Shown here: piece by piece, positions 1 through 64,000 of the stretch | Layout: each line of letters begins with the position of its first letter | Position numbering within the stretch: the first letter of the stretch is position 1 | Assembly: GCF_014651635.1 (NCBI RefSeq) | Contig: NZ_BMXG01000008.1 | Location: 78,607-142,606, forward strand | Direction: 5' to 3' | Origin: Cerasicoccus arenae | GTDB taxonomy: Bacteria > Verrucomicrobiota > Verrucomicrobiia > Opitutales > Cerasicoccaceae | DNA: 64,000 nt | Made by a program: the position numbers and the translations under genes | Notes under the pieces: model-generated | Told to the model about the DNA's origin: nothing | Database searches by the model: none | The model's input: the letters and a program-made list of their open reading frames with translations, nothing else

Positions 1-1362
1 TTCGTTGCACAGGATGTGCTACGCCGCGTGCTGGAAACAGATTTTCTGGCCCATACAGCCGCAGACGCTCCTCCAATCGTGCTTAAGCACGTGCGTAATA
101 TAACCGACGTCGACGATAAGACCATCCGTACCAGTCAGGAACGCGGCGAAACATTGACCGCGTTTACCCAGCGCTGGACGGAAAAATTCCACACCGACTG
201 CGCCGCACTGAATTGCTTAACGCCTGACGTCGAGCCACGCGCGACCGCGCATATTCCGCAGCAAGTCGCGCTCGTGGAAAATCTGCTAGCAGGCGGTTTT
301 GCCTACGTTGGCGGCGATGGATCGGTGTATTTTAAGGTGTCCGCTTGCTCGCACTATGGCGAACTGTCTCATCTCGACCGCGATCAGCTCCAAACACAGA
401 CCGAGAACAGCGCGGGCCAAGCCAACGATGCTGACGAATACGACCGTGAATCCGTGAGTGACTTTGCTCTATGGAAGGCGCACAAACCCGAGGACGGTGA
501 CAACCAATGGCCCGGACCAAAGAATCCTGCCACCGGTGAGTCAATCAATGGACGCCCTGGCTGGCACCTCGAATGTTCTGCAATGAGCACGGCCTATCTT
601 GGGGAATCTTTCGATCTGCATGGGGGGGGGGTAGACTTGTGCTTTCCGCACCACGAAAACGAGATTGCCCAGAGCGAATCCGCCAGTGGACAACGTCCGT
701 TTTGCCATCATTGGTTCCACAACGCACACTTGATGGTCGAGGGCAAAAAGATGTCCAAGAGTCTTGGAAACCTCTACACACTTGAGGAGCTCGACGCACA
801 GGGTTACAGCGCACAGGCGGTCCGCTATGTGCTGATCAACGGCCACTATCGCTCGCAGCTCAACTTTACCTTCAACGGACTAACCGCCGCCGCGAGCGCC
901 TTGGCCAAGCTCGAAAAGGCACTTAAGCCTATCTTGGACATTATTGGTATGACGCCCGAGGAGTTCCGTGAACTGTGCGGCAAGCCCAGTGCAATGACAG
1001 TAACAGGCATGTTTGTTCGCGCATGGGAGCACCTAAGCGACGACCTGAACGTCCCTGGTGCCTTGGGTGACATCTTTAGCTGCGTAGGTGACCTCAACGA
1101 CCCCAGCTACAGCAAGAGCGCCATCGTCGGCCAACTTCGTTCCCTCGCAGGGCTACTCTACTGCCTTGGGCTGGAGTTGTATACGACCCCGGAAGCGCCG
1201 ATTGTCGAAGCGCCGGAGCACGTCATCCAGCTTGCTGCACAGCGTTGGGAGGCCAAACAAAGTCGTGACTTCACAGCTGCAGACGCCCTGCGCGCCGAAA
1301 TCCAAGCAGCCGGATGGATTGTCCTTGATCGCAAAGATGGCTACGATCTTTCGCCAGCATAA
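1..1362 (+). CDS. cysS: Cysteinyl-tRNA synthetase, 5' end outside the window
   Basis: Class I aminoacyl-tRNA synthetase that charges tRNA-Cys in the cytoplasm. The reading frame is open from base 1 (it begins [11 protein letters not shown]), so the gene starts before the window; roughly the first 40 residues, including the HIGH motif, are missing. Visible family marks are ITDVDDK near the start, the zinc-site region WHLECSAM followed by [15 protein letters not shown], and the KMSKSLGN signature. The C-terminal DALR-type helical region reaches the TAA stop and 453 residues are seen. The three glycines of HGGG are written as GGG codons, giving a run of ten G at 622-631. Identity is certain; only the N-terminus is unseen. 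Confidence 0.97.
622..631 (+). repeat. G10 homopolymer inside cysS
   Basis: Ten consecutive G encode the conserved Gly-Gly-Gly of the HGGG motif in frame. It is one of six tracts of at least ten G or C in this window. Confidence 0.95.
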
Positions 1363-1487
1363 CGGCGAGGGGGGGCATAATTGCCTGCCAAATAGTTAAA
1401 ATAGTTAATATCTGAGGCTTAATCTAGGGTCAAAAAGACCTAGGACGGGATTGCACCCTGCATTGCGATAATGATAAAACGTGCTCA

Positions 1488-2279
1488 ATGGAAAGGAGAC
1501 GCTACGTTGCAGGGTCAGTCATCTTTCGCCAAGGCGATGAATCACAGGATGTTTACCGGATCGTCACTGGCACGGTACAAGTAGGCATTACCCAACAAAG
1601 TGGCGGTAACCTCATTTTGGCCACCTTGTCCGAAGAAGACATTTTCGGTGAAATGGCGATGATCGATGAAAGCCCGCGGTCAGCGACCGTCACGGCACTG
1701 GAGGACTGCGATGTCGAAGTCATGGCACCAGCTGATTTTACGGCCAACTTTTTCAATAACCCCGTGGTCATGGCACCCTATTTATCGTGCCTCATTGATC
1801 GCGTTCGCACGAGTAACGAAAAAATCTACGATCTGTCGCAAAAACTCGCAGAGCGATCGCAGTCCATGCGCCCGACGATTCCCCAGCGCAGCCAGAGCTC
1901 ACTCTTTGGTACCGGTCTGGCCCTTCTACCAAAAACACCATTGGCGCAGCGAACGTTACCAAAGCCACGCGTGCCGATCAGTAAATTCCCCTACCGTATT
2001 GGACGCTCGGGCACAACCGGACCGGACATTCTCCAGAAAAACGACCTTTCGCTCGTCAATGTTGATCCCAGCCAAGTAGCCAAAAGCCATATCTCTATTG
2101 AGCAAGAAGACGGCGCGATTTGGGTTCGAGACCGTAAAACACGCCGTGGCACTATCGTCAATGGCAAGCGACTCCACCTTGACAATGGATCACTCGTTTG
2201 CCGCCTCTCGCGTAAGACCAATGAAATCATTTTGGGCGACGAGAAAAGCCCTGCGGTCTATGAGTTACGGATGCTTTAG
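1488..2279 (+). CDS. Cyclic nucleotide-binding domain + FHA domain protein
   Basis: A 263-residue soluble protein with two sensor/adaptor domains. Residues about 5-105 form a cyclic nucleotide-binding fold; the phosphate-binding cassette FGEMAMIDESPRSA (53-66) keeps the Glu and Arg that contact cyclic nucleotides. Residues about 165-255 form a forkhead-associated (phosphothreonine-binding) domain with the typical RIGRSG, KSHIS and TIVNGKRL blocks. A Pro/Ser/Gln-rich linker joins them. There is no helix-turn-helix, so this is not a CRP-type transcription factor; it probably links a cyclic nucleotide signal to a phosphoprotein partner (inference). It stands alone between cysS and a convergent gene. 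The ATG at 1488 is preceded by AT-rich DNA without a clear Shine-Dalgarno sequence. Confidence 0.85.
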   Translation: MERRRYVAGSVIFRQGDESQDVYRIVTGTVQVGITQQSGGNLILATLSEEDIFGEMAMIDESPRSATVTALEDCDVEVMAPADFTANFFNNPVVMAPYLSCLIDRVRTSNEKIYDLSQKLAERSQSMRPTIPQRSQSSLFGTGLALLPKTPLAQRTLPKPRVPISKFPYRIGRSGTTGPDILQKNDLSLVNVDPSQVAKSHISIEQEDGAIWVRDRKTRRGTIVNGKRLHLDNGSLVCRLSRKTNEIILGDEKSPAVYELRML

Positions 2280-2371
2280 CTGAGTAAAAACAGAGGCGAA
2301 TCCTCAATTCACCTGATCGACACTACGTCTGAGTGGCTAACCAGCATTCCACCGCGTCAACAGTGAATCAC

Positions 2372-2965
2372 TTAGAAACGGATGCACGGCTCGTTTAGAT
2401 TGTGCTCATATCCCAAGACCACCACCGCGGCGGTAGAAAGCACAAAAAACGATCCCGAATGAACGGGCTGGCCGAGCCAACGCGCCATCACTACGCGCAA
2501 GAAATGACCATGTGAAAAAACAAATGCCTCTGGCGCTGATAACGCCCGAAGCCGAGTAATGACACGGTCGGCACGAGCCTCGACATCTACAATAGATTCT
2601 CCGCCCGGCGAGCCATCATTAAAAATGTTCCAATCTGGCCGTGACGCTTGGATTTCTTTGGTAGTCAGGCCTTCGTAGTCACCGTAATCCCACTCCATCA
2701 GATCATCAAGGAGCGTAATCCGCTCGCTGCCAGTGGCAATTTCGCAGGTTTCGTGAGCGCGCTTGAGCGGACTGCTAAAAACATGCTCTGGCATCGGGCA
2801 ACTACCGGAACCAACCGTGCGATCAGCCAGCCGCTGGCGCACATGCTCGGCTTCGGTTCGGCCGCCATCGGTTAGTGGCAAGTCAGTCCGACCAGTGTGT
2901 TGCCGACTAATCGTCCACGCTGTCTCACCGTGCCGCGCCAAGTATATTCGTGGGGAATCGCTCAC
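2372..2965 (-). CDS. Histidine phosphatase family protein (phosphoglycerate mutase-like)
   Basis: A 197-residue member of the histidine phosphatase superfamily. The catalytic RHG motif is at residues 11-13 (LARHGETAW), the acid/base region is LMEWDYGDYEG, and the second active-site histidine lies in VFSHGHFLRVV near residue 152. The full domain is present with no signal peptide, so it acts in the cytoplasm. Members act on sugar phosphates, cobalamin precursors or nucleotides, and the sequence alone does not settle the substrate. It is the last gene of the long minus-strand run, 80 nt after the ABC exporter. Confidence 0.88.
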   Translation of the reverse strand: MSDSPRIYLARHGETAWTISRQHTGRTDLPLTDGGRTEAEHVRQRLADRTVGSGSCPMPEHVFSSPLKRAHETCEIATGSERITLLDDLMEWDYGDYEGLTTKEIQASRPDWNIFNDGSPGGESIVDVEARADRVITRLRALSAPEAFVFSHGHFLRVVMARWLGQPVHSGSFFVLSTAAVVVLGYEHNLNEPCIRF

Positions 2966-3045
2966 AATGCGGACACTGACGATTTGCCGAAAAAGTTGAA
3001 AGGAAAAAGAAACGCCCGCCTATACGAACAAATGAAGCCAGTTCG

Positions 3046-4824
3046 TTATCTGTCGGCGACTTTTTCGCGCGTAAATTCCTCGTCCTCGTATTCCTGAATG
3101 ACGTCAACTTGGTGGAGCCAAAGATTGGCGTAGCGACCATTGTTGAGCAGCAATTCGTCGTGAGTACCTTGCTCTAGGATTCCGCCATTCTCAAGGACGA
3201 CGATTTGGTCTGCCTTGCGAATGGTTGATAACCGGTGGGCGATAACAAGCACCGTACGCTCACTCATCAGATTCTCCAAAGCGTGCTGAATTTGCCGCTC
3301 GGTAATGGTGTCCACACTCGCTGTTGCCTCGTCTAAAATGACCATCGGCGGATTCTTGAGCAACACGCGTGCAATCGTCAGCCGCTGTTTCTCACCTTGC
3401 GACAGGCGAATACCTTTTTCCCCGATATTGGTGTCCACTCCGTCAGGCATCTTTTGCACAAAGTCCCACGCGGATGAGCCTCTCAGCGCACGCTCAATTT
3501 CGTCAGCAGTCGCGTCTTCTTTGGCGAGTAAAAGGTTTTCGCGGACAGTTCCTTCGAACAAAAACGGGTCCTGCGCCACATGGCCAATCTGCTGATGCAA
3601 GTCATGCAGTGAGAATTCGCGAATGTCAGCACCATTGATCGTTACCACGCCTTTGGTTGTGTCATAGGATCGCATCGCCAGATTGGCGATGGTGCTCTTA
3701 CCCGCTCCGGTGTGGCCAACCAAAGCCGTCACCTTGCCCGGTGCAAGCGTCAGATTGAAGTCCTGCAACACGGGTGGGCGTTCTGGGTATTGGAAGGTAA
3801 CATTGCGAAAATCAAACTCCAACAAGCCCTCGGGGAATGCCTTGGGGTGGGCTGGATCTTCCACGTCGATCTTGGCGTCTAGTACCTCGAAAACACGCTC
3901 ACCACTCGCCTTTCCAGCGACAATCAAATGATTCAATTGATGCAATTGGCCGATCGGCATGTAGATCATATTGGCTAGCATCAAAAAGGCGACCATGGCT
4001 GGAAAACCGAAGTCCGATGCATCGTTCAGAATCAGATACCCGCCGACGCCGATAACGCTCACCGTGCCCAAGTTGGTCAAGAAATTGGTGCCTGGGTTAT
4101 ACACGGCCCATCGATACATAGCTGCGAGCATTCGATTGCGCAGTGTATCGGCCCGTTGATAAAAACGAGCGCTCTCTCGTTTCTGCAAGCCAAAGGTCTG
4201 TATCAGTCGATTACCCTGAATATCTTCAACAAGGAGACTATTGAGGTCGCCGGAAGCCACACGAACTTTCTTCCAATATTTTCGTCCATGCTTCGCATAA
4301 AAGTAACCTAAAACAAGCAAGATGGGCACAGGTAAGAATACAAACCAGGCCAGAAATGCGTTTTTGGAAAATAACACAATAGTCACACCAATCAGCATGA
4401 CCAAGGCGCGCGTGCCGATCTCGGTCCCATCTAATAAAGCACGCTCCACATTGTTGACGTCTTCGATGACTCGAGAGGAAATTTCACCGCTTTTCCGCTG
4501 ATCATAGAAAGAGACCGGTAGTTGAAGGAGTTTGGCGTGAATCTCGCCTCGCATATCCATCAACACCTTCTGCTCCAGAGTATTGTTCAGAATAACTCGA
4601 AGTCCGTTTGCCATTTCGCTACCAAAATACAAAAGCGCGATTGTCCCAATGCCCATCCAGAGCTTGCTGATCGCTGCACTGTCCTGTACACCTTCCAGAA
4701 TAGACTGGATTTGATTCGGGATCCAAATCTGAAGCCCAGTCATAGCAATTGCCAAGGCAAGTGTCCCAAAAAAGAGCCCGGGATAGCGGAAAAGATACTT
4801 AGATACGCGCCAGATAACATTCAT
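3046..4824 (-). CDS. ABC exporter, MsbA-like (fused membrane and ATPase domains)
   Basis: A 592-residue half-transporter that works as a homodimer in the inner membrane. Residues about 10-310 form the six-helix type-1 exporter domain. The C-terminal ATPase has Walker A GHTGAGKST, Q-loop AQDPFLFEG, signature LSQGEKQRL, Walker B MVILDEATASVD and switch histidine IAHRLS. It lies directly after a heptosyltransferase gene, which fits a role in lipid A-core or other glycolipid flipping (inference from context; a multidrug exporter is the alternative). I chose ATG 4824 (MNVIWRV); the frame stays open to a TTG at 4854, but the ten extra residues look unrelated to the family. Confidence 0.88.
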   Translation of the reverse strand: MNVIWRVSKYLFRYPGLFFGTLALAIAMTGLQIWIPNQIQSILEGVQDSAAISKLWMGIGTIALLYFGSEMANGLRVILNNTLEQKVLMDMRGEIHAKLLQLPVSFYDQRKSGEISSRVIEDVNNVERALLDGTEIGTRALVMLIGVTIVLFSKNAFLAWFVFLPVPILLVLGYFYAKHGRKYWKKVRVASGDLNSLLVEDIQGNRLIQTFGLQKRESARFYQRADTLRNRMLAAMYRWAVYNPGTNFLTNLGTVSVIGVGGYLILNDASDFGFPAMVAFLMLANMIYMPIGQLHQLNHLIVAGKASGERVFEVLDAKIDVEDPAHPKAFPEGLLEFDFRNVTFQYPERPPVLQDFNLTLAPGKVTALVGHTGAGKSTIANLAMRSYDTTKGVVTINGADIREFSLHDLHQQIGHVAQDPFLFEGTVRENLLLAKEDATADEIERALRGSSAWDFVQKMPDGVDTNIGEKGIRLSQGEKQRLTIARVLLKNPPMVILDEATASVDTITERQIQHALENLMSERTVLVIAHRLSTIRKADQIVVLENGGILEQGTHDELLLNNGRYANLWLHQVDVIQEYEDEEFTREKVADR

Positions 4825-4876
4825 CGACCAACAACTTGAGGCGCGTTTCGCCAAAGCGCAAGCGAGGAGGTAATTA

Positions 4877-5821
4877 TCAGGCGAACGACAATAATGCGTC
4901 GATTTCAGCCAAGACCGCAGCCGGCGTCAATGCGCTCAGTATGCCTTCAGGAGCCTCAATAACAGCATTTGTCGGCGCATCCAGTGGATAAGGCCCGAAG
5001 CGCGTGGCCAAGGTTGGCCCGAAAATGCCCAAGACCGGCTGTCCCATTGCCGCCGCCAAATGCATCGGCCCGCTGTCGTTGCAAACCGTGAGCCGGGCAC
5101 CGGAAATAAGCTGCGGCAGAGCGTCTAGTGCCGTCTGACCCGTTAGATTGAGGAAACGCTCAGACGGCCAATTCTCCAAACCAGCCGTTTCCACATCCCC
5201 ACCCCACACGACCGCCGGACCGCCACGCGCAATCAAAGCATCCGTCAGCTCAATGAATCTAGGCCACTCCTTTTCTGCGCGACGACTGCCAGGGAAAAAA
5301 AGCAAGTAATCGGATGGCAATGCAGGCATGGGCTTCTCCGGCAGAGCGAATGTCAATTGGCCCTTTAGCTCGTTGCCCAGGCCCAGAACGGGCAGAAATT
5401 CACGCAGAATATCGACTGCATGTGCCTCTTCGTACGGCGGAAACTTGACCAATTTCCCGCAAGCTAAGTGGCTTCCCTCGCGTGCATCTTGGCGGCCAAT
5501 CCGACGTTTTCGCGGCGTTTTGGAAAAATAAGCGATCACCCCACTGCGGGCCAGCCCTTGCATGTCAAGAACCCAATCATACGGCTCGTCTCGAATATCC
5601 TGAATGAGCTGTCCAAAGGCACCCAGACCCGCCCCACGATAGAACGGCAGCACACGCTCGACCGTGTCGCACGCCCGAACCAGTGGCGCAAAAATGTCCC
5701 GCGCGATCCAGTCAATCTGCACCCCAATCATCTGTTGGCGAATAGACTCCGCGACCAGTAAACCATGGATGATGTCTCCCAAAGAAGACGGCTTAATGAC
5801 CAGAATTCTCATCAACTTCAC
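4877..5821 (-). CDS. Glycosyltransferase family 9, heptosyltransferase-like
   Basis: A 314-residue GT9 enzyme of the LPS inner-core heptosyltransferase type (WaaC/WaaF). The N-terminal ILVIKPSSLGDIIHGL and the C-terminal CNDSGPMHLAAAMGQPV (nucleotide-sugar site) are the family signatures. It probably transfers ADP-heptose or a related sugar to lipid A-core on the cytoplasmic face of the inner membrane. The GTG start at 5821 overlaps the dprA stop by 4 nt (GTGA), so the two are translationally coupled; an ATG three codons in is also possible. The acceptor and exact sugar are not readable from sequence. Confidence 0.85.
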   Translation of the reverse strand: MKLMRILVIKPSSLGDIIHGLLVAESIRQQMIGVQIDWIARDIFAPLVRACDTVERVLPFYRGAGLGAFGQLIQDIRDEPYDWVLDMQGLARSGVIAYFSKTPRKRRIGRQDAREGSHLACGKLVKFPPYEEAHAVDILREFLPVLGLGNELKGQLTFALPEKPMPALPSDYLLFFPGSRRAEKEWPRFIELTDALIARGGPAVVWGGDVETAGLENWPSERFLNLTGQTALDALPQLISGARLTVCNDSGPMHLAAAMGQPVLGIFGPTLATRFGPYPLDAPTNAVIEAPEGILSALTPAAVLAEIDALLSFA

Positions 5822-6975
5822 ATCCGACGTTCGTAGGCACCATCTGCCCGCTTACCCACGCGACGTTTTAATTCGAGCATGAGAAGCGTGGCGGAAACCG
5901 CATGCGCTGGTAACCCGGTTCGAGCAATGAGAGCATCGCGGGTCAGCGCATCACCATCAACGAGCGGGGTAAACACTGTGCGTTCGTCTTCATTCAAATC
6001 CTTGAGCTGGTTGTCTCGTTGCTCATCACTCATTGTCATACTGACGCCAGAATCGTCTTCGAGCATAAGCTCCTGCTGCTGAGTGCCACCGTAGGCCAGC
6101 TCACTGATCAAATCATCAATACTGGTCAGCAAAATGGCACCGTCTCGGATCAACTGATGACACCCTGCGCTGCTCGGCTGGTCAATGCGACCTGGCACAG
6201 CAAACAGCGGGCGGTTCTGCTCCATCGTAAAACGCGCAGTGATCATGCTGCCACCGGAAGTATCCGATTCCACCACAATCGTGGCCGCTGCCATGCCAGC
6301 AATTAAGCGGTTGCGCATGGGAAAGGTTGTCTTGCTGGCACGAGTGCCAAATGGCAGTTCGCTAATTAGCACGCCACGTTCGGCAATGGCCTTGTAGAGC
6401 TCGATATTTTCGGGCGGATAAACGATGTCCACCCCGCAACCTAGAACCGCTGCGGTGTCGCCTCCAACGTCAACGACGCCTTGGTGAGCATCTGTGTCAA
6501 TGCCACGCGCCAGCCCACTGACCACACAAAATCCGATGCGAACGAGATCCTGGGCCAACCGTTTCGCAATGCTTCGCCCATAGAGCGTCGTCCGACGACT
6601 GCCCACAATGGCCACGGTTTTGATCGCCGGGCGCAGAGGCCCGATCATGTAAAGGCCCAGCGGCGGATCGTAGATTTTTTTGAGCGGCTTCGGGTAGTCG
6701 CTATCCGTTACCGCAACGAAGCTGGCACCCGCCTTGGCCAAACGCTCTTCTTCGCGGGCCAGATTAAAATGCTTCTCCCAGTTGCGAATGATGTCCGCCG
6801 TATCTTCGCCAATGCGCTCCACACGTCTCAATGCAGAAGTACTGGCATTCAGAATCGCATTGGGGTCATTGTTAAATTCATCCAGCAAACGCCGCAGCGT
6901 GACCGGGCCCAAGCGTGGCAAGCCATTCAGTGCTAAGAGTGCCTGAGTATTCGTCAAGGGCGCAGAAAGGCTCAT
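5818..6975 (-). CDS. dprA: DNA processing protein DprA
   Basis: A 385-residue single-strand DNA-binding protein that loads RecA onto incoming DNA in natural transformation. An N-terminal helix-hairpin-helix/SAM-like region (about 10-75) is followed by the Rossmann-fold core with VAIVGSRR, GLARGIDTDAH, GCGVDIVYP, ELPFGT and FPMRNRLIAGM, and a C-terminal winged-helix (DML1-like) region from about 320. All family blocks are intact and the length is normal. It lies 6 nt after the META-domain lipoprotein gene and overlaps the GT9 gene by 4 nt. Confidence 0.96.
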   Translation of the reverse strand: MSLSAPLTNTQALLALNGLPRLGPVTLRRLLDEFNNDPNAILNASTSALRRVERIGEDTADIIRNWEKHFNLAREEERLAKAGASFVAVTDSDYPKPLKKIYDPPLGLYMIGPLRPAIKTVAIVGSRRTTLYGRSIAKRLAQDLVRIGFCVVSGLARGIDTDAHQGVVDVGGDTAAVLGCGVDIVYPPENIELYKAIAERGVLISELPFGTRASKTTFPMRNRLIAGMAAATIVVESDTSGGSMITARFTMEQNRPLFAVPGRIDQPSSAGCHQLIRDGAILLTSIDDLISELAYGGTQQQELMLEDDSGVSMTMSDEQRDNQLKDLNEDERTVFTPLVDGDALTRDALIARTGLPAHAVSATLLMLELKRRVGKRADGAYERRM

Positions 6976-6981
6976 AAAAGG

Positions 6982-7386
6982 CTATTTTCCGCTTGGCTTA
7001 AAGGTAACCACCATATCCCCCTTGGTGAACACCAAAGTGTTGCCATCTTCCGTCATCGTGGAGCCCTCCAAGGACTTGACCAACTTGGATTCAAAATCCA
7101 TTTCATGCTCTGGGCCACCACGTCGTGTAACAATCATCGGACCAACTTTGCCGAATTGCACAGAAGCTTGCCAGAGATTGATTGGCCCCGCTCCATAAAT
7201 GTCCTTATCCGTTAAAGTCAGCGTCACTTCTCCGATCTCAGGAGCGGCTCCATTGATGCTGATCAGAACATATTCGCCACGGCTCACGCCCTTGCTACTC
7301 GCGCAGCCAGAGGTGAACAGCAAACCCAGAAATGCTAAAAACAGTAAAGTCGTAAAGTGACGTTGATGTTTCATTTGATGTATCAT
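6982..7386 (-). CDS. META-domain lipoprotein (HslJ-like)
   Basis: A 134-residue small lipoprotein. An N-terminal hydrophobic segment ends in the lipobox LFTSGC, so the mature protein should be lipid-anchored. The remainder (GEYVLISINGAAP, ASVQFGKVGPMIVTRRGG, TMTEDGNTLVFTKGD) matches the layout of the META/HslJ domain: a short beta fold found in heat-shock-induced or envelope lipoproteins, with no known enzymatic activity. ATG 7386 has the purine stretch AAAGAAAG upstream; ATG 7374 (MKHQRH) is an alternative. It sits between nnrD and dprA in one transcription unit. Confidence 0.7.
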   Translation of the reverse strand: MIHQMKHQRHFTTLLFLAFLGLLFTSGCASSKGVSRGEYVLISINGAAPEIGEVTLTLTDKDIYGAGPINLWQASVQFGKVGPMIVTRRGGPEHEMDFESKLVKSLEGSTMTEDGNTLVFTKGDMVVTFKPSGK

Positions 7387-7400
7387 TTTTAAATCTTTCT

Positions 7401-8948
7401 TTATGCCAAACGTAAAACAGGAGATAAATACTGCAACAGATCTGTGGTAGCAACTGAAACCGCGCCACGCTCTCGGGCCATCAAGTTTGCCGCCATCCCG
7501 TGCCAGACTACGCCAGCCCCTGCCGCTCGGAAGGCATCATCTGGCCATTGCGCCAGTAAACCACCCATTAAGCCGCCGAGTAAATCTCCACTACCACCGC
7601 GCGCCAACACCGGCCCACCAAAAGTCGAGGCATGCACGAATTTGCCGTCGGTAACACGTGTCAACGGCCCTTTCAGCACGGTGATTACGTTGTGTTTGTG
7701 GGCAAACCAAGTCAGCGCCTCACGGTCGTAGACGGCTGAATCTCGCCCGCTTAGCCGCATAAATTCGCCTGCGTGCGGAGTGATGATTACCGGTCCTTTA
7801 TTGCTACCCCTCTCGGACACAACATCCAACACCGACGGGAACAGTGCGTCGGCGTCTAACACTATGGGCAAGGAGACCTCGGCCACGATTTCTTCGATCA
7901 AAGTGCGAGACTCTCGCTCATGTCCGAAACCGGAGCCGCAAAGTAGCGCAGTAGCACGGGGTAATTTCTCTCGTAGCAGGTACCAACCCTCTAGTGCCAA
8001 ACCGCCATCCGGCGTCTCCGGCCACGGCGTCCACATAACCTCAGGTAGTTGTGCCGCTAACTGCGGCGCAATGCTCTCCGGGGCAAAAGCGGTCACTAGC
8101 CCGACACCGCTACGTACCGCAGCCATGGCGTTCATCAACAAAGCACCGGGCATATTTCGCGACCCGGCGACAATGAACAGATGCCCGAACTTTCGCTTGT
8201 CGGATGCTGCGGGACGCCAATCGCGCAAGGCGCTCAATACTTCGTGGGTGAGCACGTCTTCGCAGCTTGCTTGCGGCCCGAGATAAAGCTCCTCGAAAAA
8301 GCCAATATCCAGATACTTCAGTCGGCCCACACGATCAGCTTGTTTGGGATCGATGGCTGGTGTCTTGAGTATGCCCGTTGCGTAAGTAAAGTCCGCCCGA
8401 AAAGCATTCTCATCTCCTAGTCCACTGGGTAAATCCACCGCCACCCGAAAGCGAATGCTTCGATGCTGGTTGACCATGCTCAGCAGTTGTTGAGCATTCT
8501 CACGAAGCGGCGGCCTAAACTGCATACCCAGCAGGCCATCGAGGCAGAATTCAAAATCCAGATTCGCTATCTTCAGTATAGAAATTGTCTGCGTGTGGTC
8601 GCGTTGCTCCAATAAATCCCAAGCCCTGCGCGTCAACGTACGGCATTCCTTTTTATCAATCAATGGCAGGATAAAAATTTCCGCCTCTGGGCGTAGGTGG
8701 GCAATTTCATCCGCCGCCAGTAGCGCATCGCCTCCGTTGTGGCCCTTGCCCACCAACACCAACACCCGGGGCTTGCGATGCGCGTGCGAATGCATGTGCG
8801 CGATTTCGCAAAAGTCATCCAACGCCGCTCGCCCAAGCGAACGCCCGGCTTTATTCATTGCGGTCCACTCCGCTTCCTTGCCAGCCAACAAGGATTTCTC
8901 CCAAGCCAGAGCTTCTTCGCAGGTTAATATTGGATGCGCGTACAGCAT
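7401..8948 (-). CDS. nnrD: Bifunctional NAD(P)HX epimerase/dehydratase
   Basis: A 515-residue metabolite-repair enzyme. The N-terminal YjeF_N epimerase domain (about 1-215) has VLVGKGHNGGDALLAA and interconverts R- and S-NAD(P)HX. The C-terminal ribokinase-like ADP-dependent dehydratase (about 235-510) has KFGHLFIVAGS, ITPHAGEF, VLKGPLTRV and LARGGSGDLLGG. The start is ATG 8948 (MLYAHPILT), one base after the acpS stop; an upstream extension would only be a shadow of acpS. The domain order is the normal fused bacterial form (called NnrDE or Nnr). It is co-transcribed with pdxJ and acpS. Confidence 0.95.
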   Translation of the reverse strand: MLYAHPILTCEEALAWEKSLLAGKEAEWTAMNKAGRSLGRAALDDFCEIAHMHSHAHRKPRVLVLVGKGHNGGDALLAADEIAHLRPEAEIFILPLIDKKECRTLTRRAWDLLEQRDHTQTISILKIANLDFEFCLDGLLGMQFRPPLRENAQQLLSMVNQHRSIRFRVAVDLPSGLGDENAFRADFTYATGILKTPAIDPKQADRVGRLKYLDIGFFEELYLGPQASCEDVLTHEVLSALRDWRPAASDKRKFGHLFIVAGSRNMPGALLMNAMAAVRSGVGLVTAFAPESIAPQLAAQLPEVMWTPWPETPDGGLALEGWYLLREKLPRATALLCGSGFGHERESRTLIEEIVAEVSLPIVLDADALFPSVLDVVSERGSNKGPVIITPHAGEFMRLSGRDSAVYDREALTWFAHKHNVITVLKGPLTRVTDGKFVHASTFGGPVLARGGSGDLLGGLMGGLLAQWPDDAFRAAGAGVVWHGMAANLMARERGAVSVATTDLLQYLSPVLRLA

Positions 8949-8949
8949 A

Positions 8950-9363
8950 TTAATGTGGATTGTGGACGACCACCGCAAAGGCCATCGCTTGGTTAGCCGT
9001 GTGCGACAGCGAAAGTAACACATCAGTTCCGCCCAGCTTTTTCAGTAATGCGCGACCTTGTTCGTCGAGCTCGGCAATCGGCTCCCCTTGCTCGCCCTTG
9101 ACGACGCTGAGGGATTGTAGGCCGAACTCACGCCCAATACCTGTGCCAAAGGCCTTGGAGACGGCTTCCTTCGCCGCAAATCGAGCCGCCAGCGACGGAT
9201 AGGGATTCTTCATCGCCATGCAATAGCTACGCTCCACCGCCGTATAAATACGGTCCAGGCAGCGTTCGCCGTGGCGTTCGTGCATCTGCTTAATGCGCTC
9301 GATGTCGACGAGATCACAGCCGATGCCCAGCACGGCACCTTGGATGCGCGTGGGATCGATCAT
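8950..9363 (-). CDS. acpS: Holo-[acyl-carrier-protein] synthase
   Basis: A 137-residue phosphopantetheinyl transferase that moves 4'-phosphopantetheine from CoA to the serine of acyl carrier protein. The magnesium-binding aspartate is in GIGCDLVDIERI and the catalytic glutamate in RFAAKEAVSKAFGTGI. Length and motifs are standard. ATG 9363 overlaps the pdxJ stop (ATGA), and pdxJ-acpS is a well-known conserved pair. Confidence 0.97.
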   Translation of the reverse strand: MIDPTRIQGAVLGIGCDLVDIERIKQMHERHGERCLDRIYTAVERSYCMAMKNPYPSLAARFAAKEAVSKAFGTGIGREFGLQSLSVVKGEQGEPIAELDEQGRALLKKLGGTDVLLSLSHTANQAMAFAVVVHNPH

Positions 9364-10124
9364 CGAATAATATTATTCATCCGCGCCTTCATCTCACGGA
9401 CGGCTTCCTCCACGCCAACGAACAGCGAGCGGCTAACAATGCTGTGCCCGATGTTCATCTCGTGTAACCATGGAATTTCCCGTGCGTGGCGAACATTGGT
9501 GTAGTTAATGCCATGGCCAGCGTTCACCTTGATGCCAGCATCATGGGCGCGGACGGCACCGTGTTTGAGCTTGGTCAACTCAGCCTCCATATTTGAGCCA
9601 TAATAGGCGTTGGCAAAGGAGCCCGTGTGCAATTCCACGTATTCGGCACCCAATTCGGCAGCCATGTCAATCTGCGCTGGCTCGGGATCAATAAAAAGGC
9701 TCGTAGCAATGCCGTTTTCCTTCATCGCCGCAATAACTGTCTCCACTCGGTTACGATGCGCGACGACGTCTAAACCGCCTTCGGTGGTGACCTCTTCACG
9801 ACTTTCGGGCACGAGCAGCACGACGGCGGGCTTTACCTCGATTGCAACGCGTGTCATCTCGTCATTGGCAGCCATTTCCAAGTTCATCGGGACCTGAATC
9901 ATCTCAATCATACGATAGACATCGCTGTCTTGGATATGGCGACGATCCTCGCGCAAATGCAGGGTAATCGCGTCGGCACCAGCGCGTTGAGCGGCTAGAG
10001 CGAAGTCCACGGGATCGGGTTCCACCATCAGTCCGCGATCCAGTGAATTCTCGCGATAACGTGCTTGGCGAACGGTGGCGCTGTGGTCGATATTAACGCC
10101 CAATAAAACGTGCTTTGTGCTCAT
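9360..10124 (-). CDS. pdxJ: Pyridoxine 5'-phosphate synthase
   Basis: A 254-residue TIM-barrel enzyme that condenses 1-deoxyxylulose 5-phosphate with 3-amino-2-oxopropyl phosphate in DXP-dependent vitamin B6 synthesis. It shows LGVNIDHSATVRQAR, DAITLHLREDRRHIQD, PMNLEMAANDEM, VELHTGSFANAY and VNAGHGINYTN, covering the active-site His, Glu and Arg of the family. ATG 10124 (MSTKHVLL) is the family start; the frame is open eight codons further but with no homologous residues. Confidence 0.97.
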   Translation of the reverse strand: MSTKHVLLGVNIDHSATVRQARYRENSLDRGLMVEPDPVDFALAAQRAGADAITLHLREDRRHIQDSDVYRMIEMIQVPMNLEMAANDEMTRVAIEVKPAVVLLVPESREEVTTEGGLDVVAHRNRVETVIAAMKENGIATSLFIDPEPAQIDMAAELGAEYVELHTGSFANAYYGSNMEAELTKLKHGAVRAHDAGIKVNAGHGINYTNVRHAREIPWLHEMNIGHSIVSRSLFVGVEEAVREMKARMNNIIR

Positions 10125-10181
10125 GTAAGTCAGGGTTTTGAAACGCAATAACCTACGCCAAGGTCAGCCCGTTCGCAAAGA

Positions 10182-10934
10182 TTAAAACAACTCTGCCTGA
10201 TCGTTTTGTGCGGGCAGCACCAACTTGCGTAAGAAGAGGCTTCGATGATGTGGTGAAGGACCATGCGCCCGTAGGGCCTCCAAGTGCCGAGGAGCGCCGT
10301 AGCCCTTGTGTTGATCATAGCCAAACCGCCCATCTTCCTCGTGAAGTTGAACCATCAGTCGGTCACGCGTCACCTTGGCCACCACCGACGCCATGGCAAT
10401 GGCCAAGCTTTTGCCATCACCGCCCACCACTGCGGTATGTTGCCATGGAAAGGGCTTCAGCGGACGGCCATCCACTAAAACCAGCGGATACGTCGCCGAA
10501 TTACTTGCTGGCTTCAGTAAATCCCCCCCCCCCTGCCCGGCCACGAGCAGCTCAATTTCCAACGCCGCCAAGGCGCGCTGCATGGCAAGGCGCGTGGCAC
10601 CCAGGATATTTAGTGCGGCAATTTCCTCTACACTTGCCACACCAGGCGCAGCGACGATCCATCTATCGGCACGCCACTGTTCAATAAGTAAAAATTGTTC
10701 CTCGCGCTCCGCTGCTTTCAGTTGTTTCGAATCATTGATCGTGCGGCTGTTGCGGCGAAATGAGCTAATCGTGTAAGACGCAGCGGGAATATGCGCCACC
10801 GCCGCGACCACTGGGCCTGCTAAAGCACCCCGTCCCGCCTCGTCCACCCCAACCACGCCCGGACATGCCGATTCGCGCAAATGCCGCTGATCGAATTGCC
10901 ATAGTGGGTGTCCACGGGTGGATTTTCTGGCCAT
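10182..10934 (-). CDS. rnhB: Ribonuclease HII
   Basis: A 250-residue enzyme that removes ribonucleotides and RNA-DNA hybrids. The catalytic Asp-Glu pair is in VGVDEAGRGALAGPV and the DSKQL block follows. The C-terminal part has AIAMASVVAKVTRDRLM, FGYDQHKGYGAPRHLEAL and HGPSPHHRSLF. Compared with the usual family pattern there is a small insertion around YTISSFRRNSRTI just before DSKQL. A Gly-Gly-Gly written as GGG codons gives a tract of 11 C on the plus strand at 10523-10533. The gene is 16 nt downstream of the TauE/SafE gene. Confidence 0.95.
   Translation of the reverse strand: MARKSTRGHPLWQFDQRHLRESACPGVVGVDEAGRGALAGPVVAAVAHIPAASYTISSFRRNSRTINDSKQLKAAEREEQFLLIEQWRADRWIVAAPGVASVEEIAALNILGATRLAMQRALAALEIELLVAGQGGGDLLKPASNSATYPLVLVDGRPLKPFPWQHTAVVGGDGKSLAIAMASVVAKVTRDRLMVQLHEEDGRFGYDQHKGYGAPRHLEALRAHGPSPHHRSLFLRKLVLPAQNDQAELF
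10523..10533 (-). repeat. G11 tract (C11 on the plus strand) inside rnhB
   Basis: Eleven consecutive C on the plus strand encode Gln-Gly-Gly-Gly-Asp in frame on the minus strand (CAG, three GGG codons, GAT). Confidence 0.95.
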
Positions 10935-10950
10935 ACATTGACCCTATGTT

Positions 10951-11709
10951 TCAAGCTCTCAACAGCAAGCGTAACCACAGCCTGATTGCCACCAAAAGCA
11001 CAACGAGGGCCGTGATCATGCGGATTTTCTCTGCGGGCAATTTCTTTACTAAATGTTGGGTTCCCAAACGCCCGCCCACCAGCACCGCCAAAGGGCAAAG
11101 CCATAGCAGATAGGTTGGCATTTGTTCCAGTCCGGCCACGCCCTTTGTCAATTGCCCCGCCAACCCAGTCGCACTGTTTAGAGCAATGAAGACCGCGGCC
11201 GCCGAACAAATCGCACGCGCCTTTTCCCAACGTAGCAAATGTAGCGCAGGCGACAAAAAGATACCACCGCCAATGCCTGATAGTCCAGACACCAGCCCTA
11301 GACCAACACCGAGCAAAAACAACTTCACCTTGGGCCAATGCGCCGGAGTTGAGCTTTCCTCTGTTGACTTCGGTTGATAAAAAAGCGCGAGACCAGCAAC
11401 AGTCAAAGTGAGCGTCAAAACCCAGAGAAATGCCGTTCCTGAAAGCCGCCAAGCTCCGCCAATAAACGCCGCGGGCATAGAACCAACCAATAGTGGCGCG
11501 AGCATGGTCCAACGCACATGCTTCGCTCGATGTAACAACCAAGCCCCCTGCCCCGACACAATCAGATTGCAACTGAGTGAAATGACCGGAATCACTGTCA
11601 GCGGCAGACCAACAATCGCAAGTAGTGCGATGTAAGTTGAGCCGCCGCCGAAACCAGCTAACGCATAAAGAAACGCGACCCCGAGAAATGCAATGGGTAA
11701 CCAGAACAT
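10951..11709 (-). CDS. TauE/SafE family permease (putative sulfite/organosulfonate exporter)
   Basis: A 252-residue integral membrane protein with about eight hydrophobic segments in two repeated halves. It carries the family's repeated glycine motifs, FLYALAGFGGGSTYIA near residue 15 and GLVSGLSGIGGGIFLSP near residue 145. Characterised members move sulfite, sulfoacetate or related anions; the actual substrate here is unknown. It is the last gene of the molybdenum cofactor operon, 16 nt after moaA. This suggests export of an anion linked to a molybdoenzyme such as sulfite oxidase (inference). Confidence 0.85.
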   Translation of the reverse strand: MFWLPIAFLGVAFLYALAGFGGGSTYIALLAIVGLPLTVIPVISLSCNLIVSGQGAWLLHRAKHVRWTMLAPLLVGSMPAAFIGGAWRLSGTAFLWVLTLTLTVAGLALFYQPKSTEESSTPAHWPKVKLFLLGVGLGLVSGLSGIGGGIFLSPALHLLRWEKARAICSAAAVFIALNSATGLAGQLTKGVAGLEQMPTYLLWLCPLAVLVGGRLGTQHLVKKLPAEKIRMITALVVLLVAIRLWLRLLLRA

Positions 11710-11725
11710 TATTTACCAGTGACGT

Positions 11726-12799
11726 TTAACCGCCCAAGCGCCACATTTCCTCGGGCGCATTACTAGAGCCAGCCCCATGGGGATGTGCTGTGCGCGTTTC
11801 AGAATACTGGTCATCGCGGTGCAACCACAGATTCCGGAGCATCGGGCCAATGTCTTCCTCGCTAGCCAGCAGCGGCTTTAGGTCAACGCCCTTGCTCGCA
11901 AAGAGGCAGGTAAATAATTCACCTTCCGCAGAAACTCGCGCCCGCGTACAACTGCCACAAAATGGTGCGCTAACCGACTCAATAAAGCCGACCTCCACGT
12001 CCGTCCCGACATAGCGATATCGCCGCGCAACTTCGCCGAAAACCTTTGCTGGAAGAGGCTCCAGCTCACCCAATTCACGAAGCTGCTCACGAATTTCAGC
12101 ACCGCTCATGACATCTTCGCGCCGCCAGCCATTTGTCGTTCCCACATCCATGTATTCGATGTAGCGCAAGCTGAACCCTCGTTCAAAACTGGCTCTCGCC
12201 AAAGGTAAAATCTCCGATTCATTGACGCCACGCTTGATTACGGCATTCAGCTTTACGCCCAAGCCTGCCTCCCGTGCGGCTTCCGCCGCCAGTAGCACTC
12301 TTTGCGGGCTAAAAGCACGGCCCGCCATGCGTTCGGCCACAGCAGCATCCAACGCATCCAAGCTGATATTCACGCGATCGAGCCCAGCTTCATGCAGTGC
12401 GGAAGCCATCGCTTCAAGGCGAAGCCCATTCGTCGTCAACGCTAGGTCAATCGTCGGGTGTGCTGCACGTAGTTGGGCAATAAATCCATCCAGACCTGGC
12501 CGTAACAAGGGCTCACCGCCGGTCAATCGGACCTTTTCCACACCGAAACTGACGAAGCCATCGACGATGCGTGCCAACTGCTCGTAGCTAAGCAATTCAT
12601 CGATGCGCCGGAAATGAAAATCTTCGCCAAACAACTCCTTCGGCAGACAATACTGACAACGCAAATTACAACGATCGATAATCGACAAACGTAGATCGCG
12701 AAGAAAACGCCCACGTCGATCAGCTACGTCAGTCGCTTTCGATACTTTGTCTGGCAACGTTTCCTTGTCCTGCAAAGCAAATGTCGAATCCGAGATCAT
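11726..12799 (-). CDS. moaA: GTP 3',8-cyclase MoaA
   Basis: A 357-residue radical SAM enzyme for the first step of molybdopterin synthesis, GTP to 3',8-cyclo-7,8-dihydro-GTP. The N-terminal cluster motif is CNLRCQYC (CX3CX2C) and LTGGEPLLR contacts SAM. The C-terminal second [4Fe-4S] site is FCGSCTRARVSAEGELFTC. The protein ends in the conserved Gly-Gly needed for catalysis. The N-terminus is about 30 residues longer than the minimal family form. ATG 12799 overlaps the moaE stop by 4 nt. Confidence 0.97.
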   Translation of the reverse strand: MISDSTFALQDKETLPDKVSKATDVADRRGRFLRDLRLSIIDRCNLRCQYCLPKELFGEDFHFRRIDELLSYEQLARIVDGFVSFGVEKVRLTGGEPLLRPGLDGFIAQLRAAHPTIDLALTTNGLRLEAMASALHEAGLDRVNISLDALDAAVAERMAGRAFSPQRVLLAAEAAREAGLGVKLNAVIKRGVNESEILPLARASFERGFSLRYIEYMDVGTTNGWRREDVMSGAEIREQLRELGELEPLPAKVFGEVARRYRYVGTDVEVGFIESVSAPFCGSCTRARVSAEGELFTCLFASKGVDLKPLLASEEDIGPMLRNLWLHRDDQYSETRTAHPHGAGSSNAPEEMWRLGG

Positions 12800-13254
12800 G
12801 TCTGCACTTCAGTTTCCGCAACGTGGCGATGATCACAATGGCAGGCGGTCGGATCTACCCATTCATTGCTTCTGTCGGTGTAGAACTCATGCTTCCAAAT
12901 TGGGACCGTGGCCTTGATTTCGTCGATGATGAAACGACAGGCTTCAAAAGCTTGGTCGCGGTGCACCGAACAGACGCCAACCCAAACAGCGAGCTCACCG
13001 GGCACGAGCTCGCCAATGCGGTGCTCAGCTCTTACGCCCAACAAATCGAACTGCTCCTGCGCCGCATCGAGAACGGCAGCGCCTTGCGTCAATGCCAGCT
13101 TAGCATAGGCCTCATATTCCAAACGCTCCACTCCGCGCCCCAAATGATGATTGCGCACCCAACCTTCAAAACTACAAAAGCCGCCTGCATCCAGACGCAA
13201 TAGTGACTGGCGTAACGGCTCTACGGCGATTGCTTTGTGTGACAAAGTAAACAT
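12796..13254 (-). CDS. moaE: Molybdopterin synthase catalytic subunit MoaE
   Basis: A 152-residue large subunit of molybdopterin synthase, which with thiocarboxylated MoaD inserts the dithiolene sulfurs into cPMP. It shows GGFCSFEGWVRNHHLG, LEYEAYAKLA, HRIGELVPGE and the active-site lysine in VPIWKHEFY. I chose ATG 13254 because GGAGG lies 7 nt upstream, inside the end of moaD; a TTG at 13260 would overlap moaD but has worse spacing. Confidence 0.96.
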   Translation of the reverse strand: MFTLSHKAIAVEPLRQSLLRLDAGGFCSFEGWVRNHHLGRGVERLEYEAYAKLALTQGAAVLDAAQEQFDLLGVRAEHRIGELVPGELAVWVGVCSVHRDQAFEACRFIIDEIKATVPIWKHEFYTDRSNEWVDPTACHCDHRHVAETEVQT

Positions 13255-13256
13255 AA

Positions 13257-13499
13257 TCAACCTCCAGACATCGGGGGCATGATCGCCAACACATCGCCAT
13301 CATCAAACGATTCATCAGCAGCACAAAATGCGTCGTTACGTGCGAAACGCACCTTATTCAGGGATAATGTCCATGTATGCTGTTGCTTGAGTTCTGCAAA
13401 AAGTTCCTGCAGTGAGCTTACATCCGTTTCCCAACGTTCTTCGGCGCATCCGGCCTGTGCAGACAACTGCGCGAAATAAAGCATCGTCACACTTTTCAT
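13257..13499 (-). CDS. moaD: Molybdopterin synthase sulfur-carrier subunit MoaD
   Basis: An 80-residue ubiquitin-like sulfur carrier. It ends in the mandatory Gly-Gly (IMPPMSGG), whose C-terminal carboxylate is adenylated and thiocarboxylated. The FARNDAFC and FDDGDVLAIMPP segments fit the beta-grasp fold. It overlaps mobA by 4 nt and is followed by moaE after 2 nt, so the two subunits are made together. MoeB (the adenylating enzyme) is not in the window. Confidence 0.95.
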   Translation of the reverse strand: MKSVTMLYFAQLSAQAGCAEERWETDVSSLQELFAELKQQHTWTLSLNKVRFARNDAFCAADESFDDGDVLAIMPPMSGG

Positions 13500-14119
13500 G
13501 CCTGAGCCTCCGCACGCCGTAGCGCATAAAGCCGCTCAAATTCCTCCGGCGTGTTAGCGTTTTCTAGCGCGATTGGATTTAGCAATTTCAGCAAACGCAC
13601 GTCATCCCCCCCCTCAATAAGCACCTTGCGTGGACACCGCCGATTCGCCGCCAAGCTGGCTTCGAATTCCTTCTGGGCAGCAGGCTCATAAATGGCACAA
13701 AGCGGTTCCGGCAGACCATCATTCGCGCTAGTGTAAGCAGTCGCCCAATATCCGTCGTCACGCTGATCAAGCAGTGATTGCAAAGTGGCGACATCCAGCA
13801 TCGGTAGATCGCACGCAACGATGAGAAGCGCGTGATCGGGAAACTGCCGCCAAGCGCTCAGGAAACCTGATAGCGGCCCTACATCGGCAATTTGATCACG
13901 GATGAGCAAAAACTCGCCTGTAATAAAGTCGGGGAGTTTCTGGTCGACTCTCACGGAAATCGCCACATCTAGGCCAAGCCCGCGTAATAACTCCGCCTGG
14001 CAACGCCAGAGCGACTGGCCGCCCCACCGAAGACTGGCTTTATCCTGCCCCATACGGCGACTCTGACCGCCAGCCAAGACGACGGCGATTAAGGGCGGAC
14101 TCTGTGGTACAGCACTCAT
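13496..14119 (-). CDS. mobA: Molybdenum cofactor guanylyltransferase MobA
   Basis: A 207-residue nucleotidyltransferase that joins GMP to Mo-molybdopterin to give the bis-MGD or MGD form. The N-terminal VVLAGGQSRRMGQDKA binds GTP and the metal-binding aspartate lies in LLIVACDLPML. GPLSGFLSAW is also typical. Its presence says the organism makes DMSO-reductase-family molybdoenzymes. The Glu-Gly-Gly-Asp near residue 167 is written with GGG codons, giving C8 at 13616-13623. Both ends overlap neighbours by 4 nt. Confidence 0.92.
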   Translation of the reverse strand: MSAVPQSPPLIAVVLAGGQSRRMGQDKASLRWGGQSLWRCQAELLRGLGLDVAISVRVDQKLPDFITGEFLLIRDQIADVGPLSGFLSAWRQFPDHALLIVACDLPMLDVATLQSLLDQRDDGYWATAYTSANDGLPEPLCAIYEPAAQKEFEASLAANRRCPRKVLIEGGDDVRLLKLLNPIALENANTPEEFERLYALRRAEAQA

Positions 14120-14598
14120 TCCGCAAGGTAATCCTGTTTGCCACCGGTCTTACTAATCAGACGCGTGCGCTGAATTTCAATACCGTGACCAAGGGCCTTC
14201 GTCATATCGTATATGGTCAAAGCTGCGGCAGTAACACCGGTCAATGCCTCCATTTCAACTCCAGTACGAGCAGTCGTTTTCACACTGCAGCGGACGACTA
14301 ACTGAGGTAAATCAGGACTCGGCGTGATCTCAAACGAACAACCGTCAATGGGCAGCGGATGGCAAAATGGGACCCATTGGCTGGTTTGCTTGACCCCCAT
14401 CGTTCCAGCCACGCGGGCGACATCGAGCAAGGCCCCCTTTTTCGTCGTGAAACCGTTGTCCACCAGATGCACCCATGCATCTCTCGGAAAGACGACTACG
14501 GCTTCGGCCACGGCGACGCGAGTGGTGATTGCTTTTTCCGCAATATCGACCATACGAGGGCGGGCGGATTCGTCGAGATGTGTGAGACCTTCGTTCAT
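14116..14598 (-). CDS. moaC: Cyclic pyranopterin monophosphate synthase MoaC
   Basis: A 160-residue enzyme that converts the MoaA product to cyclic pyranopterin monophosphate. Family marks are ARMVDI-like RPRMVDIAEK, NGFTTKKGALLDVARVAG, CHPLPIDG, VKTTARTGVEMEALTGV and YDMTKALGHG. The start ATG 14598 (MNEGLTHLDE) overlaps the moeA stop as ATGA and gives the normal family length; the frame is open further upstream but only as a shadow of moeA. Confidence 0.96.
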   Translation of the reverse strand: MNEGLTHLDESARPRMVDIAEKAITTRVAVAEAVVVFPRDAWVHLVDNGFTTKKGALLDVARVAGTMGVKQTSQWVPFCHPLPIDGCSFEITPSPDLPQLVVRCSVKTTARTGVEMEALTGVTAAALTIYDMTKALGHGIEIQRTRLISKTGGKQDYLAE

Positions 14599-15797
14599 GA
14601 TGACCATCGATAGAATGGAGCTTCGAAACCCGCTGTCCACTCCGAACAATCCGCGGATAATTCGATAAAACCGTCGGTTCCACAGAGGCGTGCATAATCG
14701 CCTGAATTATTCACGGGCATAGGAAAAGCCAAACGGTCGGACTCCAGCCTAACCGATAAGAACCAAGTCAGCGGTGGCGCAAACGAAACGGCTTGCCCAA
14801 GCGAGACATGTGGCACTGATTTCGGCGCACCACCCTCGCGCTGCCTTAAATAAGGTAGCACATAGCGGTGCAAGCCGACCAATGCCGAAACGGGGTTACC
14901 GGGCAGCGCAAAAATCACTCTCCCGTCAGACGTCAACCAGACCCCCATCGGTTTACCAGGGCGTTGATACACACCGTGAAAAATACATTCGGCAACCTCG
15001 TCCAGTGCTGTGGGAATCCAATCCCGCTGGCCTTTGGAAACGGCACCAGCAATCACCACGACATCCGAACGGGACAGCACAACGCGAAGACGTTCACGAC
15101 CATGCACGGCATCATCGGGCCAGTGATCAATATCACCAACGTGATACTTAGCCAATGCAAGTGCCGATTCCAATGTCGTCGCATTCGAAGCACGAATTTG
15201 GTGTGGCAACGGTGTCTGATCGACGGCAACCAGCTCATCGCCCGTGCCGACCACGGTAATGCGCGGGCGCGGGCTGACTAAGACTTCGGTGTAGCCACAA
15301 GACGCTGCAACCCCCATTTCGACTGGCCCGAGAAGCGATCCAGCGCCGACTAGCTTACTTTTAGCCGCAAAGTCTGAACCCAGCCGATGTATAAACTCAC
15401 CAAGCTCAACCTCATCGCTGGCCAACAGCTTCAATACGTCGCCATTGCGCTCGGTGTCTTCGTAAGGGACAATCGTATCGGCCCCCAATGGCAAAGGTGC
15501 GCCAGTCATGATTTCCATGGCAGCGTTGGATGCCGCACCTAATTTCCCCGTTGCTTCGCCAGCAAACGTTTGTCCGCAGATTTGAAATTCGCCGCCGCAT
15601 TCAGCAATCGCTTTGTATCGTATTGCATAGCCGTCCATCATAACGCGATCAAAGGGTGGGAGCGGTCGATCTGCCAAAACATCTTCACGTAGCACGCGCC
15701 CAGCTGCCTTGCTAAGCGGGCATTTAATTGCCGGAGCGAGTTGAACAATTGCCGCAATACGGGCATCTGCTTCGGCCACGCTGATGAGTTCGGTCAT
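14595..15797 (-). CDS. moeA: Molybdopterin molybdenumtransferase MoeA
   Basis: A 400-residue enzyme that inserts molybdate into adenylated molybdopterin. Characteristic blocks are PLPPFDRVMMDGYAIR, MTGAPLPLGADTIVPYED, VGTGDELV, GAVSKGQRDW and FALPGNPVSALVGLHRY. The four-domain layout is complete. ATG 15797 (MTELISVAEAD) overlaps the MOSC gene stop by 4 nt. The usual partner that adenylates molybdopterin (MogA or MoaB) is not encoded nearby. Confidence 0.95.
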   Translation of the reverse strand: MTELISVAEADARIAAIVQLAPAIKCPLSKAAGRVLREDVLADRPLPPFDRVMMDGYAIRYKAIAECGGEFQICGQTFAGEATGKLGAASNAAMEIMTGAPLPLGADTIVPYEDTERNGDVLKLLASDEVELGEFIHRLGSDFAAKSKLVGAGSLLGPVEMGVAASCGYTEVLVSPRPRITVVGTGDELVAVDQTPLPHQIRASNATTLESALALAKYHVGDIDHWPDDAVHGRERLRVVLSRSDVVVIAGAVSKGQRDWIPTALDEVAECIFHGVYQRPGKPMGVWLTSDGRVIFALPGNPVSALVGLHRYVLPYLRQREGGAPKSVPHVSLGQAVSFAPPLTWFLSVRLESDRLAFPMPVNNSGDYARLCGTDGFIELSADCSEWTAGFEAPFYRWSS

Positions 15798-16294
15798 GGC
15801 AACACCTCCAGTTCGCATACGCCAAGTTGAAGCGTTCCGGATTCGATGATGCGGCAACGTAAGCCCCCCCGCCCTTTCAGCCACTCAAAGGTACCAGGTA
15901 CAACGGCTTCGTCCATCCAATAGCATGGGGTACACTCTTCACTCCCGGAAAAAGTCACTTCGCCGATTCGGAACTTTTTGCCAATGAGTGCATTAAGATC
16001 GACGTTCTTGATCAAAACATTGCGGCGAAAACTGGAGCGATCCAGTGAAGGCAAGTTAAAGGCTAGCTTCAACCCATCCGCTACTGAGCCATCGAAAAAA
16101 GTGATCTGCCCCTTAAAGTCCTCTTTATAGTCGTAGTAGCGATCATCCGCGATGCCATGGCCAGCGTGGCACTCAATCGCGTTCTGCGGTGCCATACCGT
16201 TGTCGAGACGTCCTAGGCCATGGCGGCCCTTGAAGTCGTGCCCCGGTGATATCCAGATACCGGTGACCTCAACAGTGATGCGTTCTACGTGCAT
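15794..16294 (-). CDS. MOSC domain protein
   Basis: A 166-residue stand-alone MOSC (Moco sulfurase C-terminal) domain. It shows GHDFKGRHG, NAIECHAGHGIADDRY, FRRNVLIKNVDLNALIGK and the conserved cysteine segment EECTPCYWMDEAVVPG. MOSC domains carry sulfur or bind the cofactor in handing Moco to xanthine-oxidase or sulfite-oxidase type enzymes. It is the first gene of the Moco operon. ATG 16294 (MHVERITVEV) is chosen; the 20 residues encoded upstream look non-homologous. Confidence 0.88.
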   Translation of the reverse strand: MHVERITVEVTGIWISPGHDFKGRHGLGRLDNGMAPQNAIECHAGHGIADDRYYDYKEDFKGQITFFDGSVADGLKLAFNLPSLDRSSFRRNVLIKNVDLNALIGKKFRIGEVTFSGSEECTPCYWMDEAVVPGTFEWLKGRGGLRCRIIESGTLQLGVCELEVLP

Positions 16295-16419
16295 GAAAGA
16301 AAAAAAAGTGATCAGGGAAGAAGTAAGACGCATCAGTAAGATAGTTTTACTCAATATGCAAATATTGCCGTAAGACGATGCGCGGCCTTTTTCGTTATGG
16401 GGTAGTGAAGCATTTTTAG

Positions 16420-16451
16420 AAAAAAGCTGCCGACAGTAATCTGTCGGCAGC
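16420..16451 (-). terminator. Rho-independent terminator of the porin gene
   Basis: An 11-bp perfect inverted repeat, GCTGCCGACAG / CTGTCGGCAGC, with a TAAT loop. On the minus strand it is followed by a run of T (plus-strand A at 16420-16425). It lies 48 nt past the stop of the minus-strand porin gene and separates it from the Moco operon. Confidence 0.93.
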
Positions 16452-16498
16452 CCTCTCTAACCAAAGACCATTGATCATGATGGCCTAACAAACCAATA

Positions 16499-17827
16499 CT
16501 AGAGTTTGAAATCGAGTTGCACCCAAACCTTGGTGACGTCCGAGCCTAGGAGACCGTTGGCGGTTGGACCGCCATGACCATCGTAGTAAGCAAACTTGAC
16601 CAAGGCAGTCAGATTTTCGGTGATCGGGCGCTTGAGTCCAACGTCGAATTCCTGACCATAGTTTCGGCCGGTATTAGCAGCGGTGAAGTAGTGGTAAGCC
16701 CCGTTTAAACCGAACTTGTACGGGAGTTTGAAGTTAAAGTAGGCGTAATAGTCCTGTAGTCCCCCCCCGGTCCCCGTAGAAGGCGTGGTCAGGAATACAT
16801 CGGCCCAACCGTTAAACTTATGCAACGTGGCCAGAGGCGTCTGGAAAGCACGGGTGCTGTTGCCGCCAAGGTTTTCAAAGCCGAAGCCGACTTCGTAGCC
16901 ATCGTAATTGATGCCCAGAATTGCATGCCAATAGTTAAACCAAAAGTCGACATTACCCGCTGCTGATGAGCCAGAGTTGTCCGTTTGGAAGGCGTATTCC
17001 GCCCGAATCGGCATCGTCAGCTTATCGGCGAGTGGGATCTTACCATCGTAAAACAATCCTGCCGTGCTGCCAGAAAGCGCTGGTGCCCCATCAAGGTCGA
17101 TGTAGTAAAAATAAGCGCCGAGCTGCCCGTATGGGATTCCATCGTAATGTAAATTCACGAAGTGATTATTGGCTAGAAAACGCTCCTGATTTTGCACAGG
17201 GGCATAGACGCCGAAGATTCGATTTACGCGCCAGTCCCAGGCGTAGGAAATCCAAGTGTCTTCGATAATTTCCGTGGTGAAGCGGACCGCGTCAAAGGTC
17301 TGCTCATTCTGGCGCCAAGCCACCGCACCAACGTAACGCTGATTGTCGATATTGATCTCCTGACGCCCACCCTTGACCTCGCTATTAAAGGCCTTGAAGC
17401 CGATAAATAGCTGGTTGAGTTCGTTATTGCGCGGGTCCGCGATGACAGTCTTGGCCGCAGGAAACTGTGGGACAGGAAACGCTCGGTAATCCTGATAATT
17501 GATGGCCCAAGTGTTCTCAAACTCGCCAACGAAATAGAGTCCGTAAAGCTTTGGTGTCTCATATCCAATGCGCGTGCGCAGCGTGAAAGCATTGGAATTC
17601 TCCAAGCCTTCCTGTGAGGCAAATTCGTAGCGGAGGCGTTGATTATACAGCAAACGGCCCTGCAAGGCTGGCTCGCCAGCAAAACCGAGAACTTCCCGCC
17701 CGAGTTCAGTGTTTGGCTTAGCGTTTTCCCATTCAGGCGGCGCTTCGCCAAAATCAAAGAAATCGGCCGAGAGCATGTTCGCGCTGATCAGGGCCAGCGT
17801 CGTAATTAACTTTAATTGATGTTTCAT
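16499..17827 (-). CDS. Outer-membrane beta-barrel protein, alginate-export/porin type
   Basis: A 442-residue protein with a Sec signal peptide (MKHQLKLITTLALISANMLS) and a body of alternating aromatic/polar strands typical of an outer-membrane barrel, ending VWVQLDFKL. RLLYNQRLRYEF, NAFTLRTRIGYETP and FIGFKAFNSEVKGGRQE resemble the Alginate_exp/porin family. It likely forms a channel for sugars or other small solutes; substrate unknown. A Thr-Gly-Gly-Gly-Leu near residue 354 uses G-only codons (C8 at 16761-16768). It is a single-gene unit with its own terminator. Confidence 0.78.
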   Translation of the reverse strand: MKHQLKLITTLALISANMLSADFFDFGEAPPEWENAKPNTELGREVLGFAGEPALQGRLLYNQRLRYEFASQEGLENSNAFTLRTRIGYETPKLYGLYFVGEFENTWAINYQDYRAFPVPQFPAAKTVIADPRNNELNQLFIGFKAFNSEVKGGRQEINIDNQRYVGAVAWRQNEQTFDAVRFTTEIIEDTWISYAWDWRVNRIFGVYAPVQNQERFLANNHFVNLHYDGIPYGQLGAYFYYIDLDGAPALSGSTAGLFYDGKIPLADKLTMPIRAEYAFQTDNSGSSAAGNVDFWFNYWHAILGINYDGYEVGFGFENLGGNSTRAFQTPLATLHKFNGWADVFLTTPSTGTGGGLQDYYAYFNFKLPYKFGLNGAYHYFTAANTGRNYGQEFDVGLKRPITENLTALVKFAYYDGHGGPTANGLLGSDVTKVWVQLDFKL

Positions 17828-18176
17828 GAGTCAGTTAGCATTTAGAATCAGTTGAACAAAGATGAACGAACGACGCCAATTCAGCCTTGCTCATGCCAAC
17901 CGGTGCCAATGAAGCAATTAACACAGTGATTAAAAGTCATTCCACCCATGAAGCAAATTCATGTAAAAATCCGCCAGCGAAATGAAAACCTGCTCGCCAA
18001 CCGTAAATTGGCTTTCCAATACGATATTTAGCATCGATGAAACAAAGCCCCAGCTTTCATCAGAATTGCTCATGCCGTCGATGAATCACATTTGGAGAAT
18101 AATTTGACCCGCCAGCTTACTTAATCTTTTGTGGAACTTAGAATTACAGATCAGATTGAAGCAATAATTGACCAAT
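17828..18176. other. Divergent intergenic region between the porin gene and xth
   Basis: About 350 nt with no credible reading frame, presumably holding both promoters. The segment TGCTCATGCC occurs twice (near 17888 and 18068), each time followed within about 15 nt by ATGAA, a loose imperfect direct repeat that could be a regulator site. I could not assign a -10/-35 pair with confidence. Confidence 0.4.
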
Positions 18177-18944
18177 ATGAGCCAACGCATCGAAATCATC
18201 TCCTGGAATGTGAACGGCCTCCGGGCGGTCCTCAAAAAGGGATTCCTAGACTTCCTCAATCAACGTAAGCCCGACGTCCTGTGCTTGCAGGAAATCAAGG
18301 CCAACGAAGACCAAATACCCAAATTGGAATTGCCCTATGAGCGGCAATGCTATCATAGCGCAGACAAAGCTGGCTACTCGGGCACTGCTACATTTTCCAC
18401 CGTCAGCATGGTTGGCCACTCAACGGGACTGCCGGAGCATCCTCCTGAAGGGCGCATTTTGACAATCGAATACGACGCATTCTATCTCGTGAACGTTTAC
18501 GTGCCCAATTCGCAGGATGAGCTACGTCGCCTAGATTACCGGACCAAGCAGTTTGACCCAGAATTTCGCCAGTATCTCAAGGCACTCGATGCAGTGAAAC
18601 CAGTGATCGTTTGCGGTGACTTTAATGTAGCCCATGAAGATATCGACATTGCCCGGCCCAAACAAAATCGGAAATCAGCTGGTTTTACTGATGAGGAACG
18701 AGAGCAATTCACCCATCATTTAGACGCTGGGCTTGTCGATGTATTCCGTCTTCAGCACCCTGATGAAGCAGAGCATTACACTTGGTGGAGCTATCGGGGG
18801 GGTGCCCGCGGCCGCAATGTCGGATGGCGGATTGATTACTTCCTCGTTTCCGAACGGCTCGTGCCGCATGTCGAAAAAGCCGAGATCCTCAGCGAGGTCA
18901 TGGGCAGCGACCACTGCCCCATATCCCTTACGCTAACAATATAA
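18177..18944 (+). CDS. xth: Exodeoxyribonuclease III
   Basis: A 255-residue endonuclease/exonuclease/phosphatase-fold AP endonuclease for base-excision repair. It shows EIISWNVNGLRA, DVLCLQEIKA, AGYSGTATFS, CGDFNVAHEDID, RNVGWRIDYFLVS and the terminal catalytic GSDHCPI. ATG 18177 is the family start; a TTG three codons upstream is less likely. It is convergent with the PqiC-like gene, 29 nt apart. Confidence 0.95.
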   Translation: MSQRIEIISWNVNGLRAVLKKGFLDFLNQRKPDVLCLQEIKANEDQIPKLELPYERQCYHSADKAGYSGTATFSTVSMVGHSTGLPEHPPEGRILTIEYDAFYLVNVYVPNSQDELRRLDYRTKQFDPEFRQYLKALDAVKPVIVCGDFNVAHEDIDIARPKQNRKSAGFTDEEREQFTHHLDAGLVDVFRLQHPDEAEHYTWWSYRGGARGRNVGWRIDYFLVSERLVPHVEKAEILSEVMGSDHCPISLTLTI

Positions 18945-18973
18945 AGTTGTGAGCAGAAATTAAACGGAGCTGG

Positions 18974-19618
18974 TTATTTCCCGGCTTCGGCTTTCACCTT
19001 TTGGTCAACCTCAGCGATGTCCTTGGCAGCAGCTCGAGAAAACTGCGCCAGCGTGTCACTCATCGCAACAACCGCATTGTCAGGTGTCAACGACTTGCCG
19101 CTGGAGTCCTTAAAGCATGCTTCTTGGATCATGTATGTGGTCTGATTCTTCGAGTCAGCAATCCGATAAATGATGCAAAGCTCCGCGACGTTGTCTTTGC
19201 CAGCGGCAAAATCAGTTACCACAGCGCTCACCATGTATTTACGCGGAAATGGCTGCATCCATGGAAAAGAGGTCACTTTTCCCGAACCAAGCAATTCGGT
19301 TAAATTCTGGCGCACGACACGCGTAACGCCAGCACTGATCGGCTCAGCCCAACGGGCAAATTCATTATAAGTCACTTCGTTAGTGTTCACCCGAAAAGTT
19401 AATTGCGGGCGATCCAGAAAGCCTGGGATTTCCACTTGAGAAACGCCCACGTTCGGCGGATCATTTTCAAACACGGGGAGTGGTTCAGTGCTCATCGGCA
19501 TCGCCGTCAGAACATAAAATTTGGACGGCGTGGACTTTTGGGCGATGGTGCAACCGCTAAGCAGCAGCAGGCAGGCTGCTAGTAGAGGTAAGAAAATGTT
19601 TAAGGTCGTGGCTCTCAT
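18974..19618 (-). CDS. PqiC-like lipoprotein (ABC-type transport auxiliary)
   Basis: A 214-residue lipoprotein with a signal peptide ending LLLLSGC. The domain (SKFYVLTAMP, VGVSQVEIPGFLDRPQLTFR, NEFARWAEPISAGVTRVVRQNL) matches the PqiC/MlaX-type family, a periplasmic partner of MCE lipid-transfer proteins thought to dock the MCE complex at the outer membrane. It is 2 nt downstream of mlaD and closes the mlaF-mlaD-pqiC unit. Confidence 0.85.
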   Translation of the reverse strand: MRATTLNIFLPLLAACLLLLSGCTIAQKSTPSKFYVLTAMPMSTEPLPVFENDPPNVGVSQVEIPGFLDRPQLTFRVNTNEVTYNEFARWAEPISAGVTRVVRQNLTELLGSGKVTSFPWMQPFPRKYMVSAVVTDFAAGKDNVAELCIIYRIADSKNQTTYMIQEACFKDSSGKSLTPDNAVVAMSDTLAQFSRAAAKDIAEVDQKVKAEAGK

Positions 19619-19620
19619 TA

Positions 19621-20625
19621 TTATTGTTCCTGCTTGCCAGTAAGAAGCGCACTGGGATTCCGCTCAAGGTAATCCGCCAACACTCGCATGGAGCGCATAG
19701 CCCCGGCGAGTTCGGACAGCGCACTAGTCAATTCATAGCGTAGTGGTGAATCTGGGGCGACCATGTTGTCTGCATCTGCCGCCAACATACTGAACTTATC
19801 GAGCGTATCTCGCGCGCTGACTAGTGTAAGGTTAACATTCTCCACAAGCACGCCCATGTCACCGTCTAGATTATTGATGAGGCCCTGAAGGTCGTCCAAT
19901 GTCTTGTCCAAATTCGCGAATGCTTTTTTGAGGTCTTCGTTAGTGGCAAGCTCTTCAATCGACTTCAAAGTCTGCTTCGCCTGATCGCTCAACCCTTTAA
20001 AGTCTACTTGGCCAATGCCCTTATCGAGCTTTGCTAAGGTGTCATTAAGTCTCCTCCCCATCGAGGCAAAATCGATCTGCGAAATCTGGTTAACCATTTT
20101 CGACACCTTCTTAATTATTTCCGTGAGCCCCGATTGCAGCGTCGGGATTTCCAAATATTCTGGGCTATCATTTTGGATCTGGTGAAAAACCGGTGGCGGT
20201 GCAGGCGTCACGTAATTCAATTCCACAAAGAGCAGACCCGTCACAAAACTGGCTTGCTGCAATGTCGCCCGCAAACCAGCGTTTATTTGCTCAGTCAATA
20301 CATTGGAGTCATCCAGTTCAATATCTACGCCCAGAGTCGTCCGCAACCGCGTGAGGTCAATTTCGATGATAACGGGAATGCTGGACGAGTCTTCCTCCTG
20401 ATTAAAGCGGATCAGGATTTCTTTCACTTGGCCGATGGGCACTCCCTTAAACTTGACTGGGGCACCAGTGGCGAGGCCGTTGACCGAATCTTCGAAGTAG
20501 AGAACAAACTCCCCCTGTTGCTTCAGAAAACTGCCGGAGCCAAAAACAACGAGTGCTGCGGTGGCCAAAACAATGGCTACCATTACAAAACTCCCAATAA
20601 CTGCAGGATTAGCTTTCTTGCTCAT
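19621..20625 (-). CDS. MCE family lipid-transfer protein (MlaD/PqiB-like)
   Basis: A 334-residue periplasmic protein anchored by one N-terminal membrane helix (about 10-31). A single MCE domain follows (about 37-117: FEDSVNGLATGAPVKFKGVP, GQVKEILIRF), then a long helical tail with heptad-like stretches and a Leu/Asp-rich region up to residue 330. MCE rings form a hydrophobic tunnel for phospholipids between the two membranes. The long tail is more like a single-MCE PqiB/LetB relative than E. coli MlaD. ATG 20625 (MSKKANPAV) is preferred over the TTG at 20631. Confidence 0.88.
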   Translation of the reverse strand: MSKKANPAVIGSFVMVAIVLATAALVVFGSGSFLKQQGEFVLYFEDSVNGLATGAPVKFKGVPIGQVKEILIRFNQEEDSSSIPVIIEIDLTRLRTTLGVDIELDDSNVLTEQINAGLRATLQQASFVTGLLFVELNYVTPAPPPVFHQIQNDSPEYLEIPTLQSGLTEIIKKVSKMVNQISQIDFASMGRRLNDTLAKLDKGIGQVDFKGLSDQAKQTLKSIEELATNEDLKKAFANLDKTLDDLQGLINNLDGDMGVLVENVNLTLVSARDTLDKFSMLAADADNMVAPDSPLRYELTSALSELAGAMRSMRVLADYLERNPSALLTGKQEQ

Positions 20626-20683
20626 AGACAACTGGCTGCGAAATTAATATCCATCGTTCACTTGGCAAAGGTTTTCCCAAAAA

Positions 20684-21460
20684 TTATCCAACTGCCACAG
20701 GGGCAGCATTCTCACCTCGCAAAAGGAAAGTGCGAACGGCCTCAAAGTCGCTGTGATCACGCATCTTAAGCGGATTGTCGACTTCCAACTGATAACGCGT
20801 TTTGGCGTCTAGGAAGATCGCGCGGTCGGCAATGGCGAAGATGCTCGCCAGCTCATGTGTGACCACCACAAACGTCGCCCCGAGTGAGTCCCGCAGCTCC
20901 AAAATGAGGTCGTCCAGCAGTCGTGAGCTTATGGGGTCCAGACCGGCAGAAGGTTCGTCAAAGAACAAAACATCGGGGTCCAACGCCATGGCGCGCGCCA
21001 AACCAGCACGCTTGCACATGCCGCCGGAAATCTCAGCCGGGTAAAAATCTTCAAATCCACGCAGACCAACCAAAGAGAGCTTATAGCTGGCCACTTCACG
21101 GATTTCTTTTTGTGAAAGCGTTGTAAACTCGCCCAGTGGCAGGCCTACGTTTTCTGCCAGCGTCATTGAGCTCCAAAGCGCCCCCCCCTGATAGGTGACG
21201 CCAAAGCCCTGAAGCATCTTCTTCTTCACATCGTCATCGGCCTGGGTAAAATTTTCGCCGTCGTAATAAATTTCTCCCTTCGCTGGCTCAATAATACCAA
21301 TCAAGTGCTTGAGCAGCGTGCTCTTCCCGCAACCTGATCCCCCCATAATCACGAAAACTTCGCCCTTACGCACCTCGAAATTAAGGTCGTTCATGACCAC
21401 GAAGTTGCCGTAGGCCATGTCCAAATGTTCAACGCGTATTTTCGGTTCCTCGCTTGCCAT
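20684..21460 (-). CDS. ABC transporter ATPase, MlaF type
   Basis: A 258-residue cytoplasmic ATPase of the Mla/MCE phospholipid transport system. It has Walker A MGGSGCGKSTLL, a Q-loop near GVTYQGGALWSS, the Mla-specific signature ISGGMCKRAGLARA, Walker B VLFFDEPSAGLDP and switch histidine VVVTHELAS. It starts the mlaF-mlaD-pqiC unit. The expected inner-membrane permease MlaE is not next to it, because the gene upstream is divergent. Gln-Gly-Gly-Ala uses G-only codons (C8 at 21181-21188). Confidence 0.9.
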   Translation of the reverse strand: MASEEPKIRVEHLDMAYGNFVVMNDLNFEVRKGEVFVIMGGSGCGKSTLLKHLIGIIEPAKGEIYYDGENFTQADDDVKKKMLQGFGVTYQGGALWSSMTLAENVGLPLGEFTTLSQKEIREVASYKLSLVGLRGFEDFYPAEISGGMCKRAGLARAMALDPDVLFFDEPSAGLDPISSRLLDDLILELRDSLGATFVVVTHELASIFAIADRAIFLDAKTRYQLEVDNPLKMRDHSDFEAVRTFLLRGENAAPVAVG

Positions 21461-21591
21461 AGCAATAGTAGGCGGCCAACATCACTTTTAACCTCCTGCA
21501 AGGCAAGGCTTTTGATAAGGTAATTGACTTAATGGAAGCCCCTGCTGCTCTCGTTAATCCGCCAACAAGCTAGAATCCAAGAACACCCACC

Positions 21592-21945
21592 GTGACCTAT
21601 TGGGGCTACCATCTGATCTTCACCCTGCCGCTGCTGACCGCGCTGCTGGTGTGGAACCGTGACCGCCTGCGCCGCGCGCATTGGGTCTGTATGGCCATCG
21701 TATGCGCAATCGCCTTTATCTTCACGACACCGTGGGATAACTACGCCGTATGGCTCGGCATTTGGGGCTTTGGCGACAACGTTAGCCTCGGCTATCCAGC
21801 CGCTGGGCTGGCCACCTCTCCCACCAACCCCGATGGCCTTACCTGGCTCGGCCATATTCCGTTCGAGGAGTATTCATTCTTCCTCATTGAGTCGATCATG
21901 GTCTGCTTGCTAGCCATCCGTTTTTTGCCCAAATCAAAGGTATGA
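21592..21945 (+). CDS. Lycopene cyclase domain protein, single half (CrtYc/CrtYd-like)
   Basis: A 117-residue membrane protein with three hydrophobic helices. FTTPWDNYAVWLGIWGFG and GHIPFEEYSFFLIES are the signatures of the CrtYcd/CarR carotenoid cyclase domain, in which PWDN and EEY carry likely catalytic acids. Known enzymes have two such domains, either fused (about 230 residues) or as two adjacent small genes. Here only one is present and the next gene is unrelated. It could dimerise, pair with a distant gene, or have another role. Start GTG 21592. Confidence 0.78.
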   Translation: MTYWGYHLIFTLPLLTALLVWNRDRLRRAHWVCMAIVCAIAFIFTTPWDNYAVWLGIWGFGDNVSLGYPAAGLATSPTNPDGLTWLGHIPFEEYSFFLIESIMVCLLAIRFLPKSKV

Positions 21946-22007
21946 CTTGCCATTCAGCTAGTCACTCACAGGCTTTTCGCCTTTAACCAATCTCCACTCT
22001 GTGAATT

Positions 22008-22475
22008 ATGGGACTATTCGATAAAGTAAAATCCATGAAGGACGCCGTTACCGGTGGTGCCGCCAAGGTCTATGTCCAGGCCGACGCCCCTTCCCTCAGC
22101 CAACCCTTCACCGTGACTATCCGCGCCAGTTCCACCGGCGGAGATGTCAAATTCAGCCGCGTCTATCTTGAAGTCAAAGGCGTCGAACTAATCGACCTGC
22201 GCGACAGCGTGAGCTTCCATCACAACGGCGAGCGGCACAATGAGTCGGTACACATTAAAAAGTCCTCCACTACATTTTCGCAGGAGTACAATGTGGCACC
22301 CGAAGGCGTCATTTCCGGTGGCGAAAGCGAAGGCTGGACTTTCGACGTCACCCTCCCCGCTGGTGCCATGCCGACTTTTCGCGGAAAGTTTTCTCGTCAC
22401 TACTACAGCGTCCGCGCCGGCCTTGACTGTTTCGGCAATGACCCCGACTCGGGCTGGATCGAGCTGCACATGTAG
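22008..22475 (+). CDS. Arrestin-fold protein, Spo0M/SpoOM-like
   Basis: A 155-residue soluble protein starting MGLFDKVKSMKDAVTGGAAK. It continues with beta-strand-rich segments (AKVYVQADAPSLSQPFTVTIRA, FSRVYLEVKGVELI, FSQEYNVAPEGVISGGES, GWTFDVTLPAGAMPTFRG) that resemble the arrestin-like fold of Spo0M proteins. The family's biochemical role is poorly known; in Bacillus it affects sporulation and the cytoskeleton, which is unlikely here. There is no signal peptide. A C7 tract follows the stop codon directly. Identification rests on pattern, so confidence is moderate. Confidence 0.6.
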   Translation: MGLFDKVKSMKDAVTGGAAKVYVQADAPSLSQPFTVTIRASSTGGDVKFSRVYLEVKGVELIDLRDSVSFHHNGERHNESVHIKKSSTTFSQEYNVAPEGVISGGESEGWTFDVTLPAGAMPTFRGKFSRHYYSVRAGLDCFGNDPDSGWIELHM

Positions 22476-22604
22476 CCCCCCCTCTGCATCACGGGGTTAG
22501 GTCTTGCGCTATTGGAGCTATTCGTTTGAAAACGGCGAGTAACTAAGAAAACTGCTGCCAAAGTAGATTAATTGGACTCTGACTGGCTTAAACTGAACCC
22601 GCCA

Positions 22605-23024
22605 ATGAACCTCCCCGCCCCACGCGACACACTCTTCGGCTGCATGTGGCTGCCGCGCATCCGCGCCAAAGCCCAGCAATATAAGACGGGCAAATTGCCT
22701 GAAATATACGCCCGTCCGTTTTGCATCCCACCAGCTGTCGATGGTCAGTTCCTCGCGCACTTTCAGCTCGATAAAGACGCCATCCTCGACGCCTGCGATC
22801 TGCCCGACGCCGACTTCGAGGCTTGGTTCCGCGCCCTCCCCAACAACAGCGACGCCCATATCGCCAAGTGGAACGAAATCGCAGTCAACCTCGGACGCCC
22901 AGGCTACCCAATGGCCGAGCGACTCCCTTGGGCCATAAGCGAGTACTACCAGCACATCGCTCACCTCAACCCACAAACCGTCTTTGCGACGCTTGAAGCT
23001 GACGAAGGAATCGCGCACTCATGA
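22605..23024 (+). CDS. DUF5069 domain protein
   Basis: A 139-residue soluble protein of unknown function. The segments LPAPRDTLFGCMWLPRIRAK, DGQFLAHFQLDKDAILDAC and FEAWF fit the DUF5069 family as I remember it, which is frequent in Verrucomicrobiota. Start ATG 22605 (MNLPAPRDT) follows an in-frame TTG at 22572 that would add non-conserved residues. Its stop overlaps the lipB start (ATGA), so it is translationally coupled to lipoate metabolism; whether that is functional is unknown. Confidence 0.75.
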   Translation: MNLPAPRDTLFGCMWLPRIRAKAQQYKTGKLPEIYARPFCIPPAVDGQFLAHFQLDKDAILDACDLPDADFEAWFRALPNNSDAHIAKWNEIAVNLGRPGYPMAERLPWAISEYYQHIAHLNPQTVFATLEADEGIAHS

Positions 23025-23671
23025 CCATTGCCCTCCAAGATTGGGGACGCACGCGTTATCGTGAAGCCTATGACAAACAGCTCACGCTCGTTCAGCAGCG
23101 ACGAGACAATCTTATTGGCGATACATTGGTCTTCACCGAGCATGAACCCGTCTATACCATTGGCCGACGCCGCGATGCCCGCCAAAATCTACTCCTCGAC
23201 GCGCAGGCCCTTGCCGAACGCGGCATTGACCTAGTCGAAACCACCCGCGGCGGCGACATTACTTACCACGGCCCAGGCCAACTCGTCGGCTACGCAATTA
23301 TTTCGCTTGATCACCGTCGTGACCTTCATCAATTCCTCCGTGACATCGAGCAAGCCCTGATCAACGCCCTCGGCACGCTCGGCTTGGCGGCAGATCGGCG
23401 TAAGGGCCTCACTGGCATCTGGCTGGAGCAGCGCAAAATTGCCGCCATCGGCATCGCTGTGTCCCGTTGGGTTAGCTACCACGGCTTCGCGCTCAACGTG
23501 GATCCCAACTTAGCAGATTTCGGCGGTATCATTCCGTGCGGCATCACCTCCACCGAGGGCAGCGTCACGAGTCTCTCTGCCGAGCTAAACGACCTCTATC
23601 CATCCATGAACGAGGTCAAGTCCGTCGTCTTCGCCGAGTTCAAAAAGACCTTCGTCGAAGTTTCAGATTAA
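23021..23671 (+). CDS. lipB: Octanoyl-[ACP]:protein N-octanoyltransferase
   Basis: A 216-residue enzyme that moves octanoate from acyl carrier protein to the lipoyl domains of 2-oxoacid dehydrogenases and GcvH. It shows FTEHEPVYTIGRR, TTRGGDITYHGPGQLVGY, the catalytic lysine in QRKIAAIGIAV, and the acyl-thioester cysteine in GGIIPCGIT. Length and motifs are normal. LipA is not adjacent in this window. Confidence 0.96.
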   Translation: MTIALQDWGRTRYREAYDKQLTLVQQRRDNLIGDTLVFTEHEPVYTIGRRRDARQNLLLDAQALAERGIDLVETTRGGDITYHGPGQLVGYAIISLDHRRDLHQFLRDIEQALINALGTLGLAADRRKGLTGIWLEQRKIAAIGIAVSRWVSYHGFALNVDPNLADFGGIIPCGITSTEGSVTSLSAELNDLYPSMNEVKSVVFAEFKKTFVEVSD

Positions 23672-23872
23672 ACACATAGCGCTTCCTTCTGGCCCAGACT
23701 AACCTACTCCCGTCAAAGCGAGCCACCGTAGTGTCCGTATTTTTTTGTCTGAGAATGATCAAATCACGAGGAATAACAAAAGATGAAAAAAGCCACGTCG
23801 TGCATCAATGAGGTGAACGACTCTGGCCAATTATCTTGACAATACCACCCCTTCAGAAGCTTTACTCATGCC

Positions 23873-24253
23873 GTGCATTTAAAGCATTGGATACTGGCAT
23901 TCATGTTCACTTTCGCCGTTCTTGCAGGCGAAGGCATGAGCGTATGCATGGCTAGTACATCCTGCGAAGTAACGGTCTCCTTGGCCAATCATAGAGGCTG
24001 TTGCAATCAGCCCCCCCCCATAGAGGCCAGCGAATGCTGCGTTAAAATCGAGCAATCGCTTCCAGATGCTTTACCATCTGTTTCGATTACGAATATTTCG
24101 CAGAACAATGTGTATGTTTACTTGGCACCTTGCCAATGGCTGGGAATGCATAGGCCTGTTTTCCGCAATTTAGTTGTAGCTCGACCACCGCCTAAAATCA
24201 AAGTCAAGTCAGTCGGGACGGCTCCGCCAATGAGACAAGTATGGCTCTTGTGA
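23873..24253 (+). CDS. Small secreted cysteine-rich protein upstream of the ABC export genes
   Basis: A 126-residue protein with an N-terminal hydrophobic export segment (HWILAFMFTFAVLAGEGMSV) and eight cysteines, including two Cys-Cys pairs (RGCCNQPPP and SECCVKIE). A conserved-looking LPDALPS and a basic proline-rich tail follow. No enzyme family is recognised; the spacing suggests metal binding or disulfide bonds in the periplasm. It lies 95 nt ahead of the HlyD-type adaptor on the same strand, so it probably belongs to that export system. The start is GTG 23873; ATG 23868 hits a stop after four codons. Three CCC codons form a C9 tract at 24011-24019. Confidence 0.6.
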   Translation: MHLKHWILAFMFTFAVLAGEGMSVCMASTSCEVTVSLANHRGCCNQPPPIEASECCVKIEQSLPDALPSVSITNISQNNVYVYLAPCQWLGMHRPVFRNLVVARPPPKIKVKSVGTAPPMRQVWLL

Positions 24254-24348
24254 TTCGATAACGTAAAACCGCGCAGCACCCTCTGCAGTTTTTTACATGC
24301 CCAGTTCCAAGCAGATCGGGCACTACTATCGAATCAAAACAACAGAGC

Positions 24349-25797
24349 ATGTCACTCAATACATTGGCTTCAACTCAAGGTCCGGACGATTCCGAGCCTC
24401 CAAAATCATCACCTGCAAGTGTGCATCGAGATCGCCTACTGGCCTGGCTTCCCTTGTACATCATACTCGCCTTTCTAGGTTTGGGCTGGATTCTATTTGG
24501 CGAGCTCATCACACCGGCACGCTCCGTGCAAATCGTTACAGTAGTAACGCAAGCGGCAGAGCAAACCACTGGCACCGATGCGTATTCATCCACAACGTCC
24601 GATGCCTCCGCAGATCCTTACGCGGGCGAACGTCTGTTCCAAGCTTCCGGTTGGATTGAGGCAGCCCCATTACCAACCCGTGCAACCGCTTTGTTAGATG
24701 GTATCGTCGACGAGGTCTTCGTGCTTGAGGGGGATCGTGTCAGCAAAGATCAACTACTGGCCACACTGATATCCGAGGACGCTGAAATTGAATTACTGGA
24801 GGCTCAAGCCCTTCTAGCCGAAGCAGAGGCAGACGTGAAACGTGAAAATGCCCTGTTGGGTCAGTCGAAAGCAGAACTCAATACCCACTCGCTTGAAGTT
24901 GCAGCCTCAGAGGCGAAGCTCAAGGAGTTACGGGATGACGAACAGAGGTTTCTGCAGGCAGGCAAACAGGCATTCTCAGCCCGGGATATTGATCACGCCA
25001 CCTTGCGAGTTCAAACTCGCGAGGCAGAAATCGTAGCACTTGAAGCACAACAATCGGAATTATCCACAGAAGTAGAAGCGCAAGCACTTGCAGTAGAAAC
25101 AGCTAAACATCGCGTTAAAGCAGCACAGGCGGCACTTCAGCGTGCCGAGTTGGACTGTAGCCGTACGGAAATCCGTAGTCCAATAGATGGTGTGGTTCAG
25201 AAATTATTCGTGGCTCCAGGACAAAAGCGCCTCATCGGTATGGATGACCCCGAATCGGCAACCATCGCCATCCTTTATCAACCCGAACACCTGCAAGCGC
25301 GAATCGATGTCCCGTTGGATAAAGCCGCGCTGTTGTCTTTAAATCAGCCAGTTATTCTCAGAAGCAATCTGCTGCCCAACCGCGAGTTTCAAGGGGTTCT
25401 GACCCGTATTGCAGGCATGGCAGATATCCAGCGCAATACCCTCCAAACCAAAGTTGCGATACACAACCCCGACCCGCTGCTGCGACCCGACATGCTTTGC
25501 CGTACGGAATTTTTGTCTATTCCGCGTTCCGGCCAAAAACAAATCAACACTCGAAACGGGCCCATTATCCTCTTTGTTCCGGAGAATGCCTTAATGAATC
25601 GCAATGACATGGAGGCCGAAGTGTGGACGCTGGATTCCAACGGTGAAAATGCTCAAAAACGCACGGTACGTCTGGGCACAATAACGCGAGATAAATTCGT
25701 ACAAATCACAGAGGGCTTGAATCCTGGCGACCCTGTAATCCTGTCTGCACCGACCGACCTTGAGGCAGGTGAGCGCGTGAGAGTATCCAATCCCTAA
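24349..25797 (+). CDS. Membrane-fusion (HlyD/MacA-type) periplasmic adaptor
   Basis: A 482-residue adaptor with one N-terminal membrane helix (about 30-51). The split biotinyl-lipoyl domain is at about 98-142 (ASGWIEAAPLPTRATALLDG) and 283-302 (RSPIDGVVQKLFVAPGQKRL). A long Ala/Glu-rich coiled hairpin (about 145-275) sits between the halves, followed by a beta-barrel and membrane-proximal domain. It should link the inner-membrane ABC permeases to an outer-membrane channel or to a periplasmic substrate. It is followed after 11 nt by the ATPase gene. No outer-membrane TolC-type protein is encoded nearby. Confidence 0.88.
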   Translation: MSLNTLASTQGPDDSEPPKSSPASVHRDRLLAWLPLYIILAFLGLGWILFGELITPARSVQIVTVVTQAAEQTTGTDAYSSTTSDASADPYAGERLFQASGWIEAAPLPTRATALLDGIVDEVFVLEGDRVSKDQLLATLISEDAEIELLEAQALLAEAEADVKRENALLGQSKAELNTHSLEVAASEAKLKELRDDEQRFLQAGKQAFSARDIDHATLRVQTREAEIVALEAQQSELSTEVEAQALAVETAKHRVKAAQAALQRAELDCSRTEIRSPIDGVVQKLFVAPGQKRLIGMDDPESATIAILYQPEHLQARIDVPLDKAALLSLNQPVILRSNLLPNREFQGVLTRIAGMADIQRNTLQTKVAIHNPDPLLRPDMLCRTEFLSIPRSGQKQINTRNGPIILFVPENALMNRNDMEAEVWTLDSNGENAQKRTVRLGTITRDKFVQITEGLNPGDPVILSAPTDLEAGERVRVSNP

Positions 25798-25808
25798 TTA
25801 CAAATTCA

Positions 25809-26564
25809 ATGACAGTTTTCAATCCACCCACAAGCAGTGATCCACACGGGAAAGAGGTCTTCATTCGCTGCCGAAATGTGTCGAAATCCTATCGTAAAGG
25901 CAAAACAATCGTCACACCGCTAGAAGCTCTGGATCTGGATGTCGGGCGTGGAGAATTCCTCGCTCTAATGGGCCCCTCTGGGTCAGGTAAAACAACTCTG
26001 TTGAACCTCATCGCAGGCATAGACTCCCCTACAACTGGTGAACTGTGGGTGGATAAGCAGAATCTTGCTTCTCTTAAGCGTGGTCAACTGACCGCCTGGC
26101 GGGCCAAGCATTGCGGCTATATTTTCCAGCTTTACCATTTGGTTCCCATCTTGACGGCCTTTGAGAATGTGGAGCTTCCCCTCCTCCTTGATCGCTCTCT
26201 TTCGCGCAAAGAACGACATAGTAAAGTCGCCGCTGCGCTTGACCTAGTCGGCCTAGCCAATCGCGCTGATCATCGCCCAACCGAACTATCAGGAGGCCAA
26301 GAGCAGCGCGTCGCCATTGCGCGAGCTATTGTAACCAATCCCGGGCTGCTTGTGGCAGACGAGCCCACAGGCGACTTGGACCGAAAATCAGCGACCCAAG
26401 TTCTGGATTTGCTGCGCGAATTCTCATCGGAGTACCGGAAAACGATTGTCATGGTCACACATGACGCTGTCGCAGCCAATGCCGCCCAACGCACTCTGCA
26501 TCTGGAAAAGGGACAACTCGTCGAGCAGGTGCAAATAACTACGAGTGAACCAACTGAAGTCTAA
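25809..26564 (+). CDS. ABC transporter ATPase, LolD/MacB type
   Basis: A 251-residue cytoplasmic ATPase. Walker A is [12 protein letters not shown], the Q-loop [16 protein letters not shown], the signature [15 protein letters not shown], Walker [13 protein letters not shown] and the switch histidine MVTHDAVA. This subfamily (LolD, MacB-ATPase, FtsE) powers mechanotransmission by FtsX-like permeases rather than classical import. Two FtsX-like permease genes follow at once (4 nt and 6 nt spacing), so they form one complex with this ATPase. Confidence 0.93.
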
Positions 26565-26568
26565 TAGT

Positions 26569-27717
26569 ATGAAGTGGTTAGCTTTGCCAGGAATCTCTCT
26601 CAAGCAAATTACGCGCCATCGATTTCGTAGTGCGCTAACCGTTGCCGGGGTTGCCACAGGAATGTTCCTCTACACGGCAGTACAAACGATGCAACACTCT
26701 CTGGCCGCCGTAACGCAGTCCGGGGCCGATGACAACACGCTGATAGTCTATCGTGAAAACCGTTTTTGCCCGACCACATCCCGCTTACCCGAACACTATC
26801 TTTTAGACATTCAACGAATCGAAGGCGTCTCGGAAGTCATCCCCATACAGGTAGCCGTAAACAACTGCGGGGCCAGCCTAGATGTGATTACTTTTCGCGG
26901 CGTACCACCCGAAAGCTTGGCAGAGTATAACCCCGCTCTGACGGTTGCTGAAGGTTCTTTCGAACAATGGAGGGGCCGCACAGATGGCGCACTGGTCGGG
27001 GAAAACTTTGCACGTCGACGTGGTTTGTCTCCTGGAGACACCTTCGAGGCTGTCGGCGTCCGAGTGTATGTCGCGGGAATCGTGCATTCCCCCCTAACAC
27101 AGGATAATAACGTCGCCTACGTCCATCTATCCTTCCTGCAACAATCCTCTAGAGTCGGCTTGGGTGTCGTCACACAGTTTAACGTCCGCGTGGACAACCC
27201 CGAACTCCTGCATAGTGTGGCTCGCCGAATCGATGAGTTGTTCGCCTCCGATGCAGCCCCAACCAACACACGCCCCGAAAAAGCTTTTTTTGCCCAGACT
27301 GCCCGAGACTTAATTGAGATGATTGCCTTTACCCGTTGGCTTGGGCTTGGAGCCGTATTGGCAGTGCTTGGACTGGTGGCAAATGCACTTTTACTCGCCG
27401 CGAGAGGTCGTATCAAAGAAGGTGCGATCTTGCAAACACTGGGCTTTCCACGGATCGCAGTCGGCCTGATCATGATATGGGAGGGAGCAATTCTTGGACT
27501 TCTCGGCGGAATGGCTGGGTGCCTCAGCGCTGTCTGTTTTTTTCGCTTCAAGAGTTTTACGCTGGGGAACGAAGGACTAACCCTCGCGCTGGTACCCAAT
27601 TGGAATGTGACTGTGAGTGGTTTGGTTCTGGCGATCACGCTTGGCCTTATCGCTTCAGTATGGCCTGCCATCGTAGCTTCCACCAAGCCTGTTGTGAGTT
27701 CACTACGCCAAGGCTGA
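26569..27717 (+). CDS. ABC permease, FtsX/MacB family (first of two)
   Basis: A 382-residue permease with the FtsX layout: one N-terminal helix (FRSALTVAGVATGMFLYTAV), a large periplasmic domain (about 45-255) and three C-terminal helices starting at FTRWLGLGAVLAVLGLV. The periplasmic part carries RENRFCPTTSRLPEHYL with a lone cysteine and a second cysteine in VAVNNCGASLDV. It should form a heterodimer with the next permease. ATG 26569 follows the ATPase stop by 4 nt; an upstream GTG at 26545 would overlap it. Confidence 0.88.
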   Translation: MKWLALPGISLKQITRHRFRSALTVAGVATGMFLYTAVQTMQHSLAAVTQSGADDNTLIVYRENRFCPTTSRLPEHYLLDIQRIEGVSEVIPIQVAVNNCGASLDVITFRGVPPESLAEYNPALTVAEGSFEQWRGRTDGALVGENFARRRGLSPGDTFEAVGVRVYVAGIVHSPLTQDNNVAYVHLSFLQQSSRVGLGVVTQFNVRVDNPELLHSVARRIDELFASDAAPTNTRPEKAFFAQTARDLIEMIAFTRWLGLGAVLAVLGLVANALLLAARGRIKEGAILQTLGFPRIAVGLIMIWEGAILGLLGGMAGCLSAVCFFRFKSFTLGNEGLTLALVPNWNVTVSGLVLAITLGLIASVWPAIVASTKPVVSSLRQG

Positions 27718-27723
27718 TTCATT

Positions 27724-28872
27724 ATGTTACCCATTTCCTACGCAATTCGTAATCTCCTCCGTGACCCGGGGCGTCTCCTCCAGAAAGTTGGAGGCGCGGG
27801 TATTGTCGTCTTTCTCGTATTTGCTGCCGGAGCATTCAACCAAGGTATGCATCGCATTTTGAGTGCCAGCGGATCTCCGCAAAATGTAATTTTACTCGGG
27901 GCAGGTTCCGAAGAAAGTGTCGAGCGTAGCGAGGTCCCGATACAAGCGGAAACATTGGCTGCTGCTGGCATCCAAGACATCACCACCCGTCTGGGTGTGT
28001 CGGCAGTCTCCGGTGAAGTTCATTACATGGCTGAAGTCATATTTCCAACGGGCCATAAGGCACAGGCACTTCTGCGCGGCGTTACACCCACTGCGTTTGA
28101 AGTACACCGTTCCGTCCGAATCCTCAAAGGCAAATATCCCAAACCCGGTGAAGTACTGGTGGGCAAATTGGCCCACCATAATCTGGGAGTCTCAGCTGAG
28201 ATGTTGAGCCCCGGTCAAACGATCAAATTTGAAGGACAATCATTTACGGTCGCAGGCATTTTTACTGCTCCCGGCACCGTAATGGAGTCAGAGCTATGGT
28301 TTGATCGTAATGACCTCATGACCTTAACACAACGTGAGCAGCTATCCTGTGTAGTCGTCCGGCTGGAATCTCCAGAATCTTACGCCTCCGCCGACCTGTT
28401 CAGTAAACAACGCCTCGATTTGGAACTTTCGGCCATTCGCGAATCTGACTATTATGCAAAACTATCCGCTTTCTACGCCCCCATACGTACAATGACTTGG
28501 CTGACAGCTGCCTTGATAGCAGCCGGGGCTATTTTTGGAGGCTTGAATATGCAATACGCCGCTTTTGCTTCCCGCATTCGTGAGTTGGCTACTTTGCAAG
28601 CAATTGGCTATTCACGCCCAGCGATATATCTCTCCCTTGTCGAAGAAAGCCTACTCGCCACTTTACTGGGCACCTTACTGGCCGTGGCCATGGTGCTAAT
28701 TTTCCTTGAAGGCCAAACCCTAAACTTCTCCATGGGCGTCTTTCGACTCACCCTTTCGGGCGAAATTGCCCTAGCTGGGCTGCTCACAGGTCTACTGCTA
28801 GGTATCATCGGCTCTATCACTCCCGCAATCCGCTGTCTCGGAACTTCTCTCCCTTCTGCTTTACGATCTTGA
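27724..28872 (+). CDS. ABC permease, FtsX/MacB family (second of two)
   Basis: A 382-residue permease with the same topology as its neighbour: N-terminal helix GGAGIVVFLVFAAGAF, a periplasmic domain (about 45-240: NVILLGAGSEESVERSEVP, EVHRSVRILKGKYPKPGEVL) and three helices from about residue 255. The two permeases differ clearly in sequence, so they are diverged rather than recent duplicates. ATG 27724, 6 nt after its partner. Together with the ATPase and adaptor it should make a MacB-like tripartite inner-membrane machine. Confidence 0.88.
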   Translation: MLPISYAIRNLLRDPGRLLQKVGGAGIVVFLVFAAGAFNQGMHRILSASGSPQNVILLGAGSEESVERSEVPIQAETLAAAGIQDITTRLGVSAVSGEVHYMAEVIFPTGHKAQALLRGVTPTAFEVHRSVRILKGKYPKPGEVLVGKLAHHNLGVSAEMLSPGQTIKFEGQSFTVAGIFTAPGTVMESELWFDRNDLMTLTQREQLSCVVVRLESPESYASADLFSKQRLDLELSAIRESDYYAKLSAFYAPIRTMTWLTAALIAAGAIFGGLNMQYAAFASRIRELATLQAIGYSRPAIYLSLVEESLLATLLGTLLAVAMVLIFLEGQTLNFSMGVFRLTLSGEIALAGLLTGLLLGIIGSITPAIRCLGTSLPSALRS

Positions 28873-28889
28873 ACCCAACTATCGAACTT

Positions 28890-29447
28890 ATGATAACAAA
28901 AAATACATTATTCAACGTGACGACGTTTATTCTGGTCTCACTATTCTTAACGGCTTGTGGAAAGCAGGAGGAAAGCACGAATGCAGGTTTGCAAAATAAC
29001 GGGGCCGAGGAAACCGCGACATTAATTCGATTGGCCACAGTTCCAAGCTCAGCGATTAGTGTTGGGCAAGCACGTAAGACTGCCCATCCCGGCCAAAAAA
29101 TTGCTGTTAGTGGTCAAATAGGTGGTACGCGGAGCCCCATTGCCGAAGAGTACGCTTCCTTTGTCATCACCGATTCTGTCATTCTGTTCTGCAATGAAAT
29201 CGGTGATGAAGGTTGCGAAACACCTTGGGATGCCTGTTGTGAAGATGCCGACAAATTGGCAGAACATCGAGCCAGCGTGCTTTTCCTGAACGACAATGGA
29301 CAACCGCTGAATTTGAACATGAAACAACAGCCCGGCCTTTCAGAACTCGATTATGTCACCGTCACTGGCATTGTAGCTCCGGGATCGACGCCAGATAATT
29401 TAATTATCCACGCCAACGGACTTTATACAGAGCCAACTAAGCTGTAA
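28890..29447 (+). CDS. Cysteine-rich lipoprotein closing the ABC export operon
   Basis: A 185-residue lipoprotein with signal peptide and lipobox LFLTACG. The mature part holds AVSGQIGGTRSPIAEEYASF, then FCNEIGDEGCETPWDACCED, which contains four cysteines in a tight cluster, and VTVTGIVAPGSTPDNLIIHA. The repeated V-x-G-x-I/V strands suggest an OB-like fold. I recall similar TPWDxCC proteins beside MacB-like ABC genes in planctomycetes and verrucomicrobia, but they have no known function. ATG 28890 is preferred; a TTG at 28869 overlaps the permease stop. A metal-binding or redox role is inference. Confidence 0.7.
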   Translation: MITKNTLFNVTTFILVSLFLTACGKQEESTNAGLQNNGAEETATLIRLATVPSSAISVGQARKTAHPGQKIAVSGQIGGTRSPIAEEYASFVITDSVILFCNEIGDEGCETPWDACCEDADKLAEHRASVLFLNDNGQPLNLNMKQQPGLSELDYVTVTGIVAPGSTPDNLIIHANGLYTEPTKL

Positions 29448-29509
29448 TCCAGTTCTGCACTTGAGCAACTCTGGTTCTGACGGTCATTGGTTTGGACCGT
29501 AATTGAAAT

Positions 29510-29587
29510 TGGGGTGGAAGACGGGACTCGAACCCGCGACCCTCGGCACCACAAGCCGATGCTCTAACCAACTGAGCTACGTCCACC
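29510..29587 (-). tRNA. tRNA-His (GTG anticodon)
   Basis: On the minus strand the D stem GCTC/GAGC, anticodon stem TCGGC/GCCGA with loop TTGTGGT (anticodon GTG), T stem GCGGG/CCCGT and an encoded CCA all fold. The extra 5' G (position -1) opposite C73 marks histidine identity. The acceptor stem has one C-U mismatch at position 6:67. It is a single tRNA gene between the ABC export cluster and the glycan locus. Confidence 0.95.
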
Positions 29588-29783
29588 AATAAAGAGAGAC
29601 AAAGGAACCTGTTAATTGAGGTATGTCAACTCTGGTTTATGGATTTTTTGAGTTTATTTCCAACCCAGTTCAAGCGTTCAACTCTAGGATCGGTTTTTGA
29701 TTACCAATGGACTTACAGCGTTACCAAAAAACGCCTTCAAAACAGAATTGTCAGCTCCTCAAAGCTACAGGTATTTTTGGCGA

Positions 29784-31061
29784 CTACTGTTTAGGATAGC
29801 CATCATAGCTCTCTGCTTCCGTGAGCATTTCGTCTAATTGTGCGCTACTGGCGTTTTTGAGATATTCTTTAAGCGGCAGTCGGTTATCACTCAAGTCCAC
29901 CACTCTCCCAGTTCGCTCGCCGATCCAAGTTTCCAGCGAATCAAGATAAAGATAGCCTTCATCCAGTGATGGCTCAATCGCGGTCCCTTCGTTAAAGTCA
30001 TTCCAAGTGACTACTTGGATAATCTCAGGGTTTCCTTCAAATGCCATATCGAATGTCTTTTTCAGAATTGAGTCGCCGTCACGAGGAGTAACCCGCGGGC
30101 CATGCCCCCACCCGTTTACGCCACTATCATCAAATCCAGGCGCAACCATGGTCATGAAGAACCCCAACCGATCAGCATCCACCAAATCACGTGAATACTC
30201 TGAAAAATCTTTAACGTAAGACTCATCAGGAGTCCACCAGACGTAGGCCCCCTCAATATCTGGGTGATACTCAGGATTCAAGTTTTGGCGGGCATAAGTG
30301 ACTGGTTGGCGCAATGCGCCAAAGATCTCATTCCATTCATCTGGCAGTATATTCTGTTTACCCAACTCCCCTTCACCCCAGAAATTAAATTGATAAATAA
30401 ACGGCTTTTTCCCGCGATGTAAATAAGCTGGGTGGTCTGCGTATTTTTCTAAGATGTAATTGAGATCATCCTTGGCTGAGTTAACGATATCGTTCCGATT
30501 TTTGGGATTTCGATATGGTGGCCAGTTAAGCTTTTCCTCATAGCAAATCGCGAGCTTGAGTCCCGCATTTTGGGCCTCTTCCAAGAGCATCGGAACGAGT
30601 TCGTCCGTATCGCTCCCCGGACCGTACCAAATAATAAATACGATATCAATGCCGGCAGCTTTCGCCGTTTGAAAATGATATCGGACGACCTCTTCATTAT
30701 CAGAGCTATAGGCTCCAATGAGCGGGTATTGGACAGCTGCAATATCGCGTCTCCGCTCGGAATCACGTATTTCAGGATCACGCTTAACCTCGCTGCCTGA
30801 CCATGCCCAATGAGACCACTTGGGATTCGACCGCTGACTACTATGCGGGTTATTAAACCAAGGCATGTAGTGCATTGCAATGAGCGGAGTTTCATTGCCA
30901 GGCTCCCAAATGCAAACCTGGTCTAATGAAGAACGCGAGGCGCTGTCTGGCATTGCGTAATCGTTGCCGTCAACAAGATCTTCTCTTCCACAACCTAACA
31001 GGCTCAGTGAAATTGAGCATACCAATAGGATGTGGGCGTTGATAGCCACATGATGAAACAT
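29784..31061 (-). CDS. GH99/GH71-like lipoprotein, putative endo-alpha-mannosidase family
   Basis: A 425-residue exported lipoprotein (signal peptide ending SLSLLGCG). The domain has AMHYMPWF, HWAWSG, YPLIGAYSSDNEEVVRYHF, AAGIDIVFIIWYGPGSD and a C-terminal VVTWNDFNEGTAIEPSLDEG, the pattern of GH99 and the related GH71/99-like proteins. In characterised GH99 enzymes two carboxylates lie in a NEWHEGT-type motif; here the first position is Asp (WNDFNEGT), so activity or specificity may differ. It likely sits on the cell surface or in the periplasm. Next to a beta-mannosidase and a GH31 enzyme, a mannan or glucosylated-mannan substrate is plausible. Confidence 0.7.
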   Translation of the reverse strand: MFHHVAINAHILLVCSISLSLLGCGREDLVDGNDYAMPDSASRSSLDQVCIWEPGNETPLIAMHYMPWFNNPHSSQRSNPKWSHWAWSGSEVKRDPEIRDSERRRDIAAVQYPLIGAYSSDNEEVVRYHFQTAKAAGIDIVFIIWYGPGSDTDELVPMLLEEAQNAGLKLAICYEEKLNWPPYRNPKNRNDIVNSAKDDLNYILEKYADHPAYLHRGKKPFIYQFNFWGEGELGKQNILPDEWNEIFGALRQPVTYARQNLNPEYHPDIEGAYVWWTPDESYVKDFSEYSRDLVDADRLGFFMTMVAPGFDDSGVNGWGHGPRVTPRDGDSILKKTFDMAFEGNPEIIQVVTWNDFNEGTAIEPSLDEGYLYLDSLETWIGERTGRVVDLSDNRLPLKEYLKNASSAQLDEMLTEAESYDGYPKQ

Positions 31062-31115
31062 TAAAACGTCGCGGGCAACAATTTGCCTACTATTATAAGC
31101 CGGATTGGATCGTTT

Positions 31116-31682
31116 TTAAGCGTGTAGCCGACGACGCCAGATTACGATGGCTCCCATCAGAAATCCACCAAAGAGTGCGTAGTGTGATGGCTCTGGAACT
31201 GCGGCAAATTCGCTAAATTCAAAGCCGCTGGCCGTCTCACCCTGCAAACGCACGCGCAATTGGTAGGTGGCCGCTGTCGGGAATCCTTCGGAAATTGCAA
31301 AATCAGCAATATTTGCCGAAGTGAAAGACGTGCTGTCGCTAAATCCGAAGAGTGTCCGTTCTGCTTGGAATACACCTCCGCCATCAAAGAATAAAATAAA
31401 GGCGCTCCATTGACCGTCTGTGATCGCCGCATTTGGGGTAATTTCCAAAACGCTCTGCGCATCACCGAAGTCCAAAGAAAAACGAGTCGTGCCATCGATC
31501 AACCAGTCCAAGCCTGCGTCGCCGACTGAATCGGTGCGGCTAAGGGTAAGGATATTACTACTGGTGGCAATGGACGCATTGCCAAAGACATTTAAATTGT
31601 TGGTGTTGGCAAAGTCGTCAGTAAACGGAGAGCCAAAGCTTACATGAGCGACTGCAAGTGCAGCAAGTAGGGTTATTTTCAT
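31116..31682 (-). CDS. PEP-CTERM sorting domain protein
   Basis: A 188-residue exported protein. It has an N-terminal signal peptide (MKITLLAALAVAHVSFGS), a beta-rich body (FSLDFGDAQSVLEITPNA, YQLRVRLQGETASGFEFSEF) resembling a small lectin/jelly-roll-like fold, and a C-terminal VPEPSHYALFGG, hydrophobic helix and RRR tail. That tail is the PEP-CTERM signal processed by exosortase, so the product goes to the surface or exopolysaccharide layer. The body is not a family I recognise. It lies between two glycan-degradation genes on the same strand and may bind the same glycan (inference). Confidence 0.85.
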   Translation of the reverse strand: MKITLLAALAVAHVSFGSPFTDDFANTNNLNVFGNASIATSSNILTLSRTDSVGDAGLDWLIDGTTRFSLDFGDAQSVLEITPNAAITDGQWSAFILFFDGGGVFQAERTLFGFSDSTSFTSANIADFAISEGFPTAATYQLRVRLQGETASGFEFSEFAAVPEPSHYALFGGFLMGAIVIWRRRLHA

Positions 31683-31764
31683 AGTATTTATAGGGATATA
31701 TTAGAGTTATTTGTTCGTTTTAAACATACACTAAAAAATTCGAAAATCTATCCTTTTTATTCAA

Positions 31765-34353
31765 TTAGTGATCATAGGTGTCAAAATAGGATAAACTTTC
31801 TAAAGCGCTTGTAAAATCATGCTCCAACTCATCGCTGCAAACTTCGATAATCACCGACTTTTCCTCGCCTGGAAATAGATCGAATGCATTGTCTGAGGCT
31901 CTGAAATCATGGCCACTACTCAGCTTGAAAAACACCTGATAGGCAATCACGTCACAAGAAACAGTCACTTCGACGCGACGGCCATCGAGCTGCTTCATGT
32001 TTAACGTAAGCTCTGGTCGCTTGAACTCTAGACGACGTGGCGCACTGAAGAAAGTCGTATTCTCACTGGCTTCATAACCTAGCGCCGATAGCCGGGTGCG
32101 CAAAACCAGGTCATCTCGACCATAGCTCTTGATTTGCTCACTCGCATCGATTGTGTCAACCACACTGGGATGTCCGGGAGTGAGGGTGAGCGACTGCGTT
32201 CCACTAAGCAGAACTCTGTTTTGACTGACACTCCAGAGAGTCCATTCAAGTACTCCCTTGGTCTCTTTAGGACCATCAAACACCGCGTGGATTTCCATCT
32301 TGTCGATGGTACTGTTGCGGTAGTTATTACTGACGTAGACCGACTCTTCGCCAAGGCGTTTTACTGAAACCAACAGAGGCGCAAAGAAACGACGGGCAGC
32401 ATAATGAAGCACCTTCCAGCGTCCCCCAAAATCTAAACTCGACCAGGAAGCCACCGGCCAACAATCATTCAGTTGCCAATAAAGTGCGCCCATCGTCCGC
32501 GGCATATTGCGGCGCATATGCTCAATCCCAAAACGCAGGCAGTAGGCCTGATTCAACTGAGAGAGATAAACCTGTGACGGATAATCCTTGGGGAATCGAT
32601 ATAACGTGGACAGGTAATGGAAAATCGTCTCGTTGCCGCCACCGTTCTTCTGGTGGTTATCCATCTCTGGACTGTAGAGGTTGGTGCTCTTCGTAAAAGT
32701 CGCGGCGGTTTCCGGCCACGGATACGACTGCATCCCAAACTCGGAGAAGAAGCGGTGCTCCAGCTTTTCGTATGCTTCAACGGGTTGGCGTGCATGCCAG
32801 ACTCCCCAATAATGAGTGTCACCAGACTCTGGATTATCCGGAAAACCCATGGGATCTTGAGGGTTCCAACCAGAGGTCGGCCAGTAAGCTAGATTAGGCG
32901 CATGTTTCTCAACCACCTTGGGCAACAGATCATGGAACAGGGCCTCGTAATCCTCTGTTAATTGAGGATCATCGCGCATGCGTTCCCAGTGCATTTGCAC
33001 GATTTCGTTATTCCCGCATAGCAGGACCAAATTGCTGAAATTCCTTAATCGGCGCACTTGTGCCGTTGCCTCATCTTCCACGGTCTCGAGAAAATTTTCG
33101 TCGCCCGGATAGGTCCAACAAGCGAACATGAAGTCCTGCCAAACCATTAACCCAAGCTTCAAGCACTGCTCGTAAAAGGCGTCGTCTTCATATATCCCGC
33201 CGCCCCATACGCGGATCATGTTCATGTTGGCGGCTTTGGCCGACTCCAGCGCATCCATTGCCAAATCCTTGCCCTCATTGACAAAGCTGTGGGCTGGAAT
33301 CCAATTCGCACCCTTGGCAAAAACCGGAATCCCATTAACTACAAACTGAAAACTCTCGCCCCATTCGTCATCATGGCGGTCAAGCCTTGCATCGCAAAGT
33401 CCCAACAATTGATTGCGCTCTTCGATGACATCGCCACGGCTCAGTAGCTCGATTTTGAGCGTGTAAACTGGCTGATCTCCATGTCCGTTCGGAAACCAGA
33501 TTTTCGGGTCATCAACTGAGAGTTCGAGAGGCTCACCGGCAGTCGCGGAGATCTCAACCACGGTTTCTCCCTCGTAAGCCAACTGTGCTCGCACGGAACA
33601 GTTTTCAATCGAGCCCGCCAGTTCGGGTTCAATCGTAACCACAACCTTATCATCCTTATGCATTTGCGAAACCCGATGCCCATCAAGGCGGCAGTCCTCC
33701 CAAGCTTCAATACGAATTGGACGCCATATGCCGCTCGTAGCGAATCGTGGGCCCCAATCCCAGCCAAATGAACATTGCTGCTTGCGGATGTACTGCCTGC
33801 CCCCAATGGGATCACATGCCACAGGTGTCAGGGCCCCACCTTCACAGGCTCGCAGATAGATCATTGGATTACGGAAGTGAATCAGTAATTCGTTCTGACC
33901 AGCCTTGAGGAGCGATTTTACGTCACATCGAATCGGGACAAACATATTCTGAGTTTCTGCAATGATAACACCGTTCAGAGAGACGGTCGCCAATGTATCA
34001 AGCCCCTCCGCAAACAGATCCACATGTTGTGATGCGAGTAACTCTTCGGAAATATGAAAATCTAGCGCATACTCCCAATCTTCTTCTTCAATCCACTGCA
34101 ATCTTGCCTCATTGGTGCCCCAGAATGGATCAGGAATCAGTCCGTTTCGGTAAAGGTCGGTATGCACACAACCTGGAATCGCTGCGTCGAAGAACTGATC
34201 TTCTCCGACTTTTCGAAAACGCCACCCTGATTCCAATGGAATTTGGGCTGATCGCAGAGTCATTGGATTAAGCACAGACTGCATAGGGCATTGGGTAAAA
34301 GAGAATAGGGAAGTGTTTTGGTCGTTAGAAAACAGGCTACACTTAAAGCTCAT
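31765..34353 (-). CDS. GH2 beta-mannosidase
   Basis: An enzyme of up to 862 residues that releases beta-linked mannose. N-terminal sugar-binding domain (LESGWRFRKVGEDQFFDAAI, GCVHTDLYRNGLIPDPF), immunoglobulin-like domain and TIM barrel are all present. GCVHTDL, CSFGWDWGPRF and the acid/base region LLCGNNEIVQMHW are typical of GH2 beta-mannosidases; the nucleophile glutamate is in FSEFGMQSYPW. There is no signal peptide, so it acts in the cytoplasm on imported oligosaccharides. The true start may be ATG 34263 (MTLRSAQIPLESGW), since the first 30 residues are atypical. It diverges from the lacI-type gene with a TTTACGTAAA palindrome between them. Confidence 0.9.
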   Translation of the reverse strand: MSFKCSLFSNDQNTSLFSFTQCPMQSVLNPMTLRSAQIPLESGWRFRKVGEDQFFDAAIPGCVHTDLYRNGLIPDPFWGTNEARLQWIEEEDWEYALDFHISEELLASQHVDLFAEGLDTLATVSLNGVIIAETQNMFVPIRCDVKSLLKAGQNELLIHFRNPMIYLRACEGGALTPVACDPIGGRQYIRKQQCSFGWDWGPRFATSGIWRPIRIEAWEDCRLDGHRVSQMHKDDKVVVTIEPELAGSIENCSVRAQLAYEGETVVEISATAGEPLELSVDDPKIWFPNGHGDQPVYTLKIELLSRGDVIEERNQLLGLCDARLDRHDDEWGESFQFVVNGIPVFAKGANWIPAHSFVNEGKDLAMDALESAKAANMNMIRVWGGGIYEDDAFYEQCLKLGLMVWQDFMFACWTYPGDENFLETVEDEATAQVRRLRNFSNLVLLCGNNEIVQMHWERMRDDPQLTEDYEALFHDLLPKVVEKHAPNLAYWPTSGWNPQDPMGFPDNPESGDTHYWGVWHARQPVEAYEKLEHRFFSEFGMQSYPWPETAATFTKSTNLYSPEMDNHQKNGGGNETIFHYLSTLYRFPKDYPSQVYLSQLNQAYCLRFGIEHMRRNMPRTMGALYWQLNDCWPVASWSSLDFGGRWKVLHYAARRFFAPLLVSVKRLGEESVYVSNNYRNSTIDKMEIHAVFDGPKETKGVLEWTLWSVSQNRVLLSGTQSLTLTPGHPSVVDTIDASEQIKSYGRDDLVLRTRLSALGYEASENTTFFSAPRRLEFKRPELTLNMKQLDGRRVEVTVSCDVIAYQVFFKLSSGHDFRASDNAFDLFPGEEKSVIIEVCSDELEHDFTSALESLSYFDTYDH

Positions 34354-34373
34354 TTTTTAAAGCCGCTGCTTAC

Positions 34374-34383
34374 TTTACGTAAA
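34374..34383. promoter_or_regulatory. TTTACGTAAA palindrome, putative LacI-family operator
   Basis: A perfect 10-bp palindrome in context ACTTTACGTAAACT, between the divergent beta-mannosidase and LacI genes, 45 nt before the regulator's ATG. The same palindrome occurs again at 35523-35532 before the GH31 gene. LacI-family operators are short palindromes of this size with a central CG, so this is the likely binding site. Confidence 0.7.
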
Positions 34384-34427
34384 CTGGGACATTGCACTTT
34401 GGCGGAAAATGTCGTTTACTCAGATCA

Positions 34428-35486
34428 ATGAGTAAAAAGCCCAGCATGCAGGACATCGCCAAGCTGCTCAACGTGTCAAAAATGACCGTCTCGCTGGCAC
34501 TGCGCAACCATCCCAGTATTCCAGAGGCCACTCGCACACTCGTCGAAGATAAAGCCAATGAACTTGGCTATCAACGAAACCAGGAGCTTTCCAAGTATAT
34601 GGCGGCGATGAGACGGGACCGCTCAGAGTCTAATAAACTGCCAATCGCCTATATCACCACCGGAGAAACTCCCGATACCTGGAAAAAATCTCACACGCAG
34701 GTCCTCTACCGCAAGGGCGCACACGAACAGGCCGATGCCTACGGTTATTATTTGGACGAATTCTGGATCGATGAGCCAGGCATGACTGCTCAGCGACTGA
34801 GTAAAATCCTCTGGAGTCGCGGCATACATGGTGTTCTCGTCCATCCATTTAACCGCAGAATCGACCCAGAATTGGCTGCTTGCAGCTTGAGCTTGGACTG
34901 GGACCAGTTTTCCACTGTCGTAATGAGCGACACCCTTTTACGCCCGGTGTTGAACCGCGTAATCCACGCTCACTATGAGTCTATGATGACGACCATGAAT
35001 AGACTGGTCGAGCTCGGCTACCGCCGCATTGGTTATTGCATGTCCGAGCAGAATGACTTGGTAACCAACCGCCGTTGGCACGCCGCTTATCTTGTCTATT
35101 TACAGACTCACCAGGTCTCAGGCCTTGCCCCAATACCATCACTGGTTGAACCGGAGATCGATCAACATTTGCTCAAAAAGTGGTTAGACAAACACCGTAT
35201 CGATGCATTTGTCAGTGCCTCTCCCAATATTCTTAATACCGTCCAACCACTTGGGCTGAAGCTCGGGCAAGATATTGCCTATGCCGATCTTGATCTCGAC
35301 ATGCAATCACCATCCCATGCGGGCATTAGCGGCATTGATCAGAATTCACTTCACTTTGGGCATGCCGCAGTCGATCTTGTGATTAACGGTATCCTAAAGA
35401 ACGAACACGGCTTGCCACAAAATCCGATGACCATGCAAATCGAAGGCGCGTGGTGCGATCGAGGCACGACTCCGAGCAAAAAGTAG
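34428..35486 (+). CDS. LacI family transcriptional regulator
   Basis: A 352-residue repressor. The N-terminal helix-turn-helix and hinge are KPSMQDIAKLLNVSKMTVSLALRNHPSI, followed by TRTLVEDKANELGY. Residues about 60-345 form the periplasmic-binding-protein-like sensor (LGYRRIGYCMSEQNDL, DAFVSASPNIL, GISGIDQNSLHFGHAAVDLV). The hinge LVEDKANELGYQRN is close to the usual pattern. ATG 34428 gives a normal LacI N-terminus; an upstream ATG at 34392 is unlikely. It probably senses a mannose- or glucose-containing sugar and controls the GH2 and GH31 genes on both sides, and itself. Confidence 0.93.
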   Translation: MSKKPSMQDIAKLLNVSKMTVSLALRNHPSIPEATRTLVEDKANELGYQRNQELSKYMAAMRRDRSESNKLPIAYITTGETPDTWKKSHTQVLYRKGAHEQADAYGYYLDEFWIDEPGMTAQRLSKILWSRGIHGVLVHPFNRRIDPELAACSLSLDWDQFSTVVMSDTLLRPVLNRVIHAHYESMMTTMNRLVELGYRRIGYCMSEQNDLVTNRRWHAAYLVYLQTHQVSGLAPIPSLVEPEIDQHLLKKWLDKHRIDAFVSASPNILNTVQPLGLKLGQDIAYADLDLDMQSPSHAGISGIDQNSLHFGHAAVDLVINGILKNEHGLPQNPMTMQIEGAWCDRGTTPSKK

Positions 35487-35521
35487 GTGCATTCCAGACG
35501 ACACGAAGTGTGGGGTGATGA

Positions 35522-35533
35522 CTTTACGTAAAG
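35522..35533. promoter_or_regulatory. CTTTACGTAAAG palindrome, putative LacI-family operator
   Basis: A perfect 12-bp palindrome in the 167-nt gap between the LacI gene and the GH31 gene, 120 nt before the GH31 ATG. It shares the TTTACGTAAA core with the site at 34374, which makes a common regulator the simplest reading. Confidence 0.75.
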
Positions 35534-35653
35534 CCCTAGGACGTTTGTCTTTCTAAACTGTAAGTAGATTTTGGATTAGAAGCTGCGAGACGCCTTGCAT
35601 CCGACAAATAGAGGATCACAAACAGCATTTAGAGCGTCCGGAGCCACTTAGTC

Positions 35654-38035
35654 ATGGACTTTAGTAAAATCCCACCCGCCTGTAATTTCATTTACAGCAA
35701 AGAAGAAACTCCCCTGTTAGCCTGTGCTGACTCCCCCTACGAAACAAGCCTCGAGGCATTGGGAGGCGATGTGTTTCGCTACAGCATCAAGGGAGCCTCA
35801 TGGCCGCAGAAAAGCCAAGCCACACTGGACACAGCTTCCTTTAACGACGCTCCATCCTCATCAGTAGCGACCGTAGACAAGGCGGGCGCGCTTCATTTTT
35901 CCTATAAAGGCGAAGTTTTACTAAATTCAATGCTGGGCCAAGCTTTTGGGGTCTTGGGGAAAAAATGGCTGCTTGGATTTCAGCACAACGAATCCATGCG
36001 TCTCTACGGCTTGGGAGAAAAGAATACTGGTCTTGAGAAAACCGGTCAGATCACAAAATTCTGGAACACGGACACCATGGCCGACTTTGGCCCGATACGT
36101 GTCCAGCACGAGTCGACCGACCCCTTCTACGTTACCATTCCCTACCTGTTAATTCAGCAACCAAATGGTTGCATTGGCATCCTGTTAAACAACCCGATGC
36201 CAACATTTATGAATTTGGCCGCCAAGGAGCACATCGCAAACTTAGCCGATGCCAAAGATAACGAACAGCCCAGCATCACAATGGGAGCCTATGGCGGCGC
36301 GCCAGAGTTCTATTTCATAATGGGCGATGATGTGCGCACGGTGACCCGCAAGCTGATGCGCCTTTCCGGCCCCCCCCCCCTCCCCCCCCTCTGGGCAATC
36401 GGCTATCAGCAGTCCCGCTGGGGATACCGCGATCTGAGTGACCTGGAAGAACTTGACCAGAAGTTCAATGAGTTAGGCATCCCCTGTGACGGCTTGTGGC
36501 TCGATATCGACTACATGGACGCCTACAAAGTATTCACGGTCAATGAGTCAATTGCCCGTGACTACCAAACGCGCATCAGTGCACTTCAAGCCAAAGGCCG
36601 CAAAATTGTCCCCATCATTGACCCGGGCGTTAAATATTTACCCGGCTATGATGTCTTCGATAGCGGACATCAGGCCAATGCATTTTGCCGAACGGAGGAG
36701 GGAAACACCTACTCCGGTTTTGTCTGGCCAGGGCGAACGGCATTCCCCGACTTCTCAATGTCACACGCCAGAAAATGGTGGTCAGATCAAGTAAAGGCAT
36801 TCACCGACAAGTACCAGTTTGATGGATATTGGTTGGACATGAATGACCCTTCGACCGGATCTGCCGAGCTGGAAGATATGCGCTTCAATGACGGTCAAGA
36901 CGACCATCAGACCTACCATAATCAGTATGCGCTCGGCATGCAGCAGGCAACGGCAGAGGGCCTCATGCGCTCACGCCCACAGCAACGCCCCTTTCTCATC
37001 AGCCGTAGCGGATACATCAGCAGTTCTCGACACTCGGCGATTTGGACCGGTGACAACTGGTCAAACTACTTCCATCTGCGAGAGGGCATAGCCGTCTCCT
37101 TAAACCTCTCCCTCTCAGGTATTCCGTTCAACGGACCTGATGTGCCCGGATTTGAAGGTGAAGCCAGCCCGGAACTTGCAGTTGACTGGCATAAAGCTGG
37201 GTTCCTCTTTCCATTCTTCCGTAATCACAGCGCCATGGCTTCCCCACGGCAGGAACCTTGGCAATTCGAGCAGCCGTATCGCGACATCATTGTGCATTAC
37301 ATTCGCCTGCGATACAAGTTACTCCCCTACCTCTATCAGTTGTTCATTCAGCAGACGGAAGTAGGCGACCCTCTGCTACGTCCTGTTTTTTACGAGTATC
37401 CCGATGAGATTAAGCGATTCCAGCGTGTGAGCGATCAGTTCATGGTTGGGCCATCCATCCTACAGGCACCCAAGGTTCACGAAACTGAGGCCAAACGCTG
37501 CGTGCAACTGCCCGATTGCGGCTGGTACGATGCAACACAAGGCAAATGGTACCAAGGTGAAGAGTCTATTACCATTACTCATGAGTTAGCCTCAACGCCA
37601 TTGTTCTTCCGTGAAGGGAGCCTTGTGCCAATGAGTGTGGGGGAAGCAAAGAGTGCGAAGAAAGAGCTATACGACATAGAGATCCACGTATTTAAAAGAA
37701 AGCACGACACCTCACGCTCGACGTTTGAATATCGCTTTGATGATGGAGAAACTGTCAATGGCCCCGCTAGTTGTGTGTATTTGGCTGCCCACTGCGAAGA
37801 CGATATTTTGGTGGTTGAAGTGACCCAATGCCAGCTGGATTACTTGCCACTGACGATTCGGTTAGTCTGTCATGATTCACTCGCTGAGGTCATCATTAAG
37901 CAGAACCAGAATGAGGAGCATTACCAACTCATCCCATCGACGGTAACATTTACCGGTAAGCCAATTAACTGCACGCAAACTGAGGCAATACTTCTGAGTT
38001 CACATCCCATGCCTCTTGTAGCATCCACCCGCTAA
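35654..38035 (+). CDS. GH31 family alpha-glucosidase
   Basis: A 793-residue glycoside hydrolase acting on alpha-linked sugars, usually glucose or xylose. The N-terminal beta-sandwich with MRLYGLGEKNTGLEKTG leads into the TIM barrel (LPPLWAIGYQQSRWGYRD, CDGLWLDIDYMD). The nucleophile aspartate is in FDGYWLDMNDPS and the acid/base aspartate in IWTGDN; the C-terminal beta-domains follow. There is no signal peptide. The Pro-Pro-Pro-Leu-Pro-Pro before the barrel is written only with C-rich codons, giving C11, T, C8 at 36370-36389. The upstream palindrome suggests control by the neighbouring LacI protein. Confidence 0.92.
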   Translation: MDFSKIPPACNFIYSKEETPLLACADSPYETSLEALGGDVFRYSIKGASWPQKSQATLDTASFNDAPSSSVATVDKAGALHFSYKGEVLLNSMLGQAFGVLGKKWLLGFQHNESMRLYGLGEKNTGLEKTGQITKFWNTDTMADFGPIRVQHESTDPFYVTIPYLLIQQPNGCIGILLNNPMPTFMNLAAKEHIANLADAKDNEQPSITMGAYGGAPEFYFIMGDDVRTVTRKLMRLSGPPPLPPLWAIGYQQSRWGYRDLSDLEELDQKFNELGIPCDGLWLDIDYMDAYKVFTVNESIARDYQTRISALQAKGRKIVPIIDPGVKYLPGYDVFDSGHQANAFCRTEEGNTYSGFVWPGRTAFPDFSMSHARKWWSDQVKAFTDKYQFDGYWLDMNDPSTGSAELEDMRFNDGQDDHQTYHNQYALGMQQATAEGLMRSRPQQRPFLISRSGYISSSRHSAIWTGDNWSNYFHLREGIAVSLNLSLSGIPFNGPDVPGFEGEASPELAVDWHKAGFLFPFFRNHSAMASPRQEPWQFEQPYRDIIVHYIRLRYKLLPYLYQLFIQQTEVGDPLLRPVFYEYPDEIKRFQRVSDQFMVGPSILQAPKVHETEAKRCVQLPDCGWYDATQGKWYQGEESITITHELASTPLFFREGSLVPMSVGEAKSAKKELYDIEIHVFKRKHDTSRSTFEYRFDDGETVNGPASCVYLAAHCEDDILVVEVTQCQLDYLPLTIRLVCHDSLAEVIIKQNQNEEHYQLIPSTVTFTGKPINCTQTEAILLSSHPMPLVASTR
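36370..36380 (+). repeat. C11 tract inside the GH31 gene
   Basis: Eleven C encode Pro-Pro-Pro and the first base of Leu. After one T a second tract of eight C (36382-36389) encodes Pro-Pro and the next Leu start. Both stay in frame with a conserved GH31 motif. Confidence 0.95.
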
Positions 38036-38098
38036 CCCAAGTCGTGCCAACTTCAAGTTCGACGTGCGCATTTACAAAGCACACATCTATCAGATAAC

Positions 38099-38881
38099 CT
38101 ATTCGCCGAGTGAAAACTCAAGGAGCACAGGCTTATGATCTGACAGGAATCCTGGGAGCACTTCACAGCGTTGCATTTTGTAAGGTTCAGGCAGGAAAAT
38201 AAAATCGATCACCTTGCTCGGCAAATGCGTGGGGAAGGTCTTTTGGTTCTTGGGGAATAGTTGGTATTCACGATGAGCAAGAATGTGCTGAAACAAGTGG
38301 TTTACAGCATCGGCTTTAGGCGCAGATCTGCTGTTAAAATCGCCACAGATGATCGGTGCGAGGGGTGCACCATCCTTACCACGATGGGAATGAGTAATTA
38401 GATAATCAATAATCTGCTCAACCTGCTCCAACCGACGTTTACGCGAACGGAAATCCAGGTGCGCATTAAGCAACGGCAACGTATGGCCTTTGTAGTCGAT
38501 CTCGGCATAAAGGAAGCCCTTCTCTCCTAGAGTCGCCTCTCCAAAGGCCTGATTATGCCAATGCTCTAACGGATGGCGCGAGAGAATCGCATTGCCGTAG
38601 GCCAGTGGGCGCTTGCCCTCCCGGCGATTCGTCACTCCGAGCTCGGCATGTTCAAAGCCAGCTGCAGTCTGGATTTCATGCAGCAGATTGATGTTCCAGT
38701 TCCAGTGCGAGTCCTCGTCCACCTCTTGCAAAGCGACAACATCTGCATCCACCTTGGCCATTAGCTCGCCGATGGCGTGCAGGTTCTTGCGGATGCGCTG
38801 CGGAGAGCTGAACTTCTGGTAAAGCGACAGCCCGCGGCCGTGCGCAATGTTAAAGGTTATGAGCTTTAAGGTGTCAGCCAC
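38099..38881 (-). CDS. Endonuclease/exonuclease/phosphatase family protein
   Basis: A 260-residue EEP-fold hydrolase. It shows KLITFNIAHGRG, ADVVALQEVDED, PLLNAHLDFRSRKRR, IICGDFNSR, KVIDFIFLPE and the terminal catalytic LSDHKPVLLEF. It could be a phosphodiesterase, a sphingomyelinase-like lipase or a nuclease; there is no signal peptide, so a cytoplasmic role is likely. Start GTG 38881. It is convergent with the GH31 gene, 63 nt apart. Confidence 0.88.
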   Translation of the reverse strand: MADTLKLITFNIAHGRGLSLYQKFSSPQRIRKNLHAIGELMAKVDADVVALQEVDEDSHWNWNINLLHEIQTAAGFEHAELGVTNRREGKRPLAYGNAILSRHPLEHWHNQAFGEATLGEKGFLYAEIDYKGHTLPLLNAHLDFRSRKRRLEQVEQIIDYLITHSHRGKDGAPLAPIICGDFNSRSAPKADAVNHLFQHILAHREYQLFPKNQKTFPTHLPSKVIDFIFLPEPYKMQRCEVLPGFLSDHKPVLLEFSLGE

Positions 38882-38999
38882 GGTGGATAGATATGAAGAA
38901 AGCGCCGCTCAACGCAAACTGTTGCTGCCTTCGGCAGAATAATGAGCGCCACGAAAACCGCCCCCGCCGAGTAACGTGGCGCGTTTCATCATGCTTTTA

Positions 39000-39905
39000 T
39001 CACTTGGTCAGACACTCTGGAATCTGCTCCAACTCAGTGACGATAACGTCTGGCTTTACATCCTTACAGTCAGGGTCGTCTTCACGAAGACGCAGTGAGC
39101 GCTTATCACCGGCAAAGAGCGCCGTTTTGAAGCCGAGTTTCTGAGCAGGCCAAATGTCATTGCGCATATCGTTACCGATGATGAGTGTTTCTTCTGGCTT
39201 GATGCCGTCCAAGGCCTGAAGACGATCCATAGCGACTTGGTAGAGCTCGATGCCGGGCTTGGCGAAGTGATGGTCGTAGGAGTAAACGCAAAGCACTTCT
39301 TCAACGCCGAGATCATGCGGACCGTCTTCAAAAAAGGCGTCAAAGAGCAACGGAGTGAAGGCTTGGGCATTGGATATCAGACCAAGGCTCTTACCCTTAT
39401 CCAAGCAACTTTCGAAAACATCAAGTACGCCAGGCATCGGATAGACTGGATTGACCCGCACCTCAAACAACGTAGCGAGCTGCATCAGGTTGTTCCGGGT
39501 CGTGCGGCCGCGGAGAAGTTCATAGGCTTCGAGCTGCCCGATTAAGTCTTCCCACACGCCAATGATGTCCACCTCTGGGAACGGCGTGCCTTGGTCTCGG
39601 CGGATGTCCTGCTCGGCTTTAATCGTGTCCATAAAGAGCTCATTGATGGGAGTCTTCTGGTCTTGCAACAGGAAGCCGACTTCCTCCATGGACTTACGGA
39701 TGAGCACTTCTCTCTCCTTGCTCTTCTCGTTGGCGACGAGGGAAATGTCCCCCACCCCGCTCTGGAATAACGTACCATATATGTCGAACAACACAGCGCG
39801 GATGTTCTTCAACGGCTTGATTTTGGGTTTCACGCCGGTGGGCACAGGCGCCATCTCGGGGGAATTGTGACGGATTATGTCTACGGGTTTCAGCTTGTAA
39901 GCCAT
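39000..39905 (-). CDS. HAD superfamily hydrolase
   Basis: A 301-residue phosphatase-like protein. Motif I is VLFDIYGTLF (Asp nucleophile; the second acid is replaced by Tyr, as in many HAD subfamily members). Motif II is SLGLISNAQ, motif III lies near FAKPGIELYQ, and motif IV is LIIGNDMRNDIWPAQ. A large insertion (about 75-150) forms the cap domain. An N-terminal extension of about 40 residues precedes the core. Substrate unknown. ATG 39905 (MAYKLKPVD) is the most plausible start. It follows the DUF3095 gene on the same strand after 82 nt. Confidence 0.82.
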   Translation of the reverse strand: MAYKLKPVDIIRHNSPEMAPVPTGVKPKIKPLKNIRAVLFDIYGTLFQSGVGDISLVANEKSKEREVLIRKSMEEVGFLLQDQKTPINELFMDTIKAEQDIRRDQGTPFPEVDIIGVWEDLIGQLEAYELLRGRTTRNNLMQLATLFEVRVNPVYPMPGVLDVFESCLDKGKSLGLISNAQAFTPLLFDAFFEDGPHDLGVEEVLCVYSYDHHFAKPGIELYQVAMDRLQALDGIKPEETLIIGNDMRNDIWPAQKLGFKTALFAGDKRSLRLREDDPDCKDVKPDVIVTELEQIPECLTK

Positions 39906-39987
39906 GGGGGAGACTAAAGCGCCCCCTCGCTCGCTCGGCAACGGGAAATTGCGCTAAAATTAACCTACCTGAAGAAATCGGCCAAGC

Positions 39988-41157
39988 CTAGCTCTCGGCC
40001 AATTTCTTCATGGAAGCCTTCATTTCCTTGGCGGCGAGGGCATAGCCGCCAGCGGCTCCATCCACAAAGTGTAAATGCTCGCGCTCGTAATTATCAATAA
40101 CGCAGGTCATAATGGCAGCATTGGAAACGTGGTGACCAAACACCAGCTCCTCCGGAGCAAATTGTTCTCTCACCGCATCCAGTAACTTGATTCGCTGCTC
40201 TGCCGTTCCAGACAGCACAAAGCGCAGGCAGTCATCTATTTTGCGATAATCAGCATGGGCAATGAGGTCCTCTTTATAATGGCTCCAGTCTGCCCCGGCA
40301 AATTTCAATCCGTGCTTCATGATGAATCGACCCACCGCAATTTGTAGTCGGAGATATTTGCCATAGCTCCAACGCTTAATCGAGTTTTGACCAAAGGTCC
40401 GCACATAATGCTCCACTTTAACCAACGCAGATTTACGGGCCAATTTTAGCCCCCCCATATGCAAAGGGTGCGCCTCCTCATCATCGCCATAGATGTCCTC
40501 CACCAAAACGATCAGACGACGTAGGATTGATGCGCGACGTTGCTCGCTGCCAAGTGCGCGGAAAATATAGGCAACAGTCTCTCCATGACGGCTCGGTATA
40601 TTTTCCCAACGGCATTCCAAGCCAGTAAAATCTGCCTGACTCGCTCCCAACTCATTAATTCTATAGGGGTTGTCCGGTCGTGGGTCTTTGACCATCCGAT
40701 CCGCTTCTTCTAACCCACCGCCGAGAAACATCGTCTGCGTAACCCAATCCGAGAGTTTTAGTCGAGCGACACGCACTTCGCGCCCCTGTGCGATGATGTC
40801 AGCGTGGGGCACCATACCGATCCGCAACTCCAAATTGAAATCCTTTTGGGCCATGCGACGACTGGCGCGAAGTACGTTCTCCACCTCCCCTCGACGCTCT
40901 GGCGGCAGGCAAAATGTCGCTCCATCACCGCCAAACACAAAGGGGATTTCCTCAGGTTTATGCAAATTACGCACTGCCGCGATCGCTGCCACCCCAACGC
41001 CATTGACTTCCTTGTAACGACCTTGGGCTAGATTTTCCGTCGAGCCCTTTACATCGGTCAGTGCAATGATCCAATCCTTCGGCAAGCGACGATAAACACC
41101 TGGGTCCACCGCATCACGCATCGAATGGATCAGCGGCAGACGCTCAACAAAGGTCAT
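39988..41157 (-). CDS. DUF3095 family protein, class III nucleotide cyclase-like
   Basis: A 389-residue cytoplasmic protein. The N-terminal half has WIIALTDVKGSTENLAQGRY and PFVFGGDGATFCLPPE; these place two aspartates as in the metal sites of class III adenylyl/guanylyl cyclases. The second half (IFRALGSEQRRASILRRL, HYVRTFGQNSIKRWSYGKYL) is helical and matches the DUF3095 layout I remember. No product is known for the family. ATG 41157 (MTFVERLPLIHS) is chosen; a GTG at 41175 is open. Met-Gly-Gly-Leu uses G-only codons (C7 at 40450-40456). Confidence 0.75.
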   Translation of the reverse strand: MTFVERLPLIHSMRDAVDPGVYRRLPKDWIIALTDVKGSTENLAQGRYKEVNGVGVAAIAAVRNLHKPEEIPFVFGGDGATFCLPPERRGEVENVLRASRRMAQKDFNLELRIGMVPHADIIAQGREVRVARLKLSDWVTQTMFLGGGLEEADRMVKDPRPDNPYRINELGASQADFTGLECRWENIPSRHGETVAYIFRALGSEQRRASILRRLIVLVEDIYGDDEEAHPLHMGGLKLARKSALVKVEHYVRTFGQNSIKRWSYGKYLRLQIAVGRFIMKHGLKFAGADWSHYKEDLIAHADYRKIDDCLRFVLSGTAEQRIKLLDAVREQFAPEELVFGHHVSNAAIMTCVIDNYEREHLHFVDGAAGGYALAAKEMKASMKKLAES

Positions 41158-41316
41158 AGGAGATACAGAAGACACGATCGATTAAGGAACCTTGCAGTGA
41201 TCGGAAACGCGAGCCGATTTTTAGCCAGTCGTTCCACGAGAGATTAAGGCCAACTCAAGGAATGGCTGAATACGTAAAGCGCTTGAAGTCGCCAGCTCCA
41301 AAGAAAGATAGACAAC

Positions 41317-41343
41317 AAAACAGCCGCCCCATTGGGGCGGCTG
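41317..41343 (-). terminator. Rho-independent terminator of ahcY
   Basis: A ten-bp perfect stem CAGCCGCCCC / GGGGCGGCTG with an ATT loop. On the minus strand it is followed by TTTTGTTGT. It lies about 30 nt past the ahcY stop. Confidence 0.93.
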
Positions 41344-41372
41344 TCGATAAAATCTATGCGAGCTGAATCGGC

Positions 41373-42812
41373 CTAGTAACGGTAATGATCAGGCTTGTAA
41401 GGGCCTTCGACCGGAACGCCGATATAGTCAGCTTGTTCCTGAGTCAGCTTGGTCAGCTTGCAACCAATCTTCTGCAAGTGCAAGCGGGCGACTTCTTCGT
41501 CGAGTCTCTTCGGCAAGATGTAAACACCTGGCTTGTAGGTTTCGACGTTTTTCCAGAGTTCAACTTGGGCGAGCACCTGATTCGTGAAGCTGTTAGACAT
41601 CACGAAGGACGGGTGACCCGTTGCGCAACCGAGGTTGACCAGACGGCCCTTGGCCAGCAGGTAAATGCTGTTGCCGCCGGGGAAGCTGAACTTATCCACT
41701 GCGCCAACGTTATCGGGCTTGATCTCTTCGTGCTCGACGCCAGGCATGTCGCTGAGCTTGTCGACTTCGATTTCGTTGTCGAAATGGCCAATGTTGCAGA
41801 CGATAGCCTGGTCCTTCATCTTGGACATTTGATCGGCGCTAATGATGCCGTAGTTACCCGTGGTGGTGACGTAGATATCGCCCCAGCCGAGAGTGTCGTC
41901 AACGGTCAGAACGCGGAAGCCTTCCATCGCAGCTTGCAGTGCGCAAATCGGGTCAACTTCAGTAACGACCACCTGAGCGCCCTGAGCGCGCATGGCTTGG
42001 GCGCAGCCCTTGCCAACGTCACCATAACCACAAATGACCGCAACTTTGCCAGAGATCATCACATCAGTTGCACGCTTGATGCCGTCCACGAGGGACTCAC
42101 GGCAGCCATAAAGGTTGTCGAACTTGCTCTTGGTAACGGAGTCGTTGACGTTGATCGCCGGCACGAGGAGCTTGCCCTTCTTGTGCATTTCGTAGAGACG
42201 GTGAACACCAGTGGTCGTTTCTTCCGAAACGCCCTTCCAGTCTTCCATAACACCGTGCCAGTGGTTTGGCTTAGCGGCGTGAATTTTCTTCAGCAGGCTC
42301 TTGATCACTGCTTCTTCCATGCTACCGGAAGCCGTTTCAATCCACTTGTCACCATTCTCAAGCTCGAAGCCCTTGTGAATAAGAAGCGTTGCGTCACCAC
42401 CGTCGTCGACGATAAGCTGTGGGCCGGAGCCGTCAGGCCAAGTCAACGCTTGCTCAGTGCACCACCAGTATTCTTCGAGCGTTTCACCCTTCCAAGCAAA
42501 GACCGGCACGCCGAGATTTTTGGCGACATAAGCCGCCGCATGATCTTGCGTCGAATAGATGTTGCAGGAGCACCAGCGCACGTCCGCGCCGAGTTCCTTA
42601 AGCGTTTCAACTAGGACCGCAGTCTGAATCGTCATGTGCAATGAGCCCATGATACGAACGCCCTTCAGTGGCTGTTCACCAGCGTACTTCTCGCGAGTTG
42701 CCATCAGACCGGGCATCTCGTATTGCGCGATCTCAACTTCCTTACGGCCAAAGTCGGCCAAGGTGATGTCTTTGACTTTATAGTCAGCGGTGGTTTCGGT
42801 AATTGTGCTCAT
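41373..42812 (-). CDS. ahcY: Adenosylhomocysteinase
   Basis: A 479-residue NAD-dependent enzyme that hydrolyses S-adenosylhomocysteine to homocysteine and adenosine. It has [56 protein letters not shown], the NAD-binding [18 protein letters not shown], and the C-terminal conserved [20 protein letters not shown] with the terminal DHYRY. ATG 42812 (MSTITETT) is the family start. It is 52 nt downstream of metK, so both SAM-cycle enzymes are made together. A strong terminator follows. Confidence 0.98.
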
Positions 42813-42864
42813 AATTGGTATGTTATTGGCCCACGAAGGAGCGCTAAGTTTTTCTTCGTATTCG

Positions 42865-44037
42865 CTAACCGATTGCCTTCTTGAGTTCCTCGGCCTTGGC
42901 AGTGCATTCCCAAGGAAGACCTGCCTTCGCAAAATGGCCATAGTGAGTGGTTTCGCGGTAGATCGGACGGAGCAGATCAAGCTGCTTCACGATGTCCGCT
43001 GGCTTGAAGCTGAAAACTTCCTTGACGGCCTTAACGATGGCGGCTTCATCAACTTTTTCTGTGCCGAATGCGTCAATGTGAATGCTGGTTGGGTGTGGAT
43101 AGCCAATTGCGTAGGCGACCTGTAGCTCGACTTTGTCAGCGAGGCCAGCAGCTACGATATTCTTGGCAACCCAGCGGCACATATATGCAGCTGAACGGTC
43201 GACCTTCGAGGGGTCCTTGCCGGAGAAAGCACCGCCGCCGTGGCGACCATAACCACCGTAAGTATCGACAATGATCTTACGCCCCGTGAGGCCAGCGTCC
43301 CCTTGTGGTCCGCCAATAACGAAGCGGCCTGTAGGGTTGATCAGGAACTGCGTATCGCCGTCCAACATGTCCGCGGGCAGTTCCTTCTTAATGACGTTCT
43401 CGATCAAGAATTCCTTGATCTCAGGTAGCTCGACCGCAGCGGCGTGCTGCGTGGAAATAACGACATTGTTAATCTTAACTGGCTTGCCGTTTTCGTAAGA
43501 AACCGCGACTTGGCTTTTACAGTCCGGACGGAGCCATGCTGCAGGGCTGTTCGGGGCCTTGCGGATTTCCGCCATTTTGCGGAGCAGACGGTGGGCATAC
43601 ATGACCGCTGCAGGCATCAGCTCAGGCGTCTCAGTGCAGGCAATGCCAAACATGATACCTTGGTCGCCAGCGCCTTGCTCGGCGGTGTCCTTACCAGAGG
43701 CGGCAGCGGCGTCCACGCCTTGGGCGATGTCCTGCGACTGCTTCGTCAGATAGTTGTTAATGAAGACTTCGTCCGCATGAAAGACGTCATCATTGTTAAT
43801 GTAGCCAATGTCACGAATCGCTTCGCGAATGACCGAATTATAGTCGAACTTGGCACCCGTGGTGATTTCACCAGCCACATTGACGACGTTGCTCTTAACG
43901 AGCGTTTCGCACGCCACGCGGCTTTTTGGGTCCTGCGCCAAGCAGGCGTCAAGGATGCTGTCCGAAATATAGTCAGCAACTTTATCAGGGTGACCTTCAC
44001 CCACTGACTCCGAGGAAAAGTGGTAAGACTTGCTCAT
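42865..44037 (-). CDS. metK: S-adenosylmethionine synthetase
   Basis: A 390-residue enzyme that makes S-adenosylmethionine from methionine and ATP. It shows [51 protein letters not shown] and [19 protein letters not shown]. Length and motifs are standard. It leads the metK-ahcY pair. I saw no SAM or SAH riboswitch that I could fold in the 200 nt upstream; there is an inverted repeat at 44127-44144. Confidence 0.98.
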
Positions 44038-44464
44038 AAGAATTCAGCAAAGTGCCACAGCGCGTCAAAAAATCAAGCCATTAAATCAATATATCTGGAT
44101 TTGTTGATAAGAACTTCTCTGGCTATATGAAATTGCCATTTCATCACGGCTGATTTCGCTTCTACAAATGTAAAAAGATCAATGCTGGCGACTTTGCTCT
44201 GGGAGGCTCCTCTCTGGCCGCAAACAGAGTTCGATAGATTATTTTATGTAAGCGCCTTCCCAACCCAGACAATCGTCCTCGAATCTGACTGAGGAAGTAT
44301 TGTCAGTGGCGAATCTTCAGTAAATGAAGTACCGCCGGAGAGTTGACGAATACTGGTTATTGCCCCCCCCTGACGATTTCCAAAATCGTTCGAGGAAGTC
44401 CTTGCCTTTCCGTTTGTAATTTTGCTGGAAGGCTGTTCTAGTGGCGCATTTGAATTTGTCCAAT
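44038..44464. other. Intergenic region between divergent metK and ispG
   Basis: About 430 nt. It holds the inverted repeat ATGAAAT-TGCC-ATTTCAT (44127-44144), a possible operator or small hairpin before metK; a GC-rich segment near 44199-44218; a C8 tract at 44363-44370; and a minus-strand open frame described separately. No riboswitch or promoter could be assigned with confidence. Confidence 0.4.

Positions 44465-44486
<22 letters not shown>
44244..44486 (-). other. Doubtful 80-codon open frame or gene remnant before ispG
   Basis: A minus-strand frame starting with GTG inside the first codons of ispG and ending TAA at 44244. The residues include NRQGGAITSIRQLSGGTSF and TIVWVGKALT. The composition is protein-like, with Gln-Gly-Gly-Ala written as CAG GGG GGG GCA like true genes nearby. 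It lacks a start free of ispG, has no visible Shine-Dalgarno sequence and matches no family I know. It may be chance, or the tail of a decayed gene. Confidence 0.2.
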
Positions 44487-46510
<2,024 letters not shown>

Positions 46511-46532
46511 CGATAGCTACTGGAGGAGACCC

Positions 46533-46865
46533 ATGAATGCTTGCCCGGTTTGTAATCGTAATCTCCAATATGCGAAATCTTTGTTTACGCATAATAGCAA
46601 AGATTATTGTAGCCAAGATTGCCTAAGTAAAATCACTGGCGAAGCTTCACTCAGTAGTCAGTCAGCAGGATTTCGCGAAGACTCCGCAAAAACGAAGTAT
46701 CTTTTACACATGCTATGCGGCATCGCTATTTCCCTGGCAGGCGTTGCGTGGCTGATATTTACAATACTAAACCCAGCCAACCAGGGAAATTGGCGACTAT
46801 TTATTCCAATAGTCGGCGGAGTTATCTATTTTGGCAAATCGCTGGAAAAATACCGGCGATATTGA
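46533..46865 (+). CDS. Small zinc-ribbon membrane protein of unknown function
   Basis: A 110-residue protein. The N-terminal half has CPVCNRNL and DYCSQDCLSK, a treble-clef/zinc-ribbon-like set of four cysteines. The C-terminal half has two hydrophobic helices (LLHMLCGIAISLAGVAWLIF and WRLFIPIVGGVIYFG). A strong Shine-Dalgarno GGAGGAG lies 5 nt before the ATG, so it is very probably translated. It is 22 nt after ispG and could be co-transcribed. No family name is assigned. Confidence 0.75.
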   Translation: MNACPVCNRNLQYAKSLFTHNSKDYCSQDCLSKITGEASLSSQSAGFREDSAKTKYLLHMLCGIAISLAGVAWLIFTILNPANQGNWRLFIPIVGGVIYFGKSLEKYRRY

Positions 46866-46872
46866 TGGGGCA

Positions 46873-46899
46873 TGAGTGAAGGAAAAATTCCTTCACTCA
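46873..46899. terminator. Inverted repeat between convergent genes, probable bidirectional terminator
   Basis: A 12-bp perfect stem TGAGTGAAGGAA / TTCCTTCACTCA with an AAA loop fills the 36-nt gap between the zinc-ribbon gene and nuoA. The T-tail is weak on both sides. Confidence 0.65.
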
Positions 46900-46901
46900 A
46901 C

Positions 46902-47276
46902 TTACCGCTCCCACTCGAGGCCTTTTTTCTTCATCTCATAGACGAGGCCCAACGTCAGGACGCCAAGGAAGAAAAAGATCGGCCAAACGCTCAAAATACC
47001 GACAGACAAGAGTTCGCGGTAAATCAGCACCCACGGAATCATGAACACCATCTCGATGTCGAAGAGGATGAAGAGCATCGCCACGACATAGAACTTCACG
47101 CTGAACTTCGGGTGTGGCTTGCTTTCTTCGAGCATGCCGCACTCGTAAGCAGAGTCCGAGGCGTAGTTGCCGCGGGCGCGCTGTCCAAAGATATGGCTCG
47201 CAATCAAGATCGCCGCAGCAATCACGGCGGCCAGCAGTAGCTGAATCATTACGGGCAGGTAATCTACCAATTCCAT
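46902..47276 (-). CDS. nuoA: NADH-quinone oxidoreductase subunit A
   Basis: A 124-residue complex I membrane subunit with three helices. It shows SDSAYECGMLEESKPHPKFSV-like chemistry (the ECG loop), then KFYVVAMLFILFDIEMVF, the invariant NuoA signature with its acidic residues. ATG 47276 (MELVDYLPVM) is the family start. It stands alone: the gene upstream (tmk) is divergent and the one downstream convergent, so the remaining nuo genes must be elsewhere. Confidence 0.95.
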   Translation of the reverse strand: MELVDYLPVMIQLLLAAVIAAAILIASHIFGQRARGNYASDSAYECGMLEESKPHPKFSVKFYVVAMLFILFDIEMVFMIPWVLIYRELLSVGILSVWPIFFFLGVLTLGLVYEMKKKGLEWER

Positions 47277-47369
47277 ACGTGAAAGCAAAGCGACTGACGC
47301 GGGCAACGCAAGCGGCTTTTACGCCGATTTCAGTTGTGACGAACTCTCTCAGATGTTTTCTTTCCATAC

Positions 47370-48011
47370 ATGTCTGATACTGGCGGAATCCTGATCTCCT
47401 TTGAAGGCTCGGAAGGCAGCGGCAAAAGCACCCAAATCGCCCGACTTGCAAAACATCTCGAACTAGCCGGACGCGAGGTCCTGCGCACACGTGAACCCGG
47501 AGGCACAGCCTTGGGTGAACAAATCCGCCACCTGCTCAAACACGCCGATGCTGGTTTTGGCATGTGTCCAGAAGCCGAGTTACTACTTTTTGCCGCTAGT
47601 CGCGCCCAGCTCGTCCGCGAGGTCATCCTTCCAGCCTTGGATGCTGGCAAAGTGATCCTCTGCGACCGTTTCCTGGACTCGACCACCGTCTATCAGGGCG
47701 TTGCCCGTCAGCTCTCTGAAGACCCGGTTCAGGCGATCAATGGCTTCGCTGTGGGCAGTGCAATGCCGCACCTCACGATCGTTGTCGACGTGCCAGCAGA
47801 GGTTGGTATGGAGCGCATCCAGAAGCGTGCTAGCGATTTGCCGGATCGCATGGAGCAGGAAAATATCGAATTCTATCAGCGAGTCCGCCAAGGCTATCTG
47901 CTTCTGGCCGATCAAATGCCTGAGCGTTTTTTCGTGGTTGATGGAACACTCGATATCGACTCTGTCGGTGAATTAATTTGGGCCGAGATCAACGAACACT
48001 TCTTTGCCTGA
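47370..48011 (+). CDS. tmk: Thymidylate kinase
   Basis: A 213-residue enzyme that phosphorylates dTMP to dTDP. The P-loop is FEGSEGSGKSTQIARL, the DRX motif CDRFLDSTTVYQGVAR, TREPGGT is present and the lid region is around RASDLPDRMEQE. Full length. It diverges from nuoA with a 93-nt gap. Confidence 0.96.
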   Translation: MSDTGGILISFEGSEGSGKSTQIARLAKHLELAGREVLRTREPGGTALGEQIRHLLKHADAGFGMCPEAELLLFAASRAQLVREVILPALDAGKVILCDRFLDSTTVYQGVARQLSEDPVQAINGFAVGSAMPHLTIVVDVPAEVGMERIQKRASDLPDRMEQENIEFYQRVRQGYLLLADQMPERFFVVDGTLDIDSVGELIWAEINEHFFA

Positions 48012-48038
48012 TCCGCTCCGTATGGACGCACACTTAGT

Positions 48039-49052
48039 CTAGATACCGGGCAGAATTTTGCCCATCTGAGAAGCCGAAGACAGCGCAATGATCACAAAAT
48101 AAAGGATCACTAGGAAACCGCCTTCCAGCCGCGTCACTTTACGCTCAGTATAAAAGGCAAACCACAACAGCAGCGTCAGCAGCACCATCGATGGAAATTC
48201 AATGACGAACAAACGGCGTTCGACTTGCAGCGGGTAAAAGGTCGAAACCGAGCCGCCAATGAGCAGCATATTGAAAATATTACTGCCCACAATGTTACCG
48301 GCAATAATGTCGCTCTGCTTACGCAAAGCCGCCGCAACCGACGCCGCCAGCTCCGGCAAGCTAGTGCCAAGCGCGACAAGCGTCAGGCCAATGAGCACCT
48401 GACTAACCCCCATTCGCGTTGCGATCTGCACCGAACTGCCCACGAGAAATTCTGCCCCCAAGGCCAGAAATACTGCGCCAATCAAGACAAAGCTCAGACA
48501 TTTTGCAACGGACGTGATCGGGTCCTTCAGTTCCTCGGTCAGTTCCTCATTCTCAGTCGGGCCGGAACGTTTCGCCTGAAAAACCATAAAAAAGAGATAG
48601 CCCGCAGTTCCAGCCAGCAAGAGTAAGCCTTCCAAGCGCCCAATTTCCCCAGCAGCGAGGAATCCGCCCATGCTCATCAGCGTAAACATCACCGTGACAA
48701 TGACCAGCAGCGGCACCTCTTGCTTGATCAAACGGTTCTGAATCGTAATGGGGTAAATCAACGCAGCAATCCCAAGGATGAGGCCTGCATTGCCCAAATT
48801 ACTGCCGACAATATTGCCAATTGCCAGCCCGCTATTGCCACCTTTTGCCGCAATGAACGCCGTGATCATTTCGGGCATCGACGTCGAAATCGATACGATC
48901 GTCAGACCAACCACAACCGGATTTATCTTGAGTAATAGCGCCAGACTAGCGGCACCGCGCGCCAACCAATCACCTCCCAAACATAGTAGTACAAGACCAA
49001 CTATCAGGAAGAAGGAAAGTAACAGTATGGAGAATGACTCGTAGGCAATCAC
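48039..49052 (-). CDS. Calcium/sodium antiporter (CaCA family, YrbG-like)
   Basis: A 337-residue membrane protein with ten hydrophobic segments in two inverted halves. Both alpha repeats are visible: VVVGLTIVSISTSMPEMITA with GNIVGSNLGNAGLILG, and VLIGLTLVALGTSLPELAAS with GNIVGSNIFNMLLIGG, holding the cation-binding acidic residues. A cytoplasmic Glu-rich loop separates the halves. Start GTG 49052. It is convergent with tmk. Confidence 0.94.
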   Translation of the reverse strand: MIAYESFSILLLSFFLIVGLVLLCLGGDWLARGAASLALLLKINPVVVGLTIVSISTSMPEMITAFIAAKGGNSGLAIGNIVGSNLGNAGLILGIAALIYPITIQNRLIKQEVPLLVIVTVMFTLMSMGGFLAAGEIGRLEGLLLLAGTAGYLFFMVFQAKRSGPTENEELTEELKDPITSVAKCLSFVLIGAVFLALGAEFLVGSSVQIATRMGVSQVLIGLTLVALGTSLPELAASVAAALRKQSDIIAGNIVGSNIFNMLLIGGSVSTFYPLQVERRLFVIEFPSMVLLTLLLWFAFYTERKVTRLEGGFLVILYFVIIALSSASQMGKILPGI

Positions 49053-49210
49053 TAGATAGATGACTAATAAACTAGAAGCGGAGAATCAAGGGGGCGTCAG
49101 AATCAATTGCAAGCGGAATGCGTAGCAAGTTAATTGGCATTACAAAAAGGAATGACATACATACGGCTTTATCCACAGGAAGTAAAATGATTTCCGTCAG
49201 GCTAACTTTG

Positions 49211-50368
49211 CTAAAGCTTGATTACAAGTGGGTTGCCGTCACCACCGTCCATCCCTGGAAGCAATTCTACAAGTGCAGCAGCCAGGGAATTCCACGCCTC
49301 CCAATTCGTGCTCGGCAATGCAGAAATACGGATCGTTCGGCGCGCTTCTTCGGCAGTTACACCCATCGCAGCCAATACGTGTGAGGGGCCGTCCTTGCCA
49401 GTGGCGCAAGCAGAACCCGTGGAGACCAGAAAACCGCGCTGATCAAGCCTCCGCACCCAACGTGTGTTTTCGCCAACTGGTAGGCACAAACTACTCGTGT
49501 TGGACAAGCGTGCCTCTCCAGCACCCCAGATTTTCAAGTCAGAGATCGCCTTGCTCAATAAAGCCTCAAATCGGTCTCGGGCATCGCCGTTGTCTGCCTG
49601 TACCCCGACACGTTGTGCCTCACTCGCCTGTAAGGCGGCGACCATGGACGCGATTGATGGGTAATTTTCCGTTCCAGCCCGGTGATCATTCTCCTGCGCC
49701 CCACCCCGTTGACCGCAAAAACCAGAAAGTCCCGAAGAAACCAACAGAAACCCCGTCCCTTTGGGCCCGCCGAACTTATGTCCACAGGCGGTGACAAAAT
49801 CAGCACTGGCCAACCCTTCAAGTGCTTCCTTGCCCACCCACTGAGTCGCGTCAATGTGGAGCGTCGCCCGATACTGACGACAAACCTCAATTGCCTCCTG
49901 CCAAGGCTGGATCACGCCCGTTTCATTATTCGCCGCCATCAGGGAGACCAGCCCCCCCCCCCTTTTTTCAAGCAGCTCGACCAGCGATTTCATTGAAACA
50001 CACCCCGATTTTTCTACCGGCAAAATCACCAATTGCCCCCCCACACAGTTAGCCCGTGCGTTTTCTAAAACACTGGGATGCTCGATTGCCGATACGATAA
50101 CCCGGCTTTCAGGAGAAATCCGCCGCCAATAAGCAAGCACGTCGCGGTTCCCCTCTGTCGCGCCAGAATTAAACACCACGGACTCTGCTGTCGCGCCAAA
50201 CAAAGCCGCAAGTTCCGCTCGGGCATTCTCCAGAAGCACATGCACACGTGCCGACGCACGCGACGGGCTGGACGGGTTGTGCCAATGCTGGTCTGTCGCC
50301 TCCAGCCATGCCGCCCGCGCTTCTGGGCAAAGTGGCGTGGTGGCGTTGGCGTCGAAGTAATGGCTCAC
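49211..50368 (-). CDS. Cysteine desulfurase (NifS/IscS-like)
   Basis: A 385-residue PLP enzyme that takes sulfur from cysteine for Fe-S clusters, thiolated tRNA or Moco. It has YFDANATTPLCPEA, VFNSGATEGN, the PLP lysine in TACGHKFGGPKGTGFLL, RAGTENYPSI and the catalytic cysteine loop STGSACATGKDGPS. Spacing is of the IscS class. The GTG start 50368 directly abuts the stop of the LysM gene. Lys-Arg-Gly-Gly-Gly-Leu uses G-only codons (C11 at 49962-49972), and a second tract of seven C lies at 50036-50042. No iscU or iscR is adjacent. Confidence 0.95.
   Translation of the reverse strand: MSHYFDANATTPLCPEARAAWLEATDQHWHNPSSPSRASARVHVLLENARAELAALFGATAESVVFNSGATEGNRDVLAYWRRISPESRVIVSAIEHPSVLENARANCVGGQLVILPVEKSGCVSMKSLVELLEKRGGGLVSLMAANNETGVIQPWQEAIEVCRQYRATLHIDATQWVGKEALEGLASADFVTACGHKFGGPKGTGFLLVSSGLSGFCGQRGGAQENDHRAGTENYPSIASMVAALQASEAQRVGVQADNGDARDRFEALLSKAISDLKIWGAGEARLSNTSSLCLPVGENTRWVRRLDQRGFLVSTGSACATGKDGPSHVLAAMGVTAEEARRTIRISALPSTNWEAWNSLAAALVELLPGMDGGDGNPLVIKL
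49962..49972 (-). repeat. G11 tract (C11 on the plus strand) inside the cysteine desulfurase gene
   Basis: Eleven C on the plus strand encode Arg-Gly-Gly-Gly in frame on the minus strand (AGG followed by three GGG). A further C7 lies 63 nt away in the same gene (GTG GGG GGG). Confidence 0.95.
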
Positions 50369-51151
50369 CTACTCCGGGATTTTAAGGTTTTGCCCGACCT
50401 GGAGCGCATTGGGGTTGGGCAGCAGATCACGATTGGCCTGAAAGATGTCCTGCCAACGGCCCGATTCGCCATAGACCTTTGTGCTAATGCGCGTTAAGGT
50501 ATCCCCTGTCACGACCGTGTATTGCCGGGTAGTCCCATTAGCGGGTGAGCGCTGTGTGCTGTTAGTAGCCGTATTGGTCGGTGTTCGCTGAGTCGTTGTT
50601 GAGCCAGACCGTTGCGAAGGGCTGTAGGCAACGCGGCTTGCGGCATCCTGCCCAGACCCAGCCTGCGATGCGACACTCTGCCGCAAGGTCGCTAGCTGCC
50701 GCTTAAGGTCTTGATTTTCCTCTCGGACAGCCTCCAGCATTTCCAGTAAATCCAGTCGATCCATTGCTGAATCGTAAGGTTGGCCAGGAAGCTGTCGGGC
50801 AAAGTCTTTGCGAGCGCTCTCAATCATCTGCTTAGCCTTCTCTGCCTCGGGTGTCGCTGGCTCAAGCTCGATGTAACGCCGTAGATGGTAGATTGAGGCC
50901 ACAGGATCGCCGATGTGCTGTTGATAGAGAATACCTGCCTCCAAATGCGATTCTGGTGCGTCTGGGCGTTTCTCGATCACTTTCAGGAATGCAGACAGCG
51001 CTTCTCCCTGACGACCTTCGCGAAGTAGGCGCTGCCCACGTTGGAAGTGCTTTTCATCGGTTTCGTTCACCACGCCGCCGCTCTGGGAATCGCACCCCGT
51101 CCAAAAGATACAGATAGCCAAAAATGTAAGAATCAACCCGCAACGACTCAT
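50369..51151 (-). CDS. Lipoprotein with TPR-like helices and a C-terminal LysM domain
   Basis: A 260-residue envelope lipoprotein with signal peptide and lipobox (FLAICIFWTGC). TPR-like helices (about 35-105: FQRGQRLLREGRQGEALSAF) are followed by a short coiled coil (about 135-160), a Ser/Thr-rich linker, and a LysM peptidoglycan-binding domain (about 210-260: YTVVTGDTLTRISTKVYG). It probably tethers a complex to the cell wall. ATG 51151 (MSRCGLILTF) gives a normal lipoprotein signal; the 19 residues encoded upstream are unlikely. It is directly joined to the cysteine desulfurase gene, an association with no obvious logic. Confidence 0.87.
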   Translation of the reverse strand: MSRCGLILTFLAICIFWTGCDSQSGGVVNETDEKHFQRGQRLLREGRQGEALSAFLKVIEKRPDAPESHLEAGILYQQHIGDPVASIYHLRRYIELEPATPEAEKAKQMIESARKDFARQLPGQPYDSAMDRLDLLEMLEAVREENQDLKRQLATLRQSVASQAGSGQDAASRVAYSPSQRSGSTTTQRTPTNTATNSTQRSPANGTTRQYTVVTGDTLTRISTKVYGESGRWQDIFQANRDLLPNPNALQVGQNLKIPE

Positions 51152-51232
51152 AGGGAGTTTCTGCCAGATGCACCCGCCTACAGGCAAGCAGGGAATGCAT
51201 TCTTCCAAAGTCTCCTGCGTTCAAGATAGACT

Positions 51233-53545
51233 CTAGCCCTCTGCTGATTCCAGCTTCTGAATCGCGCTGGCCTCGCCAATGACATACAAGACGTCGGACG
51301 CGTGGATAATCTCCTCAGACGCCGGACTAGTGATACGCCGCTCTCCGCGCTGGATGCCCAGCACCGTCACGCCGTGCTTTTGGCGCAGATCAGCACTCGC
51401 CAGCGTTTCATCTACCAACTTGGACTCGCGGGAAATATAGAGCTTTTCAATCCGCAAGCTGGGCGCTGCATGGCTAATGATTGGCGAGCTGCCTGCAGCG
51501 GTTAACAAACGCCGGGCCTCCTGGGTTTGCCGGTTACTGCCGAAAACATACCAGTGATCGCCAGGGAAGATAATTTCGTCAGGATCGATGTCGTAGAGTA
51601 CTTGTCCGGCGCGAGCGAGCGCAACAGCACTAGCGCCCGTAGTCGGGCGCAACGCAGTTCCGCGGAGCGTTGTACCGCAGCACATCGCCCCCGGCGGCAC
51701 CGTAATTTCCTCCACCGCAACAGGCCAAGGATAGCGTTTTTCAATTTCCTCCAAAGTGCTCTCGCGGCGGCTTGATTCCTCATCAACCACGCGCTGATTA
51801 AAGCTCTCCATAAAGAGATACTCCAGTTGGCTGTTGAACCGAATAATCCGTTTCCAGAAAAAGAGTGCGCTCGCCACAATCAGCAAAAGAAAGCCTGCTA
51901 GCGCAGTGCCCGATGGCAAATACTGCGCGGCAGCTGATAGGTAAAAACCACCCATTAGAAGGGAGACCGCCAACACGATAATCCCATTAAAAATATTGCG
52001 CACGCGTCCACGGATGAAGGACCGCGTCGCGCCCGTCGACAACAGCGAGTCGAGCACCATCATCACAGTCGCATTCAAATTACGAATCATCGCCGTGATA
52101 AAAGGCAGGCTGAGGGCACCCGCCGCCAGCCACACCGCCAACCCAAGGCCCATCGCCAAAGATGGGTCCGACACTCGAGCTTTCACTTGGCCATTGCCTA
52201 CATATGCAATCAGCACGAAGGCATTGAGCAGCAAGAAATTTAGCAGGATCTGCAGCAGAGGCCTTTTGATCAGCTTCAGCAATATCGCACGTTCCGCACG
52301 TGTGCCGATATGGTCCAGTAAATTGCGGTAGAATTCGCCGACGGTTGATAAACCACTGGGCATACGGCGGGCCAACCAAGCATGCAGTGGGTCAGCCTTC
52401 TTTGCCAAAATAATACTTCCGCCTGTGCTCAAGACGGATACGCCAACCGCGATCGACATCAGCGAATCATCCGTCACACCTAGCTGTTGACCAAGTGCCG
52501 CAATAATAAACGAGAATTCACCGATCTGCGATTTCACCGTGGCAGCGCGCAAGGCCGTATCCGTCCGTTGGCCAGTCAAAAAGAACCCCAACCAGACGGA
52601 GATGACCTTCAGCGGCTGCATCGCGAGCGTCAGTAGGATGATGACCAAGCCGTTGTCATATAAGGTCTCGGGGTCTATCAGCATGCCAGCAGACACAAAG
52701 AACACCGCGCAAAAAATGTTTCGCAGAGGCTCAGTTGTGTGCTCAATGTCTTCAGTCAGCTTTGACTGCGAAAGAATGGATCCCGCCAAAAATGCCCCCA
52801 ATGCAACTGAAAGGCCCCAGAGCTCTGCGAGGTAGCATAGGCCAAGCATCAGTGCGACGACACAAATAGTCACCAGCTCTTTATTACCATGGCTCTCCAA
52901 CGCATTGAGCAGTCGCGGCGCAAACAGCTTGCCCACGAAGTAAAAGAACACAACGAACAGGCAGATCAAAAAAGTCACGCCTCCAACCGCCGTCCAGTTC
53001 AAGTTGCCCGTCACCGCGACCCCGGAAAGGATGACCAACAGCGCAATTGCCAAAATGTCTTCCAGAATCAGCACTCCAACGGCAAGCTGAGCATGTGGCT
53101 TCTGAAAACGCCCGAGATCTTTGAGGATCGCCACCGTTACCATTGATGAACTAATCGCCAAAATCGAGCCCAAGAACAGCCCCTGAACGACTCCCCAGCC
53201 CAATAATGGTGCTGCCTGAGACCCAATAAAGAGCATCAGCACTGTTTGGAAAATGATCGCAAGGAGCGCTGGCCCCAGCACGGCACGCAGTCGCCTCAAA
53301 TCGAATTCCAGCCCCAAAGAAAACATCAAAAAGACGACCCCAAGCTCACTCAGAGCCTGAATGGTCTTCAAATCGTGCACCGGAGACTGTGTCCACAAGT
53401 TCGGCCCAACAAGGAAACCGCTCAGCAGATACCCCAGAAACACAGGCAGCTTCAGGCGTTTGAAGAGCAAGGTCACCCCGGCGGCGCACATCAGCACAAT
53501 CGCCAAGTCGTTAATTAACACAGGTGCGTGGCTCTCCAAACTCAC
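51233..53545 (-). CDS. CPA2-type cation/proton antiporter with two TrkA-C domains (KefB-like)
   Basis: A 770-residue inner-membrane antiporter. Residues about 10-390 form the 12-13 helix CPA2 transport domain (FLGYLLSGFLVGPNL, VVFLMFSLGLEFDLRRL, GVLILEDILAIALLV with the ion-binding acid). Further hydrophobic segments around 410-590 are followed by two RCK_C/TrkA-C ligand-binding domains (EEITVPPGAMCCGTTLRGTA and LRIEKLYISRESKLVDETL). The NAD-binding RCK_N domain of E. coli KefB is absent. K+ or Na+ export against H+ is likely. The start is uncertain: GTG 53545 is chosen, TTG 53581 is open. Confidence 0.88.
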   Translation of the reverse strand: MSLESHAPVLINDLAIVLMCAAGVTLLFKRLKLPVFLGYLLSGFLVGPNLWTQSPVHDLKTIQALSELGVVFLMFSLGLEFDLRRLRAVLGPALLAIIFQTVLMLFIGSQAAPLLGWGVVQGLFLGSILAISSSMVTVAILKDLGRFQKPHAQLAVGVLILEDILAIALLVILSGVAVTGNLNWTAVGGVTFLICLFVVFFYFVGKLFAPRLLNALESHGNKELVTICVVALMLGLCYLAELWGLSVALGAFLAGSILSQSKLTEDIEHTTEPLRNIFCAVFFVSAGMLIDPETLYDNGLVIILLTLAMQPLKVISVWLGFFLTGQRTDTALRAATVKSQIGEFSFIIAALGQQLGVTDDSLMSIAVGVSVLSTGGSIILAKKADPLHAWLARRMPSGLSTVGEFYRNLLDHIGTRAERAILLKLIKRPLLQILLNFLLLNAFVLIAYVGNGQVKARVSDPSLAMGLGLAVWLAAGALSLPFITAMIRNLNATVMMVLDSLLSTGATRSFIRGRVRNIFNGIIVLAVSLLMGGFYLSAAAQYLPSGTALAGFLLLIVASALFFWKRIIRFNSQLEYLFMESFNQRVVDEESSRRESTLEEIEKRYPWPVAVEEITVPPGAMCCGTTLRGTALRPTTGASAVALARAGQVLYDIDPDEIIFPGDHWYVFGSNRQTQEARRLLTAAGSSPIISHAAPSLRIEKLYISRESKLVDETLASADLRQKHGVTVLGIQRGERRITSPASEEIIHASDVLYVIGEASAIQKLESAEG

Positions 53546-53637
53546 TCGCAATAAAGTGCGCTTCCGCGGGAAAACGCGCAACTGTGAAACTGCAAAACGT
53601 CATCAAATGACGAATACAGTCACACTATAAATAAAAT

Positions 53638-53667
53638 GCCGCTCTCCCTACCCCTAGGGAGAGCGGC
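53638..53667 (-). terminator. Strong hairpin terminator between trxA and the CPA2 antiporter gene
   Basis: A 13-bp perfect stem GCCGCTCTCCCTA / TAGGGAGAGCGGC with a CCCC loop. On the minus strand it is followed by ATTTTATTTATAG. It lies about 320 nt past the trxA stop, so the trxA transcript probably carries a long 3' segment. Confidence 0.8.
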
Positions 53668-53826
53668 TTCTCGTATATTCCCCAATAATCTCTAGAATGA
53701 ACTAGAGAAAGTAATGTGATCAATCGTTACAGTTAGGCGATAACACCCATGAGGCAAGTTGGAAAACATCCATTTTTTAAACTATTTTAACAAATGCATG
53801 CTCATGTAATTCTTATACAATTTCCG

Positions 53827-53985
53827 CTAACGGATATACCAAAGGGCTTGAATTAAAACCGCCGTTTGTATCGCCATTAAATCACTGCCCCAAATATGAA
53901 ACAGCAATAATGGCAAAATTGCGCCCGTAGTACCGAATAGGAAAACACAACTGACGAGCCAATCATTGGCCGTCCATGAACCAAA
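53827..53985 (-). other. 52-codon hydrophobic open frame directly following the trxA stop
   Basis: In the same frame as trxA, straight after its TGA, 52 sense codons run to TAG at 53827. The residues include WLVSCVFLFGTTGAILPLLL and AIQTAVLIQALWYIR, which look like two membrane helices. No ATG exists before the hydrophobic part and no Shine-Dalgarno sequence is visible. It may be a gene remnant, a UGA-readthrough extension, or chance. No family is recognised. Confidence 0.25.
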
Positions 53986-54312
53986 TCATAGATCGGCAGA
54001 GTCGATCCAATCGAGCATCGCCTGTTTTGGCTTAGCTCCAATCAACATGTCGACTTTTTCACCGTTGCGAAGCGCAACAAAGGTCGGAGCACCGCGGATG
54101 CCGAACTTTGCGGCTAGATCAGGCTCAGCAGAGGCATCCACCTTGACGATCTTCACTTGGTCTGCGCGTTCCGCCGCAATTTCGTCCAACACTGGCTCCA
54201 TCGCCTTGCACGGCATGCACCATGGTGAGAAGAAGTCGATAACGACCAGCTGCGACGCCTGTTCGACTTCGGTTGCATAGGTATCTTTGGTTACGATGGT
54301 CAGTGCACTCAT
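53986..54312 (-). CDS. trxA: Thioredoxin
   Basis: A 108-residue disulfide reductase. The active site is FFSPWCMPCKAMEP (CMPC instead of the usual CGPC) and the cis-proline is in RGAPTFVALRNGE. Length is standard. Cytoplasmic. It is a single gene; the region downstream up to the 53638 hairpin holds an unexplained in-frame hydrophobic stretch. Confidence 0.95.
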   Translation of the reverse strand: MSALTIVTKDTYATEVEQASQLVVIDFFSPWCMPCKAMEPVLDEIAAERADQVKIVKVDASAEPDLAAKFGIRGAPTFVALRNGEKVDMLIGAKPKQAMLDWIDSADL

Positions 54313-54473
54313 ATTAGAATTCTTAAAAAAATGGTTATCCTTCGCCTATTGAGTAATCAAACCCGCAAAAGCGACTAAGTTATCACTGATTGAGCAATTC
54401 CTTGGCCAGTGCAAGTTGAATTGGCAATTTAGGGCCGCAACGAGTCCTTAGAATTCTAGCTAATCAGTCCAAA

Positions 54474-55268
54474 TCAAAGCTTTGTCGCCGCGCTTACGAC
54501 AGACTTTTCAAAATAGTTTAGATCCATCCCTTGATTGACCACAATGCTCTGCGCATTAATGCCGCTGCTTGCTGGGCTGAGGAGAAATACCGCCGCGTTG
54601 GCGACCTCCTGAGTCGTGATTGCCTTTCCGCGCAAAGTCAGCTTCTCGGCAAAAAGATAATTTTCTAAGTAACCTGGAATACCAGCGCTCGCGCTTGTCT
54701 TCAGCGGGCCTGCGTTGACGGTATTAAAACGCACCTGCGTGTCGGCGCTAAAGGACTTCGCTAGAAAGCGGGATGAACTCTCCAAGGCAGCCTTTATCGG
54801 CGACATATAACCGTAGTTTTCCGCGAGCACTTGGCTGGAAATACCGATGGCTACTACCGAGGCGTCAGGCTTGAGCAGCGGCTTAAAAGCGCGAGAAATC
54901 TCCACCAGCGAAAAGCTAGAGATTGCCGTGGCCTGGAGGAAGTCTGCACGCTCGGTTTCATGAAAAGGTCGTATGCCCGCACTGTAATTGGCGTAAGCAA
55001 TGGCATGCACAATTCCGTCAAATGCCCCCCCCCCTTTCAGCGATTCTGCCAGTGCGGTAATTTCGTCTTCACGCTCGACGTCACAAATATGCATTGGCCG
55101 GTCCCCCATCAGCTTGGCGAGCGAGCCGCGCCGCGCTTCAGAGCGAACACTGTAGACAACTTCAGCGCCCTCGCGCTCAAGCGTTTGGCCAATGGCCCAA
55201 GCAACGCTTTTTCGGTTGGCGACGCCAAAAATCAAGTAGCGCCGGTTAGCAAAATCAAGGAATGACAT
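54474..55268 (-). CDS. fabI: Enoyl-[acyl-carrier-protein] reductase FabI
   Basis: A 264-residue NADH-dependent SDR enzyme for the last step of fatty acid elongation. The nucleotide-binding region is LIFGVANRKSVAWAIGQTL. The catalytic Tyr and Lys sit in AENYGYMSPIKAALE (Y-X6-K), followed by VNAGPLKTSASAGIPG and the C-terminal SGINAQSIVVNQGMDL. Lys-Gly-Gly-Gly-Ala uses GGG codons (C10 at 55025-55034). It is 10 nt downstream of the rsbW-like gene, so it may share its transcript. Confidence 0.94.
   Translation of the reverse strand: MSFLDFANRRYLIFGVANRKSVAWAIGQTLEREGAEVVYSVRSEARRGSLAKLMGDRPMHICDVEREDEITALAESLKGGGAFDGIVHAIAYANYSAGIRPFHETERADFLQATAISSFSLVEISRAFKPLLKPDASVVAIGISSQVLAENYGYMSPIKAALESSSRFLAKSFSADTQVRFNTVNAGPLKTSASAGIPGYLENYLFAEKLTLRGKAITTQEVANAAVFLLSPASSGINAQSIVVNQGMDLNYFEKSVVSAATKL
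55025..55034 (-). repeat. G10 tract (C10 on the plus strand) inside fabI
   Basis: Ten C on the plus strand encode Gly-Gly-Gly and the first base of Ala in frame on the minus strand. Confidence 0.95.
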
Positions 55269-55278
55269 AGGAGAGAAT

Positions 55279-55698
55279 TTAATCAGGCAGCTCGACGTTT
55301 TTCTTTCTCATGGTGAGCCGATTGTAGCCTTCCATGCGTTGATAATCGAGCTCATCCATCATCTGCTTGAGAAAGAAAATGCCCAAGCCTCCGATCTCGC
55401 GGTCTTCTATAGATGTCTCCAAGTCCGGATCTTTGGAATCGGTGAGAGGATTGAACGCCTTCCCGTTATCCACCATGGTCGCGACAATCATTTCGCCGTC
55501 ACGATGTATCTCTAGGTAAATATCGTGCTCGGTAACATCCTCAAACCCATAGGATATGATGTTTGTCAGAATCTCATCCAGACACAGGTTGAAGGCATGG
55601 ATGATGGCGGGATTGACATCATTTTCGTCCCCAAAAGTCTCGAGGTTCTGAGCGAGTGTCTCAAGTTCCGAAAGTTCGTTGCGATAGGAAAAGCGCAT
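55279..55698 (-). CDS. RsbW-type serine kinase / ATP-binding anti-sigma-like protein
   Basis: A 139-residue GHKL ATPase of the HATPase_c_2 type. The N-box is CLDEILTNIISYGFED, the G1 region VDNGKAFNPL and the G2 region GGLGIFFLKQMMD. Such proteins phosphorylate a STAS-domain partner or hold a sigma factor. It sits between an RsbU-like phosphatase gene (39 nt upstream) and fabI. Neither a STAS protein nor a sigma factor is encoded nearby, so the target is unknown. Confidence 0.88.
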   Translation of the reverse strand: MRFSYRNELSELETLAQNLETFGDENDVNPAIIHAFNLCLDEILTNIISYGFEDVTEHDIYLEIHRDGEMIVATMVDNGKAFNPLTDSKDPDLETSIEDREIGGLGIFFLKQMMDELDYQRMEGYNRLTMRKKNVELPD

Positions 55699-55737
55699 TA
55701 GGGTAAAATATCGACCTACGATGTTGATAGTTAACGC

Positions 55738-56907
55738 TTATTTAAAGATCACCTCGACCAAGGAGTAATCGTCCTCAAAGGCATCCCGGCCTTGTTGTTC
55801 TCGTACCCAGTCAACCATCGCGTCGACCTTGGTTGCGCCACTCGGTGCCACAGCCTCAAGTTGAACTGCAAATTCGTCATCGGTCATCATGCCGCGACCA
55901 TCCGGGTAATCTACTTCGTAAACGCCGTCACTAAAGACATACAGCTTGTCGCCAGACTGGATAGTCACGCTGTCATTGCTGAAAATCGTGCCCGGCATGC
56001 CACCAACAATCATGCCTGGTGTTGCCAAGCGTTGAAGTGGTGCACCGTCGCGGATAAGCACCGAGGCCGGGTGTCCACCTGAACTGTAAACCAGCTCCCG
56101 AGTGGTCTTATTATAGACCCCATACCACATCGTGAAGTACATGTCGTTGTGCTTCTCCATATCGAAGGCTTCATTGAGCCCACTCAAAACTGCACCAGGA
56201 TCATGAAAATCCACCCCGCGCAACGACTGCGAACGCATCACATTAATCGCCGACACCGAATGCAGAGCAGCACCCACGCCATGGCCACACACATCCAGCA
56301 GGTAGATTGCAAAATGCTCATCATCCAGCCAATGATAGCCAAAAGTGTCACCAGCCAGATCTGTTGAGGCAATGAAGACCCAATCTGTCTTAACGATGTC
56401 GTCCTCGTGCTTTTCGGGGAACAAAGATTGCACGTAACGGGCGGCTTCATCCAGCTCAGCTTGTAATGCGGCCTGAGCGGCGTTTCGCTCTAATAGACGA
56501 ATGTAGCCGGTCGAGTGATAACGGATGCGGGCGATTACCTCAAGCTTGTCTGGCAGCTTGACCATGTAGTCGTTGGCACCCAATTCAAAGGCCTTCTTCT
56601 TCGTCTCTGGATCTTCCTTGGAAGAGAGCACAATGATCGGCACGTCCTTAAGCTGTGGCTTGGCGCGGTAAAACTTGACCAATGTCAGGCCATCAACATC
56701 GGGCATTACGAGATCTTGGAGGATGACTGTCGGCTGGATGCTCACTGCAGCCTCGATTGCCTTCATCGGCTCAGTAATCGAGTGAAATTCGATGCCAGGC
56801 TCGTCGGCCAACATACGGCGCACAGCCTCACAAACCATGCCCTGGTCATCGACCATCAACACTTTAATTTTAAAATCCTGTTTCGCGGCTTCGAGGGCTT
56901 CACTCAT
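55738..56907 (-). CDS. Response regulator with PP2C (SpoIIE/RsbU) phosphatase output
   Basis: A 389-residue signalling protein. The receiver domain (about 14-130) has the acidic pair VDD (19-21), the phospho-acceptor Asp65 in LQDLVMPDVDG and Lys117 in YMVKLPD. A short coiled linker (about 130-165) leads into a SpoIIE-type PP2C domain (FIASTDLAGDTFGYHWLD, LLDVCGHGVGAALHS, YSSGGHPASVLI, YVFSDGVYEV) with the metal-binding acidic residues. Phosphorylation by a distant histidine kinase probably switches the phosphatase. ATG 56907 is preferred (MSEALEAAKQ). It pairs with the RsbW-like kinase. Confidence 0.92.
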   Translation of the reverse strand: MSEALEAAKQDFKIKVLMVDDQGMVCEAVRRMLADEPGIEFHSITEPMKAIEAAVSIQPTVILQDLVMPDVDGLTLVKFYRAKPQLKDVPIIVLSSKEDPETKKKAFELGANDYMVKLPDKLEVIARIRYHSTGYIRLLERNAAQAALQAELDEAARYVQSLFPEKHEDDIVKTDWVFIASTDLAGDTFGYHWLDDEHFAIYLLDVCGHGVGAALHSVSAINVMRSQSLRGVDFHDPGAVLSGLNEAFDMEKHNDMYFTMWYGVYNKTTRELVYSSGGHPASVLIRDGAPLQRLATPGMIVGGMPGTIFSNDSVTIQSGDKLYVFSDGVYEVDYPDGRGMMTDDEFAVQLEAVAPSGATKVDAMVDWVREQQGRDAFEDDYSLVEVIFK

Positions 56908-57226
56908 AGTAAATAGTAGCGCCAACATAGCGAGCGGCGACGCCAGCACAAGCGTTCAGTCAGAAAATGAGCATATAAAAAGCTGAATTACTCCTCCGCC
57001 AATGAGCAAAAATACACTGCCAGTAGTCAGAAGGCCTCAATGGCATAGATAGTGCTCCTAACCCCCATATTTCGTAAAACTGACCACTCAATTGACTACA
57101 TTTAGGGCAAATCCTTCGGTTTTAACGCTTTCTTGACCAAAAACAATTTGACGAATCGCCGTTTTCATATGATTGTATGCCTCAACGGCGTCTCGCCTGA
57201 GAGACTAACGCAAAATAACTAAGATC
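56908..57226. other. Divergent intergenic region
   Basis: About 320 AT-rich nt between the RsbU-like gene and the small unknown gene at 57227. TTGACC and TTGACG hexamers occur near 57134 and 57149, but no well-spaced -10 box follows. No reading frame or RNA gene is visible. Confidence 0.4.
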
Positions 57227-57592
57227 ATGCCAGCAACACTCGACACACCTAAAGCCCGTCAGGCTCCCAAGGCCAAGACGTCCCCGAAGCTCGCCGACCT
57301 CATTGACCGCATTGACGACCTTGGTGAATGGCCAATCACCAAATGTGATGAAGCCAACGTGCCGCTGAATATCGTGATCAGTGAGCCAGATGAGTTCAAT
57401 GCCCGTTGGACCCTCCTCGCAGACAATTTTAAACCACGTAGTGCCACGATTGACATCGAGACCTACGAGGTGGAAGCCGATAATAAAGAAGACCTGCTCG
57501 CGCTCGTTAACGAGATCATTCTCCCGCTTTACCGCGCCGCAGTCCATCAGCTCGAAAACAAGGGCACCTGCTTCTTCTGGAGCAAAGGCTAA
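57227..57592 (+). CDS. Conserved-looking small protein of unknown function
   Basis: A 121-residue soluble protein. The first 20 residues are basic and Pro/Ala-rich (MPATLDTPKARQAPKAKTSP). The remainder is an alpha/beta-like domain (KLADLIDRIDDLGEWPI, NVPLNIVISEPDEFNARW, ATIDIETYEVEADNKED) ending CFFWSKG. No signal peptide or membrane segment. Codon use resembles neighbours, and a strong terminator follows 28 nt after the stop, which supports a genuine monocistronic gene. I do not recognise the family. Confidence 0.7.
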   Translation: MPATLDTPKARQAPKAKTSPKLADLIDRIDDLGEWPITKCDEANVPLNIVISEPDEFNARWTLLADNFKPRSATIDIETYEVEADNKEDLLALVNEIILPLYRAAVHQLENKGTCFFWSKG

Positions 57593-57620
57593 ACGAATTT
57601 CAGGTGTGTGTGTTATTTTG

Positions 57621-57654
57621 GGCGGCGTGCTTCGTAATGGGGCACGCCGTTTTT
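57621..57654 (+). terminator. Rho-independent terminator
   Basis: An 8-bp stem CGGCGTGC / GCACGCCG with an 11-nt loop, followed by seven T. It ends the transcript of the small gene at 57227-57592 and lies just before the convergent thioredoxin gene. Confidence 0.92.
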
Positions 57655-57660
57655 TTGCGT

Positions 57661-58116
57661 TTAATCGAGCTTCGACATTTCTTCTCGCAGCCACTCCTGA
57701 AATTGATGCTTGGGCAACGCGCCCGCCATTTGCGCGACTAGTTTTCCTTGATAGAACAACATGAGTGTTGGAATCGAGCGAATCTGAAAACGCGCCGCCG
57801 TCTGCTGATTGGCCTCCGTATCCAGCTTGAGAAAGATTGCCTCGGTGGACATCTCTGCGGCCACTTCACTAAAGGTCGGCGCGAAGTTGAGACACGGGCC
57901 GCACCACGGTGCCCAGCAATCCACCACCACTGGCAAGCTACTTTTCTCAAGGATACGGCTAATACTTTGGTCAGTGGCGTTAATCGGCTGACCAGTCACC
58001 AGCGGGTTCCGGCATTTGCCGCAAACGGGGTTATCGCTCAACTTTTCCGAAGGTACACGATTAATAGCGCTGCAACTTGGGCAGACGATTTGCAATGAAG
58101 ATGTGTTTTCTGACAT
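57661..58116 (-). CDS. Thioredoxin 2-like protein with N-terminal zinc motif
   Basis: A 151-residue protein. The N-terminal zinc-binding cysteines are CPSC and CGKC (about residues 12-34), as in E. coli TrxC. A thioredoxin domain follows with WAPWCGPCLNFAP and cis-Pro RSIPTLMLFYQG. ATG 58116 (MSENTSSL) is the sensible start; the 21 residues before it are not homologous. It probably reduces proteins under oxidative stress in the cytoplasm. A TrxC identity is likely but not proven. Confidence 0.9.
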   Translation of the reverse strand: MSENTSSLQIVCPSCSAINRVPSEKLSDNPVCGKCRNPLVTGQPINATDQSISRILEKSSLPVVVDCWAPWCGPCLNFAPTFSEVAAEMSTEAIFLKLDTEANQQTAARFQIRSIPTLMLFYQGKLVAQMAGALPKHQFQEWLREEMSKLD

Positions 58117-58197
58117 AAATTTGAGTTTTCCAGCTTGGTTCATCGAGTCTCGGAAGCCAATCCGATAATGGCGCTCCAACCTTCCTGTGATTACAGC

Positions 58198-58698
58198 TTA
58201 CTTCAGCCCGTCCAGCGCATCCCAAGGGTTGGATTCCTTCCAGGCGAGACGGACGGCTTTTTGTTTTTGAGTAATCGTTTGCCGGCTACGCCCTTCACAA
58301 CGCTTTATCCAATCCGCCAGTTCTTCTGGCCGAATCGCAAACCCGCCAGAGGCCCGAATCGATTCAGCAATCAGATTATCCCGACTTACGACTGTGCAAG
58401 TTCCGGGTATTTTCGCATTCTTCACAATTTGCTCGATCAGACCATCGGCTGAAAGGTCAGACGGCGAGTAAAGCACCGCGAAAGTGCGAATCTCACCCGG
58501 GTATTGGACATCAACCATCGCCCCACGCCCATCGAAGACAGTCGTCACTCGATAGTTGTCGATGTCATGAATCACGCGTACCGCCTCCACCAATTGGTCA
58601 CAGGTTCCCGCCGGGTCTCGTTTAAAGCGGACGGCAAAATCAGGCCATTGGTGGATGACATTATACCCGTCAATCAAGAGATGGTTTTGCCCCGCCAT
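58198..58698 (-). CDS. NYN domain protein (YacP-like ribonuclease)
   Basis: A 166-residue PIN-like nuclease of the NYN/YacP (Rae1) family. HLLIDGYNVIHQWPDF carries the first catalytic Asp; VTTVFDGRG, VLYSPSDLSADGLIEQIV and CTVVSRDNLIAESIRASG carry further acids of the metal site. YacP homologues act on ribosome-associated mRNA or RNA decay. ATG 58698 (MAGQNHL) is the start. The frame continues upstream only as a shadow of pyrR. Confidence 0.85.
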   Translation of the reverse strand: MAGQNHLLIDGYNVIHQWPDFAVRFKRDPAGTCDQLVEAVRVIHDIDNYRVTTVFDGRGAMVDVQYPGEIRTFAVLYSPSDLSADGLIEQIVKNAKIPGTCTVVSRDNLIAESIRASGGFAIRPEELADWIKRCEGRSRQTITQKQKAVRLAWKESNPWDALDGLK

Positions 58699-58788
58699 TT
58701 GCCCTACGTTTCCTATTCGGAAGGAAAAGGCAACTCTCACGTAAAAACCATTGCGCGCGACGACACCGCCTTGCAAACTCCCCCGCCA

Positions 58789-59325
58789 ATGGAAACCCAA
58801 CGACGTATTGGCCCGGACGAAATCGACACTGCCATCCAAAGCATCGTCGATCAAATCGTCGTTCTTGAGCCTGAGCCGTCCAAACTGATCGTGGTCGGCG
58901 TTGCCAATGGCGGCGTACCCTTCGGTCAGATACTCGCAAAACGTCTCTCTGAAAGGTATGGATCCGAGATTCCACTCGGTCAGGTTAACATCACTTTCCA
59001 CCGTGACGATCTTGGGCAAAACTCTGTTTTACCTGAAAAATTTCGTACTTCCCTCCCCGTAGAGCCTGATGGCCACATCGTCATTCTCGCGGATGACGTC
59101 ATCTTCTCAGGCCGATCGGTGCGAGCAGCCTTAGCGGAATTGTTTGACTTGGGTCGCCCAGACTCTGTTCGCTTGGCAATACTCTTCGACCGTGGTTCCC
59201 GCCGATTACCAATTCAGCCCGACGTCATCGGATTCCAGGAAAACGTTGATGCGTCACAGCGCGTCAAGGTGCTACTGGACCCCACGAATGCGTCTCGGAA
59301 CGAAATATCTCTTTCATCCAAATGA
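58789..59325 (+). CDS. pyrR: Pyrimidine operon regulator / uracil phosphoribosyltransferase
   Basis: A 178-residue phosphoribosyltransferase-fold protein. The PRPP-binding loop is VILADDVIFSGRSVRAAL and KLIVVGVANGGVPFGQIL is also typical of PyrR. In Gram-positive bacteria PyrR binds mRNA leaders when UMP is high; here it starts the pyrR-pyrB-pyrC run. I saw no clear attenuator in the 90 nt before it. ATG 58789 (METQRRIGP) is the family start. The stop overlaps pyrB by 4 nt. Confidence 0.93.
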   Translation: METQRRIGPDEIDTAIQSIVDQIVVLEPEPSKLIVVGVANGGVPFGQILAKRLSERYGSEIPLGQVNITFHRDDLGQNSVLPEKFRTSLPVEPDGHIVILADDVIFSGRSVRAALAELFDLGRPDSVRLAILFDRGSRRLPIQPDVIGFQENVDASQRVKVLLDPTNASRNEISLSSK

Positions 59326-60275
59326 GCACTGAGCCAGAATGGAACCGCAAAGACCTCGTCGGCATTGAGGACCTCAGCCGAGAGGAATTGGAAATGATTT
59401 ACGCCAAGGCCGAGGAGTTAAAACCGACGCTGAAGCGCTCTCAAAAGAAGCAACCGATCCTCCGCGGTTATACCGTTGTGAATCTCTTTATGGAACCCAG
59501 CACGCGCACGCGGTTGGCCTTCGAGATAGCCGCGACCCGCCTCAGCGCTGATGTCATCACGGTTTCAGGCAATGCGAGTAGTCTGGTGAAAGGCGAAAGC
59601 TTGCGAGACACCGCGATGAATATCCAGGCGCTCAATGCGGACATCATCATCATGCGGCACTCGGCCGCAGGCTCAGCCCGCTATCTATCCCGGTGCATCG
59701 ACATTCCTGTAATCAATGCTGGCGACGGCGCTCATGAGCACCCAACGCAGGCCTTGCTCGACACGTTCACTTTGCGCGAAAAACTTGGCAAAGACCTGCG
59801 CGGCGTCAAAGTCACAATTTTAGGAGATATTCTCTTTAGCCGCGTCGCACGGTCAAACATTTGGGCACTGCGTAAGCTCGGTGCCGAGGTCACTCTGGCT
59901 GGCCCATCAACGCTAGTCCCAAAGCAATTTGAGCACTTCGGGGTAACAGTCATTCATGACCTCCGCGAAGCCCTTCGCGATGCCGACGCGGTCATGCTGC
60001 TGCGCATTCAGCACGAACGCCAATCCTCCACCCACTTTCCGTCACTGGGGGAATACACGAGCATGTTCGGGCTCAATGAAAAGCGCGCAAACTGGCTCAA
60101 GCCGGGCGCGATCATCATGCACCCAGGCCCCATTAACCGTGGCGTCGAGCTGGATTCGGTATTAGCGGATTCCAAGCGCTCCGTCATCCTTGAACAGGTC
60201 ACCAACGGCATTGCCGTGCGTATGGCTGTACTTTACCTTTGCGCGCATTACGCCGCGAAACATCGACTGGCATGA
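59322..60275 (+). CDS. pyrB: Aspartate carbamoyltransferase catalytic subunit
   Basis: A 317-residue enzyme for the second step of pyrimidine synthesis. The carbamoyl-phosphate motif is FMEPSTRTRLAFE; AHEHPTQALLDTF and VMLLRIQHERQ follow, with the aspartate-site region MHPGPINRGVE. No regulatory PyrI gene is next to it, as expected for the form associated with PyrR and a class I dihydroorotase. Start and stop both overlap neighbours by 4 nt. Confidence 0.97.
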   Translation: MSTEPEWNRKDLVGIEDLSREELEMIYAKAEELKPTLKRSQKKQPILRGYTVVNLFMEPSTRTRLAFEIAATRLSADVITVSGNASSLVKGESLRDTAMNIQALNADIIIMRHSAAGSARYLSRCIDIPVINAGDGAHEHPTQALLDTFTLREKLGKDLRGVKVTILGDILFSRVARSNIWALRKLGAEVTLAGPSTLVPKQFEHFGVTVIHDLREALRDADAVMLLRIQHERQSSTHFPSLGEYTSMFGLNEKRANWLKPGAIIMHPGPINRGVELDSVLADSKRSVILEQVTNGIAVRMAVLYLCAHYAAKHRLA

Positions 60276-61555
60276 GTGTTGTCTGGATAAAAAACGGTCG
60301 CGTAATCGACCCTGCCAATCAGCGGGACGAGATAGGCGATGTCTATGCAGTCGACGGTAAAATCGTCGAATCCCTAAGCAGTCAGCAAAAACAACAGGCA
60401 GAGACTTTTGACGCTCAAGGCCTAACCGTCAGCCCAGGCTTTATTGACCTGCATTGCCACTTGCGGGAGCCTGGCGACCGCCACAAGGAAACCATTGCCT
60501 CGGGCAGTCGGGCAGCAGCCAAGGGCGGGTTTACCACCGTGCTCTGCATGTCCAACACCAAGCCGCCAGCGGACAGCGTCGGCGCGATCCGGCAAATTGT
60601 CGACCTGATCGATCGAGATTCCATCATCAACGTCCTGCCAACCGGCTGTCTAACCATGAACCGCGAGGGCAAAGCCTTGGCACCGATTGGCTCACTCAAG
60701 CAAGCCGGTGCTGTTGCGATAAGCGATGGCGGGCATTGCGTGCAGAACAACGAAATCATGCGGCGCGGCGTCGAATATGCATCCATGTTTGATTTAGTCG
60801 TCTTGGATCATTGCGAAGACGCCAACCAAACGGATGGCTGCGTAATGAACGAAGGCCTCTGGGCCCTGAGACTCGGCCTCCGCGGGATGCCAAGCGCCGC
60901 TGAGGACATCATGGTTTCGCGCAATGTTATCTTGTCATCTCATTATGGTGCACGGATTCACCTGCAACACATCAGCTCAGCCTATGCGGTGGACGTGATT
61001 CGCCGGGCCAAGCAACGCGGGGTTAAGATAACCGCCGAAGCCACACCGCACCACATTTCGCTGACCGAAGCCTCGCTCAAAGACTACAATACCAGCTTCA
61101 AAGTCGTGCCGCCACTGCGCACAGAAGCTGACCGCCAGGCACTAATCGAAGGCCTGATGGATGGAACAATCGATTGCATCGCCACAGCCCACGCCCCGCA
61201 CACTGAAATCGAGAAGGACAAGGAATTTGATTACGCGCCATTTGGCATGAATGGCTTGGAAACCGCACTCTCGGTCTGCCTCGACACCCTCGTCCGCTCC
61301 AAACTCGTTGACCTATCCACCCTGATCGGCTACCTGACGCATCGTGCCGCCGCCGTGCTTAACCTCGACTGCGGAACACTTAGCCCAGGCACCTCGGCAG
61401 ACGTCACGATCTTCGACCCAGAGGAAAGTTGGCAGGTAACGCCAGATACGCTGGCCAGCCTATCACATAATTCTCCATGGCTCAACCTAACCTTGCGAGG
61501 TAAGGTCAAGGCGACCTATTATGCAGGCAAGCGGGTTTATCCCTTCGCTGACTAG
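60272..61555 (+). CDS. pyrC: Dihydroorotase, class I
   Basis: A 427-residue amidohydrolase that closes carbamoyl-aspartate to dihydroorotate. The zinc motif is DLHCHLREPGDRHKET; SNTKPPADS, AISDGGHCVQNNEIM, HYGARIHLQHIS and TAHAPHTEIEKD with the catalytic Asp region follow. The length and inserted loops match the class I type that often pairs with pyrB. ATG 60272 overlaps the pyrB stop. Confidence 0.96.
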   Translation: MSVVWIKNGRVIDPANQRDEIGDVYAVDGKIVESLSSQQKQQAETFDAQGLTVSPGFIDLHCHLREPGDRHKETIASGSRAAAKGGFTTVLCMSNTKPPADSVGAIRQIVDLIDRDSIINVLPTGCLTMNREGKALAPIGSLKQAGAVAISDGGHCVQNNEIMRRGVEYASMFDLVVLDHCEDANQTDGCVMNEGLWALRLGLRGMPSAAEDIMVSRNVILSSHYGARIHLQHISSAYAVDVIRRAKQRGVKITAEATPHHISLTEASLKDYNTSFKVVPPLRTEADRQALIEGLMDGTIDCIATAHAPHTEIEKDKEFDYAPFGMNGLETALSVCLDTLVRSKLVDLSTLIGYLTHRAAAVLNLDCGTLSPGTSADVTIFDPEESWQVTPDTLASLSHNSPWLNLTLRGKVKATYYAGKRVYPFAD

Positions 61556-61581
61556 CGGACGACGAACACACGCTTCTACGC

Positions 61582-62442
61582 ATGGCGCTCGTCATTTACT
61601 TCTGGATTATTCTAATCGCTGGTTTTGTCTTGTTGGTGCAAGATTCGCGCGAAGAATCCCGTACGCCAGCCCGTAATCCCCTGCCCGCCTGGAATGCAGA
61701 TATTCTCGAATTCCTGCTGTTCGTATCAATGCTGCTGTTCCTCTATGCAGGACTCGGCGGGCTCGTGGCAATCGCCACCGAAGATTGGCGAGCCAATCCG
61801 ATCTTGAAACCGTGGCGCACGCCCATGGTCGCCCTAGGTTCACAAGCGGGTATGCTGCTGACGGTGCTATTTCTCTTTCACCCGAGCTTCAAGAGACTGA
61901 TATCGTTCGACGCGCCCGAGAAAATCTTTTCGTTTAGCCCTCTCAGGCTGGGCTTCGGCGAATACTTCAAGCACGGATTGTTCGCTGCGCTCGCTGCGTT
62001 GCCACTCATCATGGCGATAGGCAAAGGTTGGGAATCGCTACTCATGTGGCTCGAGGATCTCGGTTTTCATGTCGCTTTGAATCGTCAGGATTTACTCGAC
62101 CTGTTCGCCAATGAATCCGGAGTCGCAGTTTCGATTACGATGATCGTCCTAGCCGTTGTCGTGGCCCCCATAACGGAGGAAATCGTTTTCCGCGGCGCGC
62201 TTTACCGCTACCTAAAGGGACGTTTCTCGCCACGAAGCGCCATGGTCTTCAGCTCGTTATGCTTCGCCCTCATTCATTGGAACTTACTGGCCGCAATGCC
62301 ACTGTTCCTGCTTGGCATGTTGCTCTGTAGAGCGTATGAAAAAAGCCAGAACATACTCGTCCCGATCTGTTTTCACGCTCTCTTTAACGCGAACACAATC
62401 GCCACGCTCATTCTGGCTTCCCAAGTAGACGCCATACCTTAA
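61582..62442 (+). CDS. CPBP family intramembrane metalloprotease
   Basis: A 286-residue membrane protein with about eight helices. The CPBP/CAAX-protease motifs are EEIVFRGALYRYL (EExxxR), FALIHWNL (FxxxH) and CFHALFNANTI (HxxxN/D), which form the metal site inside the membrane. Substrates may be prenylated-type or bacteriocin-related peptides; unknown here. It lies 26 nt after pyrC and 6 nt before thiL, probably in the same transcript without sharing function. Confidence 0.9.
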   Translation: MALVIYFWIILIAGFVLLVQDSREESRTPARNPLPAWNADILEFLLFVSMLLFLYAGLGGLVAIATEDWRANPILKPWRTPMVALGSQAGMLLTVLFLFHPSFKRLISFDAPEKIFSFSPLRLGFGEYFKHGLFAALAALPLIMAIGKGWESLLMWLEDLGFHVALNRQDLLDLFANESGVAVSITMIVLAVVVAPITEEIVFRGALYRYLKGRFSPRSAMVFSSLCFALIHWNLLAAMPLFLLGMLLCRAYEKSQNILVPICFHALFNANTIATLILASQVDAIP

Positions 62443-62448
62443 CCACCA

Positions 62449-63426
62449 GTGACTCCATTTACCGACCAGAAAGCCGACCAAATCGCCACACTCGGCGAAA
62501 ATGGACTGATTGAAAAAATCACACGATGGATGGAGCCAATCTCCCCCCCCCCTCCTTTCGGTATTGGCGATGATTGTGCTGTAATGGATTCCGGGGACGT
62601 TGGCACCCTGCTGGTCACCGTAGACGCCCTGATCTGGAATGAGCACTTTGACGACACCTTCACCCCGCAAGAAGCAGGCGCAAAACTCATCAAACGAAAC
62701 CTGAGCGACATTGCTGCGATGGGCGGTGCTCCGGCTGGTGCCGTCATTGCGTTGACCTTGTCTGATGACGTTAGTGTCAGCTGGCTAGAAGGCTTTTATG
62801 CAGGCATTCGTGAAACGGCGCAAAAGTGGGGGTTCCTCATTGTCGGAGGAGATGTTACCCGTGGCGGTGCGAGCAATTTTTTCGGCTCCCACCTCACCTT
62901 GATGGGCAGTGCCGCGCGCGCAATTCGCCGTAACGGCGGTCAACAAGCTGGTGACTACATTTTGGTCACTGGTGACCTTGGCGGCAGTCGTCACGGTAAA
63001 GAAAAGACCTTTTCGCCACGTATAACTGAAGGCCAATGGCTCGCCGAGCAAAGCGTCGTCAAGGCAATGATTGATGTAACTGACGGTCTAGCCAAGGACC
63101 TCCCCGCGCTCTTACCAAAAGGAACCTGCGCCCGGCTGAACATCGATCGATTGCCCATTAGTCAGGATGCCTGTAAGAAATCTGAATCCTCCGGTAAAAC
63201 ACCACTCACGCATGCCTTGGGCGATGGAGAAGATTACGAGCTGCTCATCATCCTCGACCAGAACACCGACCCTGAGCTCTTGCTTGAAGAATGGACGCGC
63301 TTCCACAAATCCTCGCTCACTCTCATTGGACGTATCGCCGAATCAGACGAAAGCACGGAACGTCGCTTGATCGACCACGCCACCGATCAGATAATCACCG
63401 ACGAAGCGTTTCAGCATTTTCGCTAG
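62449..63426 (+). CDS. thiL: Thiamine-monophosphate kinase
   Basis: A 325-residue ATP-dependent kinase that makes thiamine diphosphate. It shows FGIGDDCAVMDSG, LLVTVDALIWNEHF, KRNLSDIAAMGGAPAGAVI, VGGDVTRG and the later MIDVTDGLAKDLPAL and GDGEDYELLIIL of the PurM-like fold. Start GTG 62449. Four prolines near residue 33 are written with C-only codons (C10 at 62543-62552) directly before the conserved FGIGDD. Confidence 0.95.
   Translation: MTPFTDQKADQIATLGENGLIEKITRWMEPISPPPPFGIGDDCAVMDSGDVGTLLVTVDALIWNEHFDDTFTPQEAGAKLIKRNLSDIAAMGGAPAGAVIALTLSDDVSVSWLEGFYAGIRETAQKWGFLIVGGDVTRGGASNFFGSHLTLMGSAARAIRRNGGQQAGDYILVTGDLGGSRHGKEKTFSPRITEGQWLAEQSVVKAMIDVTDGLAKDLPALLPKGTCARLNIDRLPISQDACKKSESSGKTPLTHALGDGEDYELLIILDQNTDPELLLEEWTRFHKSSLTLIGRIAESDESTERRLIDHATDQIITDEAFQHFR
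62543..62552 (+). repeat. C10 tract inside thiL
   Basis: Ten C encode Pro-Pro-Pro-Pro (with neighbouring bases) in frame just before the FGIGDD motif. Confidence 0.95.
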
Positions 63427-63476
63427 CCTGTATTTTGATCTAGCCCCGCCTGCGGACCATCGCTAACCCATATGCC

Positions 63477-64000
63477 ATGAATATTGGTGCGATTTTTGAC
63501 TGGGACGGCGTCGTGATTGACTCCTCGGCCGCGCATGAGCGTAGCTGGGAACTACTCGCGGAGGAAAAAGGCCTCTTTTTGCCCGAGGATCATTTTAAAA
63601 AAGGCTTTGGGCGCAAAAATCAGTTCATCATCCCGAATCTACTTGATTGGGCACACCAACCGGAGGAAATCGAGGCCCTCAGCTATCGCAAAGAAGAACT
63701 CTACCGCGAAATTATCAAGGAAAAGGGCATTGAGGCACTGCCCGGTGTTCGTGAGCTACTTCAATTCTTCAAGGAAAAGAAAATTCCCTGCGTCGTGGGC
63801 ACATCGACTCCACGCATCAATGCTGAAACCATCATGGACGTAATTGGCGTCCGGGAGTACTTCGTCGACATCACCTCGGCGGAAGATGTCAATCACGGCA
63901 AACCTGATCCCGAAGTATTCCTGATAGCGGCGCGTAAGATTAATCGCGAACCCGCACGTTGCCTCGTATTTGAAGACGCACACTACGGAATCGAAGCGGG
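63477..64000 (+). CDS. HAD superfamily hydrolase, 3' end outside the window
   Basis: The first 174 residues of a beta-phosphoglucomutase/phosphatase-like HAD enzyme. Motif I is AIFDWDGVVIDSS (Asp nucleophile and second Asp), motif II VVGTSTPR, motif III HGKPDPEVFL and motif IV starts LVFEDAHYGIEAG. The cap helices lie at about 15-80. ATG 63477 directly precedes NIGAIFDWDG. The frame runs off the window end. The substrate is probably a small phosphorylated sugar or similar. Confidence 0.9.
   Translation, partial: MNIGAIFDWDGVVIDSSAAHERSWELLAEEKGLFLPEDHFKKGFGRKNQFIIPNLLDWAHQPEEIEALSYRKEELYREIIKEKGIEALPGVRELLQFFKEKKIPCVVGTSTPRINAETIMDVIGVREYFVDITSAEDVNHGKPDPEVFLIAARKINREPARCLVFEDAHYGIEA

Follow-up and report, generated by a model that had tools for sequence, protein, structure and literature searches.

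Drugs, peptides, haem, and lipoproteins are the cargoes known for ABC exporters of type VII. Within the range of systems that a MacB-type permease calls to mind, LolCDE is not known to work with an HlyD adaptor; HrtBA and CcmABCDE, to our knowledge, have no adaptor and no Cys motif of the kind described below. Periplasmic partners with a small barrel fold are familiar from two of the relevant systems, CcmE being an OB-fold carrier that partners the ABC transporter of CcmABCDE, and CusF, the periplasmic chaperone of CusCFBA, being OB-like. We know of no earlier ABC exporter with a natural selenocysteine as its substrate site. Here we describe an operon of Cerasicoccus arenae, found in a window (the whole stretch of DNA analyzed) of 64,000 nucleotides, that combines features of several of these systems.

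Results

The open reading frame list and profile searches reveal six ORFs, nearly contiguous and on one strand, that constitute one operon at positions 23873–29447 of the window, in the order Cys-rich secreted leader, HlyD adaptor, LolD-like ATPase, permease A, permease B, and Cys-rich lipoprotein, confirming the same-strand run of six genes reported in the preliminary description. The leader (CysSec; 23873..24253, + strand, as are all the others) has a GTG start and 126 residues with 7 Cys, a PPP sequence close to the C-terminus, and the tail ..MRQVWLL. It is followed by the HlyD/MacA-type periplasmic adaptor (24349..25797; 482 residues), matching HlyD_D23 in Pfam (2e-16) and RND_mfp in NCBIfam (4.5e-41, over the cut-off), and by the LolD/MacB-type ABC ATPase (25809..26564; 251 residues; ABC_tran in Pfam, 2e-35), which contains the Walker A sequence GPSGSGKT and the signature LSGGQEQR, and whose top NCBIfam match is LolD (230 bits, under the cut-off of 308). 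Permease A (26545..27717; 390 residues; MacB_PCD 7.6e-15, FtsX 1e-7), of the MacB/FtsX type VII fold, overlaps the ATPase gene by 20 bp when read from its GTG, an internal ATG being located further downstream, and precedes permease B of the MacB/FtsX type (27724..28872; 382 residues; MacB_PCD 5e-13, FtsX 4.5e-10). Both domains score above the Pfam gathering score in both permeases, assigning them to type VII. The OB-fold Cys-rich lipoprotein (28890..29447; 185 residues) is read from the ATG at 28890, in preference to a less likely TTG at 28869. No credible Pfam or NCBIfam family was found for either of the two Cys-rich proteins. The earlier contention that the system is neither an ordinary MacAB nor LolCDE is borne out by the separate ATPase and permease genes, the presence of an HlyD gene, and scores well under the LolCE and LolD cut-offs, the permease reaching 57 bits against 362 for the LolCE model.

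A co-occurrence search over both phyla found a close homolog of permease A (E ≤ 1e-140) in 32 of 288 Verrucomicrobiota genomes and the four-Cys lipoprotein in exactly the same 32. In 32 of 43 Verrucomicrobiota places (the window and 42 of 43 others, G082 being left out), the lipoprotein gene is accompanied by the ABC genes in unchanged order, an arrangement that is thus not due to chance. In a second collection, the ABC genes adjoin the lipoprotein in 78 of 80 loci, the best 80 of 338 relatives, with the match in both misses being less than 1.2 kb from a contig end. The gene set recurs in Planctomycetota, in line with the similar planctomycete ABC sets mentioned in the preliminary description; the lipoprotein was found in 89 of 294 sampled genomes of that phylum.

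The four Cys residues of the lipoprotein form the motif C101-x7-C109-ETPWDA-C116-C117, which is present in all 32 ABC-linked places of Verrucomicrobiota (window counted) and all 36 of Planctomycetota (found by overall similarity). ABC linkage was seen in 32/33 motif-bearing versus 0/10 motif-less places in the former phylum, the ten motif-less lipoproteins representing one genus, and in 36/38 versus 0/2 in the latter; motif and ABC genes occur together. The lipoprotein is predicted to be an OB fold, since OB-fold proteins top the list of structural matches to its AF2 model (pLDDT 87), including 4gn4 (Z 9.5, rmsd 3.1, 101 residues) and CcmE (Z 8.7, rmsd 2.5, 87 aligned). Conservation of the two Cys-rich genes beside the ABC genes holds strictly for the lipoprotein, and for the leader in most loci but not in the rest. 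A leader counterpart (same position, at least four Cys) lies ahead of the pump in 80 of 89 callable loci, a count that leaves out two HMA proteins (L121 and L126), with 16 more loci being cut by contig ends; a further planctomycete sample gave 20 of 35, one of the 15 misses being cut by a contig end. In 14 of 22 planctomycete loci with HlyD-first order, the leader is either absent or escaped detection; it is therefore not essential, representing a less firmly conserved part of the set than the lipoprotein.

Permease A contains C75 (RFCPTTSRLP) and C108 (NNCGASLD) in its periplasmic core domain, both of which are conserved in all 97 sequences chosen by overall similarity (the window's included; 92 of the other 96 distinct). 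A conserved-residue scan did not find this pair in permease B. The AF2 model of permease A (pLDDT 89.5) has Spr0695, LolE, MacB, and HrtB as its closest solved folds (5xu1, Z 23.6, rmsd 7.7, 348 residues; HrtB, Z 19.6, rmsd 7.0, 314 aligned).

In the loci of 20 relatives, the permease A gene carries in-frame TGA codons, 31 in all, each of which falls on column 75 (18), column 108 (4), or column 109 directly after C108 (9), so that 22 are on the Cys columns themselves; three more occur in two lipoproteins, all on motif Cys (101, 116, and 117). The remaining TGAs inside core-gene matches are confined to the outermost three residues at either end of the match, resembling stop codons or upstream extension. 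SelB was detected over the cut-off in 19/20 TGA-bearing versus 9/27 comparison genomes (planctomycetes, 17/18 versus 9/20, Fisher p 0.0012; Verrucomicrobiota, 2/2 versus 0/7), and tRNA-Sec (E ≤ 1e-11) in 17 of the 20, the latter separating the groups weakly (15/18 versus 10/20). The RNA following the UGA has a mean folding z of −1.55 (n = 17), versus −0.01 after the Cys codon of homologs (n = 65; p 2e-4), with single-site hairpins ranging from +0.66 to −4.5, 4 of 17 reaching −3, two near or above +0.4, and one at +0.66. From their location at or beside Cys sites, the SelB genes, and the hairpins as a group, the in-frame TGAs are read as apparent selenocysteine codons. Two TGA-bearing permeases were compared with the NCBIfam selenoprotein families, none of which matched. 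One might instead suspect pseudogenes, errors of sequencing, or reassignment of the TGA codon, because many TGA loci are in small contigs and neither SelB nor tRNA-Sec was detected in one genome of the 20, G420, whose permease A and lipoprotein genes both contain TGAs; such an origin is nevertheless very improbable for codons placed without exception at Cys sites or beside C108, in loci whose match-end TGAs look like ordinary stops, in genomes that nearly all have SelB, and followed by hairpins as a group. Most of the apparent selenocysteine loci belong to a sister clade in which no lipoprotein was found beside the pump, both being present in L295 and L300 only, and the window's member is the all-Cys form. 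The invariant permease A Cys, the four-Cys motif, and the apparent selenocysteine forms become visible through the relatives rather than from the window alone.

The same features bear on the view that the operon encodes an ordinary MacAB-like drug or peptide exporter, to which the Cys-rich genes are accessory. The folds of the adaptor, ATPase, and permeases match MacAB, and characterized MacB relatives export mostly drugs and peptides, according to a review (PMC5985334). However, a drug pump would have no obvious need of invariant Cys, selenocysteine forms, and a co-occurring lipoprotein, and this view is improbable.

Genes for CusA/CzcA lie within 16 kb of at least nine loci versus 2.05 expected (p 3e-4) and within 10 kb of at least six versus 1.35 expected (p 0.003), these counts being read by eye among the matches listed and the expectation using rounded genome sizes; 7 of 92 neighbourhoods contain one. 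A secreted HMA protein adjoins permease B in L128 (Pfam, 2e-7) and likewise in L121 and L126, and an ArsP-like permease is encoded between permease B and the lipoprotein in four loci (L145, tested; L088, L103, and L106, by eye). An ArsR/SmtB gene, over the cut-off, overlaps the HlyD start in L196 and lies 1.4 kb upstream in L220, with a CVCD motif in both proteins; ArsR-like genes were found in 8 of 162 loci searched, only two being on the same strand and just upstream. A MerR-type gene adjoins L286 and L287 and only these two (the L286 match is below equivalog cut-offs, with L287 alike), and in L069 a second lipoprotein copy adjoins a copper-resistance-type multicopper oxidase. The MerR, multicopper oxidase, SaoE/SO_0444, and some of the CusA matches are below curated cut-offs. 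These neighbours suggest several metals (Cu, As, and Hg/Zn/Cd); most loci are without a metal gene or TolC gene alongside, and none was seen adjoining the window's operon, nor was a metal-responsive regulator seen in the window or in most loci.

In 13 of 92 loci, a TolC-family gene is encoded on the cluster's strand at a distance of no more than 400 bp, the family being checked in two (L136 by Pfam; L120 by NCBIfam, below the cut-off). Together with the HlyD adaptor encoded here, this argues against a LolCDE-like sorting paralogue serving its own Cys-rich lipoprotein, a role that would accord with LolD and LolC/E as the closest NCBIfam families of the ATPase and permease A, with LolE among the closest folds, and with a lipoprotein encoded in the operon. 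Better LolC/E-like proteins (246 and 140 bits against 50, none over the cut-off) are encoded elsewhere in the window's genome, 2 of the 32 motif-bearing lipoproteins are without a lipobox, and the sister systems show no lipoprotein; we consider the sorting role very improbable.

Discussion

The unchanging Cys residues, apparently replaced by selenocysteine in some relatives, suggest export of a toxic sulfur-binding metal, and the operon probably encodes a tripartite type VII ABC pump that is fed by the OB-fold lipoprotein and effluxes soft, thiol-seeking metals or metalloids, the candidate substrates being of the Cu(I)/Ag(I), As(III), or Hg(II) class. Of the cargoes considered in the preliminary description (a metal, a thiol compound, or a disulfide-bonded peptide), the evidence thus favours the first, a thiol compound being retained as a lower-rated rival. 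Selenocysteine and invariant Cys suit redox chemistry equally with metal ligation, and C75/C108 and the lipoprotein motif might engage in redox-active or mixed disulfides in a periplasmic redox or thiol-compound exporter, with a low-molecular-weight thiol, a persulfide, or a disulfide-bonded peptide being expelled by the pump. According to a review (PMC13188914), selenoproteins often show invariant Cys, and exchange of Cys for Sec, at their redox-active sites. The NCU sites seen here suit a selenenylsulfide. Yet the telling neighbours, where present, are metal genes, ArsR and MerR regulators stand beside some loci, no recurring thiol-oxidoreductase or biosynthetic gene appears among the listed neighbour clusters, and the CC pair and W-D of the lipoprotein resemble a ligand cluster; the redox function therefore seems unlikely.

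In the predicted mechanism of metal efflux, permeases A and B would form a heterodimer powered by a dimer of the LolD-like ATPase, and the HlyD adaptor would link the pump to a TolC-type outer-membrane channel, the gene of which adjoins the pump in some relatives and is presumably located elsewhere in others. The leader and the OB-fold lipoprotein may serve as periplasmic metal binders that pass the metal to permease A, where the C75/C108 thiols of the periplasmic core domain would receive it and an ATP-driven movement of this domain would expel it via the adaptor and channel. Some relatives would use selenocysteine in place of C75/C108 (and of lipoprotein Cys). The set may well represent a new exporter family for metals and metalloids that runs on ATP, with a four-thiolate OB lipoprotein delivering its metal to a MacB-type permease whose periplasmic domain offers a dithiol, thiol-selenol, or diselenol site.

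If this proposal is correct, ATP-driven efflux of metals from the periplasm to the outside would take place alongside RND pumps and P-type ATPases, and the pump would be the first known ABC exporter with a natural selenocysteine substrate site, its lipoprotein partner also being a selenoprotein in some species; two more selenoprotein families would be added. The exchange of Cys and Sec marks working residues ahead of experiment and offers natural variants, making mechanism and substrate directly testable, and a likely function is provided for lipoprotein and leader families that have no Pfam or NCBIfam model.

The system is worth comparing with those already described. Like MacAB-TolC, it has an HlyD/MacA-type adaptor, the MacB_PCD and FtsX permease fold, and a TolC-family gene beside part of the loci, but its ATPase and two dissimilar permeases are encoded by separate genes, whereas MacB is a fused chain, and the invariant Cys pair, two Cys-rich partners, and apparent selenocysteine forms set it apart. 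With LolCDE it shares a separate LolD-like ATPase and two different FtsX-type permeases, differing in the HlyD adaptor, the Cys-rich leader, and the Cys-motif OB lipoprotein. Transport proteins with predicted selenocysteine and a heavy-metal link are represented by SaoP/SaoB/SaoX and the SO_0444 Cu/Zn efflux family, which, unlike this pump, are substrate-binding and permease subunits or a single efflux permease; FtsX, MacB, and LolC do not occur in the available part of the review describing them (PMC13188914). HrtB, near to permease A in fold, is likewise a permease of the MacB type and has a metal compound as its substrate, although HrtBA and CcmABCDE handle haem and not thiol-bound metal. 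Finally, CusCFBA has in common with this pump an adaptor, a small β-barrel periplasmic partner, and, as predicted here, an outer-membrane channel, and CusA/CzcA loci of these phyla also have a small leader gene, a secreted Cys/His-rich protein heading 19 of the 20 read (picked by eye); in contrast, the energy here would come from ATP via an ABC transporter instead of an RND pump, and the partner is a Cys-motif lipoprotein.

Results

Borders and predicted structures of the operon

The six-gene run at 23873–29447 lies exactly where the preliminary description had placed it, encoding a small secreted Cys-rich protein (the leader), an HlyD adaptor, a LolD-like ATPase, permeases A and B, and an OB-fold lipoprotein. 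The adaptor, the ATPase, and both permeases are named by Pfam and NCBIfam, and the leader and the lipoprotein match no credible family in either. A lipoyl-ligase/transferase-type gene (23021–23671) precedes the operon and a tRNA-His gene (29510–29586, opposite strand) follows it; neither is counted as part of it. Farther along, a lipoprotein-like glycoside hydrolase with GH99 and GH71 matches over cut-off (29784–31061, minus strand) lies beside a gene (31116–31682) whose C-terminus is PEP-CTERM-like in appearance.

The AF2 model of permease A is a type VII permease (pLDDT 89.5), with Spr0695, LolE, MacB, and the haem exporter HrtB among its nearest folds, and that of the lipoprotein is an OB fold (pLDDT 87). 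Fold matches of the latter to tRNA synthetases and MCM proteins mirror the shared OB fold only, and the lipoprotein had no credible relative among solved structures by sequence search.

In-frame TGA codons at or next to invariant cysteines of permease A

Two residues of permease A, C75 and C108 (window numbering), both inside its Pfam MacB_PCD match, are Cys in 97 of 97 sequences (the window and 96 others, 92 of those distinct); permease B has no comparable Cys pair. The strongest result of this analysis is the presence, in 20 relatives, of in-frame TGAs either in the column of an invariant Cys or in the column next to it. Two distant relatives (loci L232 and L233) each carry a single in-frame TGA, which coincides with C75, and the L232 permease, used as a query against 294 Planctomycetota genomes, matched 95, with one or two TGAs in 18 of the matches. 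When aligned to the window, the 31 permease A TGAs of the 20 loci occupy column 75 (18), column 108 (4), and column 109, directly after C108 (9), and none falls elsewhere. TGA is also found in the lipoprotein, at C117 in L295 and at C101 and C116 in L300, and in matches to the other core genes it is confined to the first or last three match residues. The window member is the all-Cys form.

We read these TGAs as a putative natural Cys/Sec exchange at working residues. SelB exceeded the cut-off in 17 of the 18 TGA-bearing planctomycete genomes versus 9 of 20 comparison genomes, and in both TGA-bearing Verrucomicrobiota versus none of seven. A tRNA-Sec (E ≤ 1e-11) was detected in 15/18 versus 10/20 planctomycetes; the two TGA-bearing Verrucomicrobiota scored 72 and 82 bits and the seven others at most 52, three of these seven still being above the tRNA-Sec cut-off of 47. 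The RNA 3′ of the UGA gave a mean folding z of −1.55 (n = 17) versus −0.01 in Cys homologs (n = 65; Mann–Whitney p = 2e-4), unevenly among the 17 sites, with four reaching −3 and three positive. The TGA-bearing exception is G420, the genome of L300, in which no Sec machinery was detected. Two TGA-bearing permeases matched none of the NCBIfam selenoprotein families, and FtsX, MacB, and LolC are absent from the portions covered here of a 2026 review of prokaryotic selenoproteins (PMC13188914).

Coupling of the lipoprotein motif to the pump genes

The lipoprotein motif is C-x(n)-C-x2-PWD-x-CC, with a few one-letter departures, and no substitution occurs at C101, C109, W113, D114, C116, or C117 in two alignments, one of 33 and one of 72 sequences; since the rows of both were chosen by the motif pattern, this invariance is partly by construction, and motif conservation therefore rests on places found by overall similarity. 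Among the latter, all ABC-linked places carry the four Cys (32/32 in Verrucomicrobiota, 36/36 in Planctomycetota). ABC genes adjoin 32 of 33 motif-bearing versus 0 of 10 motif-less places in Verrucomicrobiota, and 36 of 38 versus 0 of 2 in Planctomycetota, an association for which a Fisher test overstates independence because ten motif-less places represent one genus.

The lipoprotein query found 44 places in 43 of 288 Verrucomicrobiota genomes, of which the window and 42 of the 43 others were compared (G082 was left out). The order HlyD–ATPase–permease A–permease B–lipoprotein occurs in 32 of these 43 places, window included, the other 11 being ten species of genus g29 and L069. The g29 lipoproteins have neither the four-Cys motif nor an adjoining pump, both being absent together; these stand-alone OB lipoproteins (L060–L063, L065–L068, L071, and L072) belong to genomes of 2.7–3.3 Mb. 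Permease A, at E ≤ 1e-140, was found in 32 of the 288 genomes, the same 32 that have a motif-bearing lipoprotein, and five further genomes gave weaker matches (1e-88 to 1e-44) and no lipoprotein match. In Planctomycetota, the lipoprotein occurs in 89 of 294 genomes (93 places), and permeases adjoin it in 36 of 40 places, comprising 39 chosen from those 93 and one from another search. Two gene orders are found, the one above and B–lipoprotein–HlyD–ATPase–A. L225 was rejected as a pumpless lipoprotein, as G454 has a permease A match ~12 kb from it in the same orientation and a CusA/CzcA gene in the interval; in L191 (G330), the permease A match lies on a different contig from the lipoprotein. 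A scan of named genomes by the lipoprotein motif, from which the best 80 of 338 relatives were taken, returned Verrucomicrobiota and Planctomycetota, with a few labelled otherwise (L120, Pseudomonadales; L132, Emcibacter; database labels as given, which may be wrong) or only 'bacterium'; ABC genes adjoin the lipoprotein in 78 of these best 80. A mobile or plasmid-borne resistance island is not supported by plasmid records, none of which matched the lipoprotein and only one of which, distantly, matched permease A (Gemmatirosa, 1.04 Mb, 28%).

Several variants were observed in passing. OB lipoprotein paralogues at L207:7980–9127 and L217:7842–8489 have CPFC replacing the four-Cys motif, with a His/Asp-rich lipoprotein-like protein encoded directly upstream in L207; two tandem lipoprotein matches in one 333-aa open frame (G559:C6:40188–41048, L194) represent a possible fused double OB protein. 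Overlapping ORFs at L235:14960–17040, with FPTPVGMV, PHARGDGP, and SPRPWGWS repeats, resemble CRISPR array read-through.

The Cys-rich leader

Directly before the first pump gene, 82 of 89 callable loci have a secreted ORF containing at least four Cys; in two of the 82 (L121 and L126) it encodes an HMA protein, leaving the leader in 80. With a threshold of at least six Cys, 81 of 89 loci were positive versus 43 of 683 other genes passed through the identical filter; in about one-third of these 43, the ORF in front of the gene is the lipoprotein itself. The leader is common, not universal, because in a second, planctomycete sample it was found in only 20 of 35 loci (B-first order, 12/13; HlyD-first order, 8/22; one miss is truncated at a contig end).

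In a comparison set of 20 CusA/CzcA loci (19 from Verrucomicrobiota, one from Planctomycetota), a small secreted ORF rich in Cys and His, picked by eye, lies ~1.5–3.2 kb upstream of CusA in 19, and in the window's own genome such an ORF (L238:4213–4644, contig C15; tail RGPP..VLRL) heads a CusA/CzcA-type operon. These sequences and the pump leader are too divergent to be claimed as one family. A C-terminal tail profile, which scored 55 of 79 training leaders above 6 by leave-one-out, did so for 4 of the 19 CusA/CzcA leaders picked by eye versus 1 of 230 control ORFs, and gave 4.7 for the window genome's own CusA/CzcA-type leader; homology between the two kinds of leader is suggestive.

Metal-related genes around the loci

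When foreign genes near the pump were clustered over the 92 loci with neighbours, a TolC-family channel came out most often (18 loci, with part of these genes belonging to RND operons), ahead of two clusters of Cys-rich leaders and then of CusA/CzcA and CzcB-type adaptors (7 loci each). At 13 of the 92, the pump cluster has a TolC-family gene no more than 400 bp away in the same orientation. Among the matches listed, CusA/CzcA was found within 16 kb at 9 loci versus 2.05 expected, and within 10 kb at 6 versus 1.35, the expectations being derived from gene density in 69 genomes. When the RND motif of neighbouring CusA/CzcA proteins was read for metal identity, most of those with a readable motif shared ..VDDAIVDVEN.., to which no metal class could be assigned. 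The operon contains or touches a gene for a secreted HMA protein in L128 (Pfam), with similar cases in L121 and L126. In L145, permease B and the lipoprotein are separated by an ArsP-like permease (Pfam; SaoE 99 bits, SO_0444 76 bits, both below cut-off), and a similar arrangement is present in L088, L103, and L106. ArsR-like matches number 8 among 162 loci, only those of L196 and L220 (ArsR/SmtB) being same-strand and just upstream; that of L106 is divergent, 284 bp away. MerR-type genes occupy opposite flanks of the TGA-bearing operon in two related genomes (L286:9350–9763 and L287:234–674), their Cys being presumably at MerR-like positions. A heavy-metal ATPase gene follows permease A in L152. 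At L069:3362–6624, a second motif-bearing lipoprotein copy has as its neighbour a multicopper oxidase of the copper-resistance type (401 bits against a cut-off of 479); a Cys-rich secreted ORF ending in ..SSTLLI was seen upstream of this oxidase. Most loci, the window among them, have no metal- or TolC-type neighbours listed.

Discussion

The system is, as judged from its genes, a conserved variant of the type VII ABC exporters. An ordinary MacAB or LolCDE is ruled out by the unfused ATPase and permease genes, the HlyD gene in the operon, and the bit scores (LolCE, 57 vs 362). No description of the system was found in the portions of the literature covered (including PMC8277102, PMC5985334, PMC7343977, PMC13188914, and PMC4807772), nor, in the same literature, was a Sec-containing MacB/LolCE-type permease.

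The identity of the substrate is the weakest part of our reading. Soft metal(loid)s are the most likely predicted substrate, and the main rival is that the system performs redox chemistry on a thiol compound. Permease A has thiols in its periplasmic domain and the operon encodes two periplasmic partners rich in Cys; in the simplest scheme for metal export, the leader or the lipoprotein would hand a soft metal to permease A, which would then expel it. MacB-type pumps are thought to move periplasmic substrate out via the adaptor and TolC. In the Cus system, CusF hands Cu(I) to CusBA, and this delivery provides a functional parallel to the hand-over from lipoprotein or leader to permease A proposed here.
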